64,000 bases of DNA from NCBI GenBank assembly GCA_009885845.1, contig VFJW01000005.1:1-64000 (forward strand). Direction: 5' to 3'. This DNA comes from Geobacter sp. GTDB taxonomy: Bacteria; Desulfobacterota; Desulfuromonadia; Geobacterales; Pseudopelobacteraceae. The notes under the pieces are model-generated. The model saw only the letters and a list, made by a program, of their open reading frames with translations. It searched no databases and was not told the origin of the DNA. Shown here in pieces: positions 1-64,000 of this stretch (within the stretch, counting starts at the first letter, position 1; every line of letters begins with the position of its first letter). Made by a program: the position numbers and the translations under genes.

Positions 1-2
1 AA

Positions 3-1661
3 TTTGCAGCGCTTTTCACTGAAAGTTTAAAAGATCGTCCCGAACGGGATAAAATCATAGAGGGAACTGTAGTGCGCGTGGATGTTGATACGGTCCTCGT
101 TGATATCGGCCTGAAATCCGAAGGTCACGTACCTATCGCCGAATTCCGGAATGCTGAAGGTGAACTGACGGTACAAGTCGGCGACAAGATTCGCGTTCTG
201 ATGACCCGTCAGGAGGGAAGAAAAGGATATGTACTTTCCAAAAAGAAAGCTGATTATCTTTCTGTCTGGGACAAAATCGGCGATGCCTGTCAGGAAGGCG
301 GCATCATTGAAGGCACTATTACCGGCAAGGTAAATGGTGGTTTTACTGTAGATATTGGCGGAGTTCAGGCGTTCCTTCCCTCTTCACAGGTTGATATCCG
401 TCCTTCATCAGACTCTGACAGCTACACAGGGCTGAAAGCAAAGTTCAAGGTTATCAAGATCAATCAGCGTCGTGATAATATCGTGCTGTCCCGTCGGGCG
501 GTTCTTGAAGATGAGCGGGCATCTATCCGCGACATTACTCTTGAGAAGCTCGAGGAAGGGCAGATCGTCGAAGGCACCATCAAAAATGTTACCGACTATG
601 GCGCTTTTGTCGATTTAGGCGGCGTAGACGGCTTGCTTCATGTCTCCGATCTTTCCTGGGGAAGAGTTGGCAAGCCGACTGATGTTCTTAAGCCCGGTCA
701 GAAGATTACCGCAAAAGTTCTCAAGTTTGACCGTGCCAAAGGTAAAATTTCGCTCGGTATCAAGCAGACTTTGACGGACCCCTGGCTTGATGTACCTGCC
801 AAATTTCCGATTGGCGATCGTGTTCGCGGCAAAGTAGTCAGTCTGATGGAATACGGTGCTTTTGTTGAATTAGAGACAGGTATCGAAGGCTTGATTCACG
901 TTTCCGAAATGTCCTGGACAAAACGGGTTCGCCGCGCAGCCGATCTTCTGAATATCGGTGATGAAGTTGAAGCGGTTATTCTCGGCATTGACATGGGGAA
1001 CCGTAAGATATCACTGGGCCTCAAGCAGGTTTCTGAAAACCCTTGGGCGACCATTGCTGAAAAATATCCCGCAGGCACCAGAATCGAAGGTCAGATCAAG
1101 AACATGACCGATTTCGGTATGTTTATCGGTATTGAAGATGGCATCGACGGTCTGGTGCATGTCTCTGATATGTCCTGGACCAAGCGCATCAAACATCCGG
1201 GTGATGTGTACGAAAAAGGGAGCCTTGTGCAGGCGGTTGTTCTGAAAGTTGATGTTGAAAACGAGCGTCTTTCACTTGGCATCAAACAGTTAGCGCCTGA
1301 TCCATGGAGCCTTGCACCGGATAAATACCGTGCCGGCGCCATCTTTACCGGAAAAGTTTCCTCCCTGACAGATTTCGGAGTATTCGTTGAACTGGAAGAG
1401 GGAATTGAGGGCTTGATTCATGTGTCTGAACTTTCCCGTGAAAAAGTAGCCTCCGCAAAGGAATTTGCGGCTGTTGGAGATAATCTTGAAGCGGTTGTCC
1501 TCAGTTGCGATCCAAAAGAACGCCGTATTTCATTGTCTATTAAATCGATGCACGTTGCTGTTGAAAAAGCCGAATTCGCGCAGTATATGGGTTCACAGGA
1601 AGGATCAACTTCAACGTTTGGTGATCTGCTGAAACAGGGCTTGAATAACAAGTCAAATTAA
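3..1661 (+). CDS. rpsA: 30S ribosomal protein S1 (5' end cut by window)
   Basis: Ribosomal protein S1 binds mRNA on the 30S subunit and helps unstructured and structured leaders reach the decoding site. The reading frame is open to the left edge and begins FAALFTESLKDRPERDK, so only a short N-terminal piece is missing; about 552 residues are visible. Six S1 OB-fold repeats can be seen. The first two are divergent (IIEGTVVRVDVDTVLVDIG and IIEGTITGKVNGGFTVDIG). The last four are canonical, with the GxF(V/I)..G.(D/E)GL(I/V)HVS(D/E)(L/M)S pattern repeated. The GTG at 72 is internal, not the start. It lies directly upstream of ihfB, an arrangement common in Proteobacteria. Identification is very secure. 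Confidence 0.97.
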   Translation, partial: FAALFTESLKDRPERDKIIEGTVVRVDVDTVLVDIGLKSEGHVPIAEFRNAEGELTVQVGDKIRVLMTRQEGRKGYVLSKKKADYLSVWDKIGDACQEGGIIEGTITGKVNGGFTVDIGGVQAFLPSSQVDIRPSSDSDSYTGLKAKFKVIKINQRRDNIVLSRRAVLEDERASIRDITLEKLEEGQIVEGTIKNVTDYGAFVDLGGVDGLLHVSDLSWGRVGKPTDVLKPGQKITAKVLKFDRAKGKISLGIKQTLTDPWLDVPAKFPIGDRVRGKVVSLMEYGAFVELETGIEGLIHVSEMSWTKRVRRAADLLNIGDEVEAVILGIDMGNRKISLGLKQVSENPWATIAEKYPAGTRIEGQIKNMTDFGMFIGIEDGIDGLVHVSDMSWTKRIKHPGDVYEKGSLVQAVVLKVDVENERLSLGIKQLAPDPWSLAPDKYRAGAIFTGKVSSLTDFGVFVELEEGIEGLIHVSELSREKVASAKEFAAVGDNLEAVVLSCDPKERRISLSIKSMHVAVEKAEFAQYMGSQEGSTSTFGDLLKQGLNNKSN

Positions 1662-1685
1662 TTCTATGTAGTGCCAGAGGGGCGT

Positions 1686-1964
1686 ATGACCAAAAGTGAA
1701 CTTATTGAAAAAGTTGTTCTGTCTCACGGGATTCTGAATCTCAAGGTATCGGAAATTGTTGTCAATACTGTTTTCGATTCAATTGAAGAAGCTCTTGTTT
1801 CCGGTGATAAGGTTGAAATCCGCGGATTCGGTAGTTTTACCATCCGCGAGCGTCTCGGTCGTGAGGCGAGAAACCCGAAAAGCGGAGAGGTTGTACGCAT
1901 CCCCTCCAAGAAGACCCCTTTCTTCAAAACCGGCAAAGAGCTTAAAGAACGGGTAAACTGCTGA
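1686..1964 (+). CDS. ihfB: Integration host factor beta-type subunit (HU/IHF family)
   Basis: A 92-residue DNA-bending protein of the HU/IHF family. IHF heterodimers bend DNA sharply and commonly assist sigma-54 promoters such as the one upstream of pilA here. The family signature is clear: GFGSFTIRERLGREARNP followed by KSGEVVRIPSKK, with the intercalating Pro in the beta-arm (RNP) and the C-terminal helix FFKTGKELKERV. I chose ATG 1686 because AGAGGGG lies just upstream; an in-frame GTG at 1671 would add five residues. It sits 24 nt after rpsA, the usual place for ihfB, which favours beta over alpha or HU. Confidence 0.9.
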   Translation: MTKSELIEKVVLSHGILNLKVSEIVVNTVFDSIEEALVSGDKVEIRGFGSFTIRERLGREARNPKSGEVVRIPSKKTPFFKTGKELKERVNC

Positions 1965-1986
1965 TTTACGTCCTGCTGGTTGCTGT

Positions 1987-2073
1987 GCCCGGATGGCGGA
2001 ACTGGTAGACGCAAGGGACTTAAAATCCCTCGGATTAACCTCCGTGCCGGTTCGATTCCGGCTCCGGGCACCA
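1987..2073 (+). tRNA. tRNA-Leu (anticodon UAA)
   Basis: An 87-nt class II tRNA with genomically encoded CCA. The acceptor stem pairs GCCCGGA (1987-1993) with TCCGGGC (2063-2069), followed by discriminator A and CCA (2071-2073). The anticodon arm AGGGA/TCCCT encloses the loop CTTAAAA, putting anticodon TAA at 2021-2023. The T arm contains GGTTCGATTCC. A long variable arm between the anticodon and T arms fits leucine tRNAs. Confidence 0.97.
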
Positions 2074-2103
2074 CTAACTATCTGATATTGCTAAGTTTTA
2101 TTC

Positions 2104-2136
2104 AGGGCGCCACTACCATGGTGCCCTTTCTTTTTA
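2104..2136 (+). terminator. Intrinsic terminator after tRNA-Leu
   Basis: The 5' arm AGGGCGCC pairs with GGTGCCCT (one G-T pair) across a loop of about 8 nt, and is followed by TTCTTTTT. It lies about 30 nt after the tRNA 3' end and would end the tRNA transcript. Confidence 0.75.
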
Positions 2137-2230
2137 CCTTGAAAAAATGCTGACGCAGATATTGACGCAAGTACTATGATAGTAAAAGCCCCTTGTGTTT
2201 AGCCGGACCTGAAGGTCCCTGCAACCTAAA

Positions 2231-2260
2231 GGTTACCAGTTCCGCCATCTGGGCACAGCA
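2231..2260 (-). repeat. Inverted partial copy of the tRNA-Leu 5' end
   Basis: Read on the minus strand, this 30-nt stretch matches the tRNA-Leu region at 1981-2010 at about 27 of 30 positions. The match includes six bases (TGCTGT) upstream of the mature tRNA. Similarity then fades, although a hairpin GGACCTtcAGGTCC (2204-2218 area) sits where an anticodon arm would be. No matching acceptor 3' strand follows, so it is not a functional tRNA. It looks like a duplicated, inverted remnant, perhaps from integration at the tRNA gene. Confidence 0.65.
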
Positions 2261-2403
2261 TATATAGTAAGCAGCATGACGTGCATGCTCTGATGAAGTT
2301 GAATTACGGGATTGATGTTGCCGTGAAGGTGCGAAACGATGAACCAAAAGAAAATGCTGGCTAATAACTCATACTCCGTATGTTGTACTCCAGAGTCTAT
2401 AGA

Positions 2404-2640
2404 CTACAATGATCTTGGCTTATCCGGCCCGACACGCTTTAACATCCCTTCCTTCCTCATTTAGTCCAAATGATACTTGATACCGTCTGCCGTAATTCTG
2501 ATTTCTGCGGCAAGCTCGGCACGACTGATTTTGGGCTTTCCAGTGATCAGCTCCAGAATTTTCTGGGTAGTTTTCTGGGAACTTTTCAGGGTAGTTTCAC
2601 CGACGCTTATCTCTGGACGTCTCTCCGAACTTTTAACTGG
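2404..2640 (-). pseudogene. Degraded winged-helix tail of a RecG/AlbA_2-type or Fic-type regulator
   Basis: On the minus strand, one frame reads from 2640 as KSSQKTTQKILELITGKP, ISRAELAAEIRITADGIKYH, LD. It then hits an in-frame TAA (2461-2463) and continues MRKEGMLKRVGPDK before the next stop at 2404-2406. This is the typical C-terminal winged-helix tail of ATP-binding AlbA_2/RecG-like regulators and of some Fic proteins, in which the recognition region runs on into KLK..G.L.RVGPDKGG. There is no start codon, no N-terminal domain and no preserved end, so it is a remnant. The 2137-2403 stretch holds the inverted tRNA fragment and nothing else I can recognise. Confidence 0.6.
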
Positions 2641-2737
2641 TTATCTGAAATTAATATTTGTGATTTCATGCCTGGGTTATAACTAAATAGCCATCGGAAA
2701 GCCTCTACGAGTGGGTATACACATTGATTCAGGCAAC

Positions 2738-2774
2738 TTGACTATGCGGTGAATATAAGTTATATTCACCGCAT
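2738..2774 (+). promoter_or_regulatory. Promoter with perfect 31-bp palindromic operator for the Fic gene
   Basis: A perfect inverted repeat occupies 2744-2774: the arm ATGCGGTGAATATAA, a central G, then the exact reverse complement. It overlaps a near-consensus sigma-70 promoter: TTGACT at 2738-2743, a 17-nt spacer, and TATATT at 2761-2766. Transcription would start only about 10-15 nt before the Fic start codon. A protein bound here would cover both the spacer and the -10. The obvious candidate is the winged-helix C-terminus of the Fic protein itself, giving autorepression; this is inference. Confidence 0.75.
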
Positions 2775-2786
2775 GAGGTGCGGAGA

Positions 2787-3908
2787 ATGCCGGAATATAT
2801 TTATACATTAACTGAATGGCCTGAGTTCCGTTGGAGTCAGGATGCCTTACTGCAACGTCTTTCTGTAGTACGTCACCGGCAGGGACGCCTGATCGGGCGT
2901 ATGGAAAGCATGGGGTTTTCTTCCCGGGCTGAAGCGGTATTGAATACCTTGACGCTGGATGTCCTGAAATCCAGCGAGATCGAGGGTGAAATACTCGAGA
3001 GGTCACTTGTACGCTCCTCCATTGCCCGGCATCTTGGTATAGACATCGGAGCTCTTGCCCCGGCTGACAGAAACGTTGACGGCGTGGTCGAGATGATCCT
3101 TGACGCCACCCGGAACTATGCACAGCCGCTGACAAAAGAAAGGCTTTTCAGGTGGCACTCATTACTCTTCCCCGAAAACAAACTCCGTCTGGGTAAAATC
3201 AAAGTCGGCGTCTGGCGGGATGACGTCGGCGGACCGATGCAGGTTATTTCTGGGCCATTTGGTCGAGAGAGGGTTCATTTCGAAGCACCGGCTGCTGAAC
3301 GAATCGGAAAAGAAATGGCGGCCTTTTTCGACTGGTTCAATAGTGACGACGGCATGGATCTCGTATTGAGAGCCGGGATCGCTCATCTCTGGTTCGTAAC
3401 CATTCACCCTTTTGAGGACGGGAACGGTCGCATAGCGCGGGCTATCGCCGACATGATGCTAGCCCGATCGGAGCAGAGCAGTCAGCGGTTTTACAGCATG
3501 TCGCTACAGATCAGGCAGGAGCGAAACGTATATTATCGTAGTTTGGAAGAGACTCAAAAAGGGACACTTGAGATAACAAAATGGCTGGAGTGGTTCCTGG
3601 ACTGTCTGGGTAGGGCAATTGACGAAGCAGCCGGAACGCTGGCAACCGTGACTAACAAGGCCCGTTTCTGGGAGTCTCACACCACGGTATCGTTTAACGA
3701 CCGGCAGCGTTTGCTGCTCAACAAACTTCTTGATGGTTTTGAAGGCAAACTGACTTCATCCAAATGGGCAGCATTGGCGAAGTGCTCCCAGGACACAGCG
3801 TTACGCGATATTCTCAGTCTGGTGGAATGCGGAGTTCTTGTAAAGGATTCCGCTGGTGGGAGGAGTACCAGCTATTCGCTGAGGGGGGTTGAATCGAGTC
3901 AGTTTTGA
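2787..3908 (+). CDS. Fic family AMP-transferase with C-terminal winged helix (DUF4172 type)
   Basis: A 373-residue Fic/DOC protein that probably transfers AMP (or a related nucleotide moiety) from a nucleotide to a target hydroxyl. An N-terminal DUF4172-like region covers roughly residues 4-85. The core motif HPFEDGNGRIARAI starts at His207 and has the complete catalytic HxFx(D/E)GNGR. The inhibitory motif S62SEIEG67 matches the class II pattern (S/T)xxxE(G/N), in which Glu66 would block ATP gamma-phosphate binding. The C-terminus (SSKWAALAKCSQDTALRDIL) looks like a DNA-binding winged helix. I chose ATG 2787 because GAGGTG is placed upstream; a GTG at 2778 is in frame. The promoter carries a perfect palindrome, so self-regulation is plausible. 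The target is unknown. Confidence 0.9.
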   Translation: MPEYIYTLTEWPEFRWSQDALLQRLSVVRHRQGRLIGRMESMGFSSRAEAVLNTLTLDVLKSSEIEGEILERSLVRSSIARHLGIDIGALAPADRNVDGVVEMILDATRNYAQPLTKERLFRWHSLLFPENKLRLGKIKVGVWRDDVGGPMQVISGPFGRERVHFEAPAAERIGKEMAAFFDWFNSDDGMDLVLRAGIAHLWFVTIHPFEDGNGRIARAIADMMLARSEQSSQRFYSMSLQIRQERNVYYRSLEETQKGTLEITKWLEWFLDCLGRAIDEAAGTLATVTNKARFWESHTTVSFNDRQRLLLNKLLDGFEGKLTSSKWAALAKCSQDTALRDILSLVECGVLVKDSAGGRSTSYSLRGVESSQF

Positions 3909-4036
3909 AGCTGTTTTTTCGCGTAATCATCAATTATATTCCTGAAAAACCGGAAGTGTCTAGAAAACTGGTGGCGATTCAGTTTGAGCAGAGAAGGTAA
4001 GAAGGAACATCCCACCCCAAGAAAACAGCAAAAATA

Positions 4037-4077
4037 AAAAGCCCACCAGAATCATTCGGTGGGCTTCTCTTTTTTTA
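4037..4077 (+). terminator. Intrinsic terminator, probably bidirectional
   Basis: AAGCCCACC pairs with GGTGGGCTT around a loop of about 11 nt and is followed by CTCTTTTTTT. An A-rich run on the 5' side would serve the minus-strand lipoprotein gene as well. It lies 130 nt after the Fic gene. The rest of 3909-4347 shows no gene I can support. Confidence 0.85.
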
Positions 4078-4347
4078 CAATATTTGATTACCTTTTAGGT
4101 TTTATACCGATTCACTTAAACGCGGGAATCGGAATACTTGTGATTCCTATGTCTGGTTCCACTCAGGTGGAGTCTCTTCTTGCATAATAAGTAAGCCCTC
4201 CTTTTGTTGATCTGTACTGCTTTCCATCTGATTTGATTATACCACTCGAAAATAAAAAAAACAGTCTGTGAAAAATATTTTTATAGGAGTACACTGCAAC
4301 GGTTGTAATTCAGTCCCACCTTCTGAGCTCCCGGAATCCTTGTTAAC

Positions 4348-4569
4348 TCATCGAGATTGTTTTTTGGAATCCTGCCTGCTCTTTTCATACTCGTCATAGC
4401 TCATATTCACCCTGTCAAGACACTGCTGAATCTGGGTCTGGCTGGGATTGTCATAGCATTTCCTTTTTTGCTCCTCCTGAAAACCGGTGTACCAGGCACG
4501 ATAGGTACACCCCTGTAATGAAGTGCAGATAACTAACGTCAACACCAATCTGCTGACAAACTGAATCAT
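4348..4569 (-). CDS. Small putative lipoprotein
   Basis: A 73-residue protein with a short positively charged start, a hydrophobic stretch and a lipobox LQGC with Cys21 as the lipidated residue. Signal peptidase II processing would leave about 53 residues, rich in charged and Gln/Asn residues (EEQKRKCYDNPSQTQIQQCL) and with two further Cys that could form a disulfide. A strong Shine-Dalgarno sequence (GGAGGGGAG) precedes the ATG. It lies directly downstream of the small membrane protein gene on the same strand, so the two are probably cotranscribed. I do not recognise a function. Confidence 0.7.
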   Translation of the reverse strand: MIQFVSRLVLTLVICTSLQGCTYRAWYTGFQEEQKRKCYDNPSQTQIQQCLDRVNMSYDEYEKSRQDSKKQSR

Positions 4570-4594
4570 GCTCCCCTCCGCTGGTAATCTTCAG

Positions 4595-4780
4595 TCAATC
4601 TTTCCAGTACACAAAAGACGATTTAATTGCCAGTATGAATGCTGCCAGCAGGATTATCCAGAAATACTCCATGACAAACTCATGGAAGAAAGCGCCGACA
4701 AGCATACCGAAAAACAGGCAACACCACTTCAGAACCACTACATCCCACCAATTCCATACGCTCGTTTTCAAAAATGTCAT
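4595..4780 (-). CDS. Small hypothetical membrane protein
   Basis: A 61-residue protein beginning MTFLKTSVWNWWDVV, with two hydrophobic segments of about 20 residues each and Trp/Phe-rich flanks, consistent with a two-pass inner membrane protein. I chose ATG 4780 because AGGGGTG lies seven bases upstream; a GTG at 4789 is in frame. It is followed at 25 nt by the lipoprotein gene. No family is recognised. The 4781-5225 region upstream is AT-rich and holds no gene or element I can support. Confidence 0.55.
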   Translation of the reverse strand: MTFLKTSVWNWWDVVVLKWCCLFFGMLVGAFFHEFVMEYFWIILLAAFILAIKSSFVYWKD

Positions 4781-5225
4781 AACAATCACCCCTGTAACAG
4801 TATAACCAAAATAGAGAAGAACGCTACCGGATCCTGCACTCGATTACACTTCTGAAACCAGCCAGAAATGGCTGAAATTCCTGTACGAATGAGCGACTGT
4901 GAAAGATTAAAATGTGACTAAGTAACTGTAATTTCGTGGGTGAAAGAGTATCAACAAAAAATGTTGATAAGCCTGTGGACTCTGTGGATATGTTTCAAAA
5001 ATGTCACATGAAATCTAGTGTCTTATCGGTTTGCACAGAGAATAGACAGGGCTTGTAACTAGCTGAAATGTCATGTCAATAGTTATTTGCAGTATGTAAA
5101 CAAATAAGCCAAAAACAGTCTGATTTCTGAAAAGCTAAAAAATAGGCAGCTTCCCTGCAACTAACGAAAAAACATGGCAAATAGTACCTCTCAGGAAAAT
5201 CAGCTTCTGGACTTTCATTAATCAT

Positions 5226-6179
5226 TCAAGGAGACGGTACTAATCCGCCATATTCTTTCAGAAGCAGCCCGAACCACTCCTGAATGAAAAGATCAATATA
5301 CTCCTGACTGATGGCACTGGAATGCGGCGTAATTACTACATTCGGCAACTTCCAGAGTGGTGAGGAAGTGGCGAGCGGTTCTACGGCAAAGACATCCAGG
5401 CCGGCACCTGCAAGAGGACCAGCAGTGAGTGCGCGAAGCAGATCTTCTTCCCGGTAGCAGTTGCCGCGCCCAAGATTGTACAAGTATGCCCCCTGTTTCA
5501 TGCTGCTGAAATGGTGTGCGGTAAAGATGCCGTCAGTTTCTACCCCTCCCGGCAGGACCAGGACTACGTGATCAGCGTGAGGGAGTTCCTTCTCCAGCCG
5601 GTCATAGGTAATGATCCGGTCAACGTCAGGATTTCCCTCTAATCCGGTAGTAGTACGCTTGACGGCGGTGATTTCCGCCCCGAAGGCTTTGAGCAGCCCG
5701 GCTATCGATTTCCCGAGCGCACCAAAACCGACTATAAGAACCCGCTGACTGAAGAGTGCGACATTCCTGTTGTAATCGAGGCGGCCCCAGACCACGTTTT
5801 TCTGATCTTCAAGAGACTTCCCTACCTGCCGGTTGAAGTGCAGCATGATCGCGAGAAGACTTTCCCGCATGATTCGGCCGTGGAAACTGCCGTAAAACGA
5901 CTTTACCCGGCCGGCCGGATCCGCTTCAACCCAGTCATGCCCGGCGGCCGGCGTGAACAGAGCATTCAGCCGGGGAGCGCGTTCGTACCAGGCGGATTTG
6001 AATACCCAGGCCAGAACGCAATCGGCTTCCGGGAGCTTGTCAAGGAAATCACGGGTATCAGCTGCGATAATAATACGCGTTTCCGGGAGGAACGCGCGAA
6101 TTTGATCAACATGACGTGGCTTGAGAGAGAAGGCATCCACGCTGTTTTGAAGATGAATGAGGAGGTTGTTTATTTTCAT
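5226..6179 (-). CDS. D-isomer-specific 2-hydroxyacid dehydrogenase (NAD-binding)
   Basis: A 317-residue cytosolic oxidoreductase of the D-2-hydroxyacid dehydrogenase family, which interconverts 2-oxoacids and D-2-hydroxyacids with NAD(P)H. The Rossmann fingerprint GFGALGKSIAGLL occurs mid-protein. The catalytic triad is visible in its usual places: Arg in LYNLGRGNCYREEDLL, Glu in LDVFAVEPL and His in VVITPHSSAIS. The N-terminal substrate domain is atypical and short, as in glyoxylate/hydroxypyruvate reductase-like members. It stands alone with no clear operon partners. The substrate cannot be predicted. Confidence 0.85.
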   Translation of the reverse strand: MKINNLLIHLQNSVDAFSLKPRHVDQIRAFLPETRIIIAADTRDFLDKLPEADCVLAWVFKSAWYERAPRLNALFTPAAGHDWVEADPAGRVKSFYGSFHGRIMRESLLAIMLHFNRQVGKSLEDQKNVVWGRLDYNRNVALFSQRVLIVGFGALGKSIAGLLKAFGAEITAVKRTTTGLEGNPDVDRIITYDRLEKELPHADHVVLVLPGGVETDGIFTAHHFSSMKQGAYLYNLGRGNCYREEDLLRALTAGPLAGAGLDVFAVEPLATSSPLWKLPNVVITPHSSAISQEYIDLFIQEWFGLLLKEYGGLVPSP

Positions 6180-6355
6180 GCAGGCACTTTACAATATGTG
6201 TGGGAGTTTATCAAGTTACGGGAATGACGACTTGAAATAACCGTTATCAAAGCACGCCGTAATAAATTATTCACTCTGTTTCAAATTGTGGTATATCTGT
6301 CCGCATATGCGTTATAGTGGATCTGCATCATAACCGAATTGAGAAGGAGGCAATT

Positions 6356-6463
6356 ATGAGCAAAGGTGAAGACAGTAAAAAAGCGGAAAAGAAAGCACCT
6401 GCCAAAACTCCGAAGGAAAAGAAGGCTGACAAGCAGATAAAAAAAGCGGAAAAAAAGAAATAA
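6356..6463 (+). CDS. 35-residue lysine-rich small protein
   Basis: A short gene starting ATG 6356 and ending TAA 6463, behind a strong ribosome binding site (AGAAGGAGG). The product is about 45% lysine, with Glu, Ala and Pro filling the rest (MSKGEDSKKAEKKAPAK), and resembles a histone-H1-like or Ala/Lys/Pro low-complexity tail. It has no membrane segment or fold I can name. The strong Shine-Dalgarno and free-standing position argue that it is translated; a nucleic-acid-binding role is only a guess. A possible -10 (TATAGT) lies at about 6313. Confidence 0.55.
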   Translation: MSKGEDSKKAEKKAPAKTPKEKKADKQIKKAEKKK

Positions 6464-6602
6464 GGTGTCTTGTCCGGGATGGTATTACTTGTGTTCCGCC
6501 CGGTTCGGCATGGTAAAAAAATCAGTGGCTTGTGATGATATCGCAGGCCATTGTTTTTTAGTTTTGCAGCAGTCGGCTCGAAATTGAGCCGAAAGGATCG
6601 TT

Positions 6603-7415
6603 ATGAGTATGAACAGATTGCCTGCTGAAAAAACAGCCGTACTCCGCTCAATTTTGTCTGACATGGGCGGCTGCGTGATCGGGTTTTCAGGCGGGGTTGA
6701 TTCGACCCTGCTGTTTGCCGTTGCGGCTGAAGTTTTGGGTAACCGGGCGCTGGCGGTTACTGCTACGTCGAAGACCTATCCGGAACGCGAGTTACATGAA
6801 GCACGCGAGCTGGTCGGACTAATTGGCGGCCGGCATCTGGTAATTGTTTCAGAGGAACTGGATATCCCTGAATTTCGCGATAATCCCCGCAATCGCTGTT
6901 ATTACTGCAAGAAGGAGCTGTTCGGTAAATTGAAGGTTATTGCCGATCAGGAAGGGCTTGCCTATGTGCTGGACGGCACCAATGTTGATGATGCCGGCGA
7001 TCACCGCCCCGGCCGGACGGCGGCGGCAGAGCTGCAGGTACGCAGCCCGCTGGAGGAAGCCGGCTTTACCAAGCAGGAGATCCGCGACCTTTCCCGTAAC
7101 ATGGGGTTGCCGACCTGGGACAAGCCCGCTTTTGCCTGTCTCTCCAGTCGTTTTCCCTATGGTACCGCTATTACACCCCTGCGGGTCGATCAGGTTGGTC
7201 TGGCTGAAGAATCGCTGCGGAGTCTGGGATTCCGGACGTTGCGGGTACGCTATCATGGGAGTGTGGCCAGGCTTGAGCTGGGAGAAGAGGAGTTTGAGCG
7301 GGCGACCGGAATCCTGCGGAACGAAATTGTCTCTGTGGTAAAAGCGGCCGGTTTTATCTATGTGGCACTCGATCTGCAGGGATACCGGACCGGCGCCATG
7401 AATGAAGAAAATTAG
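6603..7415 (+). CDS. larE: ATP-dependent sacrificial sulfur transferase LarE
   Basis: A 270-residue PP-loop ATP pyrophosphatase. LarE adenylates a carboxylate of the pyridinium precursor and donates sulfur while building the nickel-pincer nucleotide cofactor of lactate racemase-type enzymes. The PP-loop SGGVDST is near residue 30. The family motifs RCYYCKKELF, LDGTNVDD, HRPGRTAA and PAFACLSSRFPYG are all present; the Cys in the last is at the position of the sacrificial cysteine of the characterised Lactobacillus enzyme. GAAAGGA precedes ATG 6603. No larA, larB or larC is in the window, so its partners must be elsewhere. Confidence 0.92.
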   Translation: MSMNRLPAEKTAVLRSILSDMGGCVIGFSGGVDSTLLFAVAAEVLGNRALAVTATSKTYPERELHEARELVGLIGGRHLVIVSEELDIPEFRDNPRNRCYYCKKELFGKLKVIADQEGLAYVLDGTNVDDAGDHRPGRTAAAELQVRSPLEEAGFTKQEIRDLSRNMGLPTWDKPAFACLSSRFPYGTAITPLRVDQVGLAEESLRSLGFRTLRVRYHGSVARLELGEEEFERATGILRNEIVSVVKAAGFIYVALDLQGYRTGAMNEEN

Positions 7416-7460
7416 TATAATGCTGATCTATAGGTACTATCACTCAGGGAGGTTTTATCC

Positions 7461-7727
7461 ATGAAGAAAATTATGTTCGCAAGTCTGCTCGCTTTTGCTG
7501 CGTCTGCAGGTCCCGCCACGGCAGATGACGTAATTAAAATGAAGCGCGGCGTCGAATTCCCGCACAAGTTCCACCAGGAAACGATTAAAGACTGCACGAA
7601 GTGCCATGGAGCCGAGGCGCCGGGTAAAATTGCCGGATTCGGCCGTGACTGGGCCCACAAAAACTGCCGTGTCTGTCACACCTCAAGAAATCCGCGTACC
7701 GCGTGCCATGACTGCCATAAACTGTGA
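7461..7727 (+). CDS. Periplasmic triheme cytochrome c7-like protein
   Basis: An 88-residue protein with a Sec signal peptide (MKKIMFASLLAFAASAGPATA) and three heme c attachment motifs, CTKCH, CRVCH and CHDCH. Extra histidines (FPHKFHQ) can act as distal ligands, as in the c7/PpcA-like periplasmic electron carriers of Geobacter. A strong Shine-Dalgarno sequence (AGGGAGG) precedes the ATG. Its end overlaps the start of hrpB by 4 nt. A paralogue lies at the other end of hrpB (10310-10585). It probably shuttles electrons in the periplasm; partners are unknown. Confidence 0.88.
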   Translation: MKKIMFASLLAFAASAGPATADDVIKMKRGVEFPHKFHQETIKDCTKCHGAEAPGKIAGFGRDWAHKNCRVCHTSRNPRTACHDCHKL

Positions 7728-10309
7728 CTGATGTCGGTTCGATACGGGGTGCCGGGCATGCCGCATTGGCTTATTTGCGAGACCACGCCATAACCGGACT
7801 TCCGATCGACGACATCCTGCCCGCTCTCCTCGACTCGTTCGACTCTCACCGGAACATCATTCTGCATGCCCCGCCGGGGGCAGGCAAGACCACGCGCGTC
7901 CCGCTGGCACTTATACATTCCATTCCCCCTGAAGCCGGACGCATTATCATGCTGGAGCCGCGGCGGATTGCTGCGGTGTCCGCTGCCCGCTGGATGGCGC
8001 GCTGTCTCGGCGAAGAGGTCGGACAGACGGTTGGTTATTCCATCCGCTTTGACTCCTGCACGTCCAAAGATACACGGATTGAGGTGGTAACCGAAGGAAT
8101 TTTGACGCGACGGATTCAGAGTGATCCCGCGCTTACCGGTGTAGCACTGGTCATTTTTGACGAGTTTCATGAACGGAGCATCCATGCCGATCTCGGTCTG
8201 GCACTCTGCCGGGAGGTGCAGCAGCTGCAGCCGGAGCTTAAAATCCTTGTCATGTCGGCGACACTTGATCTTCAGCCTCTTTCCCGTCTGCTTGACAATG
8301 CTCCGGTGATCAGTTCAGAAGGGCGTTGCTTTACCGTTGAGATGAAATACCTCGATGACAAAGGGCATGCACGGGTTGCAGAGCGAGTTGCCGCGGCGGT
8401 TGCCCTGGCGCTGCGTGAAACCGGGGGGGATATCCTGGCGTTTTTGCCCGGTGCGGGCGAAATCCGCGCCTGTGCAGCACAGTTGGCTGAAGCAGGTGTC
8501 AGTACCCGGGATGTTGTGGTCTGTCAGCTGTATGGAGACCTGTCGATGGCCGAGCAGCAGAAGGCTATTCAGGCCGGGCCGCAGCGCAAGATTGTACTGG
8601 CTACCAGTATTGCCGAAACAAGCCTGACGATAGAAGGTGTCCGGACCGTTATTGATTGCGGAGTGTCCCGACGGCTGCAGTATGATCCGGGCAATGGGCT
8701 GAACCGGCTGGTTACCGTCCGTGAATCGCGGGCCTCTGCTGAGCAGCGCGCCGGCAGGGCAGGGCGGACCGCCACAGGAGTCTGCTATCGGCTCTACTCT
8801 CCCCATACGCTGAACGCGATGGCAGCACACTCACCACCCGAGATCTGCGTCACCGATCTTTCGCAGCTGGTACTGGAACTGGCGGCCTGGGGAGTTACTG
8901 ATCCGATGCAGCTCGGCTGGCTGGATGCGCCTCCTGCGACCGCGTTGGAAGCGGCCCGTCGTCTACTTGTCGAGCTTGATCTGTTTGATGCCGTCGGTCG
9001 GATCACGGCTACCGGACGTGACGTTGTGCGAATGCCGCTTCATCCCCGTCTCGGCCGCCTGCTGATCCGTTCACGGGAGCTTCGCTGTCCTGCTCTCGGG
9101 TGCCGGATTGCTGCGCTTCTTTCTGAGCGTGACCTGTTCCGGGCAGGTGCCGGCAGCAGCTTGCCGCCGGTAAGCAGTTCCGATATCGCCGATCGTCTGG
9201 AGGTTCTGAAAAGCTGGCGTTCATCAGGGCGCACTGGTTGTGGCATGGATCTTTCTGCTCTGAAAAACGTGGAACGGGTTGAACGCCAGCTGGGACGGAT
9301 TATGGACGTATCACCCCGCGACGATGACAATGCCGGTGATGATGACGCTGTTTCGCGACTGCTGCTGGTGGCGTATCCTGATCGCATCGCGCGGCGCAGG
9401 TCGTCCGGCGGCGGCTACCTGCTTGCCGGAGGGCGTGGAGCGCGCGTCTCGGAGCGCTCCGCAGTCCGGGCGGCCGAGTATCTTGTCGCGCCGGCTCTGG
9501 ATGCGGGAACCCAGGCTGAGGCTATTATCCATCTCGCCGCTGAACTACCCGAGTATGTAATCCGCGAGGAACGTTCGAGTCATATACGGCGGGAAACCAG
9601 GGTGGACTGGGATGATCGTGAGGGGCGCGTTATTGCTCAGCGACTGGAATTGCTGGGGAGTATTCAGCTTTCCGTTGAAACGGTTGTCCCGCCGGAAGCA
9701 GAGGCGGTGCCTGCGGTGATCGCTGCGGTACGGTCTTCGGGGCTAGGTCTTTTGACGATGAATGATGCGGTCAGAAGCCTGCAGGGACGCCTGCTGCTGG
9801 TGCGATCCGCATTTCCGGAGCGTGACTGGCCGGACGTTTCGGATACCGCACTGATTGCTACGCTTGAAGAGTGGCTGGCTCCTCATTTGGCCGGTGTCAC
9901 TTCAATTAAAAAAATTGCTCAGTTGAATATTTCTGAAATTATTCGTCAGAGTCTTGATTACCGGCAGCAGCGCGAACTGGATGAACTGACACCGACACAT
10001 ATCTCTGTTCCGAGCGGTTCACGGATCAAAATTGAGTATGCCGGTGACATTCCGGTGCTGGCGGTGAAACTTCAGGAATTGTTCGGTCTGGCGGTCGGAC
10101 CGACGGTGTGCGGAGGCAGAATACCTGTCTTGCTGCACCTGCTTTCGCCTGCCGGACGACCGATTCAGGTGACTCGCGATTTAAAGGGATTCTGGGATGG
10201 ATCATATCAACAGGTTAAAAAGGAACTCAAAGGTCGTTACCCTAAGCACCCCTGGCCTGACGATCCCTGGAGTGCAGTTCCGACGCGAAAGTTGAAGCCG
10301 AGAGGGTAA
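7724..10309 (+). CDS. hrpB: ATP-dependent helicase HrpB (DEAH/RHA family)
   Basis: An 861-residue DEAH-type helicase. Walker A APPGAGKTT is near residue 50. The family's DEFH box DEFHERS, motif III SATLD, and motif VI QRAGRAGRT follow in order, then the HA2-like and HrpB C-terminal domains. The length fits HrpB (about 800-860). The assigned GTG start overlaps the cytochrome stop. A start further downstream, just before GLPIDDILPALL, would match typical HrpB N-termini better, so the first 25 or so residues are uncertain. The physiological role of HrpB is poorly defined in bacteria. Confidence 0.93.
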   Translation: MTDVGSIRGAGHAALAYLRDHAITGLPIDDILPALLDSFDSHRNIILHAPPGAGKTTRVPLALIHSIPPEAGRIIMLEPRRIAAVSAARWMARCLGEEVGQTVGYSIRFDSCTSKDTRIEVVTEGILTRRIQSDPALTGVALVIFDEFHERSIHADLGLALCREVQQLQPELKILVMSATLDLQPLSRLLDNAPVISSEGRCFTVEMKYLDDKGHARVAERVAAAVALALRETGGDILAFLPGAGEIRACAAQLAEAGVSTRDVVVCQLYGDLSMAEQQKAIQAGPQRKIVLATSIAETSLTIEGVRTVIDCGVSRRLQYDPGNGLNRLVTVRESRASAEQRAGRAGRTATGVCYRLYSPHTLNAMAAHSPPEICVTDLSQLVLELAAWGVTDPMQLGWLDAPPATALEAARRLLVELDLFDAVGRITATGRDVVRMPLHPRLGRLLIRSRELRCPALGCRIAALLSERDLFRAGAGSSLPPVSSSDIADRLEVLKSWRSSGRTGCGMDLSALKNVERVERQLGRIMDVSPRDDDNAGDDDAVSRLLLVAYPDRIARRRSSGGGYLLAGGRGARVSERSAVRAAEYLVAPALDAGTQAEAIIHLAAELPEYVIREERSSHIRRETRVDWDDREGRVIAQRLELLGSIQLSVETVVPPEAEAVPAVIAAVRSSGLGLLTMNDAVRSLQGRLLLVRSAFPERDWPDVSDTALIATLEEWLAPHLAGVTSIKKIAQLNISEIIRQSLDYRQQRELDELTPTHISVPSGSRIKIEYAGDIPVLAVKLQELFGLAVGPTVCGGRIPVLLHLLSPAGRPIQVTRDLKGFWDGSYQQVKKELKGRYPKHPWPDDPWSAVPTRKLKPRG

Positions 10310-10585
10310 TCAGAACGAGATGTGACAGCCGCTGCATTCTACGGGGCCGGTCTTGTATTGGTTATGGCACCCAACACAGGTTACGTGACCCCAGTTGCTA
10401 CGGGATCTGTCGATGGGCCCCGGTTCTTGTGTGCCGTGGCACTCAGTGCAGCCACCCAGCTTGACCTGGTGCTCTTTATGGGGAAAAACGACCGGAGAAT
10501 CTGTGCCAAACGTGATCACATTGGCGGCCAGAAGCGGAGAAGACAGAGCAAAACAGATAATAAAACCGGTGAGTACTTTCAGCAT
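10310..10585 (-). CDS. Periplasmic triheme cytochrome c7-like protein, paralogue
   Basis: A 91-residue secreted cytochrome with signal peptide MLKVLTGFIICFALSSPLLA and three heme motifs, CTECH, CVGCH and CSGCH. It shares FPHK.HQ, CT.CHG, a W.H..C..CH block and the terminal C..CH with the cytochrome at 7461, so the two are clearly paralogues. It is convergent with hrpB, the stop codons abutting. It probably carries electrons in the periplasm. Confidence 0.88.
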   Translation of the reverse strand: MLKVLTGFIICFALSSPLLAANVITFGTDSPVVFPHKEHQVKLGGCTECHGTQEPGPIDRSRSNWGHVTCVGCHNQYKTGPVECSGCHISF

Positions 10586-10720
10586 ACGGAACTCCTGCAG
10601 TAAGATGTCGCCTGATTTCTCATTAAAACACGAGTACTGTCAAATAGCAACGGAGCGATCAGTCGATCGCCTTGAAACCGGTACAAGATATAACTTGCGG
10701 CAGGGTGCTGCTGGGAGTGG

Positions 10721-12313
10721 CTACTGCACGATTATGAATCGTACCTCTGCAATAGTATCGGCACTTTCCTGAATAATCCCCCGGTCCTTATTGGCGGCCA
10801 GATGTCGCAGTATGGCGAAAACGAGCTCCGCTTCCTCCGGTTTTCCGAGCAGCGCGGCGATTGCTTCCGCCGTCAGACTCCGCTGTTCCTGCTGTAACAG
10901 TCCCATGACCGATTTCTGGAGGGCGATCACCGTACCAGCCGCTTTCTTGCCCGCTTCCACACCCGGTTGGTGATAGGCATTGATATTAATCATGCTGGCG
11001 TAGAGTCCGACCGCCCGCTCGAACAGCGCAATCAGGACGCCGATCGTATATGCATCGACCTGGTTGATGGTGATGGTCATCGATTCACGTCCGTTTTCAT
11101 ACAGAGCCGCCCGCGTCCCCCGAAAAAATCCGAACAGGAAATCTCCGCTGGTAAAATTCTCCTCAACGAGCAGTGAATCCCCCTCCCGATCCTTTAAAAC
11201 TTCGATAAACGTGACAAAAAAGTTTGCCACCCCTTCCCGCAGCTGCTGCACATAGGCGTGCTGATCGGTCGAACCTTTGTTACCGTATACGGTCAGACCC
11301 TGATTAACGGTCACCCCGTCACGGTCAAATTCCTTGCCGATCGATTCCATGATCAACTGCTGCAGATACCGGGAAAAGAGCAGCAGACGATCCTTGTAAG
11401 GGATCATGACCAGGTCTTTCGTGCCACGCCCCTCAGTGGCGTAGTGCCACATCAGTGCCATGACCGCCGCCGGATTGCAGGTTGTCTCCCCCCTGCGGGT
11501 GATGATGTCACAGGCTTTGGCTCCTTCGAGCAGTGCCGTGATGTCGATCCCCTGCAGAGCAGCCGGTAGTAGGCCGACCGCTGAGGTGACGGAGGTCCGC
11601 CCCCCGACCCAGTCCCACATCGGGAATCGCTCCAGCCATCCTTCGGCCTGTGCCGACCGGTCCAGTTCGCTGCCTGCTCCGGTAACCGCCACCGCATGGC
11701 GTGAAAAATCGAGTCCGGCACGCTGGTAGGCGGCCTTTGCTTCCAGCATTCCATTGCGGGTCTCTTTAGTGGAGCCGCTTTTTGATATAACCAGCGTCAG
11801 CGTCTGAGCAACAGACGCACCTAAAGCGCCAAACACCTTGTCAATGCCGTCCGGATCGGTGTTGTCGAGAAAATATGTTTTCATCCGGTCTGTCGGGGAA
11901 GCCAGCGCATCAGCCACAAACTGCGGCCCTAGCGCCGAACCGCCGATGCCTATTATAAGAACGTTTGTAAAGGGGGTGCCATTCTCAGCGGATATGGTGC
12001 CATTGTGAATTTTCGTGCTGAATTTCAGGATCTGATCTGTGGCCGCTTCGATCTCCCGCCGAATGTCCGGCGATGGAGAGAGGGACGGATTTCTCAGCCA
12101 GTAATGACCGACCATGCGCCCTTCATCCCGGTTAGCAATAGTACCACCCTCCAGATCGCGCATTTCAGAAAACGCACCCTGTATGGCAGGTTCCATTTGT
12201 GCAAAAAAACTGTCAGCGAATTTCATGCGGCTGATGTCAAGGGAAAGTCCGATCTCAGGGCGGTGACAGAGATGCGTGTGATAACGATTCCAGAGGGTTG
12301 TTTTCATTTCCAT
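10721..12313 (-). CDS. pgi: Glucose-6-phosphate isomerase
   Basis: A 530-residue cytosolic enzyme that interconverts glucose-6-phosphate and fructose-6-phosphate. Sugar-phosphate-binding SIS motifs are visible: [30 protein letters not shown] and the signature [17 protein letters not shown]. Also present are the catalytic-region GKEFDRDGV and [17 protein letters not shown]. The length matches the long bacterial form. It lies upstream of nothing obvious and is separated from eno by a palindromic repeat and a terminator. Confidence 0.96.
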
Positions 12314-12334
12314 GGGTCTCTCCCGTGTTTACCA

Positions 12335-12447
12335 ATTCTAAATCAAGGCGCTATCTTCTTTGGCTCGTCTTCGGCTCCTCAACATACTGATTGTATGCCT
12401 TCGTCGCCTCAATCCTCGCCGCCTTGATTTCACTCTTGATTTAGAAT
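12335..12447. repeat. Palindromic intergenic repeat (REP-like)
   Basis: A 113-bp element bounded by perfect 13-bp inverted repeats, ATTCTAAATCAAG (12335-12347) and CTTGATTTAGAAT (12435-12447). A second nested pair ATCAAGGCG/CGCCTTGAT and a central hairpin CATACtgattGTATG lie inside. It has no coding capacity. The shape is that of a dispersed REP/MITE-like intergenic element; copy number cannot be seen from this window. Confidence 0.7.
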
Positions 12448-12463
12448 CGGAATTACAGATACA

Positions 12464-12491
12464 CAAAAGGCGGAGCACGCTCCGCCTTTTG
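12464..12491 (-). terminator. Intrinsic terminator downstream of eno
   Basis: CAAAAGGCGGAGC pairs with GCTCCGCCTTTTG with almost no loop; in practice the top pairs open. The A and T runs on either side make it usable in both directions. It lies 20 nt past the enolase stop codon. Confidence 0.85.
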
Positions 12492-12510
12492 GTTCAGAAT
12501 TTATCCGGTG

Positions 12511-13851
<1,341 letters not shown>

Positions 13852-14016
13852 TCAGGCTCTATATACCATAAATATTTTAAAAAAACAGCCTCCTGATAAC
13901 ACTATTCAAATACAGTGTCCTCCCGGTGATAACCAAGCAATGCTTCACAAATGTAAATGAAATATGGTATGACAAAATTTGGCACTTTGATTTGATCTTA
14001 TGTAAAAGGACGAACT

Positions 14017-15396
14017 ATGGATATTCGAATTCTTGTGGTCGATGATGAACTGAGCATGCGGGAATTCCTCTCGATTCTGCTTGAGCGTGAGGGATATGAC
14101 GTATTAGTCGCCGGTTCTGCCGAGGAAGCTCTCAATTTAATGGAATCGACACTGTTTGACCTGGTATTGTCCGATGTAAATATGCCCGGTTTGACCGGCA
14201 TTGAACTACTGGCCCGCATCAAAGAAAAATCTCCCGAAACGGCTGTATTGATGCTCACCGCTTTTTCTGCCGCCGATCAGGCGGTGGAGGCGATGAAACT
14301 TGGGGCTTATGACTATGTCTTCAAGCCATTCAAAAATGAGGAAATCAAGCAGCTGATCAAAAATGCTCTCGAAAAACAGGGGCTCAGACGCGAAAACATG
14401 CTGTTGAGAAAAGATGTCAGCGAGCGGGACAGTTTTTGCGGCATCATCGGGAAAAGCCTGAAGATGCGCGAGCTTTTTAGCATGATCCAGAAAGTTGCGG
14501 CCAGTCAGAGCAGCGTGCTGATTCTCGGGGAAAGTGGTACCGGCAAGGAGCTCGCAGCCCGTTCAATCCATACCTGCAGCCTGCGTAAGTCTAAGCCGTT
14601 TGTCGCTGTAAATTGCGGCGCGATTCCGGAAAATCTGATTGAAAGCGAACTGTTCGGCCACAAAAAAGGATCCTTCACCAGCGCCGTCAGTGACCGTTCC
14701 GGCCTGTTTGAGCAAGCTGAAGAGGGGACGCTCTTTCTGGATGAAATCGGCGAACTGCCATTGCTGATGCAGACCAAGTTGCTGCGGGTACTGCAGGAGC
14801 GAGAATTCAAAAGGGTTGGAGATGCCCAGACCCGCAAAACCAACGTACGCATTATCAGTGCCTCAAATCGTGATCTTGAAGGACAGGTGAAAGACGGATC
14901 ATTCCGGGAAGATCTGTTTTATCGCCTCGATGTTGTCCAGCTTGTCATGCCTCCGCTGCGGGAACGGATTGAGGATATTCCGCTCCTGATTGAATATTTC
15001 TGCCGTAAATATCAGACTGAAGGTCAAGGCAGTCCGGCTTCAGTCGCTCCCGGTGCCCTCAAGGCCTTGATGAATCATCCCTTTCCCGGTAATGTCCGTG
15101 AACTTGAAAACTGTATTGAACGATGTCTGGTTATTGATCCGACAGTAATAGCCGAAAGCAACCTCCCACAGCAGTTCCTGGCCGGTAAAATGACCTGTCT
15201 CAATGCTGATTGCGATATTCCTGAATCAGGGTTGATGCTTGAACCGCTGCTGGAAGATCTGGAAAAGAAATATCTGCTTAAGGCACTTGAGTTGACCGGC
15301 GGAGCGAAAAAGAAAGCGGGTGAGCTGTTGGGGATGTCGTTCCGCTCGTTCCGGTACCGGTTGGCGAAGTTTGGGTTGGATAGCGGTGAAGAGTGA
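14017..15396 (+). CDS. pilR: PilR-like sigma-54-dependent response regulator
   Basis: A 459-residue NtrC-family activator. The receiver domain has Asp9/Asp10, phosphoacceptor Asp53 and Lys103. The AAA+ domain has Walker A GESGTGKE (171-178), Walker B GTLFLDEIGEL and the arginine region FREDLFYRL. The C-terminal Fis-type HTH reads KKAGELLGMSFRSFRYRLAK. The sigma-54 contact loop is GSFTSA (218-223) instead of GAFTGA. PilR normally activates pilA with sensor PilS. Here pilA follows directly behind a sigma-54 promoter, which supports the name. No pilS is adjacent: upstream is the divergent eno gene. Confidence 0.88.
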   Translation: MDIRILVVDDELSMREFLSILLEREGYDVLVAGSAEEALNLMESTLFDLVLSDVNMPGLTGIELLARIKEKSPETAVLMLTAFSAADQAVEAMKLGAYDYVFKPFKNEEIKQLIKNALEKQGLRRENMLLRKDVSERDSFCGIIGKSLKMRELFSMIQKVAASQSSVLILGESGTGKELAARSIHTCSLRKSKPFVAVNCGAIPENLIESELFGHKKGSFTSAVSDRSGLFEQAEEGTLFLDEIGELPLLMQTKLLRVLQEREFKRVGDAQTRKTNVRIISASNRDLEGQVKDGSFREDLFYRLDVVQLVMPPLRERIEDIPLLIEYFCRKYQTEGQGSPASVAPGALKALMNHPFPGNVRELENCIERCLVIDPTVIAESNLPQQFLAGKMTCLNADCDIPESGLMLEPLLEDLEKKYLLKALELTGGAKKKAGELLGMSFRSFRYRLAKFGLDSGEE

Positions 15397-15429
15397 GAAA
15401 GAGTGGTAAAATCAGCCCTGAAAGATTAG

Positions 15430-15448
15430 TGTGACAATTGTTGTCACA
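15430..15448. promoter_or_regulatory. Palindromic candidate activator (PilR) binding site
   Basis: TGTGACAATTGTTGTCACA is a perfect inverted repeat with 8-bp arms and a 3-nt centre. It is centred about 110 bp upstream of the sigma-54 core promoter of pilA, the usual distance for an enhancer site of an NtrC-type activator. It is not a canonical CRP site, because the TGTGA/TCACA spacing is 9, not 6. PilR binding is inferred. Confidence 0.55.
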
Positions 15449-15542
15449 GAAGTGTGCCGAATATTTGTTATGAAAACGATTTCCCGGCATTAGTGCAATA
15501 ATAATTCTAATAATTTTAGCATGATGAAATATATTTTCGTTT

Positions 15543-15558
15543 TGGAACTGATATTGCA
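15543..15558 (+). promoter_or_regulatory. Sigma-54 (RpoN) promoter of pilA
   Basis: TGGAACTGATATTGCA matches the -24/-12 consensus TGGCACGNNNNTTGCA at all but two positions. The invariant GG (15544-15545) and GC (15556-15557) are correctly spaced. It is followed by an AT-rich leader and lies about 70 nt before the pilA start codon. The adjacent pilR gene supplies the expected activator type. Confidence 0.85.
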
Positions 15559-15627
15559 TTTATTAAATTAATTATATTCGTATCCAAGCTCTGATTTCAG
15601 AGCAAAAACCATGAAAGGAGAAACATT

Positions 15628-15852
15628 ATGTTAAACAAGCTCAGAAGTAACAAAGGCTTCACCCTGATCGAACTCTTGATCGTTGTTGCGATCATCGGTA
15701 TCCTGGCGGCTATTGCCATCCCGCAGTTTTCAGCGTACCGCGAGAAAGCTTACAACGCCGCCTCCAACTCTGATCTAAAAAATCTGAAGACCGGTTTGGA
15801 AGCGTACAACTCCGATAATCAGATGTATCCACAAGCCCTTGTCCAGAACTAA
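15628..15852 (+). CDS. pilA: Type IV pilin PilA-N (short geopilin)
   Basis: A 74-residue prepilin with a 10-residue leader ending in Gly, cut before Phe1 of the signature FTLIELLIVVAIIGILAAIA. The mature protein of 64 residues is only the N-terminal helix with a short tail, as in Geobacter PilA. Glu5 is present. Mature aromatic residues are Phe1, Phe24, Tyr27, Tyr32, Tyr50 and Tyr57. The set parallels the G. sulfurreducens pilin, except that Tyr50 replaces Phe51. AAAGGAG precedes ATG. A sigma-54 promoter lies upstream, and a candidate globular partner gene starts 27 nt downstream. Its proposed role in long-range electron transfer is debated in the field. Confidence 0.96.
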   Translation: MLNKLRSNKGFTLIELLIVVAIIGILAAIAIPQFSAYREKAYNAASNSDLKNLKTGLEAYNSDNQMYPQALVQN

Positions 15853-15879
15853 TTACTACTTGAAAAAGGAGATATAATC

Positions 15880-16260
15880 ATGGGAAAAATTACTGCGCTG
15901 ACCGTCTTTTTATTAATAGCAATTAGTGGATCTGCATTGGCTGCTAATTTAGGTTCTGGTGGTGGTGGTGCCGCTGTAACTACTGCCGGTGGTTTGACAA
16001 TCAAGGGGGGGCCTACTGCTACTGTTGCCGAAGCTGCTACGAGTGCATTGGGCAAGATGTCAACCGGGGTTTATCTTGGAGTAAATTATACTACTTCTGC
16101 ATATGCACTAATCACGAAGCATTTAAAAGGTTCAAGAAAAATGGGTACATCTAACGATTCTACCGCCATCTTTTTCTTTACCGAGGCGCAGGGTGCATTA
16201 GCCGCTGGGCCATCTGATGCCTCTCAAACTGCTTTTGCAACTGGCTGGACGTCAATGTAA
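15880..16260 (+). CDS. PilA-C/Spc-like secreted pilin partner
   Basis: A 126-residue protein with a Sec signal peptide (MGKITALTVFLLIAISGSALA), then a Gly/Ala/Thr-rich segment and a predicted beta-rich region ending FATGWTSM. It lacks a type IV prepilin leader. Its place directly after short pilA, its size and its composition match what I recall of the PilA-C (Spc) genes of Geobacter. These supply the globular half missing from PilA-N and stabilise it. A strong Shine-Dalgarno (AAAAAGGAG) precedes ATG, and a terminator closes the pair. The assignment rests on context more than on sequence motifs. Confidence 0.72.
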   Translation: MGKITALTVFLLIAISGSALAANLGSGGGGAAVTTAGGLTIKGGPTATVAEAATSALGKMSTGVYLGVNYTTSAYALITKHLKGSRKMGTSNDSTAIFFFTEAQGALAAGPSDASQTAFATGWTSM

Positions 16261-16284
16261 TAAGATTCGCTTCAGACCTTTCAA

Positions 16285-16317
16285 CAAGCGGGGTGTTATT
16301 GCACCCCGCTTTTTTTA
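16285..16317 (+). terminator. Intrinsic terminator of the pilA operon
   Basis: AAGCGGGGTG pairs with CACCCCGCTT over the loop TTATTG, followed by a run of seven T. It separates pilA/pilA-C from the exporter genes, although partial read-through is possible because the next gene starts about 20 nt later. Confidence 0.92.
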
Positions 16318-16338
16318 ATGGTAAGTACAGGGGAAAAA

Positions 16339-17133
16339 GTGTTTACAATAGTTAGTGTTACGTTGAAAGGAATCTTCCGTGATCGTGTGTTCCAAGGGAT
16401 CATGGCTTTGGCCGTCTTGTTTCTTTTTATCCCGTCAGCGGCGACCCTCTCCATGCGCCAGGTCACAGAGCTGTCCATTACTTTGTCACTTTCTCTCACC
16501 TCATTTATTCTGTTGCTGCTCTCGGTTTTTTTGGGGGCAACTTCACTCTGGAAGGACATGGAGAGGCGTTATACCTTCAGTGTACTTAGTCTACCGATCA
16601 GTCGCAGTTCTTACTTGTTGGGGCGTTTCTTTGGCCTGGCTCTTTTTCAGATATTGACATCCACGCTCCTCGGTGCTGTAGCCTGCTTGGTCATAAAAAT
16701 TTCTTCAGGGATGTATCCACCTGACCGTCCTATTGTATGGACTTGGTTGGTGTTGGCAATCGTGTTCACAACGTTAAAATACATTCTGCTGGTTGGAGTT
16801 GCTTTACTTATATCAACGCTCAGTACCTCATTTTTTCTGCCGATTTTCGGTACTATCTGCGCGTTTCTGGCTAGCGGTATAACCCAGCAGGTGTATGAAT
16901 ACGTCAAATCATCTGCTGCGGAACAGGCTATTTCTCCTTTCCTGCAATCTGCAGTTACTTTGGTCTACTACTTGCTACCCAATCTGGCTGGCTTTGATCT
17001 GAAGGTGAATGCCGTTTACAGCATCGCTCCAAATTTTGCAGGTCTAGGGTTTACCGCTGCCTATTTTGTCTCCTATACCGCAATCCTGTTAGGGGCCGCA
17101 GCACTGCTGTTTAACCGGAGGGAGATGAAGTGA
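16339..17133 (+). CDS. ABC-2 type transporter permease
   Basis: A 264-residue inner membrane protein with about six hydrophobic segments and the ABC-2/NosY-like pattern. After the first segment comes WKDMERRYTFSVLSLPISRSSYLLGRFFG, the usual cytoplasmic coupling region. I chose GTG 16339 because AGGGG is correctly spaced; an ATG at 16318 lies within the terminator T-run and is unlikely. The next gene overlaps it by 4 nt. The ATPase for this permease is probably the gene at 19008, now separated by a MITE and a toxin-antitoxin pair. It resembles the exporter downstream of pilA in Geobacter (xap region), as far as I recall. Confidence 0.8.
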   Translation: MFTIVSVTLKGIFRDRVFQGIMALAVLFLFIPSAATLSMRQVTELSITLSLSLTSFILLLLSVFLGATSLWKDMERRYTFSVLSLPISRSSYLLGRFFGLALFQILTSTLLGAVACLVIKISSGMYPPDRPIVWTWLVLAIVFTTLKYILLVGVALLISTLSTSFFLPIFGTICAFLASGITQQVYEYVKSSAAEQAISPFLQSAVTLVYYLLPNLAGFDLKVNAVYSIAPNFAGLGFTAAYFVSYTAILLGAAALLFNRREMK

Positions 17134-17996
17134 CACGAATCTCTGCTCCAGTTAGTCTGCTCATTACGGGACTACTTGCCTATTGTCTGGTGATAACACC
17201 TTTTGCAAGCTATATGAGTAATAAACCGATTGAGGAGAAGCTGGGATTTGTTCCCAGCATCAAACTGATTAAATCGCTCAGCGCTGATCAGAAAGAGCTC
17301 GTCGGGGCATCGCTGGTGATGAAGGTAATGATGTACTATGGTGGAGCGATGGGGAAGGTTTTAGACGGGCAGGTGATTGCCGAGCCGCTTGACTTGCAGG
17401 GGATGTCTCGTTTGCTTCACGGCGCTGTGCAACTTGATCCATACAATATGGACGCCTATTATTTTGCCCAAGGAATTCTTACTTGGGACGTGAAACAGTA
17501 TAAACTTGCCAACGACCTGCTTGATTACGGCATGACATATCGCACCTGGGATTGGTATCTCCCCTTTTTTGCCGGATTCAACAGCGCTTATTTTATGCAC
17601 GATTACAAGAAGGCTGCCGATTACTACAAACGGGCAGCAGATTTAAGTGGTCAGGATTTGCATATAAGACTGGCTGGCCGTTATATGCAGGAATCCGGAC
17701 AGACCGATCTGGCAATCGTTTATCTTTCTGCAATGGCAAAAGGGGAGAAAAATCCGGCCTTGAAAAAATCGTATTTGACACGCCTGGCAGCATTCAGGGA
17801 GGTGAAGCGGATTGAGTTAGCGCGTGACAAATTCCGCGAATCACGCGGTTTCATTCCCAAGTCGATTGAACAATTAACCGGTGCTGGGTTGCTTTCAACA
17901 GTTCCCGTTGATCCGTATGGCGGACGATTTTTTATCGAAGCGGATGGGAAGGTTGCCACGACCAGCAAATTTGCTTTCGGCGCGGCAAAGAATTGA
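17130..17996 (+). CDS. TPR-like membrane-anchored protein of the exporter operon
   Basis: A 288-residue protein with an N-terminal hydrophobic anchor (VSLLITGLLAYCLVITPFA) followed by a helical region with TPR-like repeats, for example YKKAADYYKRAADLSGQ and DLAIVYLSAMAKGEKNP. It ends in a segment FIPKSIEQLTGAGLLSTVPVDPYGGRFFI. That type of sequence (small helical unit with VPVDPYGG) is also seen at the C-termini of other TPR and pseudopilin-like proteins. The GTG start overlaps the upstream stop (GTGA), indicating translational coupling. It probably faces the periplasm and assists the exporter; this is inference. Confidence 0.7.
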   Translation: MTRISAPVSLLITGLLAYCLVITPFASYMSNKPIEEKLGFVPSIKLIKSLSADQKELVGASLVMKVMMYYGGAMGKVLDGQVIAEPLDLQGMSRLLHGAVQLDPYNMDAYYFAQGILTWDVKQYKLANDLLDYGMTYRTWDWYLPFFAGFNSAYFMHDYKKAADYYKRAADLSGQDLHIRLAGRYMQESGQTDLAIVYLSAMAKGEKNPALKKSYLTRLAAFREVKRIELARDKFRESRGFIPKSIEQLTGAGLLSTVPVDPYGGRFFIEADGKVATTSKFAFGAAKN

Positions 17997-18003
17997 TCGT
18001 TGT

Positions 18004-18222
18004 CAGCGTTGTCCGGTTTGGTTTATGCTTACGTCCCGTAGGGATAGAATGTAGGTAGACGGGGAATTCATTCCCCGGTCATTGCGGCAAAACATCATCA
18101 CGTCACGTACGTGACGTGGGTAAAAATGGCATCTCATCCGGGGGATAAATCCCCCGGCTACAGTCGGACGCCCCTAACGGGGCTTAAAATCCTGAGTGCA
18201 AAGACCAAACCGGACACTGCTG
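18004..18222. mobile_element. MITE-like non-coding element with 9-bp target duplication
   Basis: A 219-bp element with 19-bp terminal inverted repeats. CAGCGTTGTCCGGTTTGGT on the left matches the reverse complement of the right end (CAGCAGTGTCCGGTTTGGT) at 17 of 19 positions. It is flanked by a perfect 9-bp direct repeat, GATCGTTGT (17995-18003 and 18223-18231), the expected target duplication. Inside are several hairpins: GGGGAAT/ATTCCCC, a self-complementary ACGTCACGTACGTGACGT, CCGGGGGATaaATCCCCCGG and GCCCCtaacGGGGC. No reading frame of useful length is present. It would need a transposase supplied elsewhere. Confidence 0.8.
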
Positions 18223-18325
18223 GATCGTTGTAATTGATTTAATTCGATCGTAGTTGTCATTTGATATTATATGTATTACTATTGCAAAAAAGTATTACAA
18301 TATCTAATGGGTAGGAGATGTTGTC

Positions 18326-18574
18326 ATGATTTCTACTGTAACCACCAAGGGACAGATAACAATACCGGCCACTATCAGATCCTACTTCCACATCAAACCA
18401 AACGACAAGATAGATTTCATCATTGACAACGAGCGCATCATTGTTATTCCGATTAAAACTCTTAAAGAACTTCGGGGTTCTGTCACGGCTACTGGACACG
18501 TTGCCGATTTTGCGAGCGAACGGCAATTGGCGAAAGATGTTATGGCAAAGAGGATATCCGAGGAGTTTGTATGA
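18326..18574 (+). CDS. AbrB/MazE-type antitoxin (VapB-like)
   Basis: An 82-residue protein starting MISTVTTKGQITIPATIRSY, the classic swapped-hairpin AbrB DNA-binding fold (V(T/S).KGQ(I/V)(T/V)(I/L)P..IR). The variable C-terminal half would wrap and inhibit the toxin. GTAGGAG precedes ATG. It overlaps the PIN toxin gene by 4 nt (ATGA), the usual antitoxin-first coupling. The operon is probably autoregulated. Confidence 0.9.
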   Translation: MISTVTTKGQITIPATIRSYFHIKPNDKIDFIIDNERIIVIPIKTLKELRGSVTATGHVADFASERQLAKDVMAKRISEEFV

Positions 18575-18981
18575 ATAAATGTTTTGTGGATACAAACCTC
18601 TTTATTCGATATCTGACCAACGATGATCCGTTGTTGGCAGACAAGGTGGAAAAACTTTTGGACGAAGCTTCGTCCGGCGTTGTGGCTTTGGTCACCACGG
18701 AACTGGTGATTGCTGAAATTATATGGGTTCTGGAGTCATCATATAGTCTGACTCATGTGCAGATTGCGCCATTGATAAGAGGCATTCTTGCAACATCAGG
18801 GCTCGAAACTATAAACGGGGAAATTGTCGGTCGTGCCCTTGTGTTGTACGAACTAAAAAACATAGATTTTGTTGATTCGTATATTGTGGCATTAATGGAA
18901 AAGCAAGGAATTAAAGATATCTACTCATACGATCGGAAACATCTTTCAAGAGTTACAAGCATCAATAGAAAAGAACCGTGA
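18571..18981 (+). CDS. PIN-domain ribonuclease toxin (VapC-like)
   Basis: A 136-residue PIN domain protein. Acidic active-site residues can be seen in FVDTNLFIRYL (Asp near the N-terminus), TTELVIAEIIWVL (Glu) and IDFVDSYIVALM (Asp), and the protein ends with a helix and basic tail. VapC-type toxins are Mg-dependent endoribonucleases that cut tRNA or rRNA. It is coupled to the AbrB-type antitoxin upstream. The module sits between the permease/TPR pair and the ATPase of the same exporter, next to a MITE. Confidence 0.9.
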   Translation: MNKCFVDTNLFIRYLTNDDPLLADKVEKLLDEASSGVVALVTTELVIAEIIWVLESSYSLTHVQIAPLIRGILATSGLETINGEIVGRALVLYELKNIDFVDSYIVALMEKQGIKDIYSYDRKHLSRVTSINRKEP

Positions 18982-19007
18982 AGTGAATCTGACTGGAGTG
19001 ATGAATT

Positions 19008-19922
19008 ATGAACGCCATTGAGATAACGGGGCTGTGTAAACAGTTTACCGGAAAGCGAATGACAAAGGTCGATGCCCTGAAGGGTCTTGACCTCACTATT
19101 GCCGCAGGTGAAATATTCGGCTTTCTCGGACCGAATGGCGCCGGAAAGAGCACTACCATCAAACTGGTTATGGGTCTGTTACGGCCTACCTCCGGCACAG
19201 CAAAAATTATGGGGATGGATGTCGGTCAGGCCGAATCGCGTCGCAACGTCGGCTATCTTCCGGAAAATCCGGCCTTCTACGATTATTTGAGCGCTGAGGA
19301 GTACGTTGCTTTTGTCGGATCTCAATTCAGGATGGAAAAGGCTCTGCTGGCTCGTCGTTCGGAGGAGGTGCTGACGCGGCTGGATCTGTGGGAGGCCCGC
19401 AAACGCCCTATGCGCGGCTACAGCAAGGGGATGGTGCAGCGGGTCGGCCTCGCACAGGCACTGATTCATGATCCCGATGTTTATATTCTGGATGAACCGA
19501 TGAGTGGTCTGGACCCGATTGGCCGGGCACTGGTAAAGGAGATCATTCTTGATCTTAAGAAACGGGGCAAGTGCGTCTTTTTCAGTACCCATATCACCGA
19601 CGACGTTGAAAAAGTTTGTGATCGTGTGGGGATTATTGCCAACGGGGTGCTGAAATCAGTTCATGCGGTTGATGAACTGCTACAGCATGGAATTGAAGGG
19701 TATTATGTTCAGGTCGCCAACTGTCCAGATGATCTTATCTGTGAGTATGCTAAGCAAGGTAATAACTCAATGCCAGTTGACCAGATATTTGTATCTCGAC
19801 AGCAGTATCAGGAGTGCATGGAAAAACTTTTTGCGGTTGGAAGCTCGGTCGTCTTTATAGAGCCTAAACGAAAAAATCTTGAAGCTTTTTTTCTGGATGT
19901 TGTAGCCAATAATAAACTATGA
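19008..19922 (+). CDS. ABC transporter ATP-binding protein (exporter, XapD-like)
   Basis: A 304-residue ABC ATPase. Walker A is GPNGAGKSTT, the Q-loop region follows, the signature is YSKGMVQRVGLAQAL (a variant of LSGGQ), Walker B is VYILDEPMSGLDP, and the switch His is in FFSTHI. The C-terminal ~90 residues are not part of the core fold. It belongs to the CcmA/NatA type that pairs with ABC-2 permeases such as the one at 16339. A second, decayed copy of its first ~130 bases occurs at 50237. It overlaps the next gene by 4 nt. In Geobacter the equivalent ATPase near pilA has been linked to an extracellular anchoring polysaccharide (xap). Confidence 0.88.
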   Translation: MNAIEITGLCKQFTGKRMTKVDALKGLDLTIAAGEIFGFLGPNGAGKSTTIKLVMGLLRPTSGTAKIMGMDVGQAESRRNVGYLPENPAFYDYLSAEEYVAFVGSQFRMEKALLARRSEEVLTRLDLWEARKRPMRGYSKGMVQRVGLAQALIHDPDVYILDEPMSGLDPIGRALVKEIILDLKKRGKCVFFSTHITDDVEKVCDRVGIIANGVLKSVHAVDELLQHGIEGYYVQVANCPDDLICEYAKQGNNSMPVDQIFVSRQQYQECMEKLFAVGSSVVFIEPKRKNLEAFFLDVVANNKL

Positions 19923-21658
19923 TCCTCTCGTTACGCTACCGTTATCTCTGCCTGCTTTTTATCGTCCTTGCCATTTACTATCCTGCATTACAGAATCCCT
20001 TTAACCCGATGGACGATATGGCAATTGCCACTTGGCTCATCAATCTGGAACCGGCGTCGATTATTCAGGACATCTTTAAAATTGACGGAAATTATTTCCG
20101 GCCGATCTTGACTGTTAGCTATGTTGCGGACAAGTACCTTTGGGGAATTTCTCCCAGTTTCATGCATTTGGAAAATATTCTTGTCCATGCCGCCAATGTT
20201 ATGCTGTTGTTTTCAATCGCTGCCAGAATATATCGGAAAATCGGTATTGAGTCGGTTCATCCGGCATTTGCGGCCGGCCTTCTCTTTGCTTTACATCCGG
20301 TAAATACCGAGTCGGTCAACTGGATTGCCGGGAGGAGCGATCTGCTGGCTGGTTGCTTCTTTCTTGCGGCGTTCCTGCTTCTGGTGATTGCTCTGGAACG
20401 TGACAATCTGTATATCTGTGGCGGTTCCTTTTTTTTGATGCTGCTGGGGGTGCTCGCCAAGGAAACAGCCCTATTTTTTATGCCATCCGCGCTAATTCTC
20501 ATTTTTTGTTATGATGGTCGTGTCAGACTGTCATCTGACGACCTCAGACGGAGGTTGCGGGACCGCTGCGGATTTTATCTAGTATTTCTATCCGCTCCGG
20601 CGGCCTATTTCGGATTCAGGTTTTTGCTGAATCCGACACGGGATCCGGGACTGAGTCTGTTGCGGCAGACTGTTGCAGACAGCAGTGATGATCTTTTTAA
20701 TTCAATTGTAGTGCTCCTGAGCGGAACCGGCTTTTATGTTAAAAAGCTGATATGGCCATTTCCACTTAATTTCGCAATCTTTCAGGTTCCGGGGTATTAT
20801 GTCTGGGCTGGGATAGTGGCATTATGCCTGATAGTTTATTTTGTACATCGGCGCGACACCGTTGCAGCATGCTACCTGATGTCCTTCACGGTGCTCCTGT
20901 CCGCTCTGCTGGCGCTTGTGGTACGCCCTGGGTGGACTCCGGTGGCAGAACGCTATCTCTATATTCCGTCGGCATGTTTCGCCCTTGGAATCTCGGCGAG
21001 CGTTTATCGCCAGGTTGCCGTCTGCCGGTTTTACCGCTTTGTCATGCCGGTGCTGGTTGTTTTTTTTATTGTAATGGCCGGGAGTGTGATGGTCAGAAAT
21101 CTGATCTGGCAGGACAATATCCGGCTTTTCCAGGATGTGGTGAAGAAGTCTCCAGATTTTCCCTTTGCCCGCTCCGTTCTGGCCGGCCTGCTTCTGGAAA
21201 CCGGTCGGACCGAGGAAGGGTCGGTGATGATCCGGGAGAACATCGCTCCGCCTGGGCTGCGTAATGCCGATTTTCTCGATCTGAAGCGGGCCGAGCTGCT
21301 GATGAGTGAAGGTCGCTACCCGGAAGCCCGCAGCATGATCTTAGAAAACCGCCGCAAAGGTGGGCAACTCTATTATGAATTTCAGAAACTACTGCTCAAG
21401 GTAGATCTGAAGTTGCTTGATTCGCTGGCGGGAGAAGGACGACTGACACTTCGGGGTGAGATAACCATGACTTATGAAGAGCTTGTCAATGTTACCGGAG
21501 ACCCCTTCTACTTATATCAATTCGGGCTTTTTTACATGAGGGAAGGCGACCGTGTAAAGGCGGGCCGCAATTTTCGCCTAGCCGCCGAAAGGGCGCCTCA
21601 AAACGCCACTTACAAATTGGCGGCCGGGAAGCTTGCCGCAAAAATGGCGACACCATGA
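19919..21658 (+). CDS. PMT/TMTC-like membrane glycosyltransferase with TPR tail
   Basis: A 579-residue protein with about ten to twelve membrane segments, then a soluble C-terminal tail of TPR-like helices from about residue 420. An acidic pair sits in the first periplasmic loop (NPMDDMAIATWLI). The motif HPVNTESVNWIAGRSDLLAG is characteristic of TMTC-type GT-C proteins. GT-C enzymes use polyprenyl-phosphate sugars as donors and act on the periplasmic side. The next gene encodes a UbiA/DPPR synthase-like enzyme that could make such a donor. The acceptor is unknown; the pilus subunits encoded upstream or a glycan are both possible. Confidence 0.8.
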   Translation: MILSLRYRYLCLLFIVLAIYYPALQNPFNPMDDMAIATWLINLEPASIIQDIFKIDGNYFRPILTVSYVADKYLWGISPSFMHLENILVHAANVMLLFSIAARIYRKIGIESVHPAFAAGLLFALHPVNTESVNWIAGRSDLLAGCFFLAAFLLLVIALERDNLYICGGSFFLMLLGVLAKETALFFMPSALILIFCYDGRVRLSSDDLRRRLRDRCGFYLVFLSAPAAYFGFRFLLNPTRDPGLSLLRQTVADSSDDLFNSIVVLLSGTGFYVKKLIWPFPLNFAIFQVPGYYVWAGIVALCLIVYFVHRRDTVAACYLMSFTVLLSALLALVVRPGWTPVAERYLYIPSACFALGISASVYRQVAVCRFYRFVMPVLVVFFIVMAGSVMVRNLIWQDNIRLFQDVVKKSPDFPFARSVLAGLLLETGRTEEGSVMIRENIAPPGLRNADFLDLKRAELLMSEGRYPEARSMILENRRKGGQLYYEFQKLLLKVDLKLLDSLAGEGRLTLRGEITMTYEELVNVTGDPFYLYQFGLFYMREGDRVKAGRNFRLAAERAPQNATYKLAAGKLAAKMATP

Positions 21659-22500
21659 GAACTCCGGACTTTGTCAGATTACTGAGGCCGGGCCAGTGGG
21701 TGAAAAATATACTACTGTTTTTCCCCCCCTTTCTTGCGGGTACTCTCTTTCGTGACGGGGTTCTTGCCTCCGGTTTACTGCCGTTTATGTCGTTAAGTCT
21801 GGCTTCCAGCTGCGTCTATGTCTGCAACGACTACCTTGACCGCGAACAAGACCGCCTCCATCCGCGCAAATGTCACCGTCCTGTTGCTGCTGGCAAAATT
21901 GGATTTCGCGGCGTATCGGCCATAATAGCTGTGCTCCTGATTCTGGTCTTGACACTCTCACTTCAGCAGCCGGTGGCTGAACGCTGGTTTCTGGCGGCCT
22001 ATTTGGTTCTGTCTCTGCTGTATGCGGTAAAGCTGAGAAATGAGCCGCTTGTTGATATATTTTGTATCGCACTGCTCTTTCTCCTTCGGCTTGAATACGG
22101 CGGGACGGTATTCGGGATTACTATTTCTTCCTGGCTCTTTCTTACGGTTCTTTTTCTCGCCCTGTTTCTAAGTGCCGGCAAGCGGCTGAATGAACATATC
22201 GAACTGGCGTCTGGCGCGGTAGCACAGCGTGTCTCACTGAGAGGTTATCCCGAAGGATTTCTTGCCGGAACGATGAATATGACCGGTGCTGCAGTGCTTG
22301 TTACGTACTCCATGTATTGTATACCCCGGCCCGTGTTGATCTACTCCGTTCCCCTCTGCTGTTTTGGCCTTTTTCGGTTGCTGTTGCGTACACAGTCAGG
22401 GAAGGGGGGGGATCCGACCGAGTCCCTGTTCAAGGATGGCTGGCTTTTTGCGGTCGGCCTGCTTTGGGTTCTAATGGTCGGTTGGGTCATCTACCGGTGA
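21655..22500 (+). CDS. UbiA-family prenyltransferase, decaprenyl-phosphate phosphoribosyltransferase-like
   Basis: A 281-residue polytopic membrane protein. The motif NDYLDREQDRLHPRKCHRPVAAG matches the first Asp-rich site of the DPPR-synthase branch of UbiA (NDxxDxxxDxxHPxKxxRPxAxG). DPPR synthases transfer phosphoribose to polyprenyl phosphate, the first step to lipid-linked ribose or arabinose. The second motif region SAGKRLNEHIEL also fits. The gene overlaps both neighbours by 4 nt, so it is translationally coupled to the GT-C gene and the following GT2 gene. The activity is inferred from motif similarity. Confidence 0.8.
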   Translation: MRTPDFVRLLRPGQWVKNILLFFPPFLAGTLFRDGVLASGLLPFMSLSLASSCVYVCNDYLDREQDRLHPRKCHRPVAAGKIGFRGVSAIIAVLLILVLTLSLQQPVAERWFLAAYLVLSLLYAVKLRNEPLVDIFCIALLFLLRLEYGGTVFGITISSWLFLTVLFLALFLSAGKRLNEHIELASGAVAQRVSLRGYPEGFLAGTMNMTGAAVLVTYSMYCIPRPVLIYSVPLCCFGLFRLLLRTQSGKGGDPTESLFKDGWLFAVGLLWVLMVGWVIYR

Positions 22501-23540
22501 AAGTCTATATTGTTATCGTTAATTATAATGGCTGGCGGGATACTGTTGAATGCCTTGAAAGTGTGTTCCGACTCGAGTTTACCCGCTACAGTGTGGTTGT
22601 CTGTGACAACGGCTCCAGTGACGGATCTCTGGAGCGTATCAGGGAATGGGCCGAAACGGGGGCCGGGCAATCTTGTCGTGGGGCAGATACTGTTCAAAAC
22701 CTAACCAGTCCACCGGTGGACAAGCCGATCCCGCATCAGGTGTACTCACGTAGCGAGGCAGAGGCAGGGGGGAGAGCCGATTCTGATCCTCCTCTCGTGC
22801 TGATCGATTGCGGCGAAAACCTGGGTTTTGGCGGAGGCAACAACGTGGGGCTCCGGTATGCCCTGTCCCGGAATACATTTTCTCATGCCTGGTTGTTGAA
22901 TAATGATACTGTGGTGGCACGGAAGGCCTTGTCCCTGCTCGTTGCACGGATGGAGGAAGAGTCCGGAGCCGGAATGTGCGGCTCCACTCTGCTTCTGTAT
23001 GACAATCCGGAGCAAGTCCAGGCGCAAGGTGGAGGATATTATTGCAAGTGGATCGGACTTCCTTGGCACCTGGGAAGGCTCAGAACTGTTAATAATTTGG
23101 CAGGAAAAGAGTCAGTCGAGCGCTGGATGAATTACGTGGTCGGTGCGTCACTGCTCGTCTCCAAACAATTTCTGTTAACGGTAGGTCTCATGGAAGAGGA
23201 TTTTTTTCTCTATTTTGAGGAGCTCGACTGGGCATTACGTGCAAAGGGACTCTTCACACTTGCCTACGCACCGGAAAGTGTTGTGTATCACAAGATTGGT
23301 GCAAGCATCGGCACCAGCAGCAATCCGGCAGCAAAAAGTTTTACCTGTGATTATTATAACGTCAGGAACCGGCTCTTCTTTACCCGTAAGTACTATCCCC
23401 ATGCGCTTCCGTCAATATATGCAACGTTGGTAGTTGCGCTCCTGATCAGGGCGCTGTACGGAAAGTGGGAGCGCGTGGCTATGATTTGGCGGCTTATAAT
23501 CGCCGGCGTATCGAGGCCGGTTTCACAGGTGCCTCAATGA
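22497..23540 (+). CDS. GT2 family glycosyltransferase, rhamnosyltransferase-like
   Basis: A 347-residue GT-A fold enzyme. It begins KVYIVIVNYNGWRDTVECLES, with VVVCDNGSSDGS and ENLGFGGGNNVGL, then the metal-binding position LLNNDT and FFLYFEELDWALRAK. These are the features of the RfbN/WbbL-type rhamnosyltransferases. GTG 22497 was chosen since it overlaps the upstream stop (GTGA) and starts exactly at the fold; the frame extends upstream without a plausible start. About 50 low-conservation residues are inserted after the first motif (RGADTVQNLTSPPVDKPIPH). Cytoplasmic; adds a sugar to a growing lipid-linked glycan. Confidence 0.87.
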   Translation: MKVYIVIVNYNGWRDTVECLESVFRLEFTRYSVVVCDNGSSDGSLERIREWAETGAGQSCRGADTVQNLTSPPVDKPIPHQVYSRSEAEAGGRADSDPPLVLIDCGENLGFGGGNNVGLRYALSRNTFSHAWLLNNDTVVARKALSLLVARMEEESGAGMCGSTLLLYDNPEQVQAQGGGYYCKWIGLPWHLGRLRTVNNLAGKESVERWMNYVVGASLLVSKQFLLTVGLMEEDFFLYFEELDWALRAKGLFTLAYAPESVVYHKIGASIGTSSNPAAKSFTCDYYNVRNRLFFTRKYYPHALPSIYATLVVALLIRALYGKWERVAMIWRLIIAGVSRPVSQVPQ

Positions 23541-24322
23541 AAATCTCGATTATCACGGTCAACTTAAACGGCAACCGATTCCTGCAGCAGGCGATTGACA
23601 GCGTCGTTGGCCAGAATTTCCCGGATATTGAGTATTTGATCATAGATGGCGGCTCCACTGACGGCAGTCTGACTACCATAACTAACGCCGCCGCACGGGA
23701 CGGACGAATAAAATGGATCAGCGGGCCGGACATGGGGATTGCAGATGCCATGAATAAGGGCATTTTACTTGCGACCGGAGACATCGTCGGAATGCTCCAT
23801 GCCGATGATTTTTATACTTCCGACGATGTACTAGGCATTGTTGATACCGCTTTTGCCGGTATGCCGACAGCAAAATGGGTCACGGGTGGAGCTTGTCTGG
23901 TCAATGAGTCCGGGGAATCCATCAGGAAAATTAGGGCGCGGCGTTATTCTTTCAGACGCCTGGTGCGCTCAAATATCATCATCCACCCCTCCACTTTTAT
24001 CCTGCGCCAGGCTCTTCTGGATGCAGGTGGATTCAACGCTACTTTTAAGTTTGCCATGGACTACGACTTATGGCTACGCTTGGGAAACTTTTCGGCACCG
24101 CTCTCTCTGGATGCCATTTTCTCCAGTTTTCGCATCCATGAGGGGAGCCTGTCGACAAAATATGCGGATTCAGCATTTGCGGAAGAGCAGCTGATCAGAA
24201 CCGATTACTTGAAGAGAAACGGATATTTGCTGTGGCCCCACAGATTGTTATATCTTCTGAAGAAGCCTCTTAACAGCCGGTTATACGCTCGTATCCGAAA
24301 CAGTACCTCCACTGCAGGGTGA
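23537..24322 (+). CDS. GT2 family glycosyltransferase (WcaA-like)
   Basis: A 261-residue GT-A enzyme. It opens MKISIITVNLNGNRFLQQAI, has DIEYLIIDGGSTDGS and the metal/nucleotide motif MLHADDFY, and the acceptor-side FAMDYDLWLRL. ATG 23537 overlaps the preceding stop (ATGA). This type is common in colanic acid and O-antigen clusters. The sugar specificity cannot be read. Confidence 0.87.
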   Translation: MKISIITVNLNGNRFLQQAIDSVVGQNFPDIEYLIIDGGSTDGSLTTITNAAARDGRIKWISGPDMGIADAMNKGILLATGDIVGMLHADDFYTSDDVLGIVDTAFAGMPTAKWVTGGACLVNESGESIRKIRARRYSFRRLVRSNIIIHPSTFILRQALLDAGGFNATFKFAMDYDLWLRLGNFSAPLSLDAIFSSFRIHEGSLSTKYADSAFAEEQLIRTDYLKRNGYLLWPHRLLYLLKKPLNSRLYARIRNSTSTAG

Positions 24323-25071
24323 TGGTAAAAGTTTCCGTCATCATACCCTGTTACAACATGGGCGGATATATCGACGAGGCTGTTGACTCAGCTCTTGCGC
24401 AAACTTTTACCGATATTGAGATCATTATCATCGATGACGGGTCCGACGATACGATGACAAAATCGAAGCTGCAGAATTATCTGCGCCCAAAGACCCGTGT
24501 GATCCACATGCAAAACAGCGGGGTTGCCGCCGCCCGAAACCGTGGAATCAGCGAGGCGACCGGGTGCTATATCCTTCCGCTTGATGCTGACGACCGGATC
24601 GCGCCGACATTTGTGGAAAAAGCCTGTTACGTTCTGGATGGCTGCCCGTCCGCAGGGATCGTTACGAGCAGGGTCGAACTCTTCGGAGAGGCGCACGGCG
24701 AGTGGAGGATGTCTCCGGATATTTCTTTGCCCCACATTCTGCTTGATAATCAGATTGTCTGTGCGTCACTGTTTCGCAAAAGTGACTGGCAAAAGACCGG
24801 CGGGTATGACATCGTCATGCATCATGGCTGGGAAGATTGGGACCTGTGGCTGAGGGTGCTGCAATTGGGAAGGGATGTCGTGCGTCTTCCGGAAATCCTT
24901 TTTTTCTATAGGATCAGGGGTGCATCTCGTGACCGTTCGCTCGGTTTTTATACAAAATGGCGGTTAATGGTACAGCTCATGCTTAACAACAGATGGTTGT
25001 ATTTGAAATATTGCTGCCATATTCTATGTGTCCTCATCAGTGGAACACGAAAACGTCCTGCGTCGATTTGA
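24322..25071 (+). CDS. GT2 family glycosyltransferase
   Basis: A 249-residue GT-A enzyme: VKVSVIIPCYNMGGYIDEAV, IEIIIIDDGSDD, the conserved GVAAARNRGI, the DxD-type PLDADDRI and the catalytic-side GWEDWDLWLRVLQ. Start ATG 24322 lies next to the upstream TGA; a GTG at 24319 is also in frame. It is followed within 10 nt by the Wzm permease gene. Confidence 0.86.
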   Translation: MVKVSVIIPCYNMGGYIDEAVDSALAQTFTDIEIIIIDDGSDDTMTKSKLQNYLRPKTRVIHMQNSGVAAARNRGISEATGCYILPLDADDRIAPTFVEKACYVLDGCPSAGIVTSRVELFGEAHGEWRMSPDISLPHILLDNQIVCASLFRKSDWQKTGGYDIVMHHGWEDWDLWLRVLQLGRDVVRLPEILFFYRIRGASRDRSLGFYTKWRLMVQLMLNNRWLYLKYCCHILCVLISGTRKRPASI

Positions 25072-25077
25072 ATCATT

Positions 25078-25971
25078 TTGATGGCCATTTTTGAGTATAT
25101 CTGGTCGGGAAGCATGAAACAGAAAGAAATTATGATCAGAGAAGAAATGATACAACAGGAACTACTGATCGAACCGAATCGTCCGGTGCTCCACTACTGG
25201 CGTGATGTGTGGCGATATCGGGAGCTGTTCTGGTTTCTTGTCTGGCGCGACATTCTGGTACGCTACAAGCAGACGGTGGTCGGAGTTGCCTGGAGTGTCA
25301 TCCGGCCGCTTGCGACCATGCTCGCCTTCACCGTTGTGTTCGGGCTGCTGGCGAAACTGCCGTCGGATGGGGTGCCATACCCGCTGCTGGTCTTTGCGGC
25401 GATGCTGCCGTGGAACTTTTTTGCCAATGCGCTTTCGGAAAGTTCCGGCGCCCTCGTCGGAAATGCCAATCTTCTGACCAAAATTTATTTTCCCCGCATC
25501 ATCATACCGTTCAGCAGTATCATCGTCAGTTTGATAGATTTTGCAATTTCATTGGTCATTATGGCGGGTATCATGATCTGGTACGGTTATCAGCCTGACT
25601 GGCGCGTAGCTACATTGCCGATCTTTCTGCTGTTGGCTTTTCTTCCGGTGGCAGGCGCAGGCCTCTGGTTTTCGGCCTTGAATGTCAAGTATCGGGACTT
25701 CCGTTATGTAGTGCCATTCATGCTGCAGTTTGGTTTGTATGTTTCACCGGTTGGATTTGCCAGCAGCATAGTTCCTGAAAAATGGCGTCTGCTGTATGCT
25801 CTGAATCCGATGGTGGGAGTGATTGATGGTTTCAGATGGGCCTTGCTGAAGGGGACTGTTGAATTGCACTGGCTGGGACTTGCATTATCAACAGCATTGT
25901 CACTGCTTCTACTGGTGACAGGTCTCTGGTTTTTCAGGAAAACCGAGCGTATACTGGCGGATGTGATATAA
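25078..25971 (+). CDS. wzm: Polysaccharide ABC exporter permease (Wzm-like)
   Basis: A 297-residue ABC-2 permease with an N-terminal cytoplasmic helix region (RYRELFWFLVWRDILVRYKQTVVGVAWSVIRP), the hallmark of Wzm/KpsM/TagG exporters, followed by six membrane segments. It pairs with the Wzt ATPase encoded at 26380 to move an undecaprenyl-linked glycan across the inner membrane. An ATG at 25111 (MKQKEIMIREEM) is an alternative start. Between it and wzt lies a nucleotidyltransferase/HEPN toxin-antitoxin remnant. Confidence 0.9.
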   Translation: MMAIFEYIWSGSMKQKEIMIREEMIQQELLIEPNRPVLHYWRDVWRYRELFWFLVWRDILVRYKQTVVGVAWSVIRPLATMLAFTVVFGLLAKLPSDGVPYPLLVFAAMLPWNFFANALSESSGALVGNANLLTKIYFPRIIIPFSSIIVSLIDFAISLVIMAGIMIWYGYQPDWRVATLPIFLLLAFLPVAGAGLWFSALNVKYRDFRYVVPFMLQFGLYVSPVGFASSIVPEKWRLLYALNPMVGVIDGFRWALLKGTVELHWLGLALSTALSLLLLVTGLWFFRKTERILADVI

Positions 25972-25993
25972 CGGGCGGAGGAGGGTTGTTATT

Positions 25994-26284
25994 ATGACAA
26001 AAGAACAAATTCTTGATTTTTTGAGGCAGCATAAGCAGGAAATGAATGACCGTTTTGGTGTTACAAAGATCGGACTATTTGGCAGCTATGTCCGTGGAGA
26101 GGCTCGGGAGGATTCGGATATTGATATTGCAGTCGAATTGGAGGGAGACAGGTTGTTTAGAAAGTTCTTCGCCCTTGAATTGTTTTTAAAATCAAACCTG
26201 CAAAAAGATGTTGATCTAGGCATTGAATCTACTTTGAAACCAATAGTTAGAGAGCGTGTTGCCAAGGAGATTCAATATGCCTGA
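25994..26284 (+). CDS. MNT-type nucleotidyltransferase, MntA-like antitoxin
   Basis: A 96-residue minimal nucleotidyltransferase. The motif IGLFGSYVRGEAREDSDIDIAVEL contains GSxxRG and the catalytic DxD. MntA proteins neutralise HEPN ribonuclease toxins by AMPylating them. GGAGGAGGG precedes the ATG. Its stop overlaps the start of a HEPN remnant. It has no evident link to the polysaccharide genes on either side and interrupts the wzm-wzt pair. Confidence 0.88.
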   Translation: MTKEQILDFLRQHKQEMNDRFGVTKIGLFGSYVRGEAREDSDIDIAVELEGDRLFRKFFALELFLKSNLQKDVDLGIESTLKPIVRERVAKEIQYA

Positions 26285-26375
26285 ACGAAGTCAGGAGCTG
26301 TTTTTGATGGATATTGTTGAAAATGAACTTGAGCCTTTAAAAAGTCAGATAAAAATTATTTTGGCATCACTTTAG
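26277..26375 (+). pseudogene. HEPN (DUF86) toxin with large internal deletion
   Basis: A 32-residue frame beginning MPERSQELFLMDIVE, the typical N-terminus of HEPN toxins partnered with MNT antitoxins. It jumps straight to a tail NELEPLKSQIKIILASL that resembles the C-terminal helix of the same family (usually about 110-140 residues in all). The central part with the RX4-6H catalytic motif is absent, while the reading frame is kept. The start overlaps the antitoxin gene by 8 nt. Product: probably inactive. Confidence 0.65.
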
Positions 26376-26379
26376 TAGT

Positions 26380-27660
26380 ATGTCCACTGTCATTACCGTA
26401 GAAAACCTGGGCAAGAAGTACACAATCTCCCACCAGAAGCGCGAGGAATACTCTTCCCTGCGCGATGCCATCACCAACAGTGTCAGAGGCTTTTCAAAAA
26501 AGATTTTTTCACCATTCACTTCTCACTCTTCACCCCTATCCGAATCTGAGGACTTCTGGGCTTTAAAGGATGTTTCCTTTGAAGTGAAGCAAGGAGAGCG
26601 TATTGGTATTATCGGTCGCAACGGTGCTGGAAAATCAACCCTGCTTAAAATCCTTTCTCGCATCACCGAACCGACAACCGGCAGCATCAGGATCAAGGGG
26701 AGGGTGGCAAGCCTGCTGGAAGTAGGTACCGGTTTTCATCCCGAATTGACCGGACGGGAGAATGTCTATTTGAACGGTGCTATACTGGGGATGGGCAAAG
26801 AGGAGATCAGGAAAAAGTTTGACGAGATTGTGAACTTTGCCGAGATTGATAAGTTTCTGGATACGCCGGTCAAGCGCTATTCATCCGGAATGTACGTACG
26901 GCTTGCCTTTGCGGTGGCTGCCCATTTGGAACCCGAGATACTTATTGTGGATGAAGTGCTGGCTGTGGGAGATACTGCATTCCAAAAAAAATGCTTGGGC
27001 AAGATGGATGAGGTGGGACAAGCCGGGAGAACCATATTATTTGTCAGTCATAATCTGGTCGCAGTAAGAAATTTGTGCCAGAGGGTGCTCAGTCTTCAAG
27101 AAGGAGTTGTCAATAAGATAGGCACCACTGATTATGTAATAGATGACTATTTAAAGAGTTCCCTCTGTATAAAAGATCTTGATACCATTACGGCTACTCT
27201 CGAAAGTATTCCTTTTGATCCGGTGTTTCGTTTTATAGGTATTGATATAATGCAAGATGGGGAATCAACTACCAGCATACGTAACGGACTGCCGGTAGAG
27301 ATTGTTCTTAATTACCGGGTAAATTGTCGAACACAGGGATTAAGAGTGTATTTCGACCTCGTCAATAGTGACGGAAATATTTTAGTCCGCAGTTTTTTTG
27401 ATGATGATGCAGATACCAGAACTGACGTTGAGCCAGGAACCTATGTTTCTACCGCTATAATTCCCGCCCACTTTTTGGCACCCAAGTCCTATGAAATTAA
27501 GCTGTATGCAACCATTTTTGATGTCAGATGTATTACTCCCGGCGGCATTAGTTTCATTCTAAATGTGGCTTCCAGCGGAAGACTGAATCGGGCATATCCG
27601 AACGAACCGATCAGATCCAATCTGCAGCCTTTTATCCAGTGGGAGACAAAATCGAAATAA
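26380..27660 (+). CDS. wzt: Polysaccharide ABC exporter ATPase with C-terminal glycan-binding domain (Wzt-like)
   Basis: A 426-residue protein. The ABC core has Walker A GRNGAGKSTL, signature YSSGMYVRLAFAVA, Walker B ILIVDEVLAVGD and switch His in FVSHN. From about residue 270, a beta-rich C-terminal domain follows (FIGIDIMQDGESTTSI onward), as in Wzt proteins that recognise the modified end of the O-polysaccharide before export. A flexible insertion precedes Walker A (FSPFTSHSSPLSESEDF). It pairs with Wzm. Confidence 0.93.
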   Translation: MSTVITVENLGKKYTISHQKREEYSSLRDAITNSVRGFSKKIFSPFTSHSSPLSESEDFWALKDVSFEVKQGERIGIIGRNGAGKSTLLKILSRITEPTTGSIRIKGRVASLLEVGTGFHPELTGRENVYLNGAILGMGKEEIRKKFDEIVNFAEIDKFLDTPVKRYSSGMYVRLAFAVAAHLEPEILIVDEVLAVGDTAFQKKCLGKMDEVGQAGRTILFVSHNLVAVRNLCQRVLSLQEGVVNKIGTTDYVIDDYLKSSLCIKDLDTITATLESIPFDPVFRFIGIDIMQDGESTTSIRNGLPVEIVLNYRVNCRTQGLRVYFDLVNSDGNILVRSFFDDDADTRTDVEPGTYVSTAIIPAHFLAPKSYEIKLYATIFDVRCITPGGISFILNVASSGRLNRAYPNEPIRSNLQPFIQWETKSK

Positions 27661-27691
27661 TTATTAATGAGCCTGAGAGGAACTTATTATT

Positions 27692-28432
27692 ATGAGTTTC
27701 AGTTTGTTTAACAAAAAGTCGTCAGCTAAAGATTCTAAAGAAGAATTCGGTCATCTGGAAAAGTACGTGATGTTGGTACGCACGTTCTCATTATTAAAAA
27801 CAGCCATGAGATGGGAACGTAATCCCTGTCTTGAGTCAGAACACCTTTATCAATATGAAAATTTTACAGATTTAAACGACAGGCGTTTAAGAGATGGCGA
27901 AGTGATCGGTGGAGCATGCTGTAACGGTAATCCGAAGACGATTCTTGAAATCGGGACATCGTATGGCAAGACTACCGAGCTAATCTCACGTAATGCTCCA
28001 CTGGCGGCCATTCATACGGTGAATATTCCCCCGGAGGAAATTTCGAACGGTGGTGAGTTTGTTACATGTACACTATCTCGAGAACAAATCGGAAGCCATT
28101 ATCGGGAAAAGAACTGTCAGAACGTTCGACAGATTTATGCAAATACCAAAAATTGGGAACCGGATTGCGGGTTGCTCGATATTGTTTTCATTGATGGTTG
28201 TCACGATTCTGATTTTGTCTACAATGATACGGTGAAAATATTGAAACTGTGTCACCCCGGAAGCATCATCATGTGGCATGATTTTGAGCCTGGCATGGTC
28301 AAGACGAATACCTGGATTCGAGACGTCTGCCGGGGAGTGGAGCGACTTTACGCTGATGGGTTTCTCCATGGCCCCATTCTACATCTTCAGGATTCCTGGG
28401 TTGGTCTGTATCAGGTAGGGGACAGGGAATAG
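27692..28432 (+). CDS. Class I SAM-dependent methyltransferase (Methyltransf_24 type)
   Basis: A 246-residue protein with the SAM-binding motif TILEIGTSYGKTTELIS, and later LDIVFIDGCHDSDFVYNDT and PGSIIMWHDF, the acidic/His pattern of the caffeoyl-CoA O-methyltransferase-like group found in polysaccharide clusters. It follows wzt by about 30 nt. In ABC-dependent O-antigen systems, a methyl or phosphate cap often ends the chain and is read by Wzt. This gene is one of several candidates for such a cap; that is inference. Confidence 0.8.
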   Translation: MSFSLFNKKSSAKDSKEEFGHLEKYVMLVRTFSLLKTAMRWERNPCLESEHLYQYENFTDLNDRRLRDGEVIGGACCNGNPKTILEIGTSYGKTTELISRNAPLAAIHTVNIPPEEISNGGEFVTCTLSREQIGSHYREKNCQNVRQIYANTKNWEPDCGLLDIVFIDGCHDSDFVYNDTVKILKLCHPGSIIMWHDFEPGMVKTNTWIRDVCRGVERLYADGFLHGPILHLQDSWVGLYQVGDRE

Positions 28433-28438
28433 TATACT

Positions 28439-29359
28439 TTGAATGCCTTACTGCGCCTTAAAAACAGATTTAATGATTCGCTCTATGGGTTTGTAATCGA
28501 TTGGAGCTTTCATAAAAAAAACAGATGGGTCAGTGCGTTTACCCCATATTTTGTACAGGCGGTTGTTGAGGCATTTCAACCGGTTATAGTCACCTCCCAG
28601 GAAGAATATTTTCAGTATGCAAAGCGGCTCAAGTACATAATTTCAATGGAGCCAGGCTGGGGCGCTCCGAGGATAAGTTTTGACAGAAATGCCAACCATC
28701 TGATTGCAATGATGGCAAGTGATCCCCATAACAAGACGAAATGGTTTCAGTACCATGTCATCAGTAATAATGTTACCTATGTTTTAAGTCAGTATTACAA
28801 ACCGTTTTTCCATCATTTCCCGCACTTCCCTGCGGAAAAATTTATCCATTTCCCTTGGGCCGTGCCGGATCAGTTTGTAACAAATGATCCGCTTAAAAAA
28901 AGATCGGGGGATGTTGCTATTTTTGGCGCTTCGGGAGGGGATGCTTACGATGTGCGCGACTGGTGCAGGCGGCATCCTGATGTTAAAGTTTATTCAAACT
29001 CAGGAGTTATGAATAAAAAGGTGAGCGACCGTGGATATTTTGAATGGCTTCGTAACTTTGATGCTGTCATTGCTGCAGGATCCTCTTGTGACTCGTATGA
29101 TCTTGTAACACCCAAATATTTTGAAATTGCTTCTTCCGGAGCACTTCTTTTTGGGCAATTTTGTAATGATCTGGAGTTGCTCGGTTTTAATGATACCAAT
29201 TCGTTGATTTTCACGAGGGAGTCTTTTGACGAGAAAATAAGAGCATATACTGCGGATCCAGTGAAGAGTCTAGTACTTAGAATAAATGGCAGAAGTTTGA
29301 TTTCCCGCAGACACCTCATCAGTCACAGAATCACGTTGCTTAAGCAGTTATTGAGGTAA
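28439..29359 (+). CDS. Putative glycosyltransferase, CgeB/GT4-like C-terminal half
   Basis: A 306-residue protein. The C-terminal half reads DVAIFGASGGDAYDVRDWC, then SDRGYFEWLRNFDAVIAAGS and YDLVTPKYFEIASSGALLFG, a pattern like the nucleotide-binding half of CgeB/Glyco_trans_1_2 proteins (KYFE..A.G..LLA). The N-terminal half resembles nothing I can name (ISMEPGWGAPRISFDRNANH). The start is probably TTG 28439. Family membership is moderately sure; substrate unknown. Confidence 0.6.
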   Translation: MNALLRLKNRFNDSLYGFVIDWSFHKKNRWVSAFTPYFVQAVVEAFQPVIVTSQEEYFQYAKRLKYIISMEPGWGAPRISFDRNANHLIAMMASDPHNKTKWFQYHVISNNVTYVLSQYYKPFFHHFPHFPAEKFIHFPWAVPDQFVTNDPLKKRSGDVAIFGASGGDAYDVRDWCRRHPDVKVYSNSGVMNKKVSDRGYFEWLRNFDAVIAAGSSCDSYDLVTPKYFEIASSGALLFGQFCNDLELLGFNDTNSLIFTRESFDEKIRAYTADPVKSLVLRINGRSLISRRHLISHRITLLKQLLR

Positions 29360-29363
29360 TGCC

Positions 29364-30932
29364 ATGAAGTATCAGTATGTAACCCTGGATGGCTCTGCAC
29401 GCAACTTTTTCTATGCCGAGTACCCTGCTGATCCGGAAAAAGGATCTTTTCTGGAAGTGACGGAAGATCTGGATCGGATCAGGGTGCGAGTCGACAGATT
29501 TTCCACCATCCCATTTTATTATGCAGTGCATGAAAACAAACTCTATGGTTCTACAAAACTGCACTTGCTTATTCAGGCTTTGCCAGCATCATTTCCCAGA
29601 AAATTAAATTATCCGGCCGCAATTGAGTTTTTGCGAACTAACAGCATGATTGCATCGAAGACGCTTATGGCAGGTGTAGAGAGGGTGCCCTACGGTCATG
29701 AGCTCATTTTCGATAAGCAATGTTCTCAGATTCGCCTGCATGAATATTGGCGACTTGCTGGAGATATCATACTCTATGACGAGAATGATCTGATAGCAAA
29801 CCTCAGTGAGACATTTCAGAGAGTCGTGAAAACGTATGTTTCAAGGGTAGAGCGAGTGGGCATGCAGTTGTCCGGAGGTATGGATTCACGGCAGATAATC
29901 GCTACCCTCAAAAAACTGGAGATTCCTTTTAAGGCGTTTACCTATGGTGTCCCCCAAAACATTGATGTGTTGATTGCGCAGCAGTTGGCCAAGAAATTCG
30001 GGATTCCTCATAATTTCGATGAGTGGAATGGAGCAGCATGTTTTAGAAATAATTTTGATGATCAGTTTATCATGACCGATGGAATGCAAGCCCTTTTTCA
30101 TGGTCACGGCATTGCCACGTATCTGCAGGAAGCTTGTTGTGTAGACACGGTCATTTATGGTCATTTTCTGGATTTATTTATTCAGGCTCATAGTTACGAT
30201 TCTTATTTTGAGAAGGACTATGGTCTCTTCACCGTCAAACATCTGTACGAGAAATTTGATGGAGGAGTCTGCTCTGTAATGCGAGGTGACAGTATTGAGC
30301 ATGATATGCTTGAGAATGAGTGGCACGGAGTTTATGCAGCCAATATCTATTCAGAAATACGAAAATTTGACTACATGATACCGGAAAAGCGTTATGATGC
30401 GCTATATTTTGTCCACCACGGATTACGAAGATTACTTCCTCAGGTTCAGGCAGGTGCACATTCTGTTGACTTTTTCCTGCCGGGGCTTGATAGAGATTAC
30501 TTCGATCTTTCCTGGTCTGTTCCAGGGAGTCTTCGCAGTCATCGGGAATTGCAGAAAAAACTACTTAAAACCATATGCGTTGATGTCCTGTGTGTGCCAG
30601 TTGTAAGGGACAATTGCCAAATCGAATTTCTTGGAAGTAGCTCTATTGACAAGTGGAAATCAATGTACCACCAGTTCATGAATAAACACTATGGTGGCAA
30701 TACGTATATGTATGATTACTATGGTACCGGACTTCCGCAAATGGTTAATGACCAGCTATATTTATGGATAAAGGGATTGGTGACTTCATCTGCTCTTAAT
30801 GGTTTAGGCTTGATTAAGCAGGAATACATTGACGAATTATTCAGGCATGACCAATTGCATAAGCAGGTTTCGCTCGGACACTACGGAGCCCTGATTACGC
30901 TCTGTCGTTTTGTCGATACTTATATTGATTGA
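29364..30932 (+). CDS. Asparagine synthetase-like amidotransferase without the glutaminase nucleophile
   Basis: A 522-residue protein. The synthetase half has the PP-loop motif MQLSGGMDSRQIIATL and downstream helices like AsnB (FLPGLDRDYFDLSWSVPG). The N-terminal half keeps a reduced Ntn-like region (FSTIPFYYAVHENKLYGSTK). However, it begins MKYQYVTLDG, with no Cys2, so glutamine hydrolysis in the usual way is not expected. Such AsnB-like proteins occur in O-antigen and capsule clusters and may amidate uronic acids or use ammonia or another amine. It may also have another ligase-type role. Confidence 0.75.
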   Translation: MKYQYVTLDGSARNFFYAEYPADPEKGSFLEVTEDLDRIRVRVDRFSTIPFYYAVHENKLYGSTKLHLLIQALPASFPRKLNYPAAIEFLRTNSMIASKTLMAGVERVPYGHELIFDKQCSQIRLHEYWRLAGDIILYDENDLIANLSETFQRVVKTYVSRVERVGMQLSGGMDSRQIIATLKKLEIPFKAFTYGVPQNIDVLIAQQLAKKFGIPHNFDEWNGAACFRNNFDDQFIMTDGMQALFHGHGIATYLQEACCVDTVIYGHFLDLFIQAHSYDSYFEKDYGLFTVKHLYEKFDGGVCSVMRGDSIEHDMLENEWHGVYAANIYSEIRKFDYMIPEKRYDALYFVHHGLRRLLPQVQAGAHSVDFFLPGLDRDYFDLSWSVPGSLRSHRELQKKLLKTICVDVLCVPVVRDNCQIEFLGSSSIDKWKSMYHQFMNKHYGGNTYMYDYYGTGLPQMVNDQLYLWIKGLVTSSALNGLGLIKQEYIDELFRHDQLHKQVSLGHYGALITLCRFVDTYID

Positions 30933-30944
30933 ACTGGAACTTTC

Positions 30945-32117
30945 ATGGTTTTTTCTACAAATCATTCTGATGCATCTAAGTTGAGAGGTGCCAGAATTGT
31001 GTTCGTTTTTCATGGGGGTGAGCAGGGAGGAGCGGAGCATCAAGGGCTGATTCTTGCGAATCATTTGAAGGAACTTATTGGTGCTGAAATAATTGTATTA
31101 GGACTGATGGCGCAATCGCCTGGTAAGGTAGCCAGACGGTGTAAAAAATCTGCAATCCAGTGGCAGGCTGTACCGTTCTCTTGGCCTGTTGATTGGGGAG
31201 GAAAAATATTATCGCTTTACAGATTAGCCCGCGTAATTAAAGAACTCAAGCCAGATATACTTTTGCCATATACATATTTTCCCAATGTTGTGTGCAGTCT
31301 GATCTGGAGATTTACCGGAGCAAGCCTCTGTGTGTGGAATCAGAGAGATGAAGGGCGTTGCCTTGATATTAACTTTTGGCACAAGGCTGCTATTTGGTTG
31401 GTTCCTTGCTTGGTCTCAAATTCCATCATAGGCAAAGAGTTTTTGGAAAGGCAATATTCTCTTCAAAATAAGACGGTTTCTGTGATCCCCAATGCTCTAG
31501 CATTGATTAAGCCACGGCTTAACCGATATGAATGGAGAGTCTCCCTTGGATTAAGTCAAACTCGTTTTGTAGCGATAATGGTTGCAAATGTGCATGGATT
31601 CAAGGATCACAAAACACTTTTAAAGGCGTGGCGTGCTTTTCTGGATAAATTGTCTGAACACACTGAAAGGCCAATGTTATTACTGGCAGGACGATTTGAC
31701 GGGGCTGAGTCAGAACTTTTTGATCTTACGTCTGAACTTGATATTATTACAGAAGTCCTGTTTTTGGGAGAGATTGACGATGTACCGGGTCTTCTTTCTG
31801 CTTCTGATCTTTATATACACAGCTCCCAGTTTGAGGGGCTTCCAAATGCCATATTAGAAGCTATGAGTATGTCACTTCCTGTTGTTGCAACTGATATTCC
31901 GGGTATCAGAGAGGCAGTAGGAACTTATGGCGCTAATTTTCTATCTCGTGGAGGAGATTATAATCAGATGGCCGACCTAATTGTGTCGTTTTATAACGAC
32001 GCAAGTCTACGGTCTCAAACAGGGAAAATTCTTAATAAGTATGTAATGGAAAAACACAAAACCGAACTAATGATTTATTCATCAATTAATATAATGTCCA
32101 GATACATCAAAAAATGA
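30945..32117 (+). CDS. GT4 family glycosyltransferase
   Basis: A 390-residue GT-B enzyme. The N-terminal domain has FHGGEQGGAEHQGLILA (the Gly-rich acceptor loop), and the C-terminal domain has the retaining EX7E motif in SSQFEGLPNAILEAMS followed by PVVATDIPGIREAV. Base composition here is AT-richer than in the flanking core genes. It overlaps the next gene by 4 nt. Confidence 0.88.
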   Translation: MVFSTNHSDASKLRGARIVFVFHGGEQGGAEHQGLILANHLKELIGAEIIVLGLMAQSPGKVARRCKKSAIQWQAVPFSWPVDWGGKILSLYRLARVIKELKPDILLPYTYFPNVVCSLIWRFTGASLCVWNQRDEGRCLDINFWHKAAIWLVPCLVSNSIIGKEFLERQYSLQNKTVSVIPNALALIKPRLNRYEWRVSLGLSQTRFVAIMVANVHGFKDHKTLLKAWRAFLDKLSEHTERPMLLLAGRFDGAESELFDLTSELDIITEVLFLGEIDDVPGLLSASDLYIHSSQFEGLPNAILEAMSMSLPVVATDIPGIREAVGTYGANFLSRGGDYNQMADLIVSFYNDASLRSQTGKILNKYVMEKHKTELMIYSSINIMSRYIKK

Positions 32118-33451
32118 ATCTGATACAGGTCAATACGATTGATATTCATGGCGGTGCCGCACGAGTAGCCGGAATACTCCATGATTATTTCAAGAACAAA
32201 GGACATGACTCTAAACTTATTGTTGGTACAAAGTTTGGTAATGATCCTGATACCATTGACTTGAAATTTGCATCAAACGAAATCATTAATAAGTTCCCGC
32301 CAATATTGAAGCTGTTCTGCCGCTGTCATGGATTTCGGCACCGGGCAGAATTGATGTTTGATCTTGAGAATCTTGGAGACCCTGATAGCAGGTATCTAAT
32401 AAATCTTGTGCCTGAATCAACTGATATCATCCAGTGTCACAATCTCCATGGCGGATATTTTGACCTTCGAACATTGCCCGTATTATCAAAGCTATTTCCT
32501 GTCATCCTTGTTATGCACGATCCCTGGTTGTTAGGAGGGCACTGTGCCCATTCTTTTGATTGTGACAAGTGGATTAACGGATGTGATATGTGTCCGCATT
32601 TGGACGTTCAGTACTCCTTGAAGCGAGACACGGCTCATTTCAACTGGCTAAGAAAAAAACATATATTTGATTCATGCAGTCTCTATTTGATTTCTCCTTC
32701 AGAATGGCTCATGGACAGGGTTAATCGTTCGATTTTGAAAACGTCAATTGTCAGATCCAGAGTCATAAACAATGGAGTTGACCAAACAATTTTTATTCCC
32801 AATGACAAAAAAAAGGTGCGTGCGGATCTTGGAATCGGAAAAGAAGATTATGTGGTAATGTTTGCGGCTAACGGTATCCGCGAGAGTATCTGGAAGGATT
32901 ATGCCACAATGCGTGCTGCTGTCAGCGAGACAGCACTGGCAATGCCGGAAATAACGCTACACTTTCTTGCTGTTGGAGAAAGTGCGCCGCCGGAAAAAAT
33001 CGGTACGGCGACGATCACATTCATCCCTTACAAGACACCTGACAAGTTGGCTTGTTATTATCAGTCTGCGGATGTTTACATTCATGCGTCGCGTGCTGAA
33101 AATTTTCCAAATACTATCATTGAGGCACTTTCATGCGGTACGCCGGTCATTGCCACTTCAGTTGGCGGTGTGTCTGAGCAGATAAAGGGTCTCTGTCACG
33201 ATGGCGATATCAGTGGACTTAACCATTATGGCCTGGAAAACGCGACGGGTATATTAACGCCGGTTGGTGATGTAGGAGCACTGAGCCGTGCCCTCTGTTT
33301 ATTGCTTCGCACCCCAGAAATTTTGCTCCAGCTTTCGGAGTCAGCTGTAAGAGATGCTCATGAGCGTTTTAATATTGAAACTATCGGTACTCAATATCTT
33401 GATTTTTTCGAAGAAGTTATTAAAGACTGGAAAGCGAATACTAAGGTTTAA
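32114..33451 (+). CDS. GT4 family glycosyltransferase (WcaC/WbaZ-like)
   Basis: A 445-residue GT-B enzyme: DIHGGAARVAGILHDYF at the N-terminus and a Cys-rich middle (GGHCAHSFDCDKWINGCDMC). This H/D/C-rich stretch is typical of the colanic acid WcaC-type GT4 enzymes. SRAENFPNTIIEALSCGTPV carries the EX7E motif and nucleotide-sugar loop. Translationally coupled at both ends. Confidence 0.88.
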   Translation: MNLIQVNTIDIHGGAARVAGILHDYFKNKGHDSKLIVGTKFGNDPDTIDLKFASNEIINKFPPILKLFCRCHGFRHRAELMFDLENLGDPDSRYLINLVPESTDIIQCHNLHGGYFDLRTLPVLSKLFPVILVMHDPWLLGGHCAHSFDCDKWINGCDMCPHLDVQYSLKRDTAHFNWLRKKHIFDSCSLYLISPSEWLMDRVNRSILKTSIVRSRVINNGVDQTIFIPNDKKKVRADLGIGKEDYVVMFAANGIRESIWKDYATMRAAVSETALAMPEITLHFLAVGESAPPEKIGTATITFIPYKTPDKLACYYQSADVYIHASRAENFPNTIIEALSCGTPVIATSVGGVSEQIKGLCHDGDISGLNHYGLENATGILTPVGDVGALSRALCLLLRTPEILLQLSESAVRDAHERFNIETIGTQYLDFFEEVIKDWKANTKV

Positions 33452-33452
33452 A

Positions 33453-34259
33453 ATGGAAAGCAAACAGTTATCAGTAGTGATTGGTTCGTATAACCGCCAT
33501 CGTTTTCTCAAACCGACCATAGACAGTATCCGTCGGGAGCTGAATCGGTGCCCATTCTCCGGCGAGATCATTGTTGTAGATGGCGGTTCCAGCGACGGTT
33601 CGCTGAGGTGGTTGCTCAAGCAGAAGGACATCATCACCATCGTTCAGCATAACCGTGGGAAGTGGAACGACAAGCCCATCGTAAGGCGATCCTGGGGATA
33701 CTTTATGAATCTTGGGTTCAGGTGCGCCAAAGGGAAATATGTATGCATGATGAGTGATGATTGTCTGGTAGTGCCTAGGGCTATCGTAAATGGAGTGAAA
33801 CTGTTTGAAGAGAAGTGTGCGGATGGAGAAAAGATTGGAGCGGTTGCCTTTTACTGGCGCAATTGGCCAGATGAAAAGGAATATCGTGTCGGCCTGACTT
33901 TTGGGAATTCTATGTTTGTCAATCACGGCCTTTATCTCAATCAAGCGCTTGAAGACGTCGGATACATGGATGAACAAAATTACTCTTTTTACCATGCCGA
34001 CGGAGATGTCTGCCTCAAGATGAGGGAAAAGGGTTTTTCATGCATAGACTCTCCTGATTCCTATATTGAGCATTACGCACACGCCAATGAAAAAATCAGA
34101 GAATCGAATTCCGAAGTTCAGAAAAATGATTGGGCCTTCTACGAAAACAGATGGAAGCTACTGTTGCCTCCGTCAGTTGATTGGAAACTGAAGGAACACA
34201 ACGATTCTAATAATACGACCAGAGCATTTCCGAAAAAATGGTTTGGAATCTGCCCATGA
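33453..34259 (+). CDS. GT2 family glycosyltransferase
   Basis: A 268-residue GT-A enzyme: LSVVIGSYNRHRFLKPTID, IIVVDGGSSDGSLRWLL, the metal site CMMSDDC and YHADGDVCLKMREKG. ATG 33453 is only 1 nt past the preceding stop and starts at the fold. The longer open frame upstream overlaps the previous gene and is rejected. Confidence 0.86.
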   Translation: MESKQLSVVIGSYNRHRFLKPTIDSIRRELNRCPFSGEIIVVDGGSSDGSLRWLLKQKDIITIVQHNRGKWNDKPIVRRSWGYFMNLGFRCAKGKYVCMMSDDCLVVPRAIVNGVKLFEEKCADGEKIGAVAFYWRNWPDEKEYRVGLTFGNSMFVNHGLYLNQALEDVGYMDEQNYSFYHADGDVCLKMREKGFSCIDSPDSYIEHYAHANEKIRESNSEVQKNDWAFYENRWKLLLPPSVDWKLKEHNDSNNTTRAFPKKWFGICP

Positions 34260-34903
34260 AGCTCCACCTTGGCTGCGGTCAGCGATACCTTGATGGCTAT
34301 GTAAATATTGATTTCCCCTTGTCCTCCCACACGGCACAGACTGAAAGTGTTGCCGATCTCCATGCAGATATCATCATGCTCAAGTATACTCCAGAAAGCG
34401 TGTCTGAGGTTCGTCTGCATCACGTTTTTGAACATTTCCCCCGTCCGGTTGCGTGTGGACTTTTGGCGTGTTGGTATTCATGGCTCAAGCCAGGTGGTGT
34501 TATTCATATTGAAGTCCCTGATTTCTCAGGAGCGGCCAGAATAATGTTGAACCCATTAAATTCATTTAAAAAGCGTGCAGTGGCGGAACGTCACCTGTTT
34601 GGTTCACACGAAGCTTCCTGGGCGGTTCATTGTGAGGGGTATTCCCCTTGGCTGCTGAATAAAATGCTGCCTGTTTTTGGATTCAAAGTAATCAAGATGT
34701 CGGGTAATGAGTGGTGTGGAACCTGTAACGTTGAAGTTGTTGCCTCCAGAGTGGCAGATACTGTGACCAGGGAGATGTTTGTCAGTAGTGCCGATGAATA
34801 TCTTCAGAACTATCTGCTCAATTCAAGCGATATTGAGATGAGGATTCATGCGGCCTGGATGGTCATATTCAACGAACAGCTGGAAAAAGGTTGGGCGCAG
34901 TGA
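34256..34903 (+). CDS. SAM-dependent methyltransferase
   Basis: A 215-residue class I methyltransferase: MKLHLGCGQRYLDGYVNID is the SAM-binding start, then VSEVRLHHVFEHFPR and LKPGGVIHIEVPD (motif III-like). ATG 34256 overlaps the preceding stop (ATGA). The type (Methyltransf_11-like, LxxGxG..Y.GY.NID) is frequent in surface-glycan clusters. Confidence 0.85.
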   Translation: MKLHLGCGQRYLDGYVNIDFPLSSHTAQTESVADLHADIIMLKYTPESVSEVRLHHVFEHFPRPVACGLLACWYSWLKPGGVIHIEVPDFSGAARIMLNPLNSFKKRAVAERHLFGSHEASWAVHCEGYSPWLLNKMLPVFGFKVIKMSGNEWCGTCNVEVVASRVADTVTREMFVSSADEYLQNYLLNSSDIEMRIHAAWMVIFNEQLEKGWAQ

Positions 34904-35691
34904 TGACAGTTTCTGTCATCATACCAACCTGGAACCGCTCTTCTTCACTGAAGCAGGCGATAGTCAGTGCCCTTTCCCAAACACATTCTCCCCTGGAAGT
35001 TATAGTATGTGACGATGGATCAACGGACGATACCGAAGAGGTTGTCCGCTCCATACATGATCCACGGGTCGTCTGGTTGCCGGGGGAGCGCTCAGGAAGG
35101 CCGTCGGTCCCCAGAAATAGAGGAATAAGTGTTAGCCTAGGTGAATGGTTGGCCTTTCTGGATGATGATGATGTCTGGATGCCGGAAAAATTGAAACTTC
35201 AGCTTGAGCGGGCTCGAATGCTCAACTGCCTTGCCAGTTGCACGCAGGCGTGTGACAGAAAGTCTGACATATACAAACTGGGGTGGGATGGCAAGCAATT
35301 AACGTTCCGGGACATGATGCGAGGCAACCGGGTCATCTGCAGTTCCTCCCTGATACACAGAAGTGTATTGTTCAGAGCGGATGGGTTTCCCGAGAGCACC
35401 AGATTAACTTCTATCGAGGATTATGCATTCTGGTTGAGGGTTGCCACTGTTACTGACTTTGCGTTTGTTGGTGAGCCGCTTGTAATTTATGCCGATTCTT
35501 CTCACACGAGCCTCCGCTCTTATTATGCCGATGCTTTGAAGCAGAAGCGTCTGGTGCTGGGAAATTTTCTTGTTTGGGGGTGTAGAAAGCGGATATCGGC
35601 TGATCATTTGAAGGCTGCCCTGAACAGTTATTGTGATATTTTGCTGCTTCAGGTTCGGAAACGGCTGGGGACTTGCCGAGAACAATTGTAA
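34903..35691 (+). CDS. GT2 family glycosyltransferase
   Basis: A 262-residue GT-A enzyme: TVSVIIPTWNRSSSLKQAI, LEVIVCDDGSTDDT, PRNRGISVSLGEWLAFLDDDDVW with the DxD motif, and IEDYAFWLRVAT at the acceptor side. ATG 34903 shares a base with the preceding stop (TGATG). Confidence 0.88.
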   Translation: MTVSVIIPTWNRSSSLKQAIVSALSQTHSPLEVIVCDDGSTDDTEEVVRSIHDPRVVWLPGERSGRPSVPRNRGISVSLGEWLAFLDDDDVWMPEKLKLQLERARMLNCLASCTQACDRKSDIYKLGWDGKQLTFRDMMRGNRVICSSSLIHRSVLFRADGFPESTRLTSIEDYAFWLRVATVTDFAFVGEPLVIYADSSHTSLRSYYADALKQKRLVLGNFLVWGCRKRISADHLKAALNSYCDILLLQVRKRLGTCREQL

Positions 35692-35730
35692 TAGGGATGT
35701 TTTTTTGACAGTTATGGGGACTTTAAAGTT

Positions 35731-36867
35731 ATGAAAAAAATACTTATCATTTTTGGTACACGTCCGGAGGCTGTCAAGATGGCACCGCTTATCAGGATAT
35801 TGCGGAGTAAGCCGGAGAGTTTTGAAGTTAAGGTTTGTGTAACAGCTCAGCATCGTCAGATGCTTGATCCTATTTTGGAACTATTCGAAATTGTACCTGA
35901 TTATGATCTAGATATCATGAAGCCAGACCAACATCTGACAGATGTTACGTGCAGTGTTCTATATGGCGTTACTCAATTACTGGCTCTTTATAAGCCTGAA
36001 ATGATACTGGTTCATGGTGATACAACAACTTCGATGTCAGCAGCGCTGGCGGCATTTTATTCCGGTATCCCAATTGGGCATGTTGAAGCAGGGCTTCGTA
36101 CCGACAATAAACGTGCACCATTTCCGGAAGAAGTTAATCGGAGAATCACCGGATCTGTAGCGAATGTTCATTTTGCCCCCACTGAGTTGGCTCGACAGAA
36201 CCTTTTGCGTGAAGGAGTCACTGACGAGTCAATACATGTAACTGGCAATACTGTCGTTGACGCATTACTTTTTGTCATCTCTATTTTGCATGAGAAACAA
36301 GAAATTAACATGCAACTGAAGGAGTATTTCTCTTTTTTGTCCCCGAATAAACGCCTGATCCTTGTTACCGGCCACCGTCGAGAGAACTTTGGATGTGGCA
36401 GTGAGAGTGTGTGTTATGCTCTCAGAGATATAGTCGAGCAACACTCGGATGTAGAAATTGTCTATCCGGTTCATTTAAATCCCAATGTGCAGGTGCCTGT
36501 CCGCAAAATTCTAGGTAATTGTCCGTCGATACATCTAATTGAGCCACTGGATTATCTGCCATTTATTTGGCTTATGAATAAATCATACTTTATTATTACC
36601 GATTCAGGTGGTGTGCAGGAAGAAGCACCATCACTCGGTAAGCCTGTTCTGGTTATACGTGACGTCACAGAGAGATTTGAAGCAGTTGAAGCCGGAACGG
36701 CAAAACTGGTGGGAACAGACAGAACACGAATTGTTTCGGAAGCAACAAATCTGTTATGTGACCGGAATTGTTATGAACTCATGTCTCGTTCAATTAATCC
36801 TTATGGTGACGGTTGTGCCTCTCAAAGAATTTTAAACGTTCTATCGCCTCAGTCTGCACTCCATTAA
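35731..36867 (+). CDS. wecB: UDP-N-acetylglucosamine 2-epimerase (non-hydrolysing)
   Basis: A 378-residue cytosolic enzyme that interconverts UDP-GlcNAc and UDP-ManNAc. Hallmarks: IFGTRPEAVKMAPLI, VHGDTTTSMSAALAA, IGHVEAGLRTDNKRAPFPEE and DSGGVQEEAPSLGKPVLVIR. The segment usually read RDTTERPE is RDVTERFE here. Its presence suggests ManNAc (or a derivative) in the exported glycan. No wecC-like dehydrogenase is in the window. Confidence 0.95.
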   Translation: MKKILIIFGTRPEAVKMAPLIRILRSKPESFEVKVCVTAQHRQMLDPILELFEIVPDYDLDIMKPDQHLTDVTCSVLYGVTQLLALYKPEMILVHGDTTTSMSAALAAFYSGIPIGHVEAGLRTDNKRAPFPEEVNRRITGSVANVHFAPTELARQNLLREGVTDESIHVTGNTVVDALLFVISILHEKQEINMQLKEYFSFLSPNKRLILVTGHRRENFGCGSESVCYALRDIVEQHSDVEIVYPVHLNPNVQVPVRKILGNCPSIHLIEPLDYLPFIWLMNKSYFIITDSGGVQEEAPSLGKPVLVIRDVTERFEAVEAGTAKLVGTDRTRIVSEATNLLCDRNCYELMSRSINPYGDGCASQRILNVLSPQSALH

Positions 36868-36970
36868 TTCTGTTGTGCAAATTCGGAAATATCGACGTTC
36901 TAATACGCTTTATATCGCTTTTCGATGACGTCTCTTGAAAATGATTTGCTGGTTGGTGTCCAAGGGGGTA

Positions 36971-38692
36971 ATGGTGAAATCATGGGTTGTCAGCGATATT
37001 CGATGGGCAAATTACCGAGATCTTTCATTACCCTTATGGGTAAAGTGGAACAATGAAAATCCGCTTCCACATGGGTTTTGGCAGAGAATTTGGGAGTACC
37101 CATATATTGCGTCCGAAATCCCTAAAAATGGTGCTTCCATTGATATTGGCGGAACATATCCTTTTGTGCTGTTTCCGAACTTTCCCAATGCGGTCTCCGT
37201 TGACTGCCGAAATCTCAACTCTCTTGAACATCCGTATCATTTGGGAAAGTGGCCGCAAGAAAAACTTATCCAGTCTGACGCATCGCATATTCCATGTGAC
37301 GATGATACGTTTGATTATTCATTCAGCGTATCAGCAGTTGAGGAAATGCCGGATGTTGTTGCAGTGTTACGTGAAATGATTCGCCTTGCTCGCCATAAAG
37401 TTGTTGTGACCATGGATGTCAGCGAATTATTGGGCATTTCTCGTTCCAAACTACAGGAGCTTGAAGGTTTTCTTGGAGTCAGAATACCCAATCTTCCAAG
37501 CGATGTTCTGCATTCAATGTCTCCGGTTCTTACATCATTCAATCAGGTATGTCTGGATGAATACCGGCATATTCGTGTATTGGGCTTTACGTTGGAGGCC
37601 CGAGACCCAGTGCGCAGTGTCGGCATTTTAATCCCGCACTGGGAAAGCTGGCAATTTCTCAAACCATGCCTGGAAGCCATACAGAAGAACAGAAATATAG
37701 AATTGAATGAACACGTCTATGTACTTGACGATACAAGCAGCGATGGAAGCTTTGAGAAGGCGTGCGCTGCTTTTAAGGACGATCCCGGTATTGAGTTTCA
37801 CCGAATAGAGAGAAGCACCAAGCATACAGATGCTGATGTCGGCTTACTACTGGATTCTGGTCTGCAGTTTGTTAAAGAACAGTATGTTGCAATGATTGAC
37901 GCAGATTTGTTTGCCTTGTCCAAGGACTGGCTTTCTTTTCCTGTCTGGCTCATTGAAAAGTACTGTGCTAGCTCGGTGGGAGCAGATACCGGGCTCTCTA
38001 CTGCATATCTTTTAAAATGTGAACAGAAAAACTGGTGGCAACCGGTAAGTGGCTATCTGCCAGGAGCTGGACTCTACGATAACGAGTGGTTCACGTGTAC
38101 CAATAATCTTTATCGAGTAATGCCATCTGCTTTAGCCAAGGTGGTTTCCGAGCAGATCGGTTTTACCCGAGGAAATCCTCCAAGTCGCACGTTACGTGAA
38201 AAGGTTATTGACAAGTTTGTTAGAACCATGCCGCATCATTGGGTTGGGAAACAGTTTCCGCTTCTGCTTAACAGGCGTTTTCCGTACTTGCCGGAAGGGT
38301 GTGATAATGGCGTGGCAGCAAATCATTTTATTGACATTAATTATCTGGGGCCGAAATTTAATATACCGCTTACCAGCAGTATTGGCCTGACTCCCCGTGA
38401 CGGCGCCTTTGGGCAAAATATTTGCGGCCTTGCTTTTCACTTTGCTCTAAGTACCAGAGCCCTCTCAAGAGAACGGCGGGAAGTGTTTGAAACAGGAAAT
38501 GAATTTGATTACTGGGTAAAACGACTTGCAGAAGAAGGTGAATTAAGTGATGTGGTCATTCAGGAAATGATCGCAGCCAGCGGCAGTTTTGAGGCTGGAG
38601 ACTATGACGATTCTATTCCTGTTTCTTGGTTTGAAGAACAGTTCGTATTTATCCGGAAACTTCTTCAAGAGTATCGCTCTTCAATTTCATGA
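36971..38692 (+). CDS. Fusion protein: SAM methyltransferase domain plus GT2 glycosyltransferase domain
   Basis: A 573-residue two-domain protein. Residues ~45-190 form a class I methyltransferase-like fold: ASIDIGGTYPFVLF, VSVDCRNLN, QSDASHIPCDDDTFDYSFSV. From ~residue 215 a GT-A domain follows: VGILIPHWESWQFLKPCLEA, YVLDDTSSDGSFEKACAAF, and MIDADLF as DxD motif. The last ~150 residues are unassigned. The start could be ATG 36971 or GTG 36974 (AGGGGG at 36963-36968 favours the GTG). The fusion suggests that a sugar is added and modified by one polypeptide. Confidence 0.72.
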   Translation: MVKSWVVSDIRWANYRDLSLPLWVKWNNENPLPHGFWQRIWEYPYIASEIPKNGASIDIGGTYPFVLFPNFPNAVSVDCRNLNSLEHPYHLGKWPQEKLIQSDASHIPCDDDTFDYSFSVSAVEEMPDVVAVLREMIRLARHKVVVTMDVSELLGISRSKLQELEGFLGVRIPNLPSDVLHSMSPVLTSFNQVCLDEYRHIRVLGFTLEARDPVRSVGILIPHWESWQFLKPCLEAIQKNRNIELNEHVYVLDDTSSDGSFEKACAAFKDDPGIEFHRIERSTKHTDADVGLLLDSGLQFVKEQYVAMIDADLFALSKDWLSFPVWLIEKYCASSVGADTGLSTAYLLKCEQKNWWQPVSGYLPGAGLYDNEWFTCTNNLYRVMPSALAKVVSEQIGFTRGNPPSRTLREKVIDKFVRTMPHHWVGKQFPLLLNRRFPYLPEGCDNGVAANHFIDINYLGPKFNIPLTSSIGLTPRDGAFGQNICGLAFHFALSTRALSRERREVFETGNEFDYWVKRLAEEGELSDVVIQEMIAASGSFEAGDYDDSIPVSWFEEQFVFIRKLLQEYRSSIS

Positions 38693-38725
38693 AGTTCCGA
38701 AGTAACTGAAGATGAAACATGCATA

Positions 38726-40030
38726 ATGCCGCTGCCGGTACGACATTCTCTTGAAACGGACAAACTTATTTTGCGTATGAATATTCTCCATACAGTTCAA
38801 ACGTATCCGCCGTCGGAAGGGGGGATGGCAGAAGTTGTCAAGCAGCTTTCCGAGCGCCTTGCCGCTAAAGGGCATGCAGTTACTGTTGTTGCCGGATGCC
38901 ATCCTGAGCGTGCGGATGACTGTGTGATAAACGGAGTACATGTCAAATCTTTTGCAGTCAACGGGAATCAAGCCAATGGTCTTGAAGGCGATTATGCCGG
39001 GTATGAGCATTTTCTGTTGGAGTCTCGCTTTGATGTTGTCGTGAACTTTGCCGCCCAGCAGTGGGCCACGGACATAGCTTTACCGCTGCTGCCCAGGATT
39101 CGCGGTCGCAAAGTGTTTGTCCCAACCGGTTTTTCCGGACTATACTCCGGATGCTATCAGGATTATTTCAGGCAACTACCTGAGTTTATGCGTCAGTACG
39201 ATATGAATGTATTTCATTCTGACTGTTATCGCGATATTGATTTTGCCCGTTCTCAGGGAATTTCAAAAACAGTGCTGATTCCGAACGGTGCTGCGGCTGA
39301 CGAGTTTAAGGCCCCATTTGCTGACATCCGTTCTCATCTGGATATACCGGATCACCATTTTCTGATCCTGCACGTCGGTTCTCATACCGGTTTGAAGGGG
39401 CATAAAGAGGCAATGGAGATATTCAGTCACGCCGATATACGGGAAGCAACGCTGTTGCTGGTAGGCAACGAGCCTCCGGGCGGGTGTGCCTCCCACTGTC
39501 TGGAACTGTCAAAACAGATTAATTCATCAAGCCGTATCAAGGCTGATGGGAGACGCGTTATTGTGACATCTCTGTCCCGGTCGGATACCGTGTCAGCCTA
39601 CCATGCGGCGGATCTTTTCCTGTTCCCGTCAAAAATTGAGTGCTCTCCGATTGTCCTGTTTGAATGTATGGCGTCACGAACCCCGTTTCTGGTAACAAAT
39701 GTTGGCAACAGTGCTGAAATTATCGGCTGGTCGGGTGGAGCTGGTGCTTTGCTGCCGTCTGGCCCCACGTTTTTACGTCGGTGCGCCGGTTCTCTACTGC
39801 ACATTGCTGAAAAAATGGGAATCACAGCAGACCGAACTGAAGTCTTCCCGGTTACTCATGCCAACATTAAAGCCTCGGTTGCTCTGCTTGAAGCATTGTA
39901 TATTGATACAGCCAGACGTGAGAAGATGGCAGAGTCCGGATTCCAAGCATGGCAGGGGCGTTTTACCTGGGAAAGGATTGCCGGAGAGTACGAAGCGCTC
40001 TATCGGAGTTTCGTCGAGGGTTCAGGATGA
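38726..40030 (+). CDS. GT4 family glycosyltransferase
   Basis: A 434-residue GT-B enzyme: MNILHTVQTYPPSEGGMAEV begins the fold, so ATG 38777 is an equally good start. IPNGAAADEF, ILHVGSHTGLKGHKEAM and FPSKIECSPIVLFECMASRTP (EX7E motif) mark the C-terminal nucleotide-sugar domain. The next gene overlaps by 4 nt. Confidence 0.88.
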   Translation: MPLPVRHSLETDKLILRMNILHTVQTYPPSEGGMAEVVKQLSERLAAKGHAVTVVAGCHPERADDCVINGVHVKSFAVNGNQANGLEGDYAGYEHFLLESRFDVVVNFAAQQWATDIALPLLPRIRGRKVFVPTGFSGLYSGCYQDYFRQLPEFMRQYDMNVFHSDCYRDIDFARSQGISKTVLIPNGAAADEFKAPFADIRSHLDIPDHHFLILHVGSHTGLKGHKEAMEIFSHADIREATLLLVGNEPPGGCASHCLELSKQINSSSRIKADGRRVIVTSLSRSDTVSAYHAADLFLFPSKIECSPIVLFECMASRTPFLVTNVGNSAEIIGWSGGAGALLPSGPTFLRRCAGSLLHIAEKMGITADRTEVFPVTHANIKASVALLEALYIDTARREKMAESGFQAWQGRFTWERIAGEYEALYRSFVEGSG

Positions 40031-40905
40031 TCATTGTCAAGCTGATGGGGGGGCTGGGCAATCAAATGTTTCAGTATGCTGCGGCCAGAAGTCTGGCCTG
40101 GCGACATGGAACGTCACTCAAGTTTGATCTTTCCTTCCTTGAGGGCGATCAACCCGGGGACACCAGACGCTCTTTTGAATTGGATAAATTTTGCATCTCA
40201 ACAGAAATAGCTTCTCGCCGGGAAATTTTTTTGATGAGAGGTAGAGGCAGCTCTTTTCTGTCATCTCTTTCCGCAAAAATTTTGCAAAAGTGTTTTGGTT
40301 ATACGGACTATCGCGAGAAAGGCTTTAGATTTGATCCCCATCTGTTGGAACTTCCCGATAACTGCTATCTTGAAGGATTCTGGCAGTCAGAGCATTATTT
40401 TGAGGGTATCAGAAAGATTATCTGTAAGGAATTAACCGTTACTTCTCCCTTGACCGCGATTAACAGGGATCTTGCTGAAAAAATTGCGAAGGTCAATGCC
40501 GTTTCGCTTCATATTCGTCGCGGAGACTATGTGAAGGATGAAAAAACCAGAACCATGCATGGCGTCTGTGGACTCGAATATTATTCAAGGGCGGAGGAAC
40601 GCGTGGCAGAAAAGCTGAAAGAACCGAACTTCTTCGTTTTTTCTGATGATCCTGATTGGGTTGAAAAAAATCTTAGACTACGCCATCCAACCAGATACAT
40701 CAGTCACAACGGAAGTATGCCCCATGAAGATCTGCGGTTAATGAGCTTGTGCAAGCATCACATAATTGCCAACAGTTCCTTCAGTTGGTGGGGCGCATGG
40801 CTTTCCGCCAATCCTGATAAGCTGGTAATTGCACCTAATCGTTGGTTCAACGATCTCTCTATTGATGCAACTGATTTGATCCCTCTTGGCTGGCAGCGGT
40901 TGTGA
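40027..40905 (+). CDS. GT11 family alpha-1,2-fucosyltransferase-like enzyme
   Basis: A 292-residue GT-B enzyme opening IIVKLMGGLGNQMFQYAAAR, the GT11 signature, and carrying the GDP-fucose motif HIRRGDYV mid-protein and NSSFSWWGAWLS near the end. ATG 40027 overlaps the preceding stop (ATGA). It would transfer fucose (or a related GDP-deoxysugar) in alpha-1,2 linkage. No GDP-fucose synthesis genes are in the window. Confidence 0.9.
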   Translation: MIIVKLMGGLGNQMFQYAAARSLAWRHGTSLKFDLSFLEGDQPGDTRRSFELDKFCISTEIASRREIFLMRGRGSSFLSSLSAKILQKCFGYTDYREKGFRFDPHLLELPDNCYLEGFWQSEHYFEGIRKIICKELTVTSPLTAINRDLAEKIAKVNAVSLHIRRGDYVKDEKTRTMHGVCGLEYYSRAEERVAEKLKEPNFFVFSDDPDWVEKNLRLRHPTRYISHNGSMPHEDLRLMSLCKHHIIANSSFSWWGAWLSANPDKLVIAPNRWFNDLSIDATDLIPLGWQRL

Positions 40906-41948
40906 ACAGATCTATTTCGCCCAGAGTTTCCGTGCTGTTGCCTGTTTATAACGGCGCAACCTATCTTGGAGAGGCTATTCGGAGTATTCTGGGGCAAACA
41001 TTCACGGATTTTGAATTTCTCATAATTGATGATGGCTCGACTGATGAGAGTGTTGCAATTATTCAGGAGTTTCACGACCCGCGCATACGGCTGTTCCATA
41101 ACGGGACAAACCTGGGGCTGGTGGCATCTCTTAATCGGGGGCTGAAACTTGCACGGGGAGAATATATTGCCCGCATGGATGCCGACGACATCAGCCTTCC
41201 GCATCGGCTGGAACGTCAAATTACCTTTATGGATTCAGCAACTGATATAGGAGTGTCCGGGGCCTGGATGGAGTCGTTTGGTTCTGGCTTATCAACTGTA
41301 TGGTCAAGTCCGCTACGCCATGAAGAGATTGTCTGCAAGCTGCTGTTTGAATCGGCTCTGTTTCATCCAACAGTTATTATTCGGCGTTTACCTTTTCAAA
41401 ACCTTGGACTGTTCTATGACCCGGAGTTTCCTCATGCGGAAGATTATGAGTTGTGGTGCAGATGTAGTTACCAGATAAGGCTTGCAAATATTGGGGAAGT
41501 GCTTTTAAGATATCGTCTTCATGCTCAATCGCTTGGGCAACAGCAACGTGAAGGTATGTTTTGCTCCGCTTCCCATGTGCGCAGGCGATGGCTTATACAG
41601 CTCGCTCTCGATAATAGTCAGACAGATACATTTCATGATGCCTTGAGCCAGTGGAAGATGGAAGCAAGTTACTCATTTTTGTTCAAAGCAGAATTCTGGT
41701 TGCTTCAGCTGGTTGAAGCAAATGCAAGTAAACAGGTTTTTCCTGAACCGTTTTTCAGTCGTGAAGTTGCAGAACGGTGGGCAACTCTATGCCGTCATGC
41801 TACCTGTTTAGGACTTGGAATCGTGCAATATTACAGGCGTTCGCCGCTCTGTGCATATGGGAAGCTATCGCTATATGAAATGACAGTTTTTTTGCTGCAG
41901 GCTTTATTACAGAGAGAACCTCCCGGTAATATCGCCTGTCGAAAATAG
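40902..41948 (+). CDS. GT2 family glycosyltransferase
   Basis: A 348-residue GT-A enzyme: RVSVLLPVYNGATYLGEAI, FEFLIIDDGSTDES, GLVASLNRGLKLARGEYIAR, MDADDI (DxD) and FPHAEDYELWCR. The GTG start overlaps the upstream stop. The C-terminal ~100 residues extend beyond the core fold. Confidence 0.88.
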   Translation: MNRSISPRVSVLLPVYNGATYLGEAIRSILGQTFTDFEFLIIDDGSTDESVAIIQEFHDPRIRLFHNGTNLGLVASLNRGLKLARGEYIARMDADDISLPHRLERQITFMDSATDIGVSGAWMESFGSGLSTVWSSPLRHEEIVCKLLFESALFHPTVIIRRLPFQNLGLFYDPEFPHAEDYELWCRCSYQIRLANIGEVLLRYRLHAQSLGQQQREGMFCSASHVRRRWLIQLALDNSQTDTFHDALSQWKMEASYSFLFKAEFWLLQLVEANASKQVFPEPFFSREVAERWATLCRHATCLGLGIVQYYRRSPLCAYGKLSLYEMTVFLLQALLQREPPGNIACRK

Positions 41949-41965
41949 GGAGAGGGTGTCTTTTA

Positions 41966-43189
41966 ATGTCAATGGCTCATCTGCCGACGATAATGATTGT
42001 TGCGCCTTCAGCCCCGCCCTTGGGTGGTGGAGGTGTTACAAGCGCACATTATAACCTTTTTACCCTGCTTAAGAAGCGGGGATTTCCGGTCTCTTTTGCA
42101 ACATTTGGTGACTGGCCTGTATCAGCAATTCAAGATGACGTGTTCCGTTTCGGTGGATCCCCTTCTTTAATTAAGCTTCTTCACCTTGCTTTATGGCCCT
42201 ATCTTAAGCTGCGAGGGTCTAGGCGTCTAGCGTATCAAATGGCAGATATTTTTGCTGCTGCTCCAGGGGCCATTAGGCTGAACCGATTTCTGAAAACAGT
42301 GAACCCAGACATAATCGTGCTTCCTGACCACGGGGCACCAGGTCTTTTTGTGACTGCCGGGAAGAATAGTCGATTGTTTCTTATAGCACATCACAATCCA
42401 GCACGTTTCACAGGCAATCCTCTTTTAGGAGATTTTTGCCCTCTGGATGCTGAACTAGCTGTTGAGGTGGAAAGACACGTTTTTCGTAAAATTGCCGGAG
42501 TTATCTGCCCATCTGATTACATGCTGAACAGCGTAATAGAAACCTATGGAAACGACCGCCCCATGACAATCATCCCCAATGTTGTGGATATTGAAGCACT
42601 TACTGCAGTTACAAAGGCCAGGTTTGATGAGCGTTTCGACATTTCCCCTGAAGCCCCTGTTGTCTATTTACCTTCTGCAGGAAGCAAACTTAAAGGATCA
42701 CGCTTTGTGTTTGAAATTATCAGGCGTTTGAGTTGCGCTTACAGAGAGAATCTGGTTTTTTATCTTTCTGGCGATATATCTTCCGAGCTTGCTGAAGAGC
42801 TTCGCCACGCTCCTGCGAATGCCCGCTTGTTAATGCCGGGGCAACTGCCATACCATGAACACTTGTCACTGGTTAAGGGGTGTTCCTTTGGGGTTTCACC
42901 AACACTAATTGATAATTTCAGTATGGCGTTATTGGAAGCAGGCTATTGCGGATTACCAATGGTGGCTTTTGATGTCGGTGGAACCGGTGAAATCATTGTT
43001 GATGGGGAGAACGGCTTCTTGGTGCCTTATCTTGATATTGAGATGTTGATATCCAAATCCATGTTGTTACTCGATCGGCAATCTCGTTCATTGCTATTTA
43101 ACAACATTCAAGATTTCCTGAATCTACGATTTAACCAAGACGATATAGTTGATCAATTTTTACATTTTGTAGGGGTTGAGTGTCCATAA
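41966..43189 (+). CDS. GT4 family glycosyltransferase
   Basis: A 407-residue GT-B enzyme: MIVAPSAPPLGGGGVTSAHY with a Gly-rich acceptor loop, IIPNVVDIEAL, YLPSAGSKLKGSRFVFEII and VSPTLIDNFSMALLEAGYCG at the nucleotide-sugar site. In the usual EX7E position the first acid is replaced (DNFSMALLEAG). Confidence 0.84.
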   Translation: MSMAHLPTIMIVAPSAPPLGGGGVTSAHYNLFTLLKKRGFPVSFATFGDWPVSAIQDDVFRFGGSPSLIKLLHLALWPYLKLRGSRRLAYQMADIFAAAPGAIRLNRFLKTVNPDIIVLPDHGAPGLFVTAGKNSRLFLIAHHNPARFTGNPLLGDFCPLDAELAVEVERHVFRKIAGVICPSDYMLNSVIETYGNDRPMTIIPNVVDIEALTAVTKARFDERFDISPEAPVVYLPSAGSKLKGSRFVFEIIRRLSCAYRENLVFYLSGDISSELAEELRHAPANARLLMPGQLPYHEHLSLVKGCSFGVSPTLIDNFSMALLEAGYCGLPMVAFDVGGTGEIIVDGENGFLVPYLDIEMLISKSMLLLDRQSRSLLFNNIQDFLNLRFNQDDIVDQFLHFVGVECP

Positions 43190-44043
43190 GGCTCGAACAA
43201 GGGGTTCAATTAATAATGCCCATACTGGAACAAGTTCTAGATGATATATTAGGCAGTTACCGAGATAATCCGGTTGACCTTCTTAATATCGGCGACGCCG
43301 ACGGAGAGTATGTGTATCTGACGAATGCTCGACGTTCGTATGAGCGTACCATCAGAGACGTGCTGGTTCTTTACGCGAAGCGACCTGTTGAGGAAAGGCC
43401 GATTAAAATTCTTGAAATAGGTTCATATCTGGGGGTGGTAAGCATAGTACTTGCCAAGTTGGGTTTCTCTGTTACAGCTCTCGATATTCCAGAATTTATG
43501 GCAAATAACAGGCTTCAGGAGCGTTATAACCGTTATGGCGTTGCAACACTCACCGCAAACCTCAGAGAATACTGCATTCCTGCTGTATCCGGGGAGTATG
43601 ACCTGGTCATCATGTGTGAAACATTGGAACACTTTGACTTCAATCCCATTCCGGTATTGCTGGAGGTCAACAGAGTCCTTCAGGAGAGTGGAGTTCTCTA
43701 TCTATCGCTTCCTAACCTTGCCTCGCTGGTTAACCGTGTCAAGCTCCTTTGCGGGCGGTCCATCCACAATCCGGTCACCGATTTTGCAGAACAGCTTGCC
43801 AAAATGAGTAATATGATCGTGGGTATTCACTGGCGTGAATACACTGCGGCTGAATTGCGAGAGCTGCTTGATTTGAGCGGTTTTTCAATAGTAAGTCACG
43901 AGTTTTTTACCACACATCGTGCTAGCCTTCTAGCTCGGCTCGCGTATGCCTTGTTTCCTAGGTTGCGGCCGAATCAGACTCTGCTTGCCCGCAAGGCGGC
44001 AGCGATTAATTCAGACTTTCATTTTTCTGATGCAACGAGGTGA
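43180..44043 (+). CDS. SAM-dependent methyltransferase
   Basis: A 287-residue class I methyltransferase: IKILEIGSYLGVVSIVLAKLG is motif I, then VTALDIPEF, YDLVIMCETLEHFDFNPIPV and SGVLYLSLPN. The GTG start overlaps the GT4 gene by 10 nt; an ATG at 43216 (MPILEQVLDD) is an alternative. The C-terminal LLARLAYALFPRLRPN may touch the membrane. Confidence 0.84.
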   Translation: MSIRLEQGVQLIMPILEQVLDDILGSYRDNPVDLLNIGDADGEYVYLTNARRSYERTIRDVLVLYAKRPVEERPIKILEIGSYLGVVSIVLAKLGFSVTALDIPEFMANNRLQERYNRYGVATLTANLREYCIPAVSGEYDLVIMCETLEHFDFNPIPVLLEVNRVLQESGVLYLSLPNLASLVNRVKLLCGRSIHNPVTDFAEQLAKMSNMIVGIHWREYTAAELRELLDLSGFSIVSHEFFTTHRASLLARLAYALFPRLRPNQTLLARKAAAINSDFHFSDATR

Positions 44044-44969
44044 TAGGAGTGGCAGGTACAGTTTGGGAACTTAATACTCCGGTTGTACTTCTGATTTTCA
44101 ATCGCCCAGAAACTACCAGGCAGGTTTTTGCGGCTATTCGTGCTGCACGTCCGCGTTTTTTGCTGGTTGTTGCTGATGGCCCTCGCCCCCAAAAACAGGG
44201 AGAAGTGGAGCGCTGTCGTGAGGCCAGGGCAATTATTGAGTCTGTGGACTGGGACTGTCAGGTTCTTACAAACTACTCGACTGAAAATCTTGGCTGTATG
44301 CGACGGGTTTCAAGCGGTCTCGACTGGGTATTCCAAGAAGTTGATGAGGCAATCATTCTTGAAGATGATTGTCTCCCTCATCCGTCATTTTTTAGGTTTT
44401 GTAGTGAACTGCTGGAGCATTACCGCGACGAGCCACAAATCGCTCAAATTTGTGGAGCAAATTTTCAATTCAAACGTTGTGAATTGCCGTACAGCTATTA
44501 TTTTTCCCGTTATAACCATATTTGGGGGTGGGCTTCTTGGAAACGAGCCTGGGAGTCGCATGACAATATAATGACCGACTGGCCAGACTTCAGAAATAGT
44601 AGGTTGCTTGAAAAAATTCTTTCTGGAAGGAAGGAGACGACTTACTGGACTGATGTACTCGATAGAGTCTACGCTGGTGAAATTGACACGTGGGACTGTC
44701 GCTGGACCTTTTCCTGTTGGAAGAATCGAATGCTTTCAGTAATACCATCTGTTAACTTGATTTCCAATATAGGTTTTGGCCCAGGGGCCACTCATACTCC
44801 CGTCGCAAATAGATATGCATCAATGGAGACAGGACCAATTGATTTTCCGTTATGTCATCCTTCTGTTATAGAAGTTGATTTTGAAGCGGACGACTACACG
44901 GGGAATACAATGTTTCGCAGACCTTCCGTGATGGATCGAATCATCAATAGATTTCGGAGGAATATTTGA
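44040..44969 (+). CDS. Glycosyltransferase of the HlpA/GNT-I-like GT-A group
   Basis: A 309-residue enzyme: TPVVLLIFNRPETTRQVFAA, VVADGPRPQKQGE, ENLGCMRRVSSGLDWVF and the metal-binding IILEDDCLPHPSFFRFC. RYNHIWGWASWKRAW is a signature of the family annotated as hemolysin-like HlpA or GNT-I-like sugar transferases. The GTG start overlaps the preceding stop. Confidence 0.82.
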   Translation: MIGVAGTVWELNTPVVLLIFNRPETTRQVFAAIRAARPRFLLVVADGPRPQKQGEVERCREARAIIESVDWDCQVLTNYSTENLGCMRRVSSGLDWVFQEVDEAIILEDDCLPHPSFFRFCSELLEHYRDEPQIAQICGANFQFKRCELPYSYYFSRYNHIWGWASWKRAWESHDNIMTDWPDFRNSRLLEKILSGRKETTYWTDVLDRVYAGEIDTWDCRWTFSCWKNRMLSVIPSVNLISNIGFGPGATHTPVANRYASMETGPIDFPLCHPSVIEVDFEADDYTGNTMFRRPSVMDRIINRFRRNI

Positions 44970-45769
44970 TGCAGTGTTCTATCTGTTCAGGTTACACGGA
45001 ACATTTCGACAGTGCTGTGATACTGGGTAAGTATGAAGGACATTTCCTACGCTGTTTAACGTGTGGTTTTATGTTTGCGGATAATCCGATTTGGCTGGAT
45101 GAGGCGTATAGCACGGCTATAAGTGCAACTGATCTTGGCCTGGCGGACAGAAACATATGGTTTGCGAACATAGTGCGTTCCGTTGTTTTTTTTCTGTTTG
45201 ACTCAAACGGGAAGTTCCTTGACTATGGAGGTGGGACAGGGCTTTTTACCAGATTGATGCGTGATGCGGGATACGATTGGTACTGGTATGACAAATTCTG
45301 CCGGAATATCTTTGCAGAAGGATTTTCAGCAGATATTGGTAGCGGTTCGAGGTATGAACTATTGACCGCTGCTGAGTTGTTCGAGCATCTAGTTGATCCT
45401 GTGCAGGCACTTTCTGAGCTGAATAACCTTTCAGAAAACATACTTTTTACAACCCGTTTGTTACCTGAAACACCGCCTAGGCTTGATGCGTGGTGGTATT
45501 ACGGTCTGGAACACGGCCAGCATATTTCGTTCTTTAGCATAAAATCACTTCAGATGCTTGCAGAGTCTAACGGATTTATTCTGACGAGCAACGGTATTAA
45601 TCTCCATCTTTTTTGCAGAAAAAAGATGCCGAATCTACTCTTCCGTCTTGTCACAAATCCATTTTTGTGTGGATTTGCCTCGTTGCTGAACTGCAGAAGC
45701 TCGCTTCTGTCCTCCGATTACGAAAAAATGCGAAATAGCAAAAGGGTAGTGGATGCGGATCGCACTTAA
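44969..45769 (+). CDS. SAM-dependent methyltransferase with N-terminal zinc-ribbon-like motif
   Basis: A 266-residue protein. Residues 1-40 hold two CxxC pairs (CSIC and CLTC), a zinc-ribbon-like start seen in C-methyltransferases of sugar clusters. GKFLDYGGGTGLFTRLMRDAG is the SAM-binding motif, and ELFEHLVDPVQAL follows. ATG 44969 shares a base with the upstream stop. It may act on a nucleotide-linked deoxysugar. Confidence 0.82.
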   Translation: MQCSICSGYTEHFDSAVILGKYEGHFLRCLTCGFMFADNPIWLDEAYSTAISATDLGLADRNIWFANIVRSVVFFLFDSNGKFLDYGGGTGLFTRLMRDAGYDWYWYDKFCRNIFAEGFSADIGSGSRYELLTAAELFEHLVDPVQALSELNNLSENILFTTRLLPETPPRLDAWWYYGLEHGQHISFFSIKSLQMLAESNGFILTSNGINLHLFCRKKMPNLLFRLVTNPFLCGFASLLNCRSSLLSSDYEKMRNSKRVVDADRT

Positions 45770-46901
45770 TCTGATTGGATACCTACCGGGGTGTGGCGGC
45801 GTTGAAACCTATCTCATTAATCTGCTCACGGCTCTTCAGCGTACTGACACGGAAAATCAATATCTTGTTCTCTGTGATGAGGCGGCTGCTTCCAGTCTGC
45901 CGCTGGAGGTGGACAACTTCCACTTGAAGACCGTCGCCTACCAAAATAACAGCCTTAAAGGTATGCTGCGCGGGGCGCTTCTGCGAACGACCGGATATGA
46001 CATTCTTGTACGTGAACTTGCCGGTATTGAAGTAGATGTTATGCATCACCCATTGACCATATTGAATCCTCCGGGCCTTCCTTATCCTTCAGTTCTAACC
46101 TTTCATGACATGCAGCAAGAATTTTTCCCAGAATTTTTCTCTCCTAAGGAGCTAAGACAGAGACGCATGACTTATCAAGCATCTGTACAGGAGGCAAATG
46201 CGGTCATAACGGTATCAGCTCATGCCAAAAATTGTCTTGTAGAAAAATACGGCATTAGTCCTCTAAAGGTCCATGTCGTCCATTCAGGATGTGGGAATGA
46301 ATTTTATATCAGGGAACTGGCATCTTTGTCAGAGACAATTACAACGTTAAACCTCGAACGTCCCTTTATGTTTTATCCGGCCGCTACCTGGCCTCACAAA
46401 AACCACATACGTCTTTTAGAAGCAGTAAAGCTGCTTATAGATCAAGGCAATTTTGATGGGGAGTTGTTGCTAACCGGGGCACAGAAGAATGCACACTGGG
46501 ATGTAAACGAAGCTATCAAACGGCTAAGACTCGAAGCGAAGGTCAGGTGGCTTGGCTATCTTCCACAGAATGTTATTCCTCAACTTTACAATTTGGCAAA
46601 GCTCATGGTATTCCCATCGCTGTTTGAAGGATTCGGACTCCCTGTCGTTGAGGCTATGGCGTCTGGATGTCCAGTGGCTTGTTCACAAAATAGTTCACTG
46701 CCTGAAGTCGGTGGAAAGGCAGCGGTTTACTTTGACCCTCTCAATGTTGAAGACATAGCAGAAAAGATTTCTTTGATTTGGAGTGATGACGAGGCACGAG
46801 AGAAAATTCGGCAGGAAGGATTATTGCAGGCCGCTCAGTTTCGATGGGAGATTACCGCGAAAAATACGGTTGAAGTCTATCGACGTGTGTCTTCAATGTA
46901 G
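45753..46901 (+). CDS. GT4 family glycosyltransferase (mannosyltransferase WbaZ/MtfA-like)
   Basis: A 382-residue GT-B enzyme: MRIALNLIGYLPGCGGVETY, VLTFHDMQQEFFPEFFSP, VITVSAHAKNCLVEKYGI, YPAATWPHKNHIRLLEA and FPSLFEGFGLPVVEAMASG with the EX7E motif. The TFHDMQ and TWPHKNH pattern is typical of mannosyltransferase-type GT4 enzymes in O-antigen clusters. Confidence 0.88.
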   Translation: MRIALNLIGYLPGCGGVETYLINLLTALQRTDTENQYLVLCDEAAASSLPLEVDNFHLKTVAYQNNSLKGMLRGALLRTTGYDILVRELAGIEVDVMHHPLTILNPPGLPYPSVLTFHDMQQEFFPEFFSPKELRQRRMTYQASVQEANAVITVSAHAKNCLVEKYGISPLKVHVVHSGCGNEFYIRELASLSETITTLNLERPFMFYPAATWPHKNHIRLLEAVKLLIDQGNFDGELLLTGAQKNAHWDVNEAIKRLRLEAKVRWLGYLPQNVIPQLYNLAKLMVFPSLFEGFGLPVVEAMASGCPVACSQNSSLPEVGGKAAVYFDPLNVEDIAEKISLIWSDDEAREKIRQEGLLQAAQFRWEITAKNTVEVYRRVSSM

Positions 46902-46936
46902 AGATAAAACTTTGACGTAAGAGCTGGAACTCTGCA

Positions 46937-48067
46937 ATGAATATCAGACTTGTGAAAATTCTTGATACTTGGTTGGGGCGTGTATTTATAACATTGCTGC
47001 CTTCACCAAGTAATAAATCCTTTCCTGATGGTCTCCACTCCATCCTCCTTGTCCGCCCCGGCGGCATCGGCGATGCGGTGCTGCTGGCGCCAGTCATTCG
47101 TTCAATTAAGAAGCAATTTCCCACCATTCAGATCACGGTTCTGGCCGAGCAGCGCAACGCCGGCGTTTTTCCGTTGATTCCCGGCGTAGACAGGCTGTTC
47201 TGTTATGATCGTCCCAGGGAGTTGTTTCAAGCCCTGCGCTGCAGCTACGATGCCGTGATCGATACCGAGCAGTGGCACCGGTTGTCGGCGGTGGTGGCGC
47301 GGATCGCATCGGCACCGGTCAAAATCGGCTTCGATACCAACGAGCGTCGGCGGATGTTCACCCATTCCATTCCTTATTCGCATGATGACTATGAGGCTGT
47401 TAGCTTTGCTCACCTCCTGGAACCGCTGGGGTTAGAATCGAGGGCCGTGGAGAGGGTGGCTCCGTTCCTGTCCGTTCCGGATGCGGTTTCAGGCAATGTT
47501 GCCGGTTTGCTGGAATCGTTCCGTGATGAACCGTTTGTGGTGGTCTTTCCCGGAGCCAGTATCCCGGAGCGACGCTGGGGCGCGGACCGTTTCCGACGGG
47601 TGGCTGAACTGCTGTCAAGTTTTGGAATCAGGATAGTTATCGTGGGAGGGAAAGAGGACCACCAGCAGGGAGAGGTGATAGTTGGCGGAGGTTTGGGACT
47701 GAATCTTGCGGGATTAACCTCGTTGGCAGTGACCGCAGCTGTTATTCAAAAGAGTACTTTGCTGGTGAGCGGCGATTCCGGTGTGTTGCACATCGCTGCC
47801 GGCCTGGGAGTGCCTACGGTATCTCTGTTTGGCCCCGGACGTACAAAAAAATGGGCTCCACGGGGAGAACATCATATCGTGATCAACAAGGGGCTTCCTT
47901 GTTCCCCCTGTACCACATTCGGAAACACCCCCCCCTGTCTCCATGACACACGCTGCATGCGCGATATCTCCGTTGATGAAGTCGTCAATGCCGTCACCAT
48001 GCTGTTGACCAGCGTGGGAGCCATATCGTCCCGATGCTGCAAACGGGATTGGATCGAAATAAAATAG
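46937..48067 (+). CDS. GT9 family glycosyltransferase (heptosyltransferase-like)
   Basis: A 376-residue GT-B enzyme: SILLVRPGGIGDAVLLAPVI is the GT9 N-terminal motif, and STLLVSGDSGVLHIAAGLGVPTV plus SLFGPG the C-terminal ADP-sugar site. The end is Cys-rich (CSPCTTFGNTPPCLHDTRC), common in the family. The GC content is higher than in the genes before it, suggesting a different origin or the edge of the transferred block. Last glycosyltransferase of the cluster. Confidence 0.88.
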   Translation: MNIRLVKILDTWLGRVFITLLPSPSNKSFPDGLHSILLVRPGGIGDAVLLAPVIRSIKKQFPTIQITVLAEQRNAGVFPLIPGVDRLFCYDRPRELFQALRCSYDAVIDTEQWHRLSAVVARIASAPVKIGFDTNERRRMFTHSIPYSHDDYEAVSFAHLLEPLGLESRAVERVAPFLSVPDAVSGNVAGLLESFRDEPFVVVFPGASIPERRWGADRFRRVAELLSSFGIRIVIVGGKEDHQQGEVIVGGGLGLNLAGLTSLAVTAAVIQKSTLLVSGDSGVLHIAAGLGVPTVSLFGPGRTKKWAPRGEHHIVINKGLPCSPCTTFGNTPPCLHDTRCMRDISVDEVVNAVTMLLTSVGAISSRCCKRDWIEIK

Positions 48068-48125
48068 TATTGCATTACTAGAATTATAGCTTCATTATAG
48101 GTTTATATTACTATAGGGGGCAGCC

Positions 48126-49361
48126 ATGCTGGATCAACTTTTTTCCTTGAGTCAGACTTTTTTACAACTGCGTAATCGTAGTTTCCGCCGTTACTTTCTT
48201 CAAGAAACAACTTTCACCAACCGTTTCTCCATCATTGTCGGTCAACGCGGCATCGGCAAGACTACCGCCATGATCCAGTACCTGCTGGAGCAGGCAGGTG
48301 GTGATCGTTTTTCACGTCAGATACTGTATCTTCAGGCAGATCACTTCCTGCTATCGCGAACCTCCCTGTACGACATTGCCGATGAGTTCTACCGATTGGG
48401 GGGGAAGCTGATCTGCTTTGATGAGATCCATAAATATCGGGACTGGTCGCTGGAGTTGAAAAGTATATATGATACTTTTCCAGATCTTCGGATGCTTGCT
48501 TCCGGTAGTTCGGCTCTTGAAATAGCCAAGGGGAGTCATGATTTGAGTCGGCGTGCCCTGCTGTATCGAATGCATGGGTTGTCGTTTCGCGAATATCTGG
48601 GAATGAACTGCAGTATCCATTTTGACAAGGTACCGCTCGCGACCATCCCTGAAAATCACCAACTGGCTGCGGATACGATTGTTACTGCCCTTGCCCGGCA
48701 TGATCTTAAAGTTCTTGCGTTATTTAGAGAGTATCTGGCAACCGGGTATTACCCCTATTTTAACGATTTTAACGACAGAGGTCAGTTTTACCTGACAATT
48801 GAACAGAATGTCCATACCACGCTTGAAGCTGACCTGCCTGCTATCCATCAAACGTTGAACGGAGCATCAGTACGAAAAATAGAGCGTCTCCTGGCGATAA
48901 TTTCTTCTCTGGTGCCATATACACCTGACATGAAACATTTGAAAAATCTGCTGGAGATTGGTGATGAGCGTACGCTTAAAAATTATCTCAAACTTCTTGA
49001 GGATGCCGGTATTATCCTGACTGTCGGAAGGAGCGGTAAGGGACTGCGGGCGATGGAAAAACCGGAAAAAATATATCTGAACAATCCAACGCTGTACCAT
49101 GCTCTTACAGGTGCTTCTGCACCTGATAGCGGCGCCGTTCGTGAAACCTTTTTTCTTGCAATGTTGCGAGTTGCCCATCAGGTGAGTGTTCCGGCCAAGG
49201 GCGATTTTCTGGTGAATGATTATATGACCTTTGAGGTCGGTGGCAAAAACAAGGATACCACACAGATACAGGGGATTGAACATGCCTGGTTGGCTCTGGA
49301 TTCTATTGAGATTGGTTCCGGAATCAGAATTCCGTTGTGGCTGTTTGGATTTTTGTATTGA
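48126..49361 (+). CDS. AAA-family ATPase (AAA_14/DUF4143 type)
   Basis: A 411-residue P-loop ATPase: Walker A VGQRGIGKTT, Walker B LICFDEIHKYRDWSLELKSI, and sensor-like LASGSSALE. The Walker B with DEIHKYRDW and the following LSFREYLGM are characteristic of the AAA_14/DUF4143 family. That family is widespread, often horizontally moved, and functionally undefined. The C-terminal half with YLNNPTLYHAL and FEVGGKNKD is the usual DUF4143-like domain. A strong RBS (AGGGGG) precedes ATG. It is not obviously related to glycan synthesis. Confidence 0.85.
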   Translation: MLDQLFSLSQTFLQLRNRSFRRYFLQETTFTNRFSIIVGQRGIGKTTAMIQYLLEQAGGDRFSRQILYLQADHFLLSRTSLYDIADEFYRLGGKLICFDEIHKYRDWSLELKSIYDTFPDLRMLASGSSALEIAKGSHDLSRRALLYRMHGLSFREYLGMNCSIHFDKVPLATIPENHQLAADTIVTALARHDLKVLALFREYLATGYYPYFNDFNDRGQFYLTIEQNVHTTLEADLPAIHQTLNGASVRKIERLLAIISSLVPYTPDMKHLKNLLEIGDERTLKNYLKLLEDAGIILTVGRSGKGLRAMEKPEKIYLNNPTLYHALTGASAPDSGAVRETFFLAMLRVAHQVSVPAKGDFLVNDYMTFEVGGKNKDTTQIQGIEHAWLALDSIEIGSGIRIPLWLFGFLY

Positions 49362-49377
49362 AAAGCTGTGAAAATTC

Positions 49378-49512
49378 ATGAACATCCTCATCCTCGGCGC
49401 CGGCAAAAATCTTTCCGGTTTCTGGTCTCGTCGCATTGATGAGACAAACCGCCTGGTATACGTTGTTGATGGTGTTGATCTGGTTGTGATTGCGTGTCGT
49501 TATCACTATTGA
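49378..49512 (+). pseudogene. Truncated YoeB/Txe toxin 3' end joined to a foreign start
   Basis: A 44-residue frame. Residues from ~10 on read KNLSGFWSRRIDETNRLVYV and end VIACRYHY, nearly the canonical C-terminus of YoeB with the catalytic His-Tyr. The first ten residues (MNILILGAGK) instead look like the start of a Rossmann-fold NAD-binding protein. The first ~50 residues of YoeB and its YefM antitoxin are gone. This is a recombination scar. Confidence 0.75.
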
Positions 49513-49572
49513 GGTGGAATCACGCTTGCGTTTGTATGAAAAACGCAGTAAAGTCCGTTTTGGAGGTGTGAT

Positions 49573-49821
49573 ATGCCATCATTACAAGTAAGAGAATTAC
49601 CGGAGAATATATATCTTCAGCTCTGTCGTGAGGCTGAGGTACAGCATCGTTCGATTGCCCAACAGGCGGTAGCGACTCTTGCCCGCGGACTTCAACTTGA
49701 GCTTGATCCCAAGTCACGCCGGATAGCGCTGCTCACGCAGATAAATGCGGACCCCATTAAACTGAATGTAGTGTCACCTGTAAATCCAGCGCACCTCATC
49801 CGGGAGGATCGGGAGCGATGA
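49573..49821 (+). CDS. FitA/RHH-type antitoxin
   Basis: An 82-residue protein with a ribbon-helix-helix start (MPSLQVRELPENIYLQLCRE, then HRSIAQQAVATLARGL), as in FitA-type VapB antitoxins. A strong Shine-Dalgarno (TTGGAGGTG) precedes ATG. It overlaps the PIN toxin gene by 4 nt. Operon autorepression is expected from the family. Confidence 0.85.
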   Translation: MPSLQVRELPENIYLQLCREAEVQHRSIAQQAVATLARGLQLELDPKSRRIALLTQINADPIKLNVVSPVNPAHLIREDRER

Positions 49822-50216
49822 TTACGGTACTTGATGCCAGTGCCGCAGTTGCAATTGCGATGAACCTTCCTGAGTCGACAAGATTTCAACCGCAGATTGA
49901 AACATCCGATCTGGTAATTGCCCCGGACCTCTTCGTGGCCGAGGTTTCAAACGCGATATGGAAGTACGTGAAGGCAGGTGTTATCGATTCAGAGCAGGGT
50001 GATCGTGTGCTTGAACGCGCCGTAGGACTTGTGGATCAGTTTGAACCGGGCCTGGCCTTGTACAGGGAAGCGTATGCATTATCAGTTGACCATCTGCACC
50101 CGGTGTATGATGCTTTTTATCTGATTTTAGCCCGCAGACATAATGGCGTTTTGGCAACACTTGATCGACGTCTGGCTGACTTGGCATCGAAACTACGCAT
50201 CAGAATCACACAATGA
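49818..50216 (+). CDS. PIN-domain ribonuclease toxin (VapC/FitB-like)
   Basis: A 132-residue PIN protein: ITVLDASAAVAIAM (first Asp), PDLFVAEVSNAIWKYV (Glu), HPVYDAFYLILARR (Asp) and VLATLDRRLADLA (Asp) give the four acidic positions. It is coupled to the RHH antitoxin. It differs from the VapC at 18571 and at 50866 in sequence, so the three modules are not recent copies of each other. Confidence 0.87.
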   Translation: MITVLDASAAVAIAMNLPESTRFQPQIETSDLVIAPDLFVAEVSNAIWKYVKAGVIDSEQGDRVLERAVGLVDQFEPGLALYREAYALSVDHLHPVYDAFYLILARRHNGVLATLDRRLADLASKLRIRITQ

Positions 50217-50236
50217 TATTACTGGAGCTTTGATGT

Positions 50237-50559
50237 ATGAACGCTATTGAGATAACAGATTTGTGCAAGCAGTTTACCGGAAAGCGAATGACAAGAGTCG
50301 ATGCCCTTATGGGCTTGACCTTACTATTGCCGCGGGTGAAGTGTTCGGTTTTCTGGGGCCGAATGTGTTGAAGCGGTTACCTGGATTGCCGGAAGAACCG
50401 ACCCCCATGTTTACCCTGTTTGTACTCTCTGCCAGTTATTTCTTGTTGAGTTGGCTTGAGAAACCACGGTGGCAGGATATGACTGCTGCCCTGCTACTAT
50501 TTGGTATTGCTCTTCTGACTAAGGATCTGCAGATATTTTTGACAATAAAACGGAGATGA
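50237..50559 (+). pseudogene. Decayed duplicate of the exporter ATPase 5' end joined to a PMT-like membrane fragment
   Basis: The first ~130 bases match the start of the ABC ATPase gene at 19008 closely (shared AACGC.ATTGAGATAAC and AGTTTACCGGAAAGCGAATG). A 1-base loss at about 50315 shifts the frame; the shifted frame continues GLDLTIAAGEVFGFLGPN. Right at the P-loop, after GPN, the similarity stops and the sequence becomes TPMFTLFVLSASYFLLSWLE followed by ALLLFGIALLTKDLQIF, a fragment typical of GT-C/PMT membrane proteins. At 19008 the intact ATPase is likewise followed by a GT-C gene, so this is probably a deleted version of a similar gene pair. Its front also follows a PIN toxin gene, as at 19008. 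Confidence 0.82.
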
Positions 50560-50599
50560 GTCACAATGATTCGCAATGAATCAACAGGAGATAAAATAT

Positions 50600-50869
50600 A
50601 TGCGTCAGATGACCCTGAGAGATATACCTGAAGAAATAGAGATGGTTGTACGAAACGAGGCAAGCAAGAAGGGTGTTAGCCTTAACAAGGCGTTTCTTGC
50701 ACTGCTTCGTAAGGGCACACAACAGGCAATAGTTCAATCACCCGCAGTAAGCAGGCAACGAAAAAGCCGGTTTTCACGTTTTTGCGGCATCTGGTCTGAT
50801 GAAGATGCTGTTGAATTTGACAAGGCGCTCCTGGAACAACGCAAAATAGATAACGAGGCGTGGCAATGA
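50600..50869 (+). CDS. Antitoxin of a PIN toxin (RHH-like)
   Basis: An 89-residue protein: RQMTLRDIPEEIEMVVRNEA and KKGVSLNKAFLALL form a ribbon-helix-helix-like DNA-binding start. The charged tail ending KIDNEAWQ would contact the toxin. I chose ATG 50600 with AGGAG upstream; ATG 50576 is an alternative. It overlaps the toxin gene by 4 nt. Confidence 0.78.
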   Translation: MRQMTLRDIPEEIEMVVRNEASKKGVSLNKAFLALLRKGTQQAIVQSPAVSRQRKSRFSRFCGIWSDEDAVEFDKALLEQRKIDNEAWQ

Positions 50870-51264
50870 AGCGAATACTCCTTGATACTTCGGCGTATTC
50901 GCATTTGATGCGCGGAAATAAGGATATTGCCAAATTGCTGGATGAAGCCGATGAAGTGTTTTTGTCTGCTATTGTTGTCGGTGAATTGCTTGCCGGTTTT
51001 AAATGTGGCTCCAAAGAACAACATAATAAATCAGTATTGCATGATTTTTTATCTGTAGAGAATGTGAGAATTATTCATATAGATGGTGAGACTGCAGAAC
51101 GGTATTCAGTGATTCTTGCTTACCTTAAAAAGAGTGGAACCCCTATACCAACCAACGATATATGGATTGCAGCAAATGCCATGCAGTACGGCCTGGTGTT
51201 GATTACGTCGGATCAGCACTTTTCAATTTTGCCTCAAATTGTATCTGAGATTATGAGTAAATGA
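50866..51264 (+). CDS. PIN-domain ribonuclease toxin (VapC-like)
   Basis: A 132-residue PIN protein: KRILLDTSAYSHLMRG (Asp), VFLSAIVVGELLAGF (Glu), IPTNDIWIAANAMQYGLVL (Asp) and ITSDQHFSIL (Asp), all four acidic positions. ATG 50866 overlaps the antitoxin stop. This is the third intact PIN-type module in the window. Confidence 0.88.
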   Translation: MKRILLDTSAYSHLMRGNKDIAKLLDEADEVFLSAIVVGELLAGFKCGSKEQHNKSVLHDFLSVENVRIIHIDGETAERYSVILAYLKKSGTPIPTNDIWIAANAMQYGLVLITSDQHFSILPQIVSEIMSK

Positions 51265-51283
51265 AGTATTGGGTCGAAACAAC

Positions 51284-53119
51284 ATGAATTCAAATTTAAA
51301 GAAAAGCTGCTGTTTTATCATGTACCGCACTGTTCCTGCCCTTCTGTTTATTCTGCTGAATTCAACGTTCTGCCTCCCCGCCCCATCCCGTGCCTGTCCT
51401 CAAATCTCCGCCTCTGACGCCAGTCAACAGATGACCACCCTGTCCACTGAAATCCGCCACCACAATCGACTATATTATGAAAAAGCGCAGCCGGTTATCA
51501 GTGATGCGGAGTATGACCGGTTGTTCGCATCGTTAGTTGAGATGGAGAGATGTTTTCCTGCGCAGTCCGCAGCAGATTCACCCACCAGAACGGTGAACAG
51601 CGACACATCTGATGGTACCCGGATGATGGTGAAGCATGTGCGTCCGATGCTCAGTTTGTCTTCCACTGCCGGTCCGGAGGCGGTAGAGGCGTTGTTAAAA
51701 AGGGCCGCTGCCGTCGGAGAAGGGCTGTTTCTGGTACAGCCAAAGGTAGACGGGCTTCCGGTGGAGCTGGTATATGATGCCGGTCGACTGATATCTGCAT
51801 CTACCCGCGGGGATGGCAGTTCAGGCGTGGATGTGACAGAGCGGGTTCGAAAAATTCAAGGAGTTCCTCACCTTTTGCCCGGTACAGCTTCTGCCCGTGT
51901 AGTAGTTCGGGGGGAGATTTATGCGGATCTTGCGCTGCTGAAGAATTACCGGTCGGGGAATTCCGCAGAAAAGTATGCAACACCTCGTCATCTGGCTGCA
52001 GGAGTGTTGAAGGCACAAGACCCGGACCCCGGGTTAGTGGCACTTCTTCGCCTGTTCCCCTTCGAACTGGTAACCGGCAGTTCGGTCGGTGGCAATCTGC
52101 GCTCTGACCATGCGGCACTTACGTTGCTGTCGGGATGGGGGTTCCCGGTTACTTTAGAACAGACCCATACGGTGAAAACGTTTGCTGAGGTACAGGCAGT
52201 GTACCAATCGTATCTGGTGAGTCGCGAACAGCAGCCATTTGCCATGGACGGCATTGTGGTCAAGGTGGATGATCTGGTACTGCGGCAACAACTGGGAGAG
52301 GGTACTCGTGCGCCATTCTGGGCTGCTGCCTGGAAATTCCCGCCGGAAACGGCCCGGACCAGGGTTCTCAAGATTCATTGGGCTGTGGGCCGGACAGGTC
52401 GCCGGACTCCGGTCGCAGAAGTGGCGCCGGTACGTCTCGGTGGAGTTCTGGTGACACGGGTTTCGTTGCAGAATGATGCCGGAATTGCCCGGCTGAATGT
52501 TGCGTCCGGAGATCAGGTGGTGATTGCATTGGCGGGAGATGTTATTCCACAGGTGCTGGAGGTGGTGGGGCGAGCTGGACGTGACTCAAATCCCGGAGCA
52601 GTACTGATACAAAATCCGGTAGCGGCACTTGATGCCTGTCTGCATAATTCAACTGTTTGCCGGAATCAATTTCTGGCGAGGGCGGTATATTTCGTTTCGA
52701 AGAAGGGGATTACTGTTTCAGGACTGGGTCGTAAGCGTCTGCAAAAACTGGTCGAGGCGGGACTGGTTGTTGATCTACCTTCACTGTTTGTCATGAAGGC
52801 AGATGAGGTCGCTTTCGTGTCCGGTTTTAGTCCGGAAACGGCACAGCAGATGATAAAGGCTATTCATGCAGCCGGTCATACGAAGTCATTCCGGATTGTC
52901 AGCGCCCTCGGCATTCCCGATGTCGGTCCGAAAAGGGTACAGAGTCTCTCACGTCAGTTTAGCAGTCTGGATATGCTGCTGGCTGCGGGTCAGGAACAGG
53001 TGGCGGAACTTTCCCCGGCCAATTTCCGTACGGCTCACACTATTCGCAGTTTTTTTAACACACCGGGAGGAAAGGAGCTGCTGTTGAAATTTCGTGAACT
53101 GGGGTTACTTCAGGACTAA
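51284..53119 (+). CDS. ligB: NAD-dependent DNA ligase, LigB-like, with signal-peptide-like N-terminus
   Basis: A 611-residue LigB/LigA-family protein. After a hydrophobic, signal-like segment (MYRTVPALLFILLNSTFCLP) comes the NAD-binding Ia-like region (LSTEIRHHNRLYYEKAQPVI, SDAEYDRLF), then the nucleotidyl-lysine motif QPKVDGLPVEL, TRGDGSSGVDVTE, AMDGIVVKVDD and VGRTGRRTPVAEV of the OB fold. The zinc finger of LigA is reduced: only CLHNSTVC remains of the four Cys. The BRCT domain is absent. E. coli LigB has the same oddities (a signal-like start and reduced zinc finger). An exported or dispensable ligase is possible. Its stop overlaps metG's stop from the other strand. Confidence 0.85.
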   Translation: MNSNLKKSCCFIMYRTVPALLFILLNSTFCLPAPSRACPQISASDASQQMTTLSTEIRHHNRLYYEKAQPVISDAEYDRLFASLVEMERCFPAQSAADSPTRTVNSDTSDGTRMMVKHVRPMLSLSSTAGPEAVEALLKRAAAVGEGLFLVQPKVDGLPVELVYDAGRLISASTRGDGSSGVDVTERVRKIQGVPHLLPGTASARVVVRGEIYADLALLKNYRSGNSAEKYATPRHLAAGVLKAQDPDPGLVALLRLFPFELVTGSSVGGNLRSDHAALTLLSGWGFPVTLEQTHTVKTFAEVQAVYQSYLVSREQQPFAMDGIVVKVDDLVLRQQLGEGTRAPFWAAAWKFPPETARTRVLKIHWAVGRTGRRTPVAEVAPVRLGGVLVTRVSLQNDAGIARLNVASGDQVVIALAGDVIPQVLEVVGRAGRDSNPGAVLIQNPVAALDACLHNSTVCRNQFLARAVYFVSKKGITVSGLGRKRLQKLVEAGLVVDLPSLFVMKADEVAFVSGFSPETAQQMIKAIHAAGHTKSFRIVSALGIPDVGPKRVQSLSRQFSSLDMLLAAGQEQVAELSPANFRTAHTIRSFFNTPGGKELLLKFRELGLLQD

Positions 53120-54636
53120 TCCTCCATCCTCGGGAAAAGTGCTTCAATCTTGGTTATAGTTGTTCCAGCCGTTAATCCGCCCCATGCCAGGCCATTTTTA
53201 GTGATCGTTTCATTCCACCCCAGAGAAGACAGTGCTTTTCCAGATGTAGACGGCAGGAAGGCTGACAGAATGCAGTGCGTGATGCGCTGTGATTCGAGCA
53301 GGCAGTACATGACTGTGGCAAGCCGGTTGCGGTTGGCCGGATCTTTGGCAAGCGACCAGGGCGCCGTATCATCGATGTATTTGTTCCCGGCCGAGATAAC
53401 CTCCCAAATCGCCTGCAGTGCCTTGCTGAATGCCATTTCATCGATAAATTTATCGACTATTGTTACCATTTCTTCAGTTTTTTGTTTCAGAGCCCGATCA
53501 GTTTCGGTCAACTCCCCTGCAGAAGGGAGTACACCATCAAAATATTTAACCGCCATGGCGGTTGAACGGCTGAGCAAGTTGCCGATATCGTTGGCAAGAT
53601 CCGAGTTAATTCGCTGAACAAGAGCGGAATGCGAAAAATCACCGTCCAGGCCGAATGGAACTTCACGCAGCAGGAAGTATCTGACAGCATCAACACCGTA
53701 TTTGTCGATCAGCATGTTCGGCTCAACCACGTTCTGCAGACTTTTGCTCATCTTCTGTCCTTCAACTGTCCACCAGCCGTGGGCAAATACCTTTTTCGGC
53801 AGCGGCAGGCCGGCGGCCATCAAAAAAGTAGGCCAGTAGACGGCATGGAAACGGAGGATATCTTTGCCGATCAGGTGGACATCAACCGGCCAGTAACGCC
53901 CGAAATTGCCGGTTTCATCGGGATAACCGAGAGCCGTAATGTAGTTTGACAGGGCGTCGAACCAGACGTAAATGATGTGCCGGTCATTGCCCGGTACCGG
54001 AATGCCCCAGGAAAAGGTGGTGCGGGAAACCGACAGATCGCGCAGTCCTTCATTGATAAAAGAGATGATCTCATTGCGCTTGCTCTTCGGCTGAATGAAA
54101 TCGGGATGTGTTTCGATATGCGCAAGCAGCTGTTCCTGATATTTGCTCATGCGGAAGAAGTATGACTCCTCCTTGAGTTTATCTACCGGCCGATTACAGT
54201 CAGGGCAGCGACCTTCAAGAAGCTGGGTTTCTGTCCAGAAGGTTTCGCAAGGTGTACAGTACCAATCCTCATATTCACCAAGGTAAATGTCTCCCTTCTC
54301 GAGGATATCAGTAAAAATCCTGCTTACTCCGTTCTTATGGCGCTCCTGAGTAGTCCTGATAAAGTCATTGTGTGAAATCCCGAGGCGCTCCCAGAGTGCC
54401 TGAAATCGCTTAACTACACGGTCTGCCAGTTCCAGTGGCGTTTCTCCGGCGGTTGTGGCGGCCTTTTCCACCTTCTGTCCATGTTCATCGCTACCGGTCA
54501 GAAAATAGACGTCGTATCCCATCAGGCGCTTGTAGCGTGCCAGTACATCTCCGGCAACCGTGGTATAGGCGTGGCCGATATGCGGCACATCGTTTACATA
54601 ATAGATCGGGGTGGTTACGTAAAAGGTCGGTTTCAT
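53116..54636 (-). CDS. metG: Methionyl-tRNA synthetase
   Basis: A 506-residue class I aminoacyl-tRNA synthetase that charges tRNA-Met. HIGH is exact in VPHIGHAYTTVAGDVLARY, and KMSKS in GQKMSKSLQNVV. The four-Cys zinc site is CTPC/CPDC, and the WFDALSNYITALG region is present. It is the short form without the C-terminal tRNA-binding domain. ATG 54636 (MKPTFYVTTPIYYVND) has AGGAG upstream; the longer frame overlaps ricT and is rejected. Confidence 0.96.
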   Translation of the reverse strand: MKPTFYVTTPIYYVNDVPHIGHAYTTVAGDVLARYKRLMGYDVYFLTGSDEHGQKVEKAATTAGETPLELADRVVKRFQALWERLGISHNDFIRTTQERHKNGVSRIFTDILEKGDIYLGEYEDWYCTPCETFWTETQLLEGRCPDCNRPVDKLKEESYFFRMSKYQEQLLAHIETHPDFIQPKSKRNEIISFINEGLRDLSVSRTTFSWGIPVPGNDRHIIYVWFDALSNYITALGYPDETGNFGRYWPVDVHLIGKDILRFHAVYWPTFLMAAGLPLPKKVFAHGWWTVEGQKMSKSLQNVVEPNMLIDKYGVDAVRYFLLREVPFGLDGDFSHSALVQRINSDLANDIGNLLSRSTAMAVKYFDGVLPSAGELTETDRALKQKTEEMVTIVDKFIDEMAFSKALQAIWEVISAGNKYIDDTAPWSLAKDPANRNRLATVMYCLLESQRITHCILSAFLPSTSGKALSSLGWNETITKNGLAWGGLTAGTTITKIEALFPRMED

Positions 54637-54637
54637 A

Positions 54638-55756
54638 TCAGACTCCTGATGATGGGGTCGGTGTACGACCGTCGGGGGTGGTGCCGGATTGTTTGCGGTG
54701 GCCATGCTTGCGGGAACGATGCTTTTTGCGTGGCTGCCCTGTTTTGACGGCTTCAGACGAAGTTGTCACAATCGGGGTGTTCCTCTCTATCGGTGGAGCG
54801 GGTGCGGCTTTTTCAGTGCGATCGGTTTGTGTATATGATTCAAGGGACGTTTTTTCCTGTTTGCGTCGCGGATCGGGCCGTTGTTCGCGTGAGCGCTGCG
54901 GAGGGCGTAGTGACGACGAAGGTGTTGCTACTGATGCCGCAGCCGGAGATGCTAATGGAGCAGCATCCCCAAGTATTTCATCTCGTTTGATGACTATTAT
55001 TTTGTTGTCATCAAGTTTGAGCGTAAGAGTTCCAGTCAGGATATTGATTTTATCGACCACTCCGACTGCGCTGACGGTGCGGACCCGTTTACCGGATTTC
55101 GGAAAGTTTTTGCGCAGACAGCAGTAGGTTTCATATTCATAATCAAGACAGCAGAGCAGACGCCCGCATTGTCCTGATATTTTGTTGGGGTTGAGTGCCA
55201 GGTTCTGCTCTTTCGCCATTTTTACTGAAACCGGCTGGAATTCGCGCAGGAATGAACTGCAGCAGAGTTCCCGACCGCAGATGGCTATACCGCCGGTCAT
55301 CTTGGCTTCATCACGGACACCGATCTGGCGCATTTCAATACGGGTATGAAAAGAGTGGGCAAGATCCTTTACCAGATCACGGAAATCAACCCGGCCATCA
55401 GCTGTGAAGAAAAAAACCGCCTTGCTGCTGTCGAACTGATATTCGACCCGTACCAGCTTCATCGGCATGGCGCGCTCGATTATCCGGTCAACACAGAAGC
55501 GGTACGCATCCTGCTCCTTCATTGAAATACGTTCAACTGTTGCCATGTCATCGGATGTTGCCTTTCGTTTGACGAGTGTCAGGGAAGCGGCTGCAGCGGC
55601 ATCTTTTTCCACTGGTGGTTTGACGATCTGCCCGACTCCGACCCCCCGCTCTGTTTCAACGACGACGTGGTCTCCTTTGACAAGTACAAGCGCTCCGGCG
55701 TTGAAATCAAACATTTTGCCGGCTTTAGAGAATTGTATGGTTACGATCTGTGACAA
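54638..55756 (-). CDS. PSP1-domain protein, RicT/YaaT-like
   Basis: A 372-residue protein with a PSP1 domain. The Cys-rich motifs GGIAICGRELCCSSFL and GQCGRLLCCLDYE match the Fe-S-binding cysteines of RicT/YaaT. From about residue 260 a basic low-complexity tail follows (RPPQRSREQRPDPRRKQEK to RKKHRSRKHGHRKQSG). I chose TTG 55756 because AGGAGG is ideally spaced to it; GTG 55771 would place that RBS inside the gene. In Bacillus the Ric complex affects RNA processing. The place between holB and metG is conserved in many bacteria. Confidence 0.87.
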   Translation of the reverse strand: MSQIVTIQFSKAGKMFDFNAGALVLVKGDHVVVETERGVGVGQIVKPPVEKDAAAAASLTLVKRKATSDDMATVERISMKEQDAYRFCVDRIIERAMPMKLVRVEYQFDSSKAVFFFTADGRVDFRDLVKDLAHSFHTRIEMRQIGVRDEAKMTGGIAICGRELCCSSFLREFQPVSVKMAKEQNLALNPNKISGQCGRLLCCLDYEYETYCCLRKNFPKSGKRVRTVSAVGVVDKINILTGTLTLKLDDNKIIVIKRDEILGDAAPLASPAAASVATPSSSLRPPQRSREQRPDPRRKQEKTSLESYTQTDRTEKAAPAPPIERNTPIVTTSSEAVKTGQPRKKHRSRKHGHRKQSGTTPDGRTPTPSSGV

Positions 55757-55786
55757 AAAGACCTCCTGCACATATTGAGAAAATGC

Positions 55787-56767
55787 TTATCTACTATTGT
55801 CGGCCATGGTCATAAATAAATGGTCAAGAGCCAGTTTGGAATTTGCATTACGCTGCACAGCACGCCTGGTTTCATAGATCTGTTCCAGTAACTCCAGATT
55901 GCGGGGGAATGATCGCCTGGCGGCTATCGATTCGATCGCCGGAGTGACCGAGCGATTGACAATCTCTCTGTTACCGGCGCCCAGATGAACGGCATCACGG
56001 AAGAAAGAGAGCAGCATGTCAAGCAGTTCGAGTGTCGAGTCCCGGTTGCCGGACAATTCTTCGGCGGCATCAAAAACGGTTGCAATCCGGCCGATATCAA
56101 GCTTGCTGACCCTCGATAACACCGCTTCACGGCGCCCAATCAGTAATTCATTGTCAAGTTCCATTGCTTTTTGGAAGCTTCCGCCGGACATGGGTGCAAC
56201 TAGTGCGGCCGTTTCGGGTGGCATCCCGTTCCGTTCAAGCAATGACGTAATGTGTTCCGGAGAAAGTGGTGCAAACCTGATCAGTTGACAGCGTGAACGG
56301 ATCGTTGGCAGCAGCATCCCGGCGTTTTCTGTCAGCAGAATGATCAGGGCGTTTCCGGGCGGCTCTTCCAGCGTTTTCAACAGGGAATTAGCCGAGTTGA
56401 CGTTCAGCCGCTCGGCCGGATCAATTATGCACGCTTTACGGGGAGCTTCGTAGGGGCGCAGGGATAACTCACGCTGCAATTCTCGTAACTGATCGATACT
56501 GATGTCACGCTTATCCGGCAATGGTGCCAGCAGATGGATGTCGGGGTGGTTACCGCCGTCAATTTTACGGCAAGACGGGCAGATTCCACACGCGTCATCC
56601 AGAGAGCTTTTGCAGAAAAGTGCCTGGATCAGTGCCAATGCGGTTTTTTTACGACCACAGCCGGCCACTCCTTCAAACAGATAGGAATGAGCTGTCTTTC
56701 CACTTTTCAGAGAGCGTCGCAGCACTTCAATAATCCGGTCATGTCCCTGGATGTCAGCAAACGGCAC
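55787..56767 (-). CDS. holB: DNA polymerase III delta-prime subunit
   Basis: A 326-residue clamp-loader protein. PFADIQGHDRIIEVLRRSLK starts the domain, GVAGCGRKKTALAL is a degenerate P-loop, and CGICPSCRK the Zn site; SANSLLKTLEEPPGNALIIL carries the sensor/SRC region followed by IRSRCQLIRF. GTG 56767 with GGAGG upstream fits the family start; it overlaps the end of tmk. The degenerate P-loop agrees with delta-prime rather than the tau/gamma ATPase. Confidence 0.93.
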   Translation of the reverse strand: MPFADIQGHDRIIEVLRRSLKSGKTAHSYLFEGVAGCGRKKTALALIQALFCKSSLDDACGICPSCRKIDGGNHPDIHLLAPLPDKRDISIDQLRELQRELSLRPYEAPRKACIIDPAERLNVNSANSLLKTLEEPPGNALIILLTENAGMLLPTIRSRCQLIRFAPLSPEHITSLLERNGMPPETAALVAPMSGGSFQKAMELDNELLIGRREAVLSRVSKLDIGRIATVFDAAEELSGNRDSTLELLDMLLSFFRDAVHLGAGNREIVNRSVTPAIESIAARRSFPRNLELLEQIYETRRAVQRNANSKLALDHLFMTMADNSR

Positions 56768-57410
56768 GCAGTGCCTCCGGAATCCGTGCCAATACACGCC
56801 GGGAAATCGCGGCAAAAATAGTTTCGATGCTGTCAGATCCGTCGATGATCAAAAAACGGTCCGGCTGGTCGGTCGCCAACTGCCGGTAGCCGTCTCGAAC
56901 CCGATGGTGGAAAGCCAGTGCCTCCAGCTCAAAGCGTTCTTCACGCGGTCCGCTGGAAGCCTCGATTCTTCGGCGTGCCCGCTCCAGGCCGATAGCCGGG
57001 TCGCAATCAACAAGAATCGTCAGGTCAGGTGATACTCCTTGACAGGCGTGAAGGTTAAGGCTGTCGATTATGCTCCGGTCGATGCCGCGGCCAAAGCTCT
57101 GATATGCCAGGGTCGCATCGCAGAAACGGTCACAAAGAACTATATTTCCAGCTTCGAGGGCAGGAGAAATCACTTCGGTGACATGCTGTGCTCTGGCGGC
57201 TGCATACAACATCAGTTCTGCAAGAGGAGAAAGAGCCTGGTTCTCAGCATCCAGCAGTATTGCACGGATTTTATCTGCTATTGGACAGCCGCCAGGTTCA
57301 CGGGTCAGGAGTGTGTCTATGCCGCGAGCCGAGAGGAAATCGGACAGTAATTTAATCTGGGTGGTTTTGCCACACCCCTCAACACCTTCGAATGTAATGA
57401 AATAGCCCAC
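56754..57410 (-). CDS. tmk: Thymidylate kinase
   Basis: A 218-residue enzyme phosphorylating dTMP to dTDP. YFITFEGVEGCGKTTQIKLL is the P-loop start; TREPGGCPIADKIR is the DR(E/P)-type substrate loop; LCDRFCDATLAYQSFGRG binds the nucleotide; and the LID-like RARRRIEASSGPREERFE follows. GTG 57410 has GGGTGAT upstream; GTG 57419 is in frame. Divergent from rnc. Confidence 0.93.
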   Translation of the reverse strand: MGYFITFEGVEGCGKTTQIKLLSDFLSARGIDTLLTREPGGCPIADKIRAILLDAENQALSPLAELMLYAAARAQHVTEVISPALEAGNIVLCDRFCDATLAYQSFGRGIDRSIIDSLNLHACQGVSPDLTILVDCDPAIGLERARRRIEASSGPREERFELEALAFHHRVRDGYRQLATDQPDRFLIIDGSDSIETIFAAISRRVLARIPEALRAVC

Positions 57411-57562
57411 GCATATCACCCGTACCCGCTTTTAAAAAGAGAATTATAGGCAAGCGCCCATGAATTATCAACTTAAATTCCTTTACAACCGTTTGTCAGG
57501 AGACTTTCAGTTGCCAAAACAGGACCGGATGGCTATAGTCAGACTGTTTTTAGAGGTGTTTT

Positions 57563-58273
57563 ATGACAACGAACGTTCAACAACTTGAGAGACTGCTGGA
57601 ATACACGTTTCATGATCAAAGCCTGCTTGTTCAGGCCGTGACCCATCCGTCTCATCTACATGAAGTCAGCGGAAGTGACGGAGGGGACTATCAGCGCCTA
57701 GAATTTCTTGGCGACGCGGTGCTGGGTCTGCTGCTGGCTGAAATGCTGTATGAACGATATCCGGAATGGGATGAGGGGGCACTGTCACAGCTGCGATCGC
57801 GTTTAGGCGGCCAGGATGTTCTGGCTGAACGGGCCAGGTGGTTGGGAATCGGCCGTTTTTTCCTGCTCGGTCGCGGAGAAGAACAGACCGCCGGAAGGGA
57901 TAAGGATTCAATTCTTACTGATGTTTTGGAGGCACTGATTGCTGCACTGTATCGGGATGGCGGTCTTCAGGCGGCTCGAATGCTGGTTGAGCGTCTCTTT
58001 GATGAATTAGCGGGTGCTCCTGAACTGCTTGTTCTGGGCTGCGACTCAAAAAGTGAACTACAGGAATTCCTCTCATCAGGCGGCCATCCTGCACCCGAGT
58101 ATCAGTTGCTGGAGGAGTCAGGCCCACCACATGATCGAACGTTTGTTTTTCAGATCCTTGCCGGCGATTCGGTCGTCGGAAAAGGACAGGGAAAATCGAA
58201 GAAAATAGCTCAGCAGGCGGCAGCTGCCGAGGCGTTGCGTACTCTTAGGCCAACAGTCAGGTCACCTGTGTGA
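57563..58273 (+). CDS. rnc: Ribonuclease III
   Basis: A 236-residue double-strand-specific endoribonuclease. The catalytic signature RLEFLGDAVLGLLLAEML and DSILTDVLEALIAALYRDGG carry the conserved Asp and Glu. A C-terminal dsRNA-binding domain covers about residues 155-230 (DSKSELQEFLSS to KKIAQQAAAAEALRTL). The stop overlaps the next gene by 4 nt. Confidence 0.95.
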   Translation: MTTNVQQLERLLEYTFHDQSLLVQAVTHPSHLHEVSGSDGGDYQRLEFLGDAVLGLLLAEMLYERYPEWDEGALSQLRSRLGGQDVLAERARWLGIGRFFLLGRGEEQTAGRDKDSILTDVLEALIAALYRDGGLQAARMLVERLFDELAGAPELLVLGCDSKSELQEFLSSGGHPAPEYQLLEESGPPHDRTFVFQILAGDSVVGKGQGKSKKIAQQAAAAEALRTLRPTVRSPV

Positions 58274-59319
58274 AGCCGGTTACTGTTCCATTTTTTATCA
58301 GCCATCAAGGGTGTCCCCACACCTGTGTATTTTGCGATCAACGCACAATTTCCGGAGCAGTCGGTGCTCTCCCCACCTCTGAGCAGATACGTGACAGGAT
58401 TGACCTGTGGAAGTCGACAGCAGGGGGCCGTCCTCTGGAGGTCGCCTTTTTCGGCGGAACTTTCACTGCGCTCCATGAACAAATTCAGTCGGAACTTTTG
58501 GCTCCCCTGCAACCGCTTCTGAATAACGGCACTCTTGCCTCGATCAGAATTTCAACCCGTCCTGATTATATCGATGATGATCGGGTGGCCTGGCTTTTTG
58601 AAAAAGGTGTTCGTACGATCGAACTGGGGGTGCAGTCGATGGACGACACCGTTCTGAAGGCTTCCGGGCGCGGACATTCTGCTGCGGATTCGCTGAGCGC
58701 CATCCGTTGTATCAAAAGCGGGGGTCTTGCCGTTGGAGCCCAGCTCATGCCCGGGCTTCCTGGCGATACACCAACCACTTCACTCGCTTCGCTGGAACAG
58801 GTTATTGCAGCAGGTGTTGACTTTTTTCGCATGTATCCAACAGTCGTTCTACGGGGAACAGAGTTGGCGCGGCGGTATCTTGCGGGAGAGTTCATTCCGC
58901 TTTCCCTTGATCGTGGTATAGCTGTCTGCACAATTCTCCTGCAGCGGGCCATGCAGGCGGGTATACCGGTCATCCGTATCGGCCTGCAGGCCGAAACCGG
59001 TCTCGACGCTGAAAGTGTGTTGGCAGGTTGCTGGCATCCCGCTCTGGGGCAGTTGGTTCGTTCGAAACTGTATGCCGATCTTATCAGTCGCTTTGTATCG
59101 CCCGGCGAGCGTGTTACAGTGTTCTGTCATCCGTCGCGGTTGTCGGATGTGGTCGGGGTGAAACAGGGTAATCTGTTGAGTCAGGCTGCGCGTGGAGTAC
59201 AGATGCAAGTCGTCCGGGACATCAGTCTTATGAAGGATGAACTTAAAGTAAAAGCTGAAGATACGTATGATATATACTCAATTATTAAAGATAGTAACTA
59301 CTCCATTTACGAGGTGTAA
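58270..59319 (+). CDS. Radical SAM protein, Elp3-like
   Basis: A 349-residue radical SAM enzyme: the 4Fe-4S motif CPHTCVFC (CxxxCxxC) is near residue 15. VAFFGGTFTALHEQIQ, IRISTRPDYI and IELGVQSMDD follow the Elp3/MiaB-like pattern, with PGLPGDTPTT. It has no acetyltransferase domain. The gene starts inside the end of rnc. It often occurs next to rnc in Geobacterales, as I recall. Substrate unknown. Confidence 0.88.
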   Translation: MKPVTVPFFISHQGCPHTCVFCDQRTISGAVGALPTSEQIRDRIDLWKSTAGGRPLEVAFFGGTFTALHEQIQSELLAPLQPLLNNGTLASIRISTRPDYIDDDRVAWLFEKGVRTIELGVQSMDDTVLKASGRGHSAADSLSAIRCIKSGGLAVGAQLMPGLPGDTPTTSLASLEQVIAAGVDFFRMYPTVVLRGTELARRYLAGEFIPLSLDRGIAVCTILLQRAMQAGIPVIRIGLQAETGLDAESVLAGCWHPALGQLVRSKLYADLISRFVSPGERVTVFCHPSRLSDVVGVKQGNLLSQAARGVQMQVVRDISLMKDELKVKAEDTYDIYSIIKDSNYSIYEV

Positions 59320-59322
59320 CTG

Positions 59323-60396
59323 ATGCGTAAAGAATCCCTGAAATTTCTTGAACAATTGCTTGATGCGCCCAGTCCATCCGGTTATGAACAGCCGGCCCAG
59401 CGTGTCTTTCGAGACTATGTTGCTCCGTTTTGCGATGAATTGACTACCGATGTCATGGGTAATGTGTTTGGTCGGATCAGCGGTAAGGGAAAAAATCTTC
59501 CGCGGGTTATGATCGTTGGTCACACTGATGAGATCGGGCTTCAGATCAAATATATTGACGATAAAGGTTTTCTCTATTTCGCTGCAGTTGGTGGCGTTGA
59601 TGCCCATCTGACACCGGGTAAACGGGTTCAGATCCACACATCAGAAGGGCCGCTGCCGGGAGTAATCGGCAAAAAGCCGATTCATCTGATGGACAATAAG
59701 GATCGCGAAACGGTCGTCAAGCTGGAAGCTCAGTATATTGACATCGGTGCTTCCGACAAAAAGGAAGCGCAGAAGCTGGTCAGGGTAGGGGATGCTGTCA
59801 CCTTTGAGAGTGCCTTTACCCGTCTGCATGGCAACCGGGTTGCCTCACGAGGGTTTGACGATAAGGCCGGCTGCTTCGTGGTAGCGGAGGTTTTGCGCCT
59901 GGTGGCCGCTTCCGGTAAAAAACTGGCTGTCGATCTGTACGGTGTCTCGTCAGTCCAGGAGGAGATTGGTCTGCGGGGTGGCACAACGAGCTGTTATACG
60001 GTAAATCCGGATGTTGGAATCTGCGTTGAGGTAGATTTTGCCACCGATCAACCGGATGTGGAGAAAAAACATAACGGCGAAGTCGCTCTGGGGAAAGGCC
60101 CGATTCTGGCCCGTGGCGCCAATATCAATCCGCACCTTTTTGAGCTGTTGTCGACGACTGCCGGCAAAGAAAAAATTGCGATCCAGCATACCGCTTCTCC
60201 CCGGGCTACCGGTACTGATGCCAATGTCATGCAGATTTCGCGCGGCGGTGTGGCGACAGCTCTCGTAAAGATACCACTCCGGTACATGCATACACCGGTT
60301 GAGACGCTCGCTCTGACTGATCTGGAAGATGCTGCGCGGTTGATTGTTGCTACGCTTGGGAAAATTACCTCCAGAGAGGAATTTATACCGTGCTGA
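59323..60396 (+). CDS. M42 family metallopeptidase (glutamyl aminopeptidase/endoglucanase-like)
   Basis: A 357-residue cytosolic aminopeptidase of the M42 (tetrahedral TET) group: VGHTDEIGLQIKYI gives the first metal His, SRGFDDKAGCF the bridging Asp, SVQEEIGLRGG the catalytic Glu-Glu, CVEVDFATDQPDV a further ligand and the C-terminal His is in MHTPVET. It follows the radical SAM gene by 3 nt, probably one operon. Confidence 0.93.
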   Translation: MRKESLKFLEQLLDAPSPSGYEQPAQRVFRDYVAPFCDELTTDVMGNVFGRISGKGKNLPRVMIVGHTDEIGLQIKYIDDKGFLYFAAVGGVDAHLTPGKRVQIHTSEGPLPGVIGKKPIHLMDNKDRETVVKLEAQYIDIGASDKKEAQKLVRVGDAVTFESAFTRLHGNRVASRGFDDKAGCFVVAEVLRLVAASGKKLAVDLYGVSSVQEEIGLRGGTTSCYTVNPDVGICVEVDFATDQPDVEKKHNGEVALGKGPILARGANINPHLFELLSTTAGKEKIAIQHTASPRATGTDANVMQISRGGVATALVKIPLRYMHTPVETLALTDLEDAARLIVATLGKITSREEFIPC

Positions 60397-60546
60397 TGGG
60401 TGGCGCGAATCCGGCGTGCGGGTAAAGAGCGTAACCAGTTATTGAAATACCGGTATACAACGGATGTACTAATTTACATTGATCCCCTGGTTTCTAATGT
60501 TAGAGTGTCTAACACCAGTAGTTTCCTGTGATCGCAAGGATTTTTT

Positions 60547-61776
60547 TTGCTACTGCGAATGATACAAAACTCAATATGTCGACGACCAAAAGCAATCATA
60601 ATCATGCTGATTTCGATTATTATGGGTGCTTCGGTTGCGACTGCCTTTTTGGGTCTTGCTGGAGAATTATCATTCCGGATTGCCATGGAGATGAGAAATT
60701 ACGGTGCCAACATACTGGTCGAACCGATGGCTGCGGAGCAGGGTGGATTCCTCAGCGATGCGGACCTTCCCAAGATCAAGACGGTGTTCTGGCGCTACAA
60801 CATTACCGGGTTTGCTCCCTATCTGTTCGGTGTTATTGATATTTCTGCCGGTACAAAGCGGGAAAAAAGTGTTGTTACCGGTACGTGGTTCGCCAGGCTC
60901 CTGACGTCGGAGGGGGAGGATGAAAGTATCCAGGGTGTAAAGGTGATCGCTCCCTGGTGGGGGCTCAGCGGAACATGGCCTGAAGCCGTCAATGAAGCAA
61001 TTATTGGTGCAGCATTGGCAAAAAGGTTGGGAGTTGTTTCAGGTGAAGAAGTTACGACAACCAAGGAGAGAAGAACCCAGATTTTTCGTGTTGTCGGCAT
61101 CGTGACAACCGGCGGCTACGAGGAGGAACAGCTGTTTGCGCCACTAGCGACGGTTCAGTCATTATTGGGTGCGCCCGGACGAATATCCCGGGTGTTGGTA
61201 AGTGCCCTGACTGTGCCGATGGATGATTTTGGCAGGAGAGATCCGGCCGGTATGAGCAAGGAAGAATACGAAAAATGGTATTGTACGGCATATGTGACCT
61301 CCGTTGCCAAAAACGTTGAAGAGGTCATGTCCGGCAGTCGGGCCAAGCCGATCTGGCAGATTGCCAGCGCCGAAGGATCTCTGCTGACGAAACTGAACCG
61401 TCTAATGATTCTCCTGGCACTGCTTGCACTGACTGCGGCAGCCACCGCAGTCTCCACCAGTCTGATGGCCTCCATGACCGAACGGAGTCCCGAGATTGCT
61501 CTCATGAAGGCGATCGGTGCCGACAGCCTTCAGATCATCATTGTTTTACTTGGAGAAATTCTTGTTATTTCATCTGTCGGCGGGTTAATCGGTTACCTGT
61601 GTGGTGAACAACTTGCCGGTTTTGTCAGCAGGAGTGTCTTCGACGCATCGCTGCAGCCATCGTTATGGCTTTTGCCAACAGCTGTTGTCAGCGCAATGAC
61701 CGTTGCAATGGCAGGAAGTATCATGCCTCTGCGCAAGGCACTGGCAATCGAGCCGGTGCAGGGTCTGAAAGGGTAA
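60547..61776 (+). CDS. ABC transporter permease, FtsX/MacB type (first)
   Basis: A 409-residue inner membrane protein: an N-terminal membrane segment (IIIMLISIIMGASVATAFLG), a large periplasmic domain (residues ~45-280) and three C-terminal segments with the FtsX core (SLMASMTERSPEIALMKAIG). The start is TTG 60547 after AAGGA, or ATG 60559. It is paired with the permease at 61778 and ATPase at 63026, like MacB/Lol-type or heavy-metal-associated FtsX transporters that use ATP to move substrates or to do mechanical work in the periplasm. Confidence 0.87.
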   Translation: MLLRMIQNSICRRPKAIIIMLISIIMGASVATAFLGLAGELSFRIAMEMRNYGANILVEPMAAEQGGFLSDADLPKIKTVFWRYNITGFAPYLFGVIDISAGTKREKSVVTGTWFARLLTSEGEDESIQGVKVIAPWWGLSGTWPEAVNEAIIGAALAKRLGVVSGEEVTTTKERRTQIFRVVGIVTTGGYEEEQLFAPLATVQSLLGAPGRISRVLVSALTVPMDDFGRRDPAGMSKEEYEKWYCTAYVTSVAKNVEEVMSGSRAKPIWQIASAEGSLLTKLNRLMILLALLALTAAATAVSTSLMASMTERSPEIALMKAIGADSLQIIIVLLGEILVISSVGGLIGYLCGEQLAGFVSRSVFDASLQPSLWLLPTAVVSAMTVAMAGSIMPLRKALAIEPVQGLKG

Positions 61777-61777
61777 C

Positions 61778-62938
61778 ATGCAGAGAAACCGCTGGCAGTT
61801 CCATCTTGTAATACGGGCACTGGCCTATCGGCGAGGGCGTACCTTTCTGCTTATCGCAGTACTTTCCATGGCCGCCAGCCTTGCCACCGCTTTGGGGATT
61901 GTCTCTTTAACCATGGAAAAGCGGGTAGCTGAAGAGATCAGAAAGTACGGTGCAAACCTGATTATTATGCCGGAAAAGGCCAGAATCAGCATAGGGAGCG
62001 GCGGGCTCAACTTCGGAGAGTTCAGCGAAGCGACCTATCTGAATCAGGTCAAAACTGAGGATGCGATTATCAGGAGCGGCATTCAGTTGGAACACTCTCT
62101 CCATCTGAGCGGGACGCTCCGTCGGGGCGCTGCGGATATACTCGTTGAAGGGGTTAACTTTGAAGTAATTCGGCGCCTTTTCCCCTGGTGGCACATTCAA
62201 GGGAGCTGGCCGAACGGCGCTGAAGCGGTTATTGGCAGCAGGCTGGCAGCCCGACTGGGGATCAAGGTGGGGGAAGAGCTTGAACTACTTGGGGTAGCAG
62301 GTGTAGTTCGACCGCGAGTTGCCGGAATCGTAAATACCGGTGGGGAAGAGGATGATCTGCTGTATCTGGCGCTACCGGAACTCCAGCAGGTATCGGGTCG
62401 CTCCGGTCAACTTACCCTGGTGCGACTGCTGGTCACGGCCGGTGGGGAACGTCTGAAAACAGCCATGGATCGTCTGGGCCCGCTGCTTTCAGGTGCAGTG
62501 GTAAAAGAGGTGCGGCAGGTGGCGCGCACGAGCGAAGGATTGCTGGCAAAGGTAAAACTGCTGATGATGCTGGCGACAGTCGTGGTACTGATTTCTGCCG
62601 GCAGCAGCGTGGCCGGTACCATGAGCGCCTCCATTCTGGAGCGTGGCAAGGAAATCGGTCTTATGAAAGCCATGGGTGGCGGACGATTGAATATCCTGCT
62701 CCTGTTCTGTGGGGAGGCGCTGCTGCTCGGAGTAACGGGGGGTATCACCGGTTACCTGATCGGAAACGTAATCGCACTGTTCATTATGCAGACTGTTTTT
62801 GCTGCACCGCCAGGATTCATATCCTGGTTAGTCTGGGCGTCAATGGGAGTCAGCCTGTTTCTGGCGCTTGCCGGGAGTGCCGGCCCGCTGGTGTCGGTAT
62901 TCAGGCTGGATCCCGTCAGAAGCTTGAGAGGGGAATAG
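61778..62938 (+). CDS. ABC transporter permease, FtsX/MacB type (second)
   Basis: A 386-residue paralogue of the preceding gene: RTFLLIAVLSMAASLATALG, an EIRKYGANLIIMPEKA block matching AMEMRNYGANILVEPMA upstream, a periplasmic domain and an FtsX core (GTMSASILERGKEIGLMKAMG). ATG 61778 follows the upstream stop by 1 nt. The two permeases probably form a heterodimer. Confidence 0.88.
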   Translation: MQRNRWQFHLVIRALAYRRGRTFLLIAVLSMAASLATALGIVSLTMEKRVAEEIRKYGANLIIMPEKARISIGSGGLNFGEFSEATYLNQVKTEDAIIRSGIQLEHSLHLSGTLRRGAADILVEGVNFEVIRRLFPWWHIQGSWPNGAEAVIGSRLAARLGIKVGEELELLGVAGVVRPRVAGIVNTGGEEDDLLYLALPELQQVSGRSGQLTLVRLLVTAGGERLKTAMDRLGPLLSGAVVKEVRQVARTSEGLLAKVKLLMMLATVVVLISAGSSVAGTMSASILERGKEIGLMKAMGGGRLNILLLFCGEALLLGVTGGITGYLIGNVIALFIMQTVFAAPPGFISWLVWASMGVSLFLALAGSAGPLVSVFRLDPVRSLRGE

Positions 62939-62939
62939 A

Positions 62940-63029
62940 ATGACCGCTACCGGCAGGAAGAGAACGGGAATAATCCAGGGAATACGAGCTATGTGTGAGG
63001 ATGAGACGGGGGAAGGTGTCGGAAAATGA
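62940..63029 (+). CDS. 29-residue putative small protein coupled to the ATPase gene
   Basis: ATG 62940 to TGA 63029, preceded by GAGAGGGG. The product is MTATGRKRTGIIQGIRAMCE followed by DETGEGVGK. The stop overlaps the ATPase start (ATGA). It may be a translational-coupling leader or a remnant of a larger gene. There is no recognisable family. Confidence 0.35.
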   Translation: MTATGRKRTGIIQGIRAMCEDETGEGVGK

Positions 63030-63700
63030 TGGATGTACTCATTGAAACCAGAGGCCTTACCAGGAATTACGGCGAGATATGCGCACTAAAGCCATTGGAT
63101 CTGCGTGTCAACAATGGGGAATGGCTATCGATCATGGGGCATTCGGGTTCCGGTAAAAGCACTCTTCTTAATCTTCTGGGAGGGCTTGACCGTCCCAGCG
63201 ATGGCTTTATACGAGTAGGGGGGGAGGATTTACGGGTACTCTCCGAGGATGGCATGGCCCGTTACCGTCGGGAATTCGTCGGAATCATTTTCCAGCAGCA
63301 TCACTTGATTCCTTATCTGACGGCTGTCGAAAACATCATGATGGCTCAATACTTCCATAGCGTCCCCGATGAAGCGGAAGCCAGGACCGCCCTTGAGCGA
63401 GTAGGGCTGGGGCACCGCCTGAAAAACCGTCCTGGTGAGCTGTCGGGGGGGGAACAGCAGCGAGTCTGCATTGCCCGGGCGATCATCAACAGCCCCCGGC
63501 TCCTGCTCGGCGATGAACCGACCGGCAACCTGGACCATGGCAGCACCCGGGTGGTTATGGAGCTTTTGTCCGAACTTCGTGCAGAGGAGCAATTTACCAT
63601 CATTATGGTGACCCATAACCATGAAGTGGCCGCCTGGGGTGACCGTACCATTTACCTGGATGACGGTGTCATGGTGCGTGAAGAGTTGAAGGGAGACTGA
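63026..63700 (+). CDS. ABC transporter ATP-binding protein (LolD/MacB-like)
   Basis: A 224-residue ABC ATPase: Walker A GHSGSGKST, Q-loop IIFQQHHLIP, signature LSGGEQQRV, Walker B LLLGDEPTGNLD and switch His in MVTHN. The LolD/MacB type matches the FtsX-like permeases upstream. ATG 63026 is followed directly by a second ATG at 63029. It overlaps the next gene (TGATG). Confidence 0.93.
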   Translation: MMDVLIETRGLTRNYGEICALKPLDLRVNNGEWLSIMGHSGSGKSTLLNLLGGLDRPSDGFIRVGGEDLRVLSEDGMARYRREFVGIIFQQHHLIPYLTAVENIMMAQYFHSVPDEAEARTALERVGLGHRLKNRPGELSGGEQQRVCIARAIINSPRLLLGDEPTGNLDHGSTRVVMELLSELRAEEQFTIIMVTHNHEVAAWGDRTIYLDDGVMVREELKGD

Positions 63701-64000
63701 TGGGAGCGCTGAAACTTACAGTGCTGATCCTGGCCTGGGGTGGCATCATCATAGTTCTTGGCCGGGGCTTTTCCGTCAACAGGTTACTGCTGGCAGTCAG
63801 CAACGCCACCGGTTTTGCCGCCGGGGTGGCCGTGGGCGCGCTGCTGCTTTCTACGCTTCAGGGAGACGCCTCTTTTGCCGTGGCAAAAGCGGTGCTGTCC
63901 GCACTTTTTCTCCTTCACTGGCTGGTATCGCTAGCGGCTCTGTATCGTTCCACTGGTGAGGGTACAACAGTGGAACGTTTCCAGAAAATGAGCAACAACC
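63700..64000 (+). CDS. Membrane protein of the FtsX transporter operon (3' end outside window)
   Basis: A frame open to the right edge, from ATG 63700 sharing a base with the ATPase stop. The visible ~100 residues begin MGALKLTVLILAWGGIIIVL and hold about three hydrophobic segments. A membrane protein of unknown type, probably cotranscribed with the transporter. Confidence 0.6.
   Translation, partial: MGALKLTVLILAWGGIIIVLGRGFSVNRLLLAVSNATGFAAGVAVGALLLSTLQGDASFAVAKAVLSALFLLHWLVSLAALYRSTGEGTTVERFQKMSNN

Follow-up and report, generated by a model that had tools for sequence, protein, structure and literature searches.

The window analysed here is a 64,000-nucleotide stretch of a Geobacter sp. 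draft genome. It contains an exporter operon in which a short, strongly folding segment without coding capacity follows one of the host genes. The question raised by this locus is what kind of element the segment is, and where its ends and its hairpins come from.

The element in the exporter operon

A first-pass annotation of this DNA had described a 219-bp non-coding element with an exact 9-bp duplication, and direct reading of the sequence bears this out. GATCGTTGT is found at 17995-18003 and again, unchanged, at 18223-18231, and the 219 bp between the two copies (18004-18222) hold no open reading frame of 80 aa or more. For any single element, identical 9-mers at its two ends would arise by chance with a probability of about 4e-6. 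The 9-mer recurs in part, as GATCGTAGT, at 18246-18254, probably by chance. Immediately inside the duplications are terminal inverted repeats of IS4 type, the left being CAGCGTTGTCCGGTTTGGTTTATGC (18004-18028, + strand) and the right, as read on the - strand, CAGCAGTGTCCGGTTTGGTCTTTGC (18198-18222). These repeats had correctly been called imperfect, but the 19 bp assigned to them was too short. They extend over 25 nt with 21 of 25 positions identical (84% complementary), a value matched by none of 20,000 shuffles.

The host gene upstream of the element (17130-17996, + strand), previously called the TPR gene, has no Pfam match. Its TGA stop (17994-17996) overlaps the left duplication and was preserved after insertion. 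The element was said to separate this gene from the ABC transporter ATPase gene (19008-19922, + strand). It does lie between them, but not alone, as a gene pair for a MazE/AbrB-like antitoxin and a PIN toxin (18326-18981, + strand) stands between the element and the ATPase. This pair, overlooked in the earlier annotation, is host context outside the element.

In most relatives the orthologues of the permease, the TPR gene and the ATPase are consecutive and the element is absent, with 13-56 bp between the last two genes where this spacing was measured. Since most relatives have TPR-ATPase junctions without the element, it did not belong to the ancestral operon. Conservation of the region together with its flanks, which had been named as grounds for rejecting a mobile element, is not seen, the TPR and ATPase genes abutting in most relatives. 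A look for empty sites in related strains had also been proposed; junctions lacking the element were found, whereas the precise empty site AATTGATCGTTGTAATTG was not found in the relatives compared. The element-less junctions do not count as base-precise empty sites since the toxin-antitoxin pair, too, is found in the window's genome only. At this locus the element probably adds little beyond an untranslated, structured stretch downstream of the TPR gene, and a regulatory role in the exporter operon is possible.

The TPR-ATPase junction was also found to carry differing toxin-antitoxin modules, namely MazE/PIN in the window, RHH/PemK at L213, YefM/YoeB at L214 and L222, and FitA-like antitoxins with PIN-like partner ORFs (without a Pfam match) at L215 and L224. 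At these toxin-antitoxin-bearing loci of relatives the ATPase is 83-94% identical to that of the window, against 50-74% where the genes abut. As far as sequence comparison goes, this suggests that a segment made up of the toxin-antitoxin genes and the ATPase has been exchanged repeatedly at one site.

IS4-type ends, further copies and autonomous partners

The window's genome is a 3.27-Mb draft in 179 contigs. Besides the window copy it contains six half-copies, all of them broken off where a contig ends. When the half-copies were paired by their nine flanking bases, two pairs agreed exactly (ACTTTTTAT; TGTTAAAAT) and one at seven of nine positions (AGTTTCAAT/AGTTTCTAC). The genome thus holds at least four copies, the window copy and the three re-joined ones, so that the further copies of the terminal repeat proposed as a check number at least three. 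Matches to the element were obtained in 20 of the 58 genomes searched (its own included), and 27 of the 39 genomes from the same genus contain the terminal pattern, for which a reversed-pattern control gave zero matches. Relatives that carry the body include Geobacter argillaceus and metagenome-assembled genomes of Geobacter, Geobacteraceae and Desulfuromonadaceae. A search of plasmids with the element DNA gave no match.

From the window's genome and its relatives, 20 distinct bounded elements were collected, each lying between two such ends. The identity between their two flanks is 0.92 at a length of nine bases, with ten exact duplications, and only 0.22-0.33 at lengths of 5-8 and 10-12, which sets the target-site duplication at 9 bp. 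At least three unrelated palindromic bodies are enclosed by the same ends among these elements. At L085-L088, L117-L119 and L135-L139 the IS4 ends enclose different palindromic bodies in which CCCCTCCC/GGGAGGGG blocks are frequent; these MITEs measure about 96-230 bp, and one genome (G012) has as many as about 17 of the ends in either orientation. A different repeated end was observed at four contig ends of the window's genome (L044, L048, L049 and L053), with TTGTCCGGTTTTGT preceding a second copy, TTGTCCGCTTTTGG; it looks like an IS21-type multi-site terminus.

A full-length transposase element with the same termini had also been suggested as a check, and two were found, with duplications of their own, in other species of the genus (L100 and L242). 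One is 1,331 bp long, is flanked by a 9-bp duplication of AGATAATCT and encodes a 392-aa transposase, which matches the NCBIfam IS4 family NF033592 at 219.8 bits (5e-65, cut-off 115) and Pfam DDE_Tnp_1 at 5.7e-23. The other is 1,326 bp long, 76% identical to the first, and has ACAATTAGC duplicated. The 179 contigs of the window's own draft hold no transposase with these exact ends, only an IS4 relative about 25-30% identical. The partners may have been lost in the draft assembly, or the copies may now be immobile.

On the sequence of its ends, the window element is assigned to an IS4-end family with 9-bp duplications. It has the features of a bacterial MITE, being short and non-coding, with terminal inverted repeats, a duplication of fixed length, several copies and an autonomous partner. 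The MITE reading of the first-pass annotation gains support from the further copies, from the partner with the same ends and from the flanks without the element in relatives. By analogy with the enzymology of the family, an IS4-family DDE transposase would act in trans on the 25-nt ends, and the same enzyme would make the 9-bp staggered target cut that leads to insertion of the window element.

The hairpin body and its link to a Y1 transposase

The strong hairpins that had been noted are real: the RNA fold of the element is -103.7 kcal/mol (z -8.6 against shuffled sequence), and the DNA fold has a z of -7.3. The body is symmetrical, in the order H1, GTAG, H2, central palindrome H3, H4, CTAC, H5. 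H1 (GTCCCGTAGGGAT, 18033-18045, + strand) and the GTAG tag with H2 (GTAGACGGGGAATTCATTCCCCGG, 18055-18078, + strand) make up the left, inverted half of a doublet, and H3 (CGTCACGTACGTGACG) occupies 18101-18116. The right half (18138-18184, + strand) consists of H4 (CCGGGGGATAAATCCCCCGG), CTAC, a spacer and H5 (GCCCCTAACGGGGC). A GTAG tag beside a palindrome in an inverted doublet, as is found in REP and REPIN sequences, is present at 18055-18078 and at 18138-18161. The body, about 160 bp long, is a double hairpin with GTAG/CTAC tags that is present twice as an inverted doublet, and it probably does not derive from the IS with these ends. Its origin by internal deletion of an IS4 element was considered and rejected, no common interior being seen.

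Pairing in the hairpins has been maintained through sequence change. Covariation was counted in helices H1-H4 of 27 aligned copies, and H5 was omitted because differences in loop length misalign it. Standard pairs fill 98.3% of cells, compared with 93.5 in shuffled alignments. Changes on both sides that keep the pairing account for 27 cells against 8.1 in shuffles, a count that 0 of 500 shuffles reached; in H1 such double changes include CG to GC in 10/27. A one-sided change to a G-U type pair was found in only 3 cells.

The right half of the doublet was found to match the Rfam family RF01687 (Acido-Lenti-1) over model positions 1-46, with a score of 33.2 bits and an E-value of 6.7e-6. This score is below the gathering score of 37, whereas homologous copies in relatives reach 37.4-39.9 bits and lie above it. 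The left half (H1 and H2) is Acido-Lenti-1-like on the - strand, where relatives give weak matches; cmscan reported nothing for this half in the window.

The same hairpin set also occurs without IS4-type ends, in tandem arrays and in another MITE of 195 bp. One array, at L148 (G002:C153), has about four hairpin cassettes of 160-170 bp each and no IS4 ends. The second MITE family is about 195 bp long, has ends TTCTACTTTGTCA and wraps a GTAG double-hairpin cassette of the same type; its apparent 4-bp duplications are TTAA, TTAG, GTAG and ATAG (L142, L145, L146, L147, L151, L246 and L253). At L012 in the window's genome (C71, about 6614-7815), an ORF that looks Uma2-like by eye lies between an IS4-type end and, 1.2 kb away, the degraded right end of an Acido-Lenti-1 repeat. 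This is possibly a decayed cargo-bearing element.

Intersecting the positions of GTAG hairpins with those of Y1_Tnp genes revealed a Y1 gene between such hairpins in five same-genus genomes (G003, G008, G017, G028 and G029). At all five loci a hairpin pair flanks the gene on one side or on both, with cmscan matches at four of them. The encoded protein is 150 aa long and scores 79.7 bits against the NCBIfam IS200/IS605 model (cut-off 55). It is not a RAYT (25.7 bits against a cut-off of 80), and it matches the solved IS608 TnpA at 5e-15. Its motifs DDHIH, AWQ and YIEDQREHH agree with those of TnpA Y1 subclass 1.2 (DH[IV]H, WQ, Y---Q--HH, about 148 aa). The hairpin repeat therefore flanks Y1 genes of the subclass-1.2 type in relatives.

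The 179-contig draft of the window's genome has no Y1 gene of subclass 1.2, and such a gene, too, may have dropped out during assembly. Its seven Y1 genes were considered as drivers and rejected, since all are of other types and none is flanked by the repeat. Several Y1-positive loci, such as L327, L329 and L286, have no recognisable hairpin pair in the stretch examined. In viral contigs no relative of the Y1 protein was confirmed; against plasmids and phages it matched mostly distant IS200 members, with one informative Bacteroidota plasmid.

Further evidence came from a survey of 395 Desulfobacterota genomes. RF01687 was detected in 17 of them, the Y1 subclass in 13 and both in 9, where 0.6 would be expected (Fisher p 3e-11, which overstates independence as the genomes are related). 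Several families are represented among the nine, and in seven of these genomes the RF01687 motif adjoins the Y1 gene, as it also does on a plasmid of Persicobacter (Bacteroidota). A descriptor independent of the Rfam model (hairpin, CTA/CTG, spacer, hairpin), which was checked on shuffles and also matches the right half of the window's doublet, was found at 13 of 21 subclass-type Y1 loci, compared with at most 0.02 per locus in shuffles. It was found at none of the seven other-type Y1 loci of the window's own genome, which were scanned whole, and its background is two sites in 151 kb.

Origin of the element and relation to known systems

Taken together, the shared ends with their 9-bp duplications, the hairpins that flank Y1 genes and the co-occurrence make it highly probable that the window holds an IS4-type MITE which has as its body the REP-like repeat of another transposition system, the Y1 one, with Acido-Lenti-1 most likely a DNA repeat. 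It is also likely, to judge from the genomes compared, that Acido-Lenti-1 is the recognition repeat of TnpA Y1 subclass 1.2. This would be a REPtron-like system present across Desulfobacterota and in one or more Bacteroidota. On at least two occasions, unrelated DDE-type transposons would have taken up its repeat as a MITE body, one being of IS4 type with 9-bp duplications and the other of a different type with duplications of 4 bp. As in the IS200/IS605 and RAYT/REP systems, the Y1 enzyme would recognise the hairpins as single-stranded DNA, bind them and mobilise the repeat. The repeat may have entered the MITE through a Y1 insertion that hit an older MITE, or else through recombination. The former is plausible because REP doublets inside palindromes have been published (PMC3733652).

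The body could instead be a structured non-coding RNA of the Acido-Lenti-1 family that was captured and acts in trans, or as a processing or attenuation signal of the operon, which would suit the very stable fold and the position of the element inside an apparent operon. Rfam catalogues RF01687 as an sRNA, and it was rated a probable RNA when described (Weinberg 2010, PMC2864571). We nonetheless regard this reading as unlikely. The copies stand in either orientation, upstream as well as downstream of Y1 genes, their palindromes read nearly the same on either strand, and, like REPs, the repeat is found scattered and in tandem arrays. Moreover, the changes in the helices, which are nearly all Watson-Crick, fit DNA hairpins better, though not decisively. 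Acido-Lenti-1 is thus probably a DNA repeat and not an independent sRNA.

Two other histories would do without a composite. The element might be a deleted IS4-family element whose hairpins are palindromic filler, the likeness to Y1-linked repeats and Acido-Lenti-1 being meaningless; the same ends do enclose at least two other unrelated bodies, which points to a transposase indifferent to the interior. This account is disfavoured and decidedly improbable: the same hairpins occur around Y1 genes, in arrays and in the second MITE with its 4-bp duplications, all outside IS4 ends, RF01687 accompanies the Y1 gene in several families of the related genomes surveyed, and the body has no resemblance to the interior of the IS with these ends. 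Alternatively, the Y1 transposase might have placed the whole unit, with the IS4-like ends incidental, since several genomes carry the body on its own. Target duplications do not arise when Y1 enzymes transpose single strands, yet exact 9-bp duplications lie directly outside the IS4-type ends, here and with different bodies, and such placement is hardly credible.

The preferred reading, an IS4-type MITE around a Y1-linked repeat, gives a catalogued RNA family a concrete identity, as the putative hairpin substrate of a named, orphan transposase subclass. It implies that structure-based annotation of non-coding RNAs can pick up DNA hairpins of transposons, and that non-autonomous elements can be modular, the ends of one transposition system being placed around the repeat of another. 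The first-pass annotation had overlooked the link of the body to the Y1 system and to Acido-Lenti-1. MITEs in Geobacter relatives and REP/Y1 systems are already known; what is new, at the level of sequence, is the link of Acido-Lenti-1 to a transposase together with the double hairpins that flank subclass 1.2 genes. No paper making the former link was found in the literature searched.

Among known systems, IS4-family insertion sequences (NF033592) share their termini and 9-bp duplications with the window element, which differs from them in having no transposase and an unrelated interior. The Chunjie MITE of Geobacter uraniireducens (Chen et al. 2008) is described in a review as non-coding, 178-235 bp long, with conserved ends and direct repeats, and one copy lies inside an operon (PMC10969869). 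On that description it resembles the window element as a non-coding MITE of a Geobacter relative with conserved ends; the account of Chunjie in that review does not mention a Y1/Acido-Lenti-1 body. With Acido-Lenti-1 itself (PMC2864571) the right half of the window's doublet shares sequence and both hairpins over the full length. Little is known about its function according to a 2026 paper (PMC13298647), and in contrast to a catalogued sRNA it behaves here as a dispersed, transposase-linked DNA repeat. TnpA Y1 subclass 1.2 has been described with about 150 aa and no terminal secondary structures listed (Quentin et al. 2018, PMC6006769); the genes found here have the same motifs but are flanked by the Acido-Lenti-1 double hairpin. 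Finally, the element has much in common with REP, BIME and REPIN sequences and with the REPtrons of RAYT genes (PMC3733652, PMC3116915, PMC6006769), namely palindromes with a GTAG tag, inverted doublets whose spacer is structured, copies both scattered and in tandem, and a flanking Y1 transposase gene. It departs from them in that the linked Y1 protein is IS200/IS605-like and not a RAYT, and in that each half of the doublet is a double hairpin.
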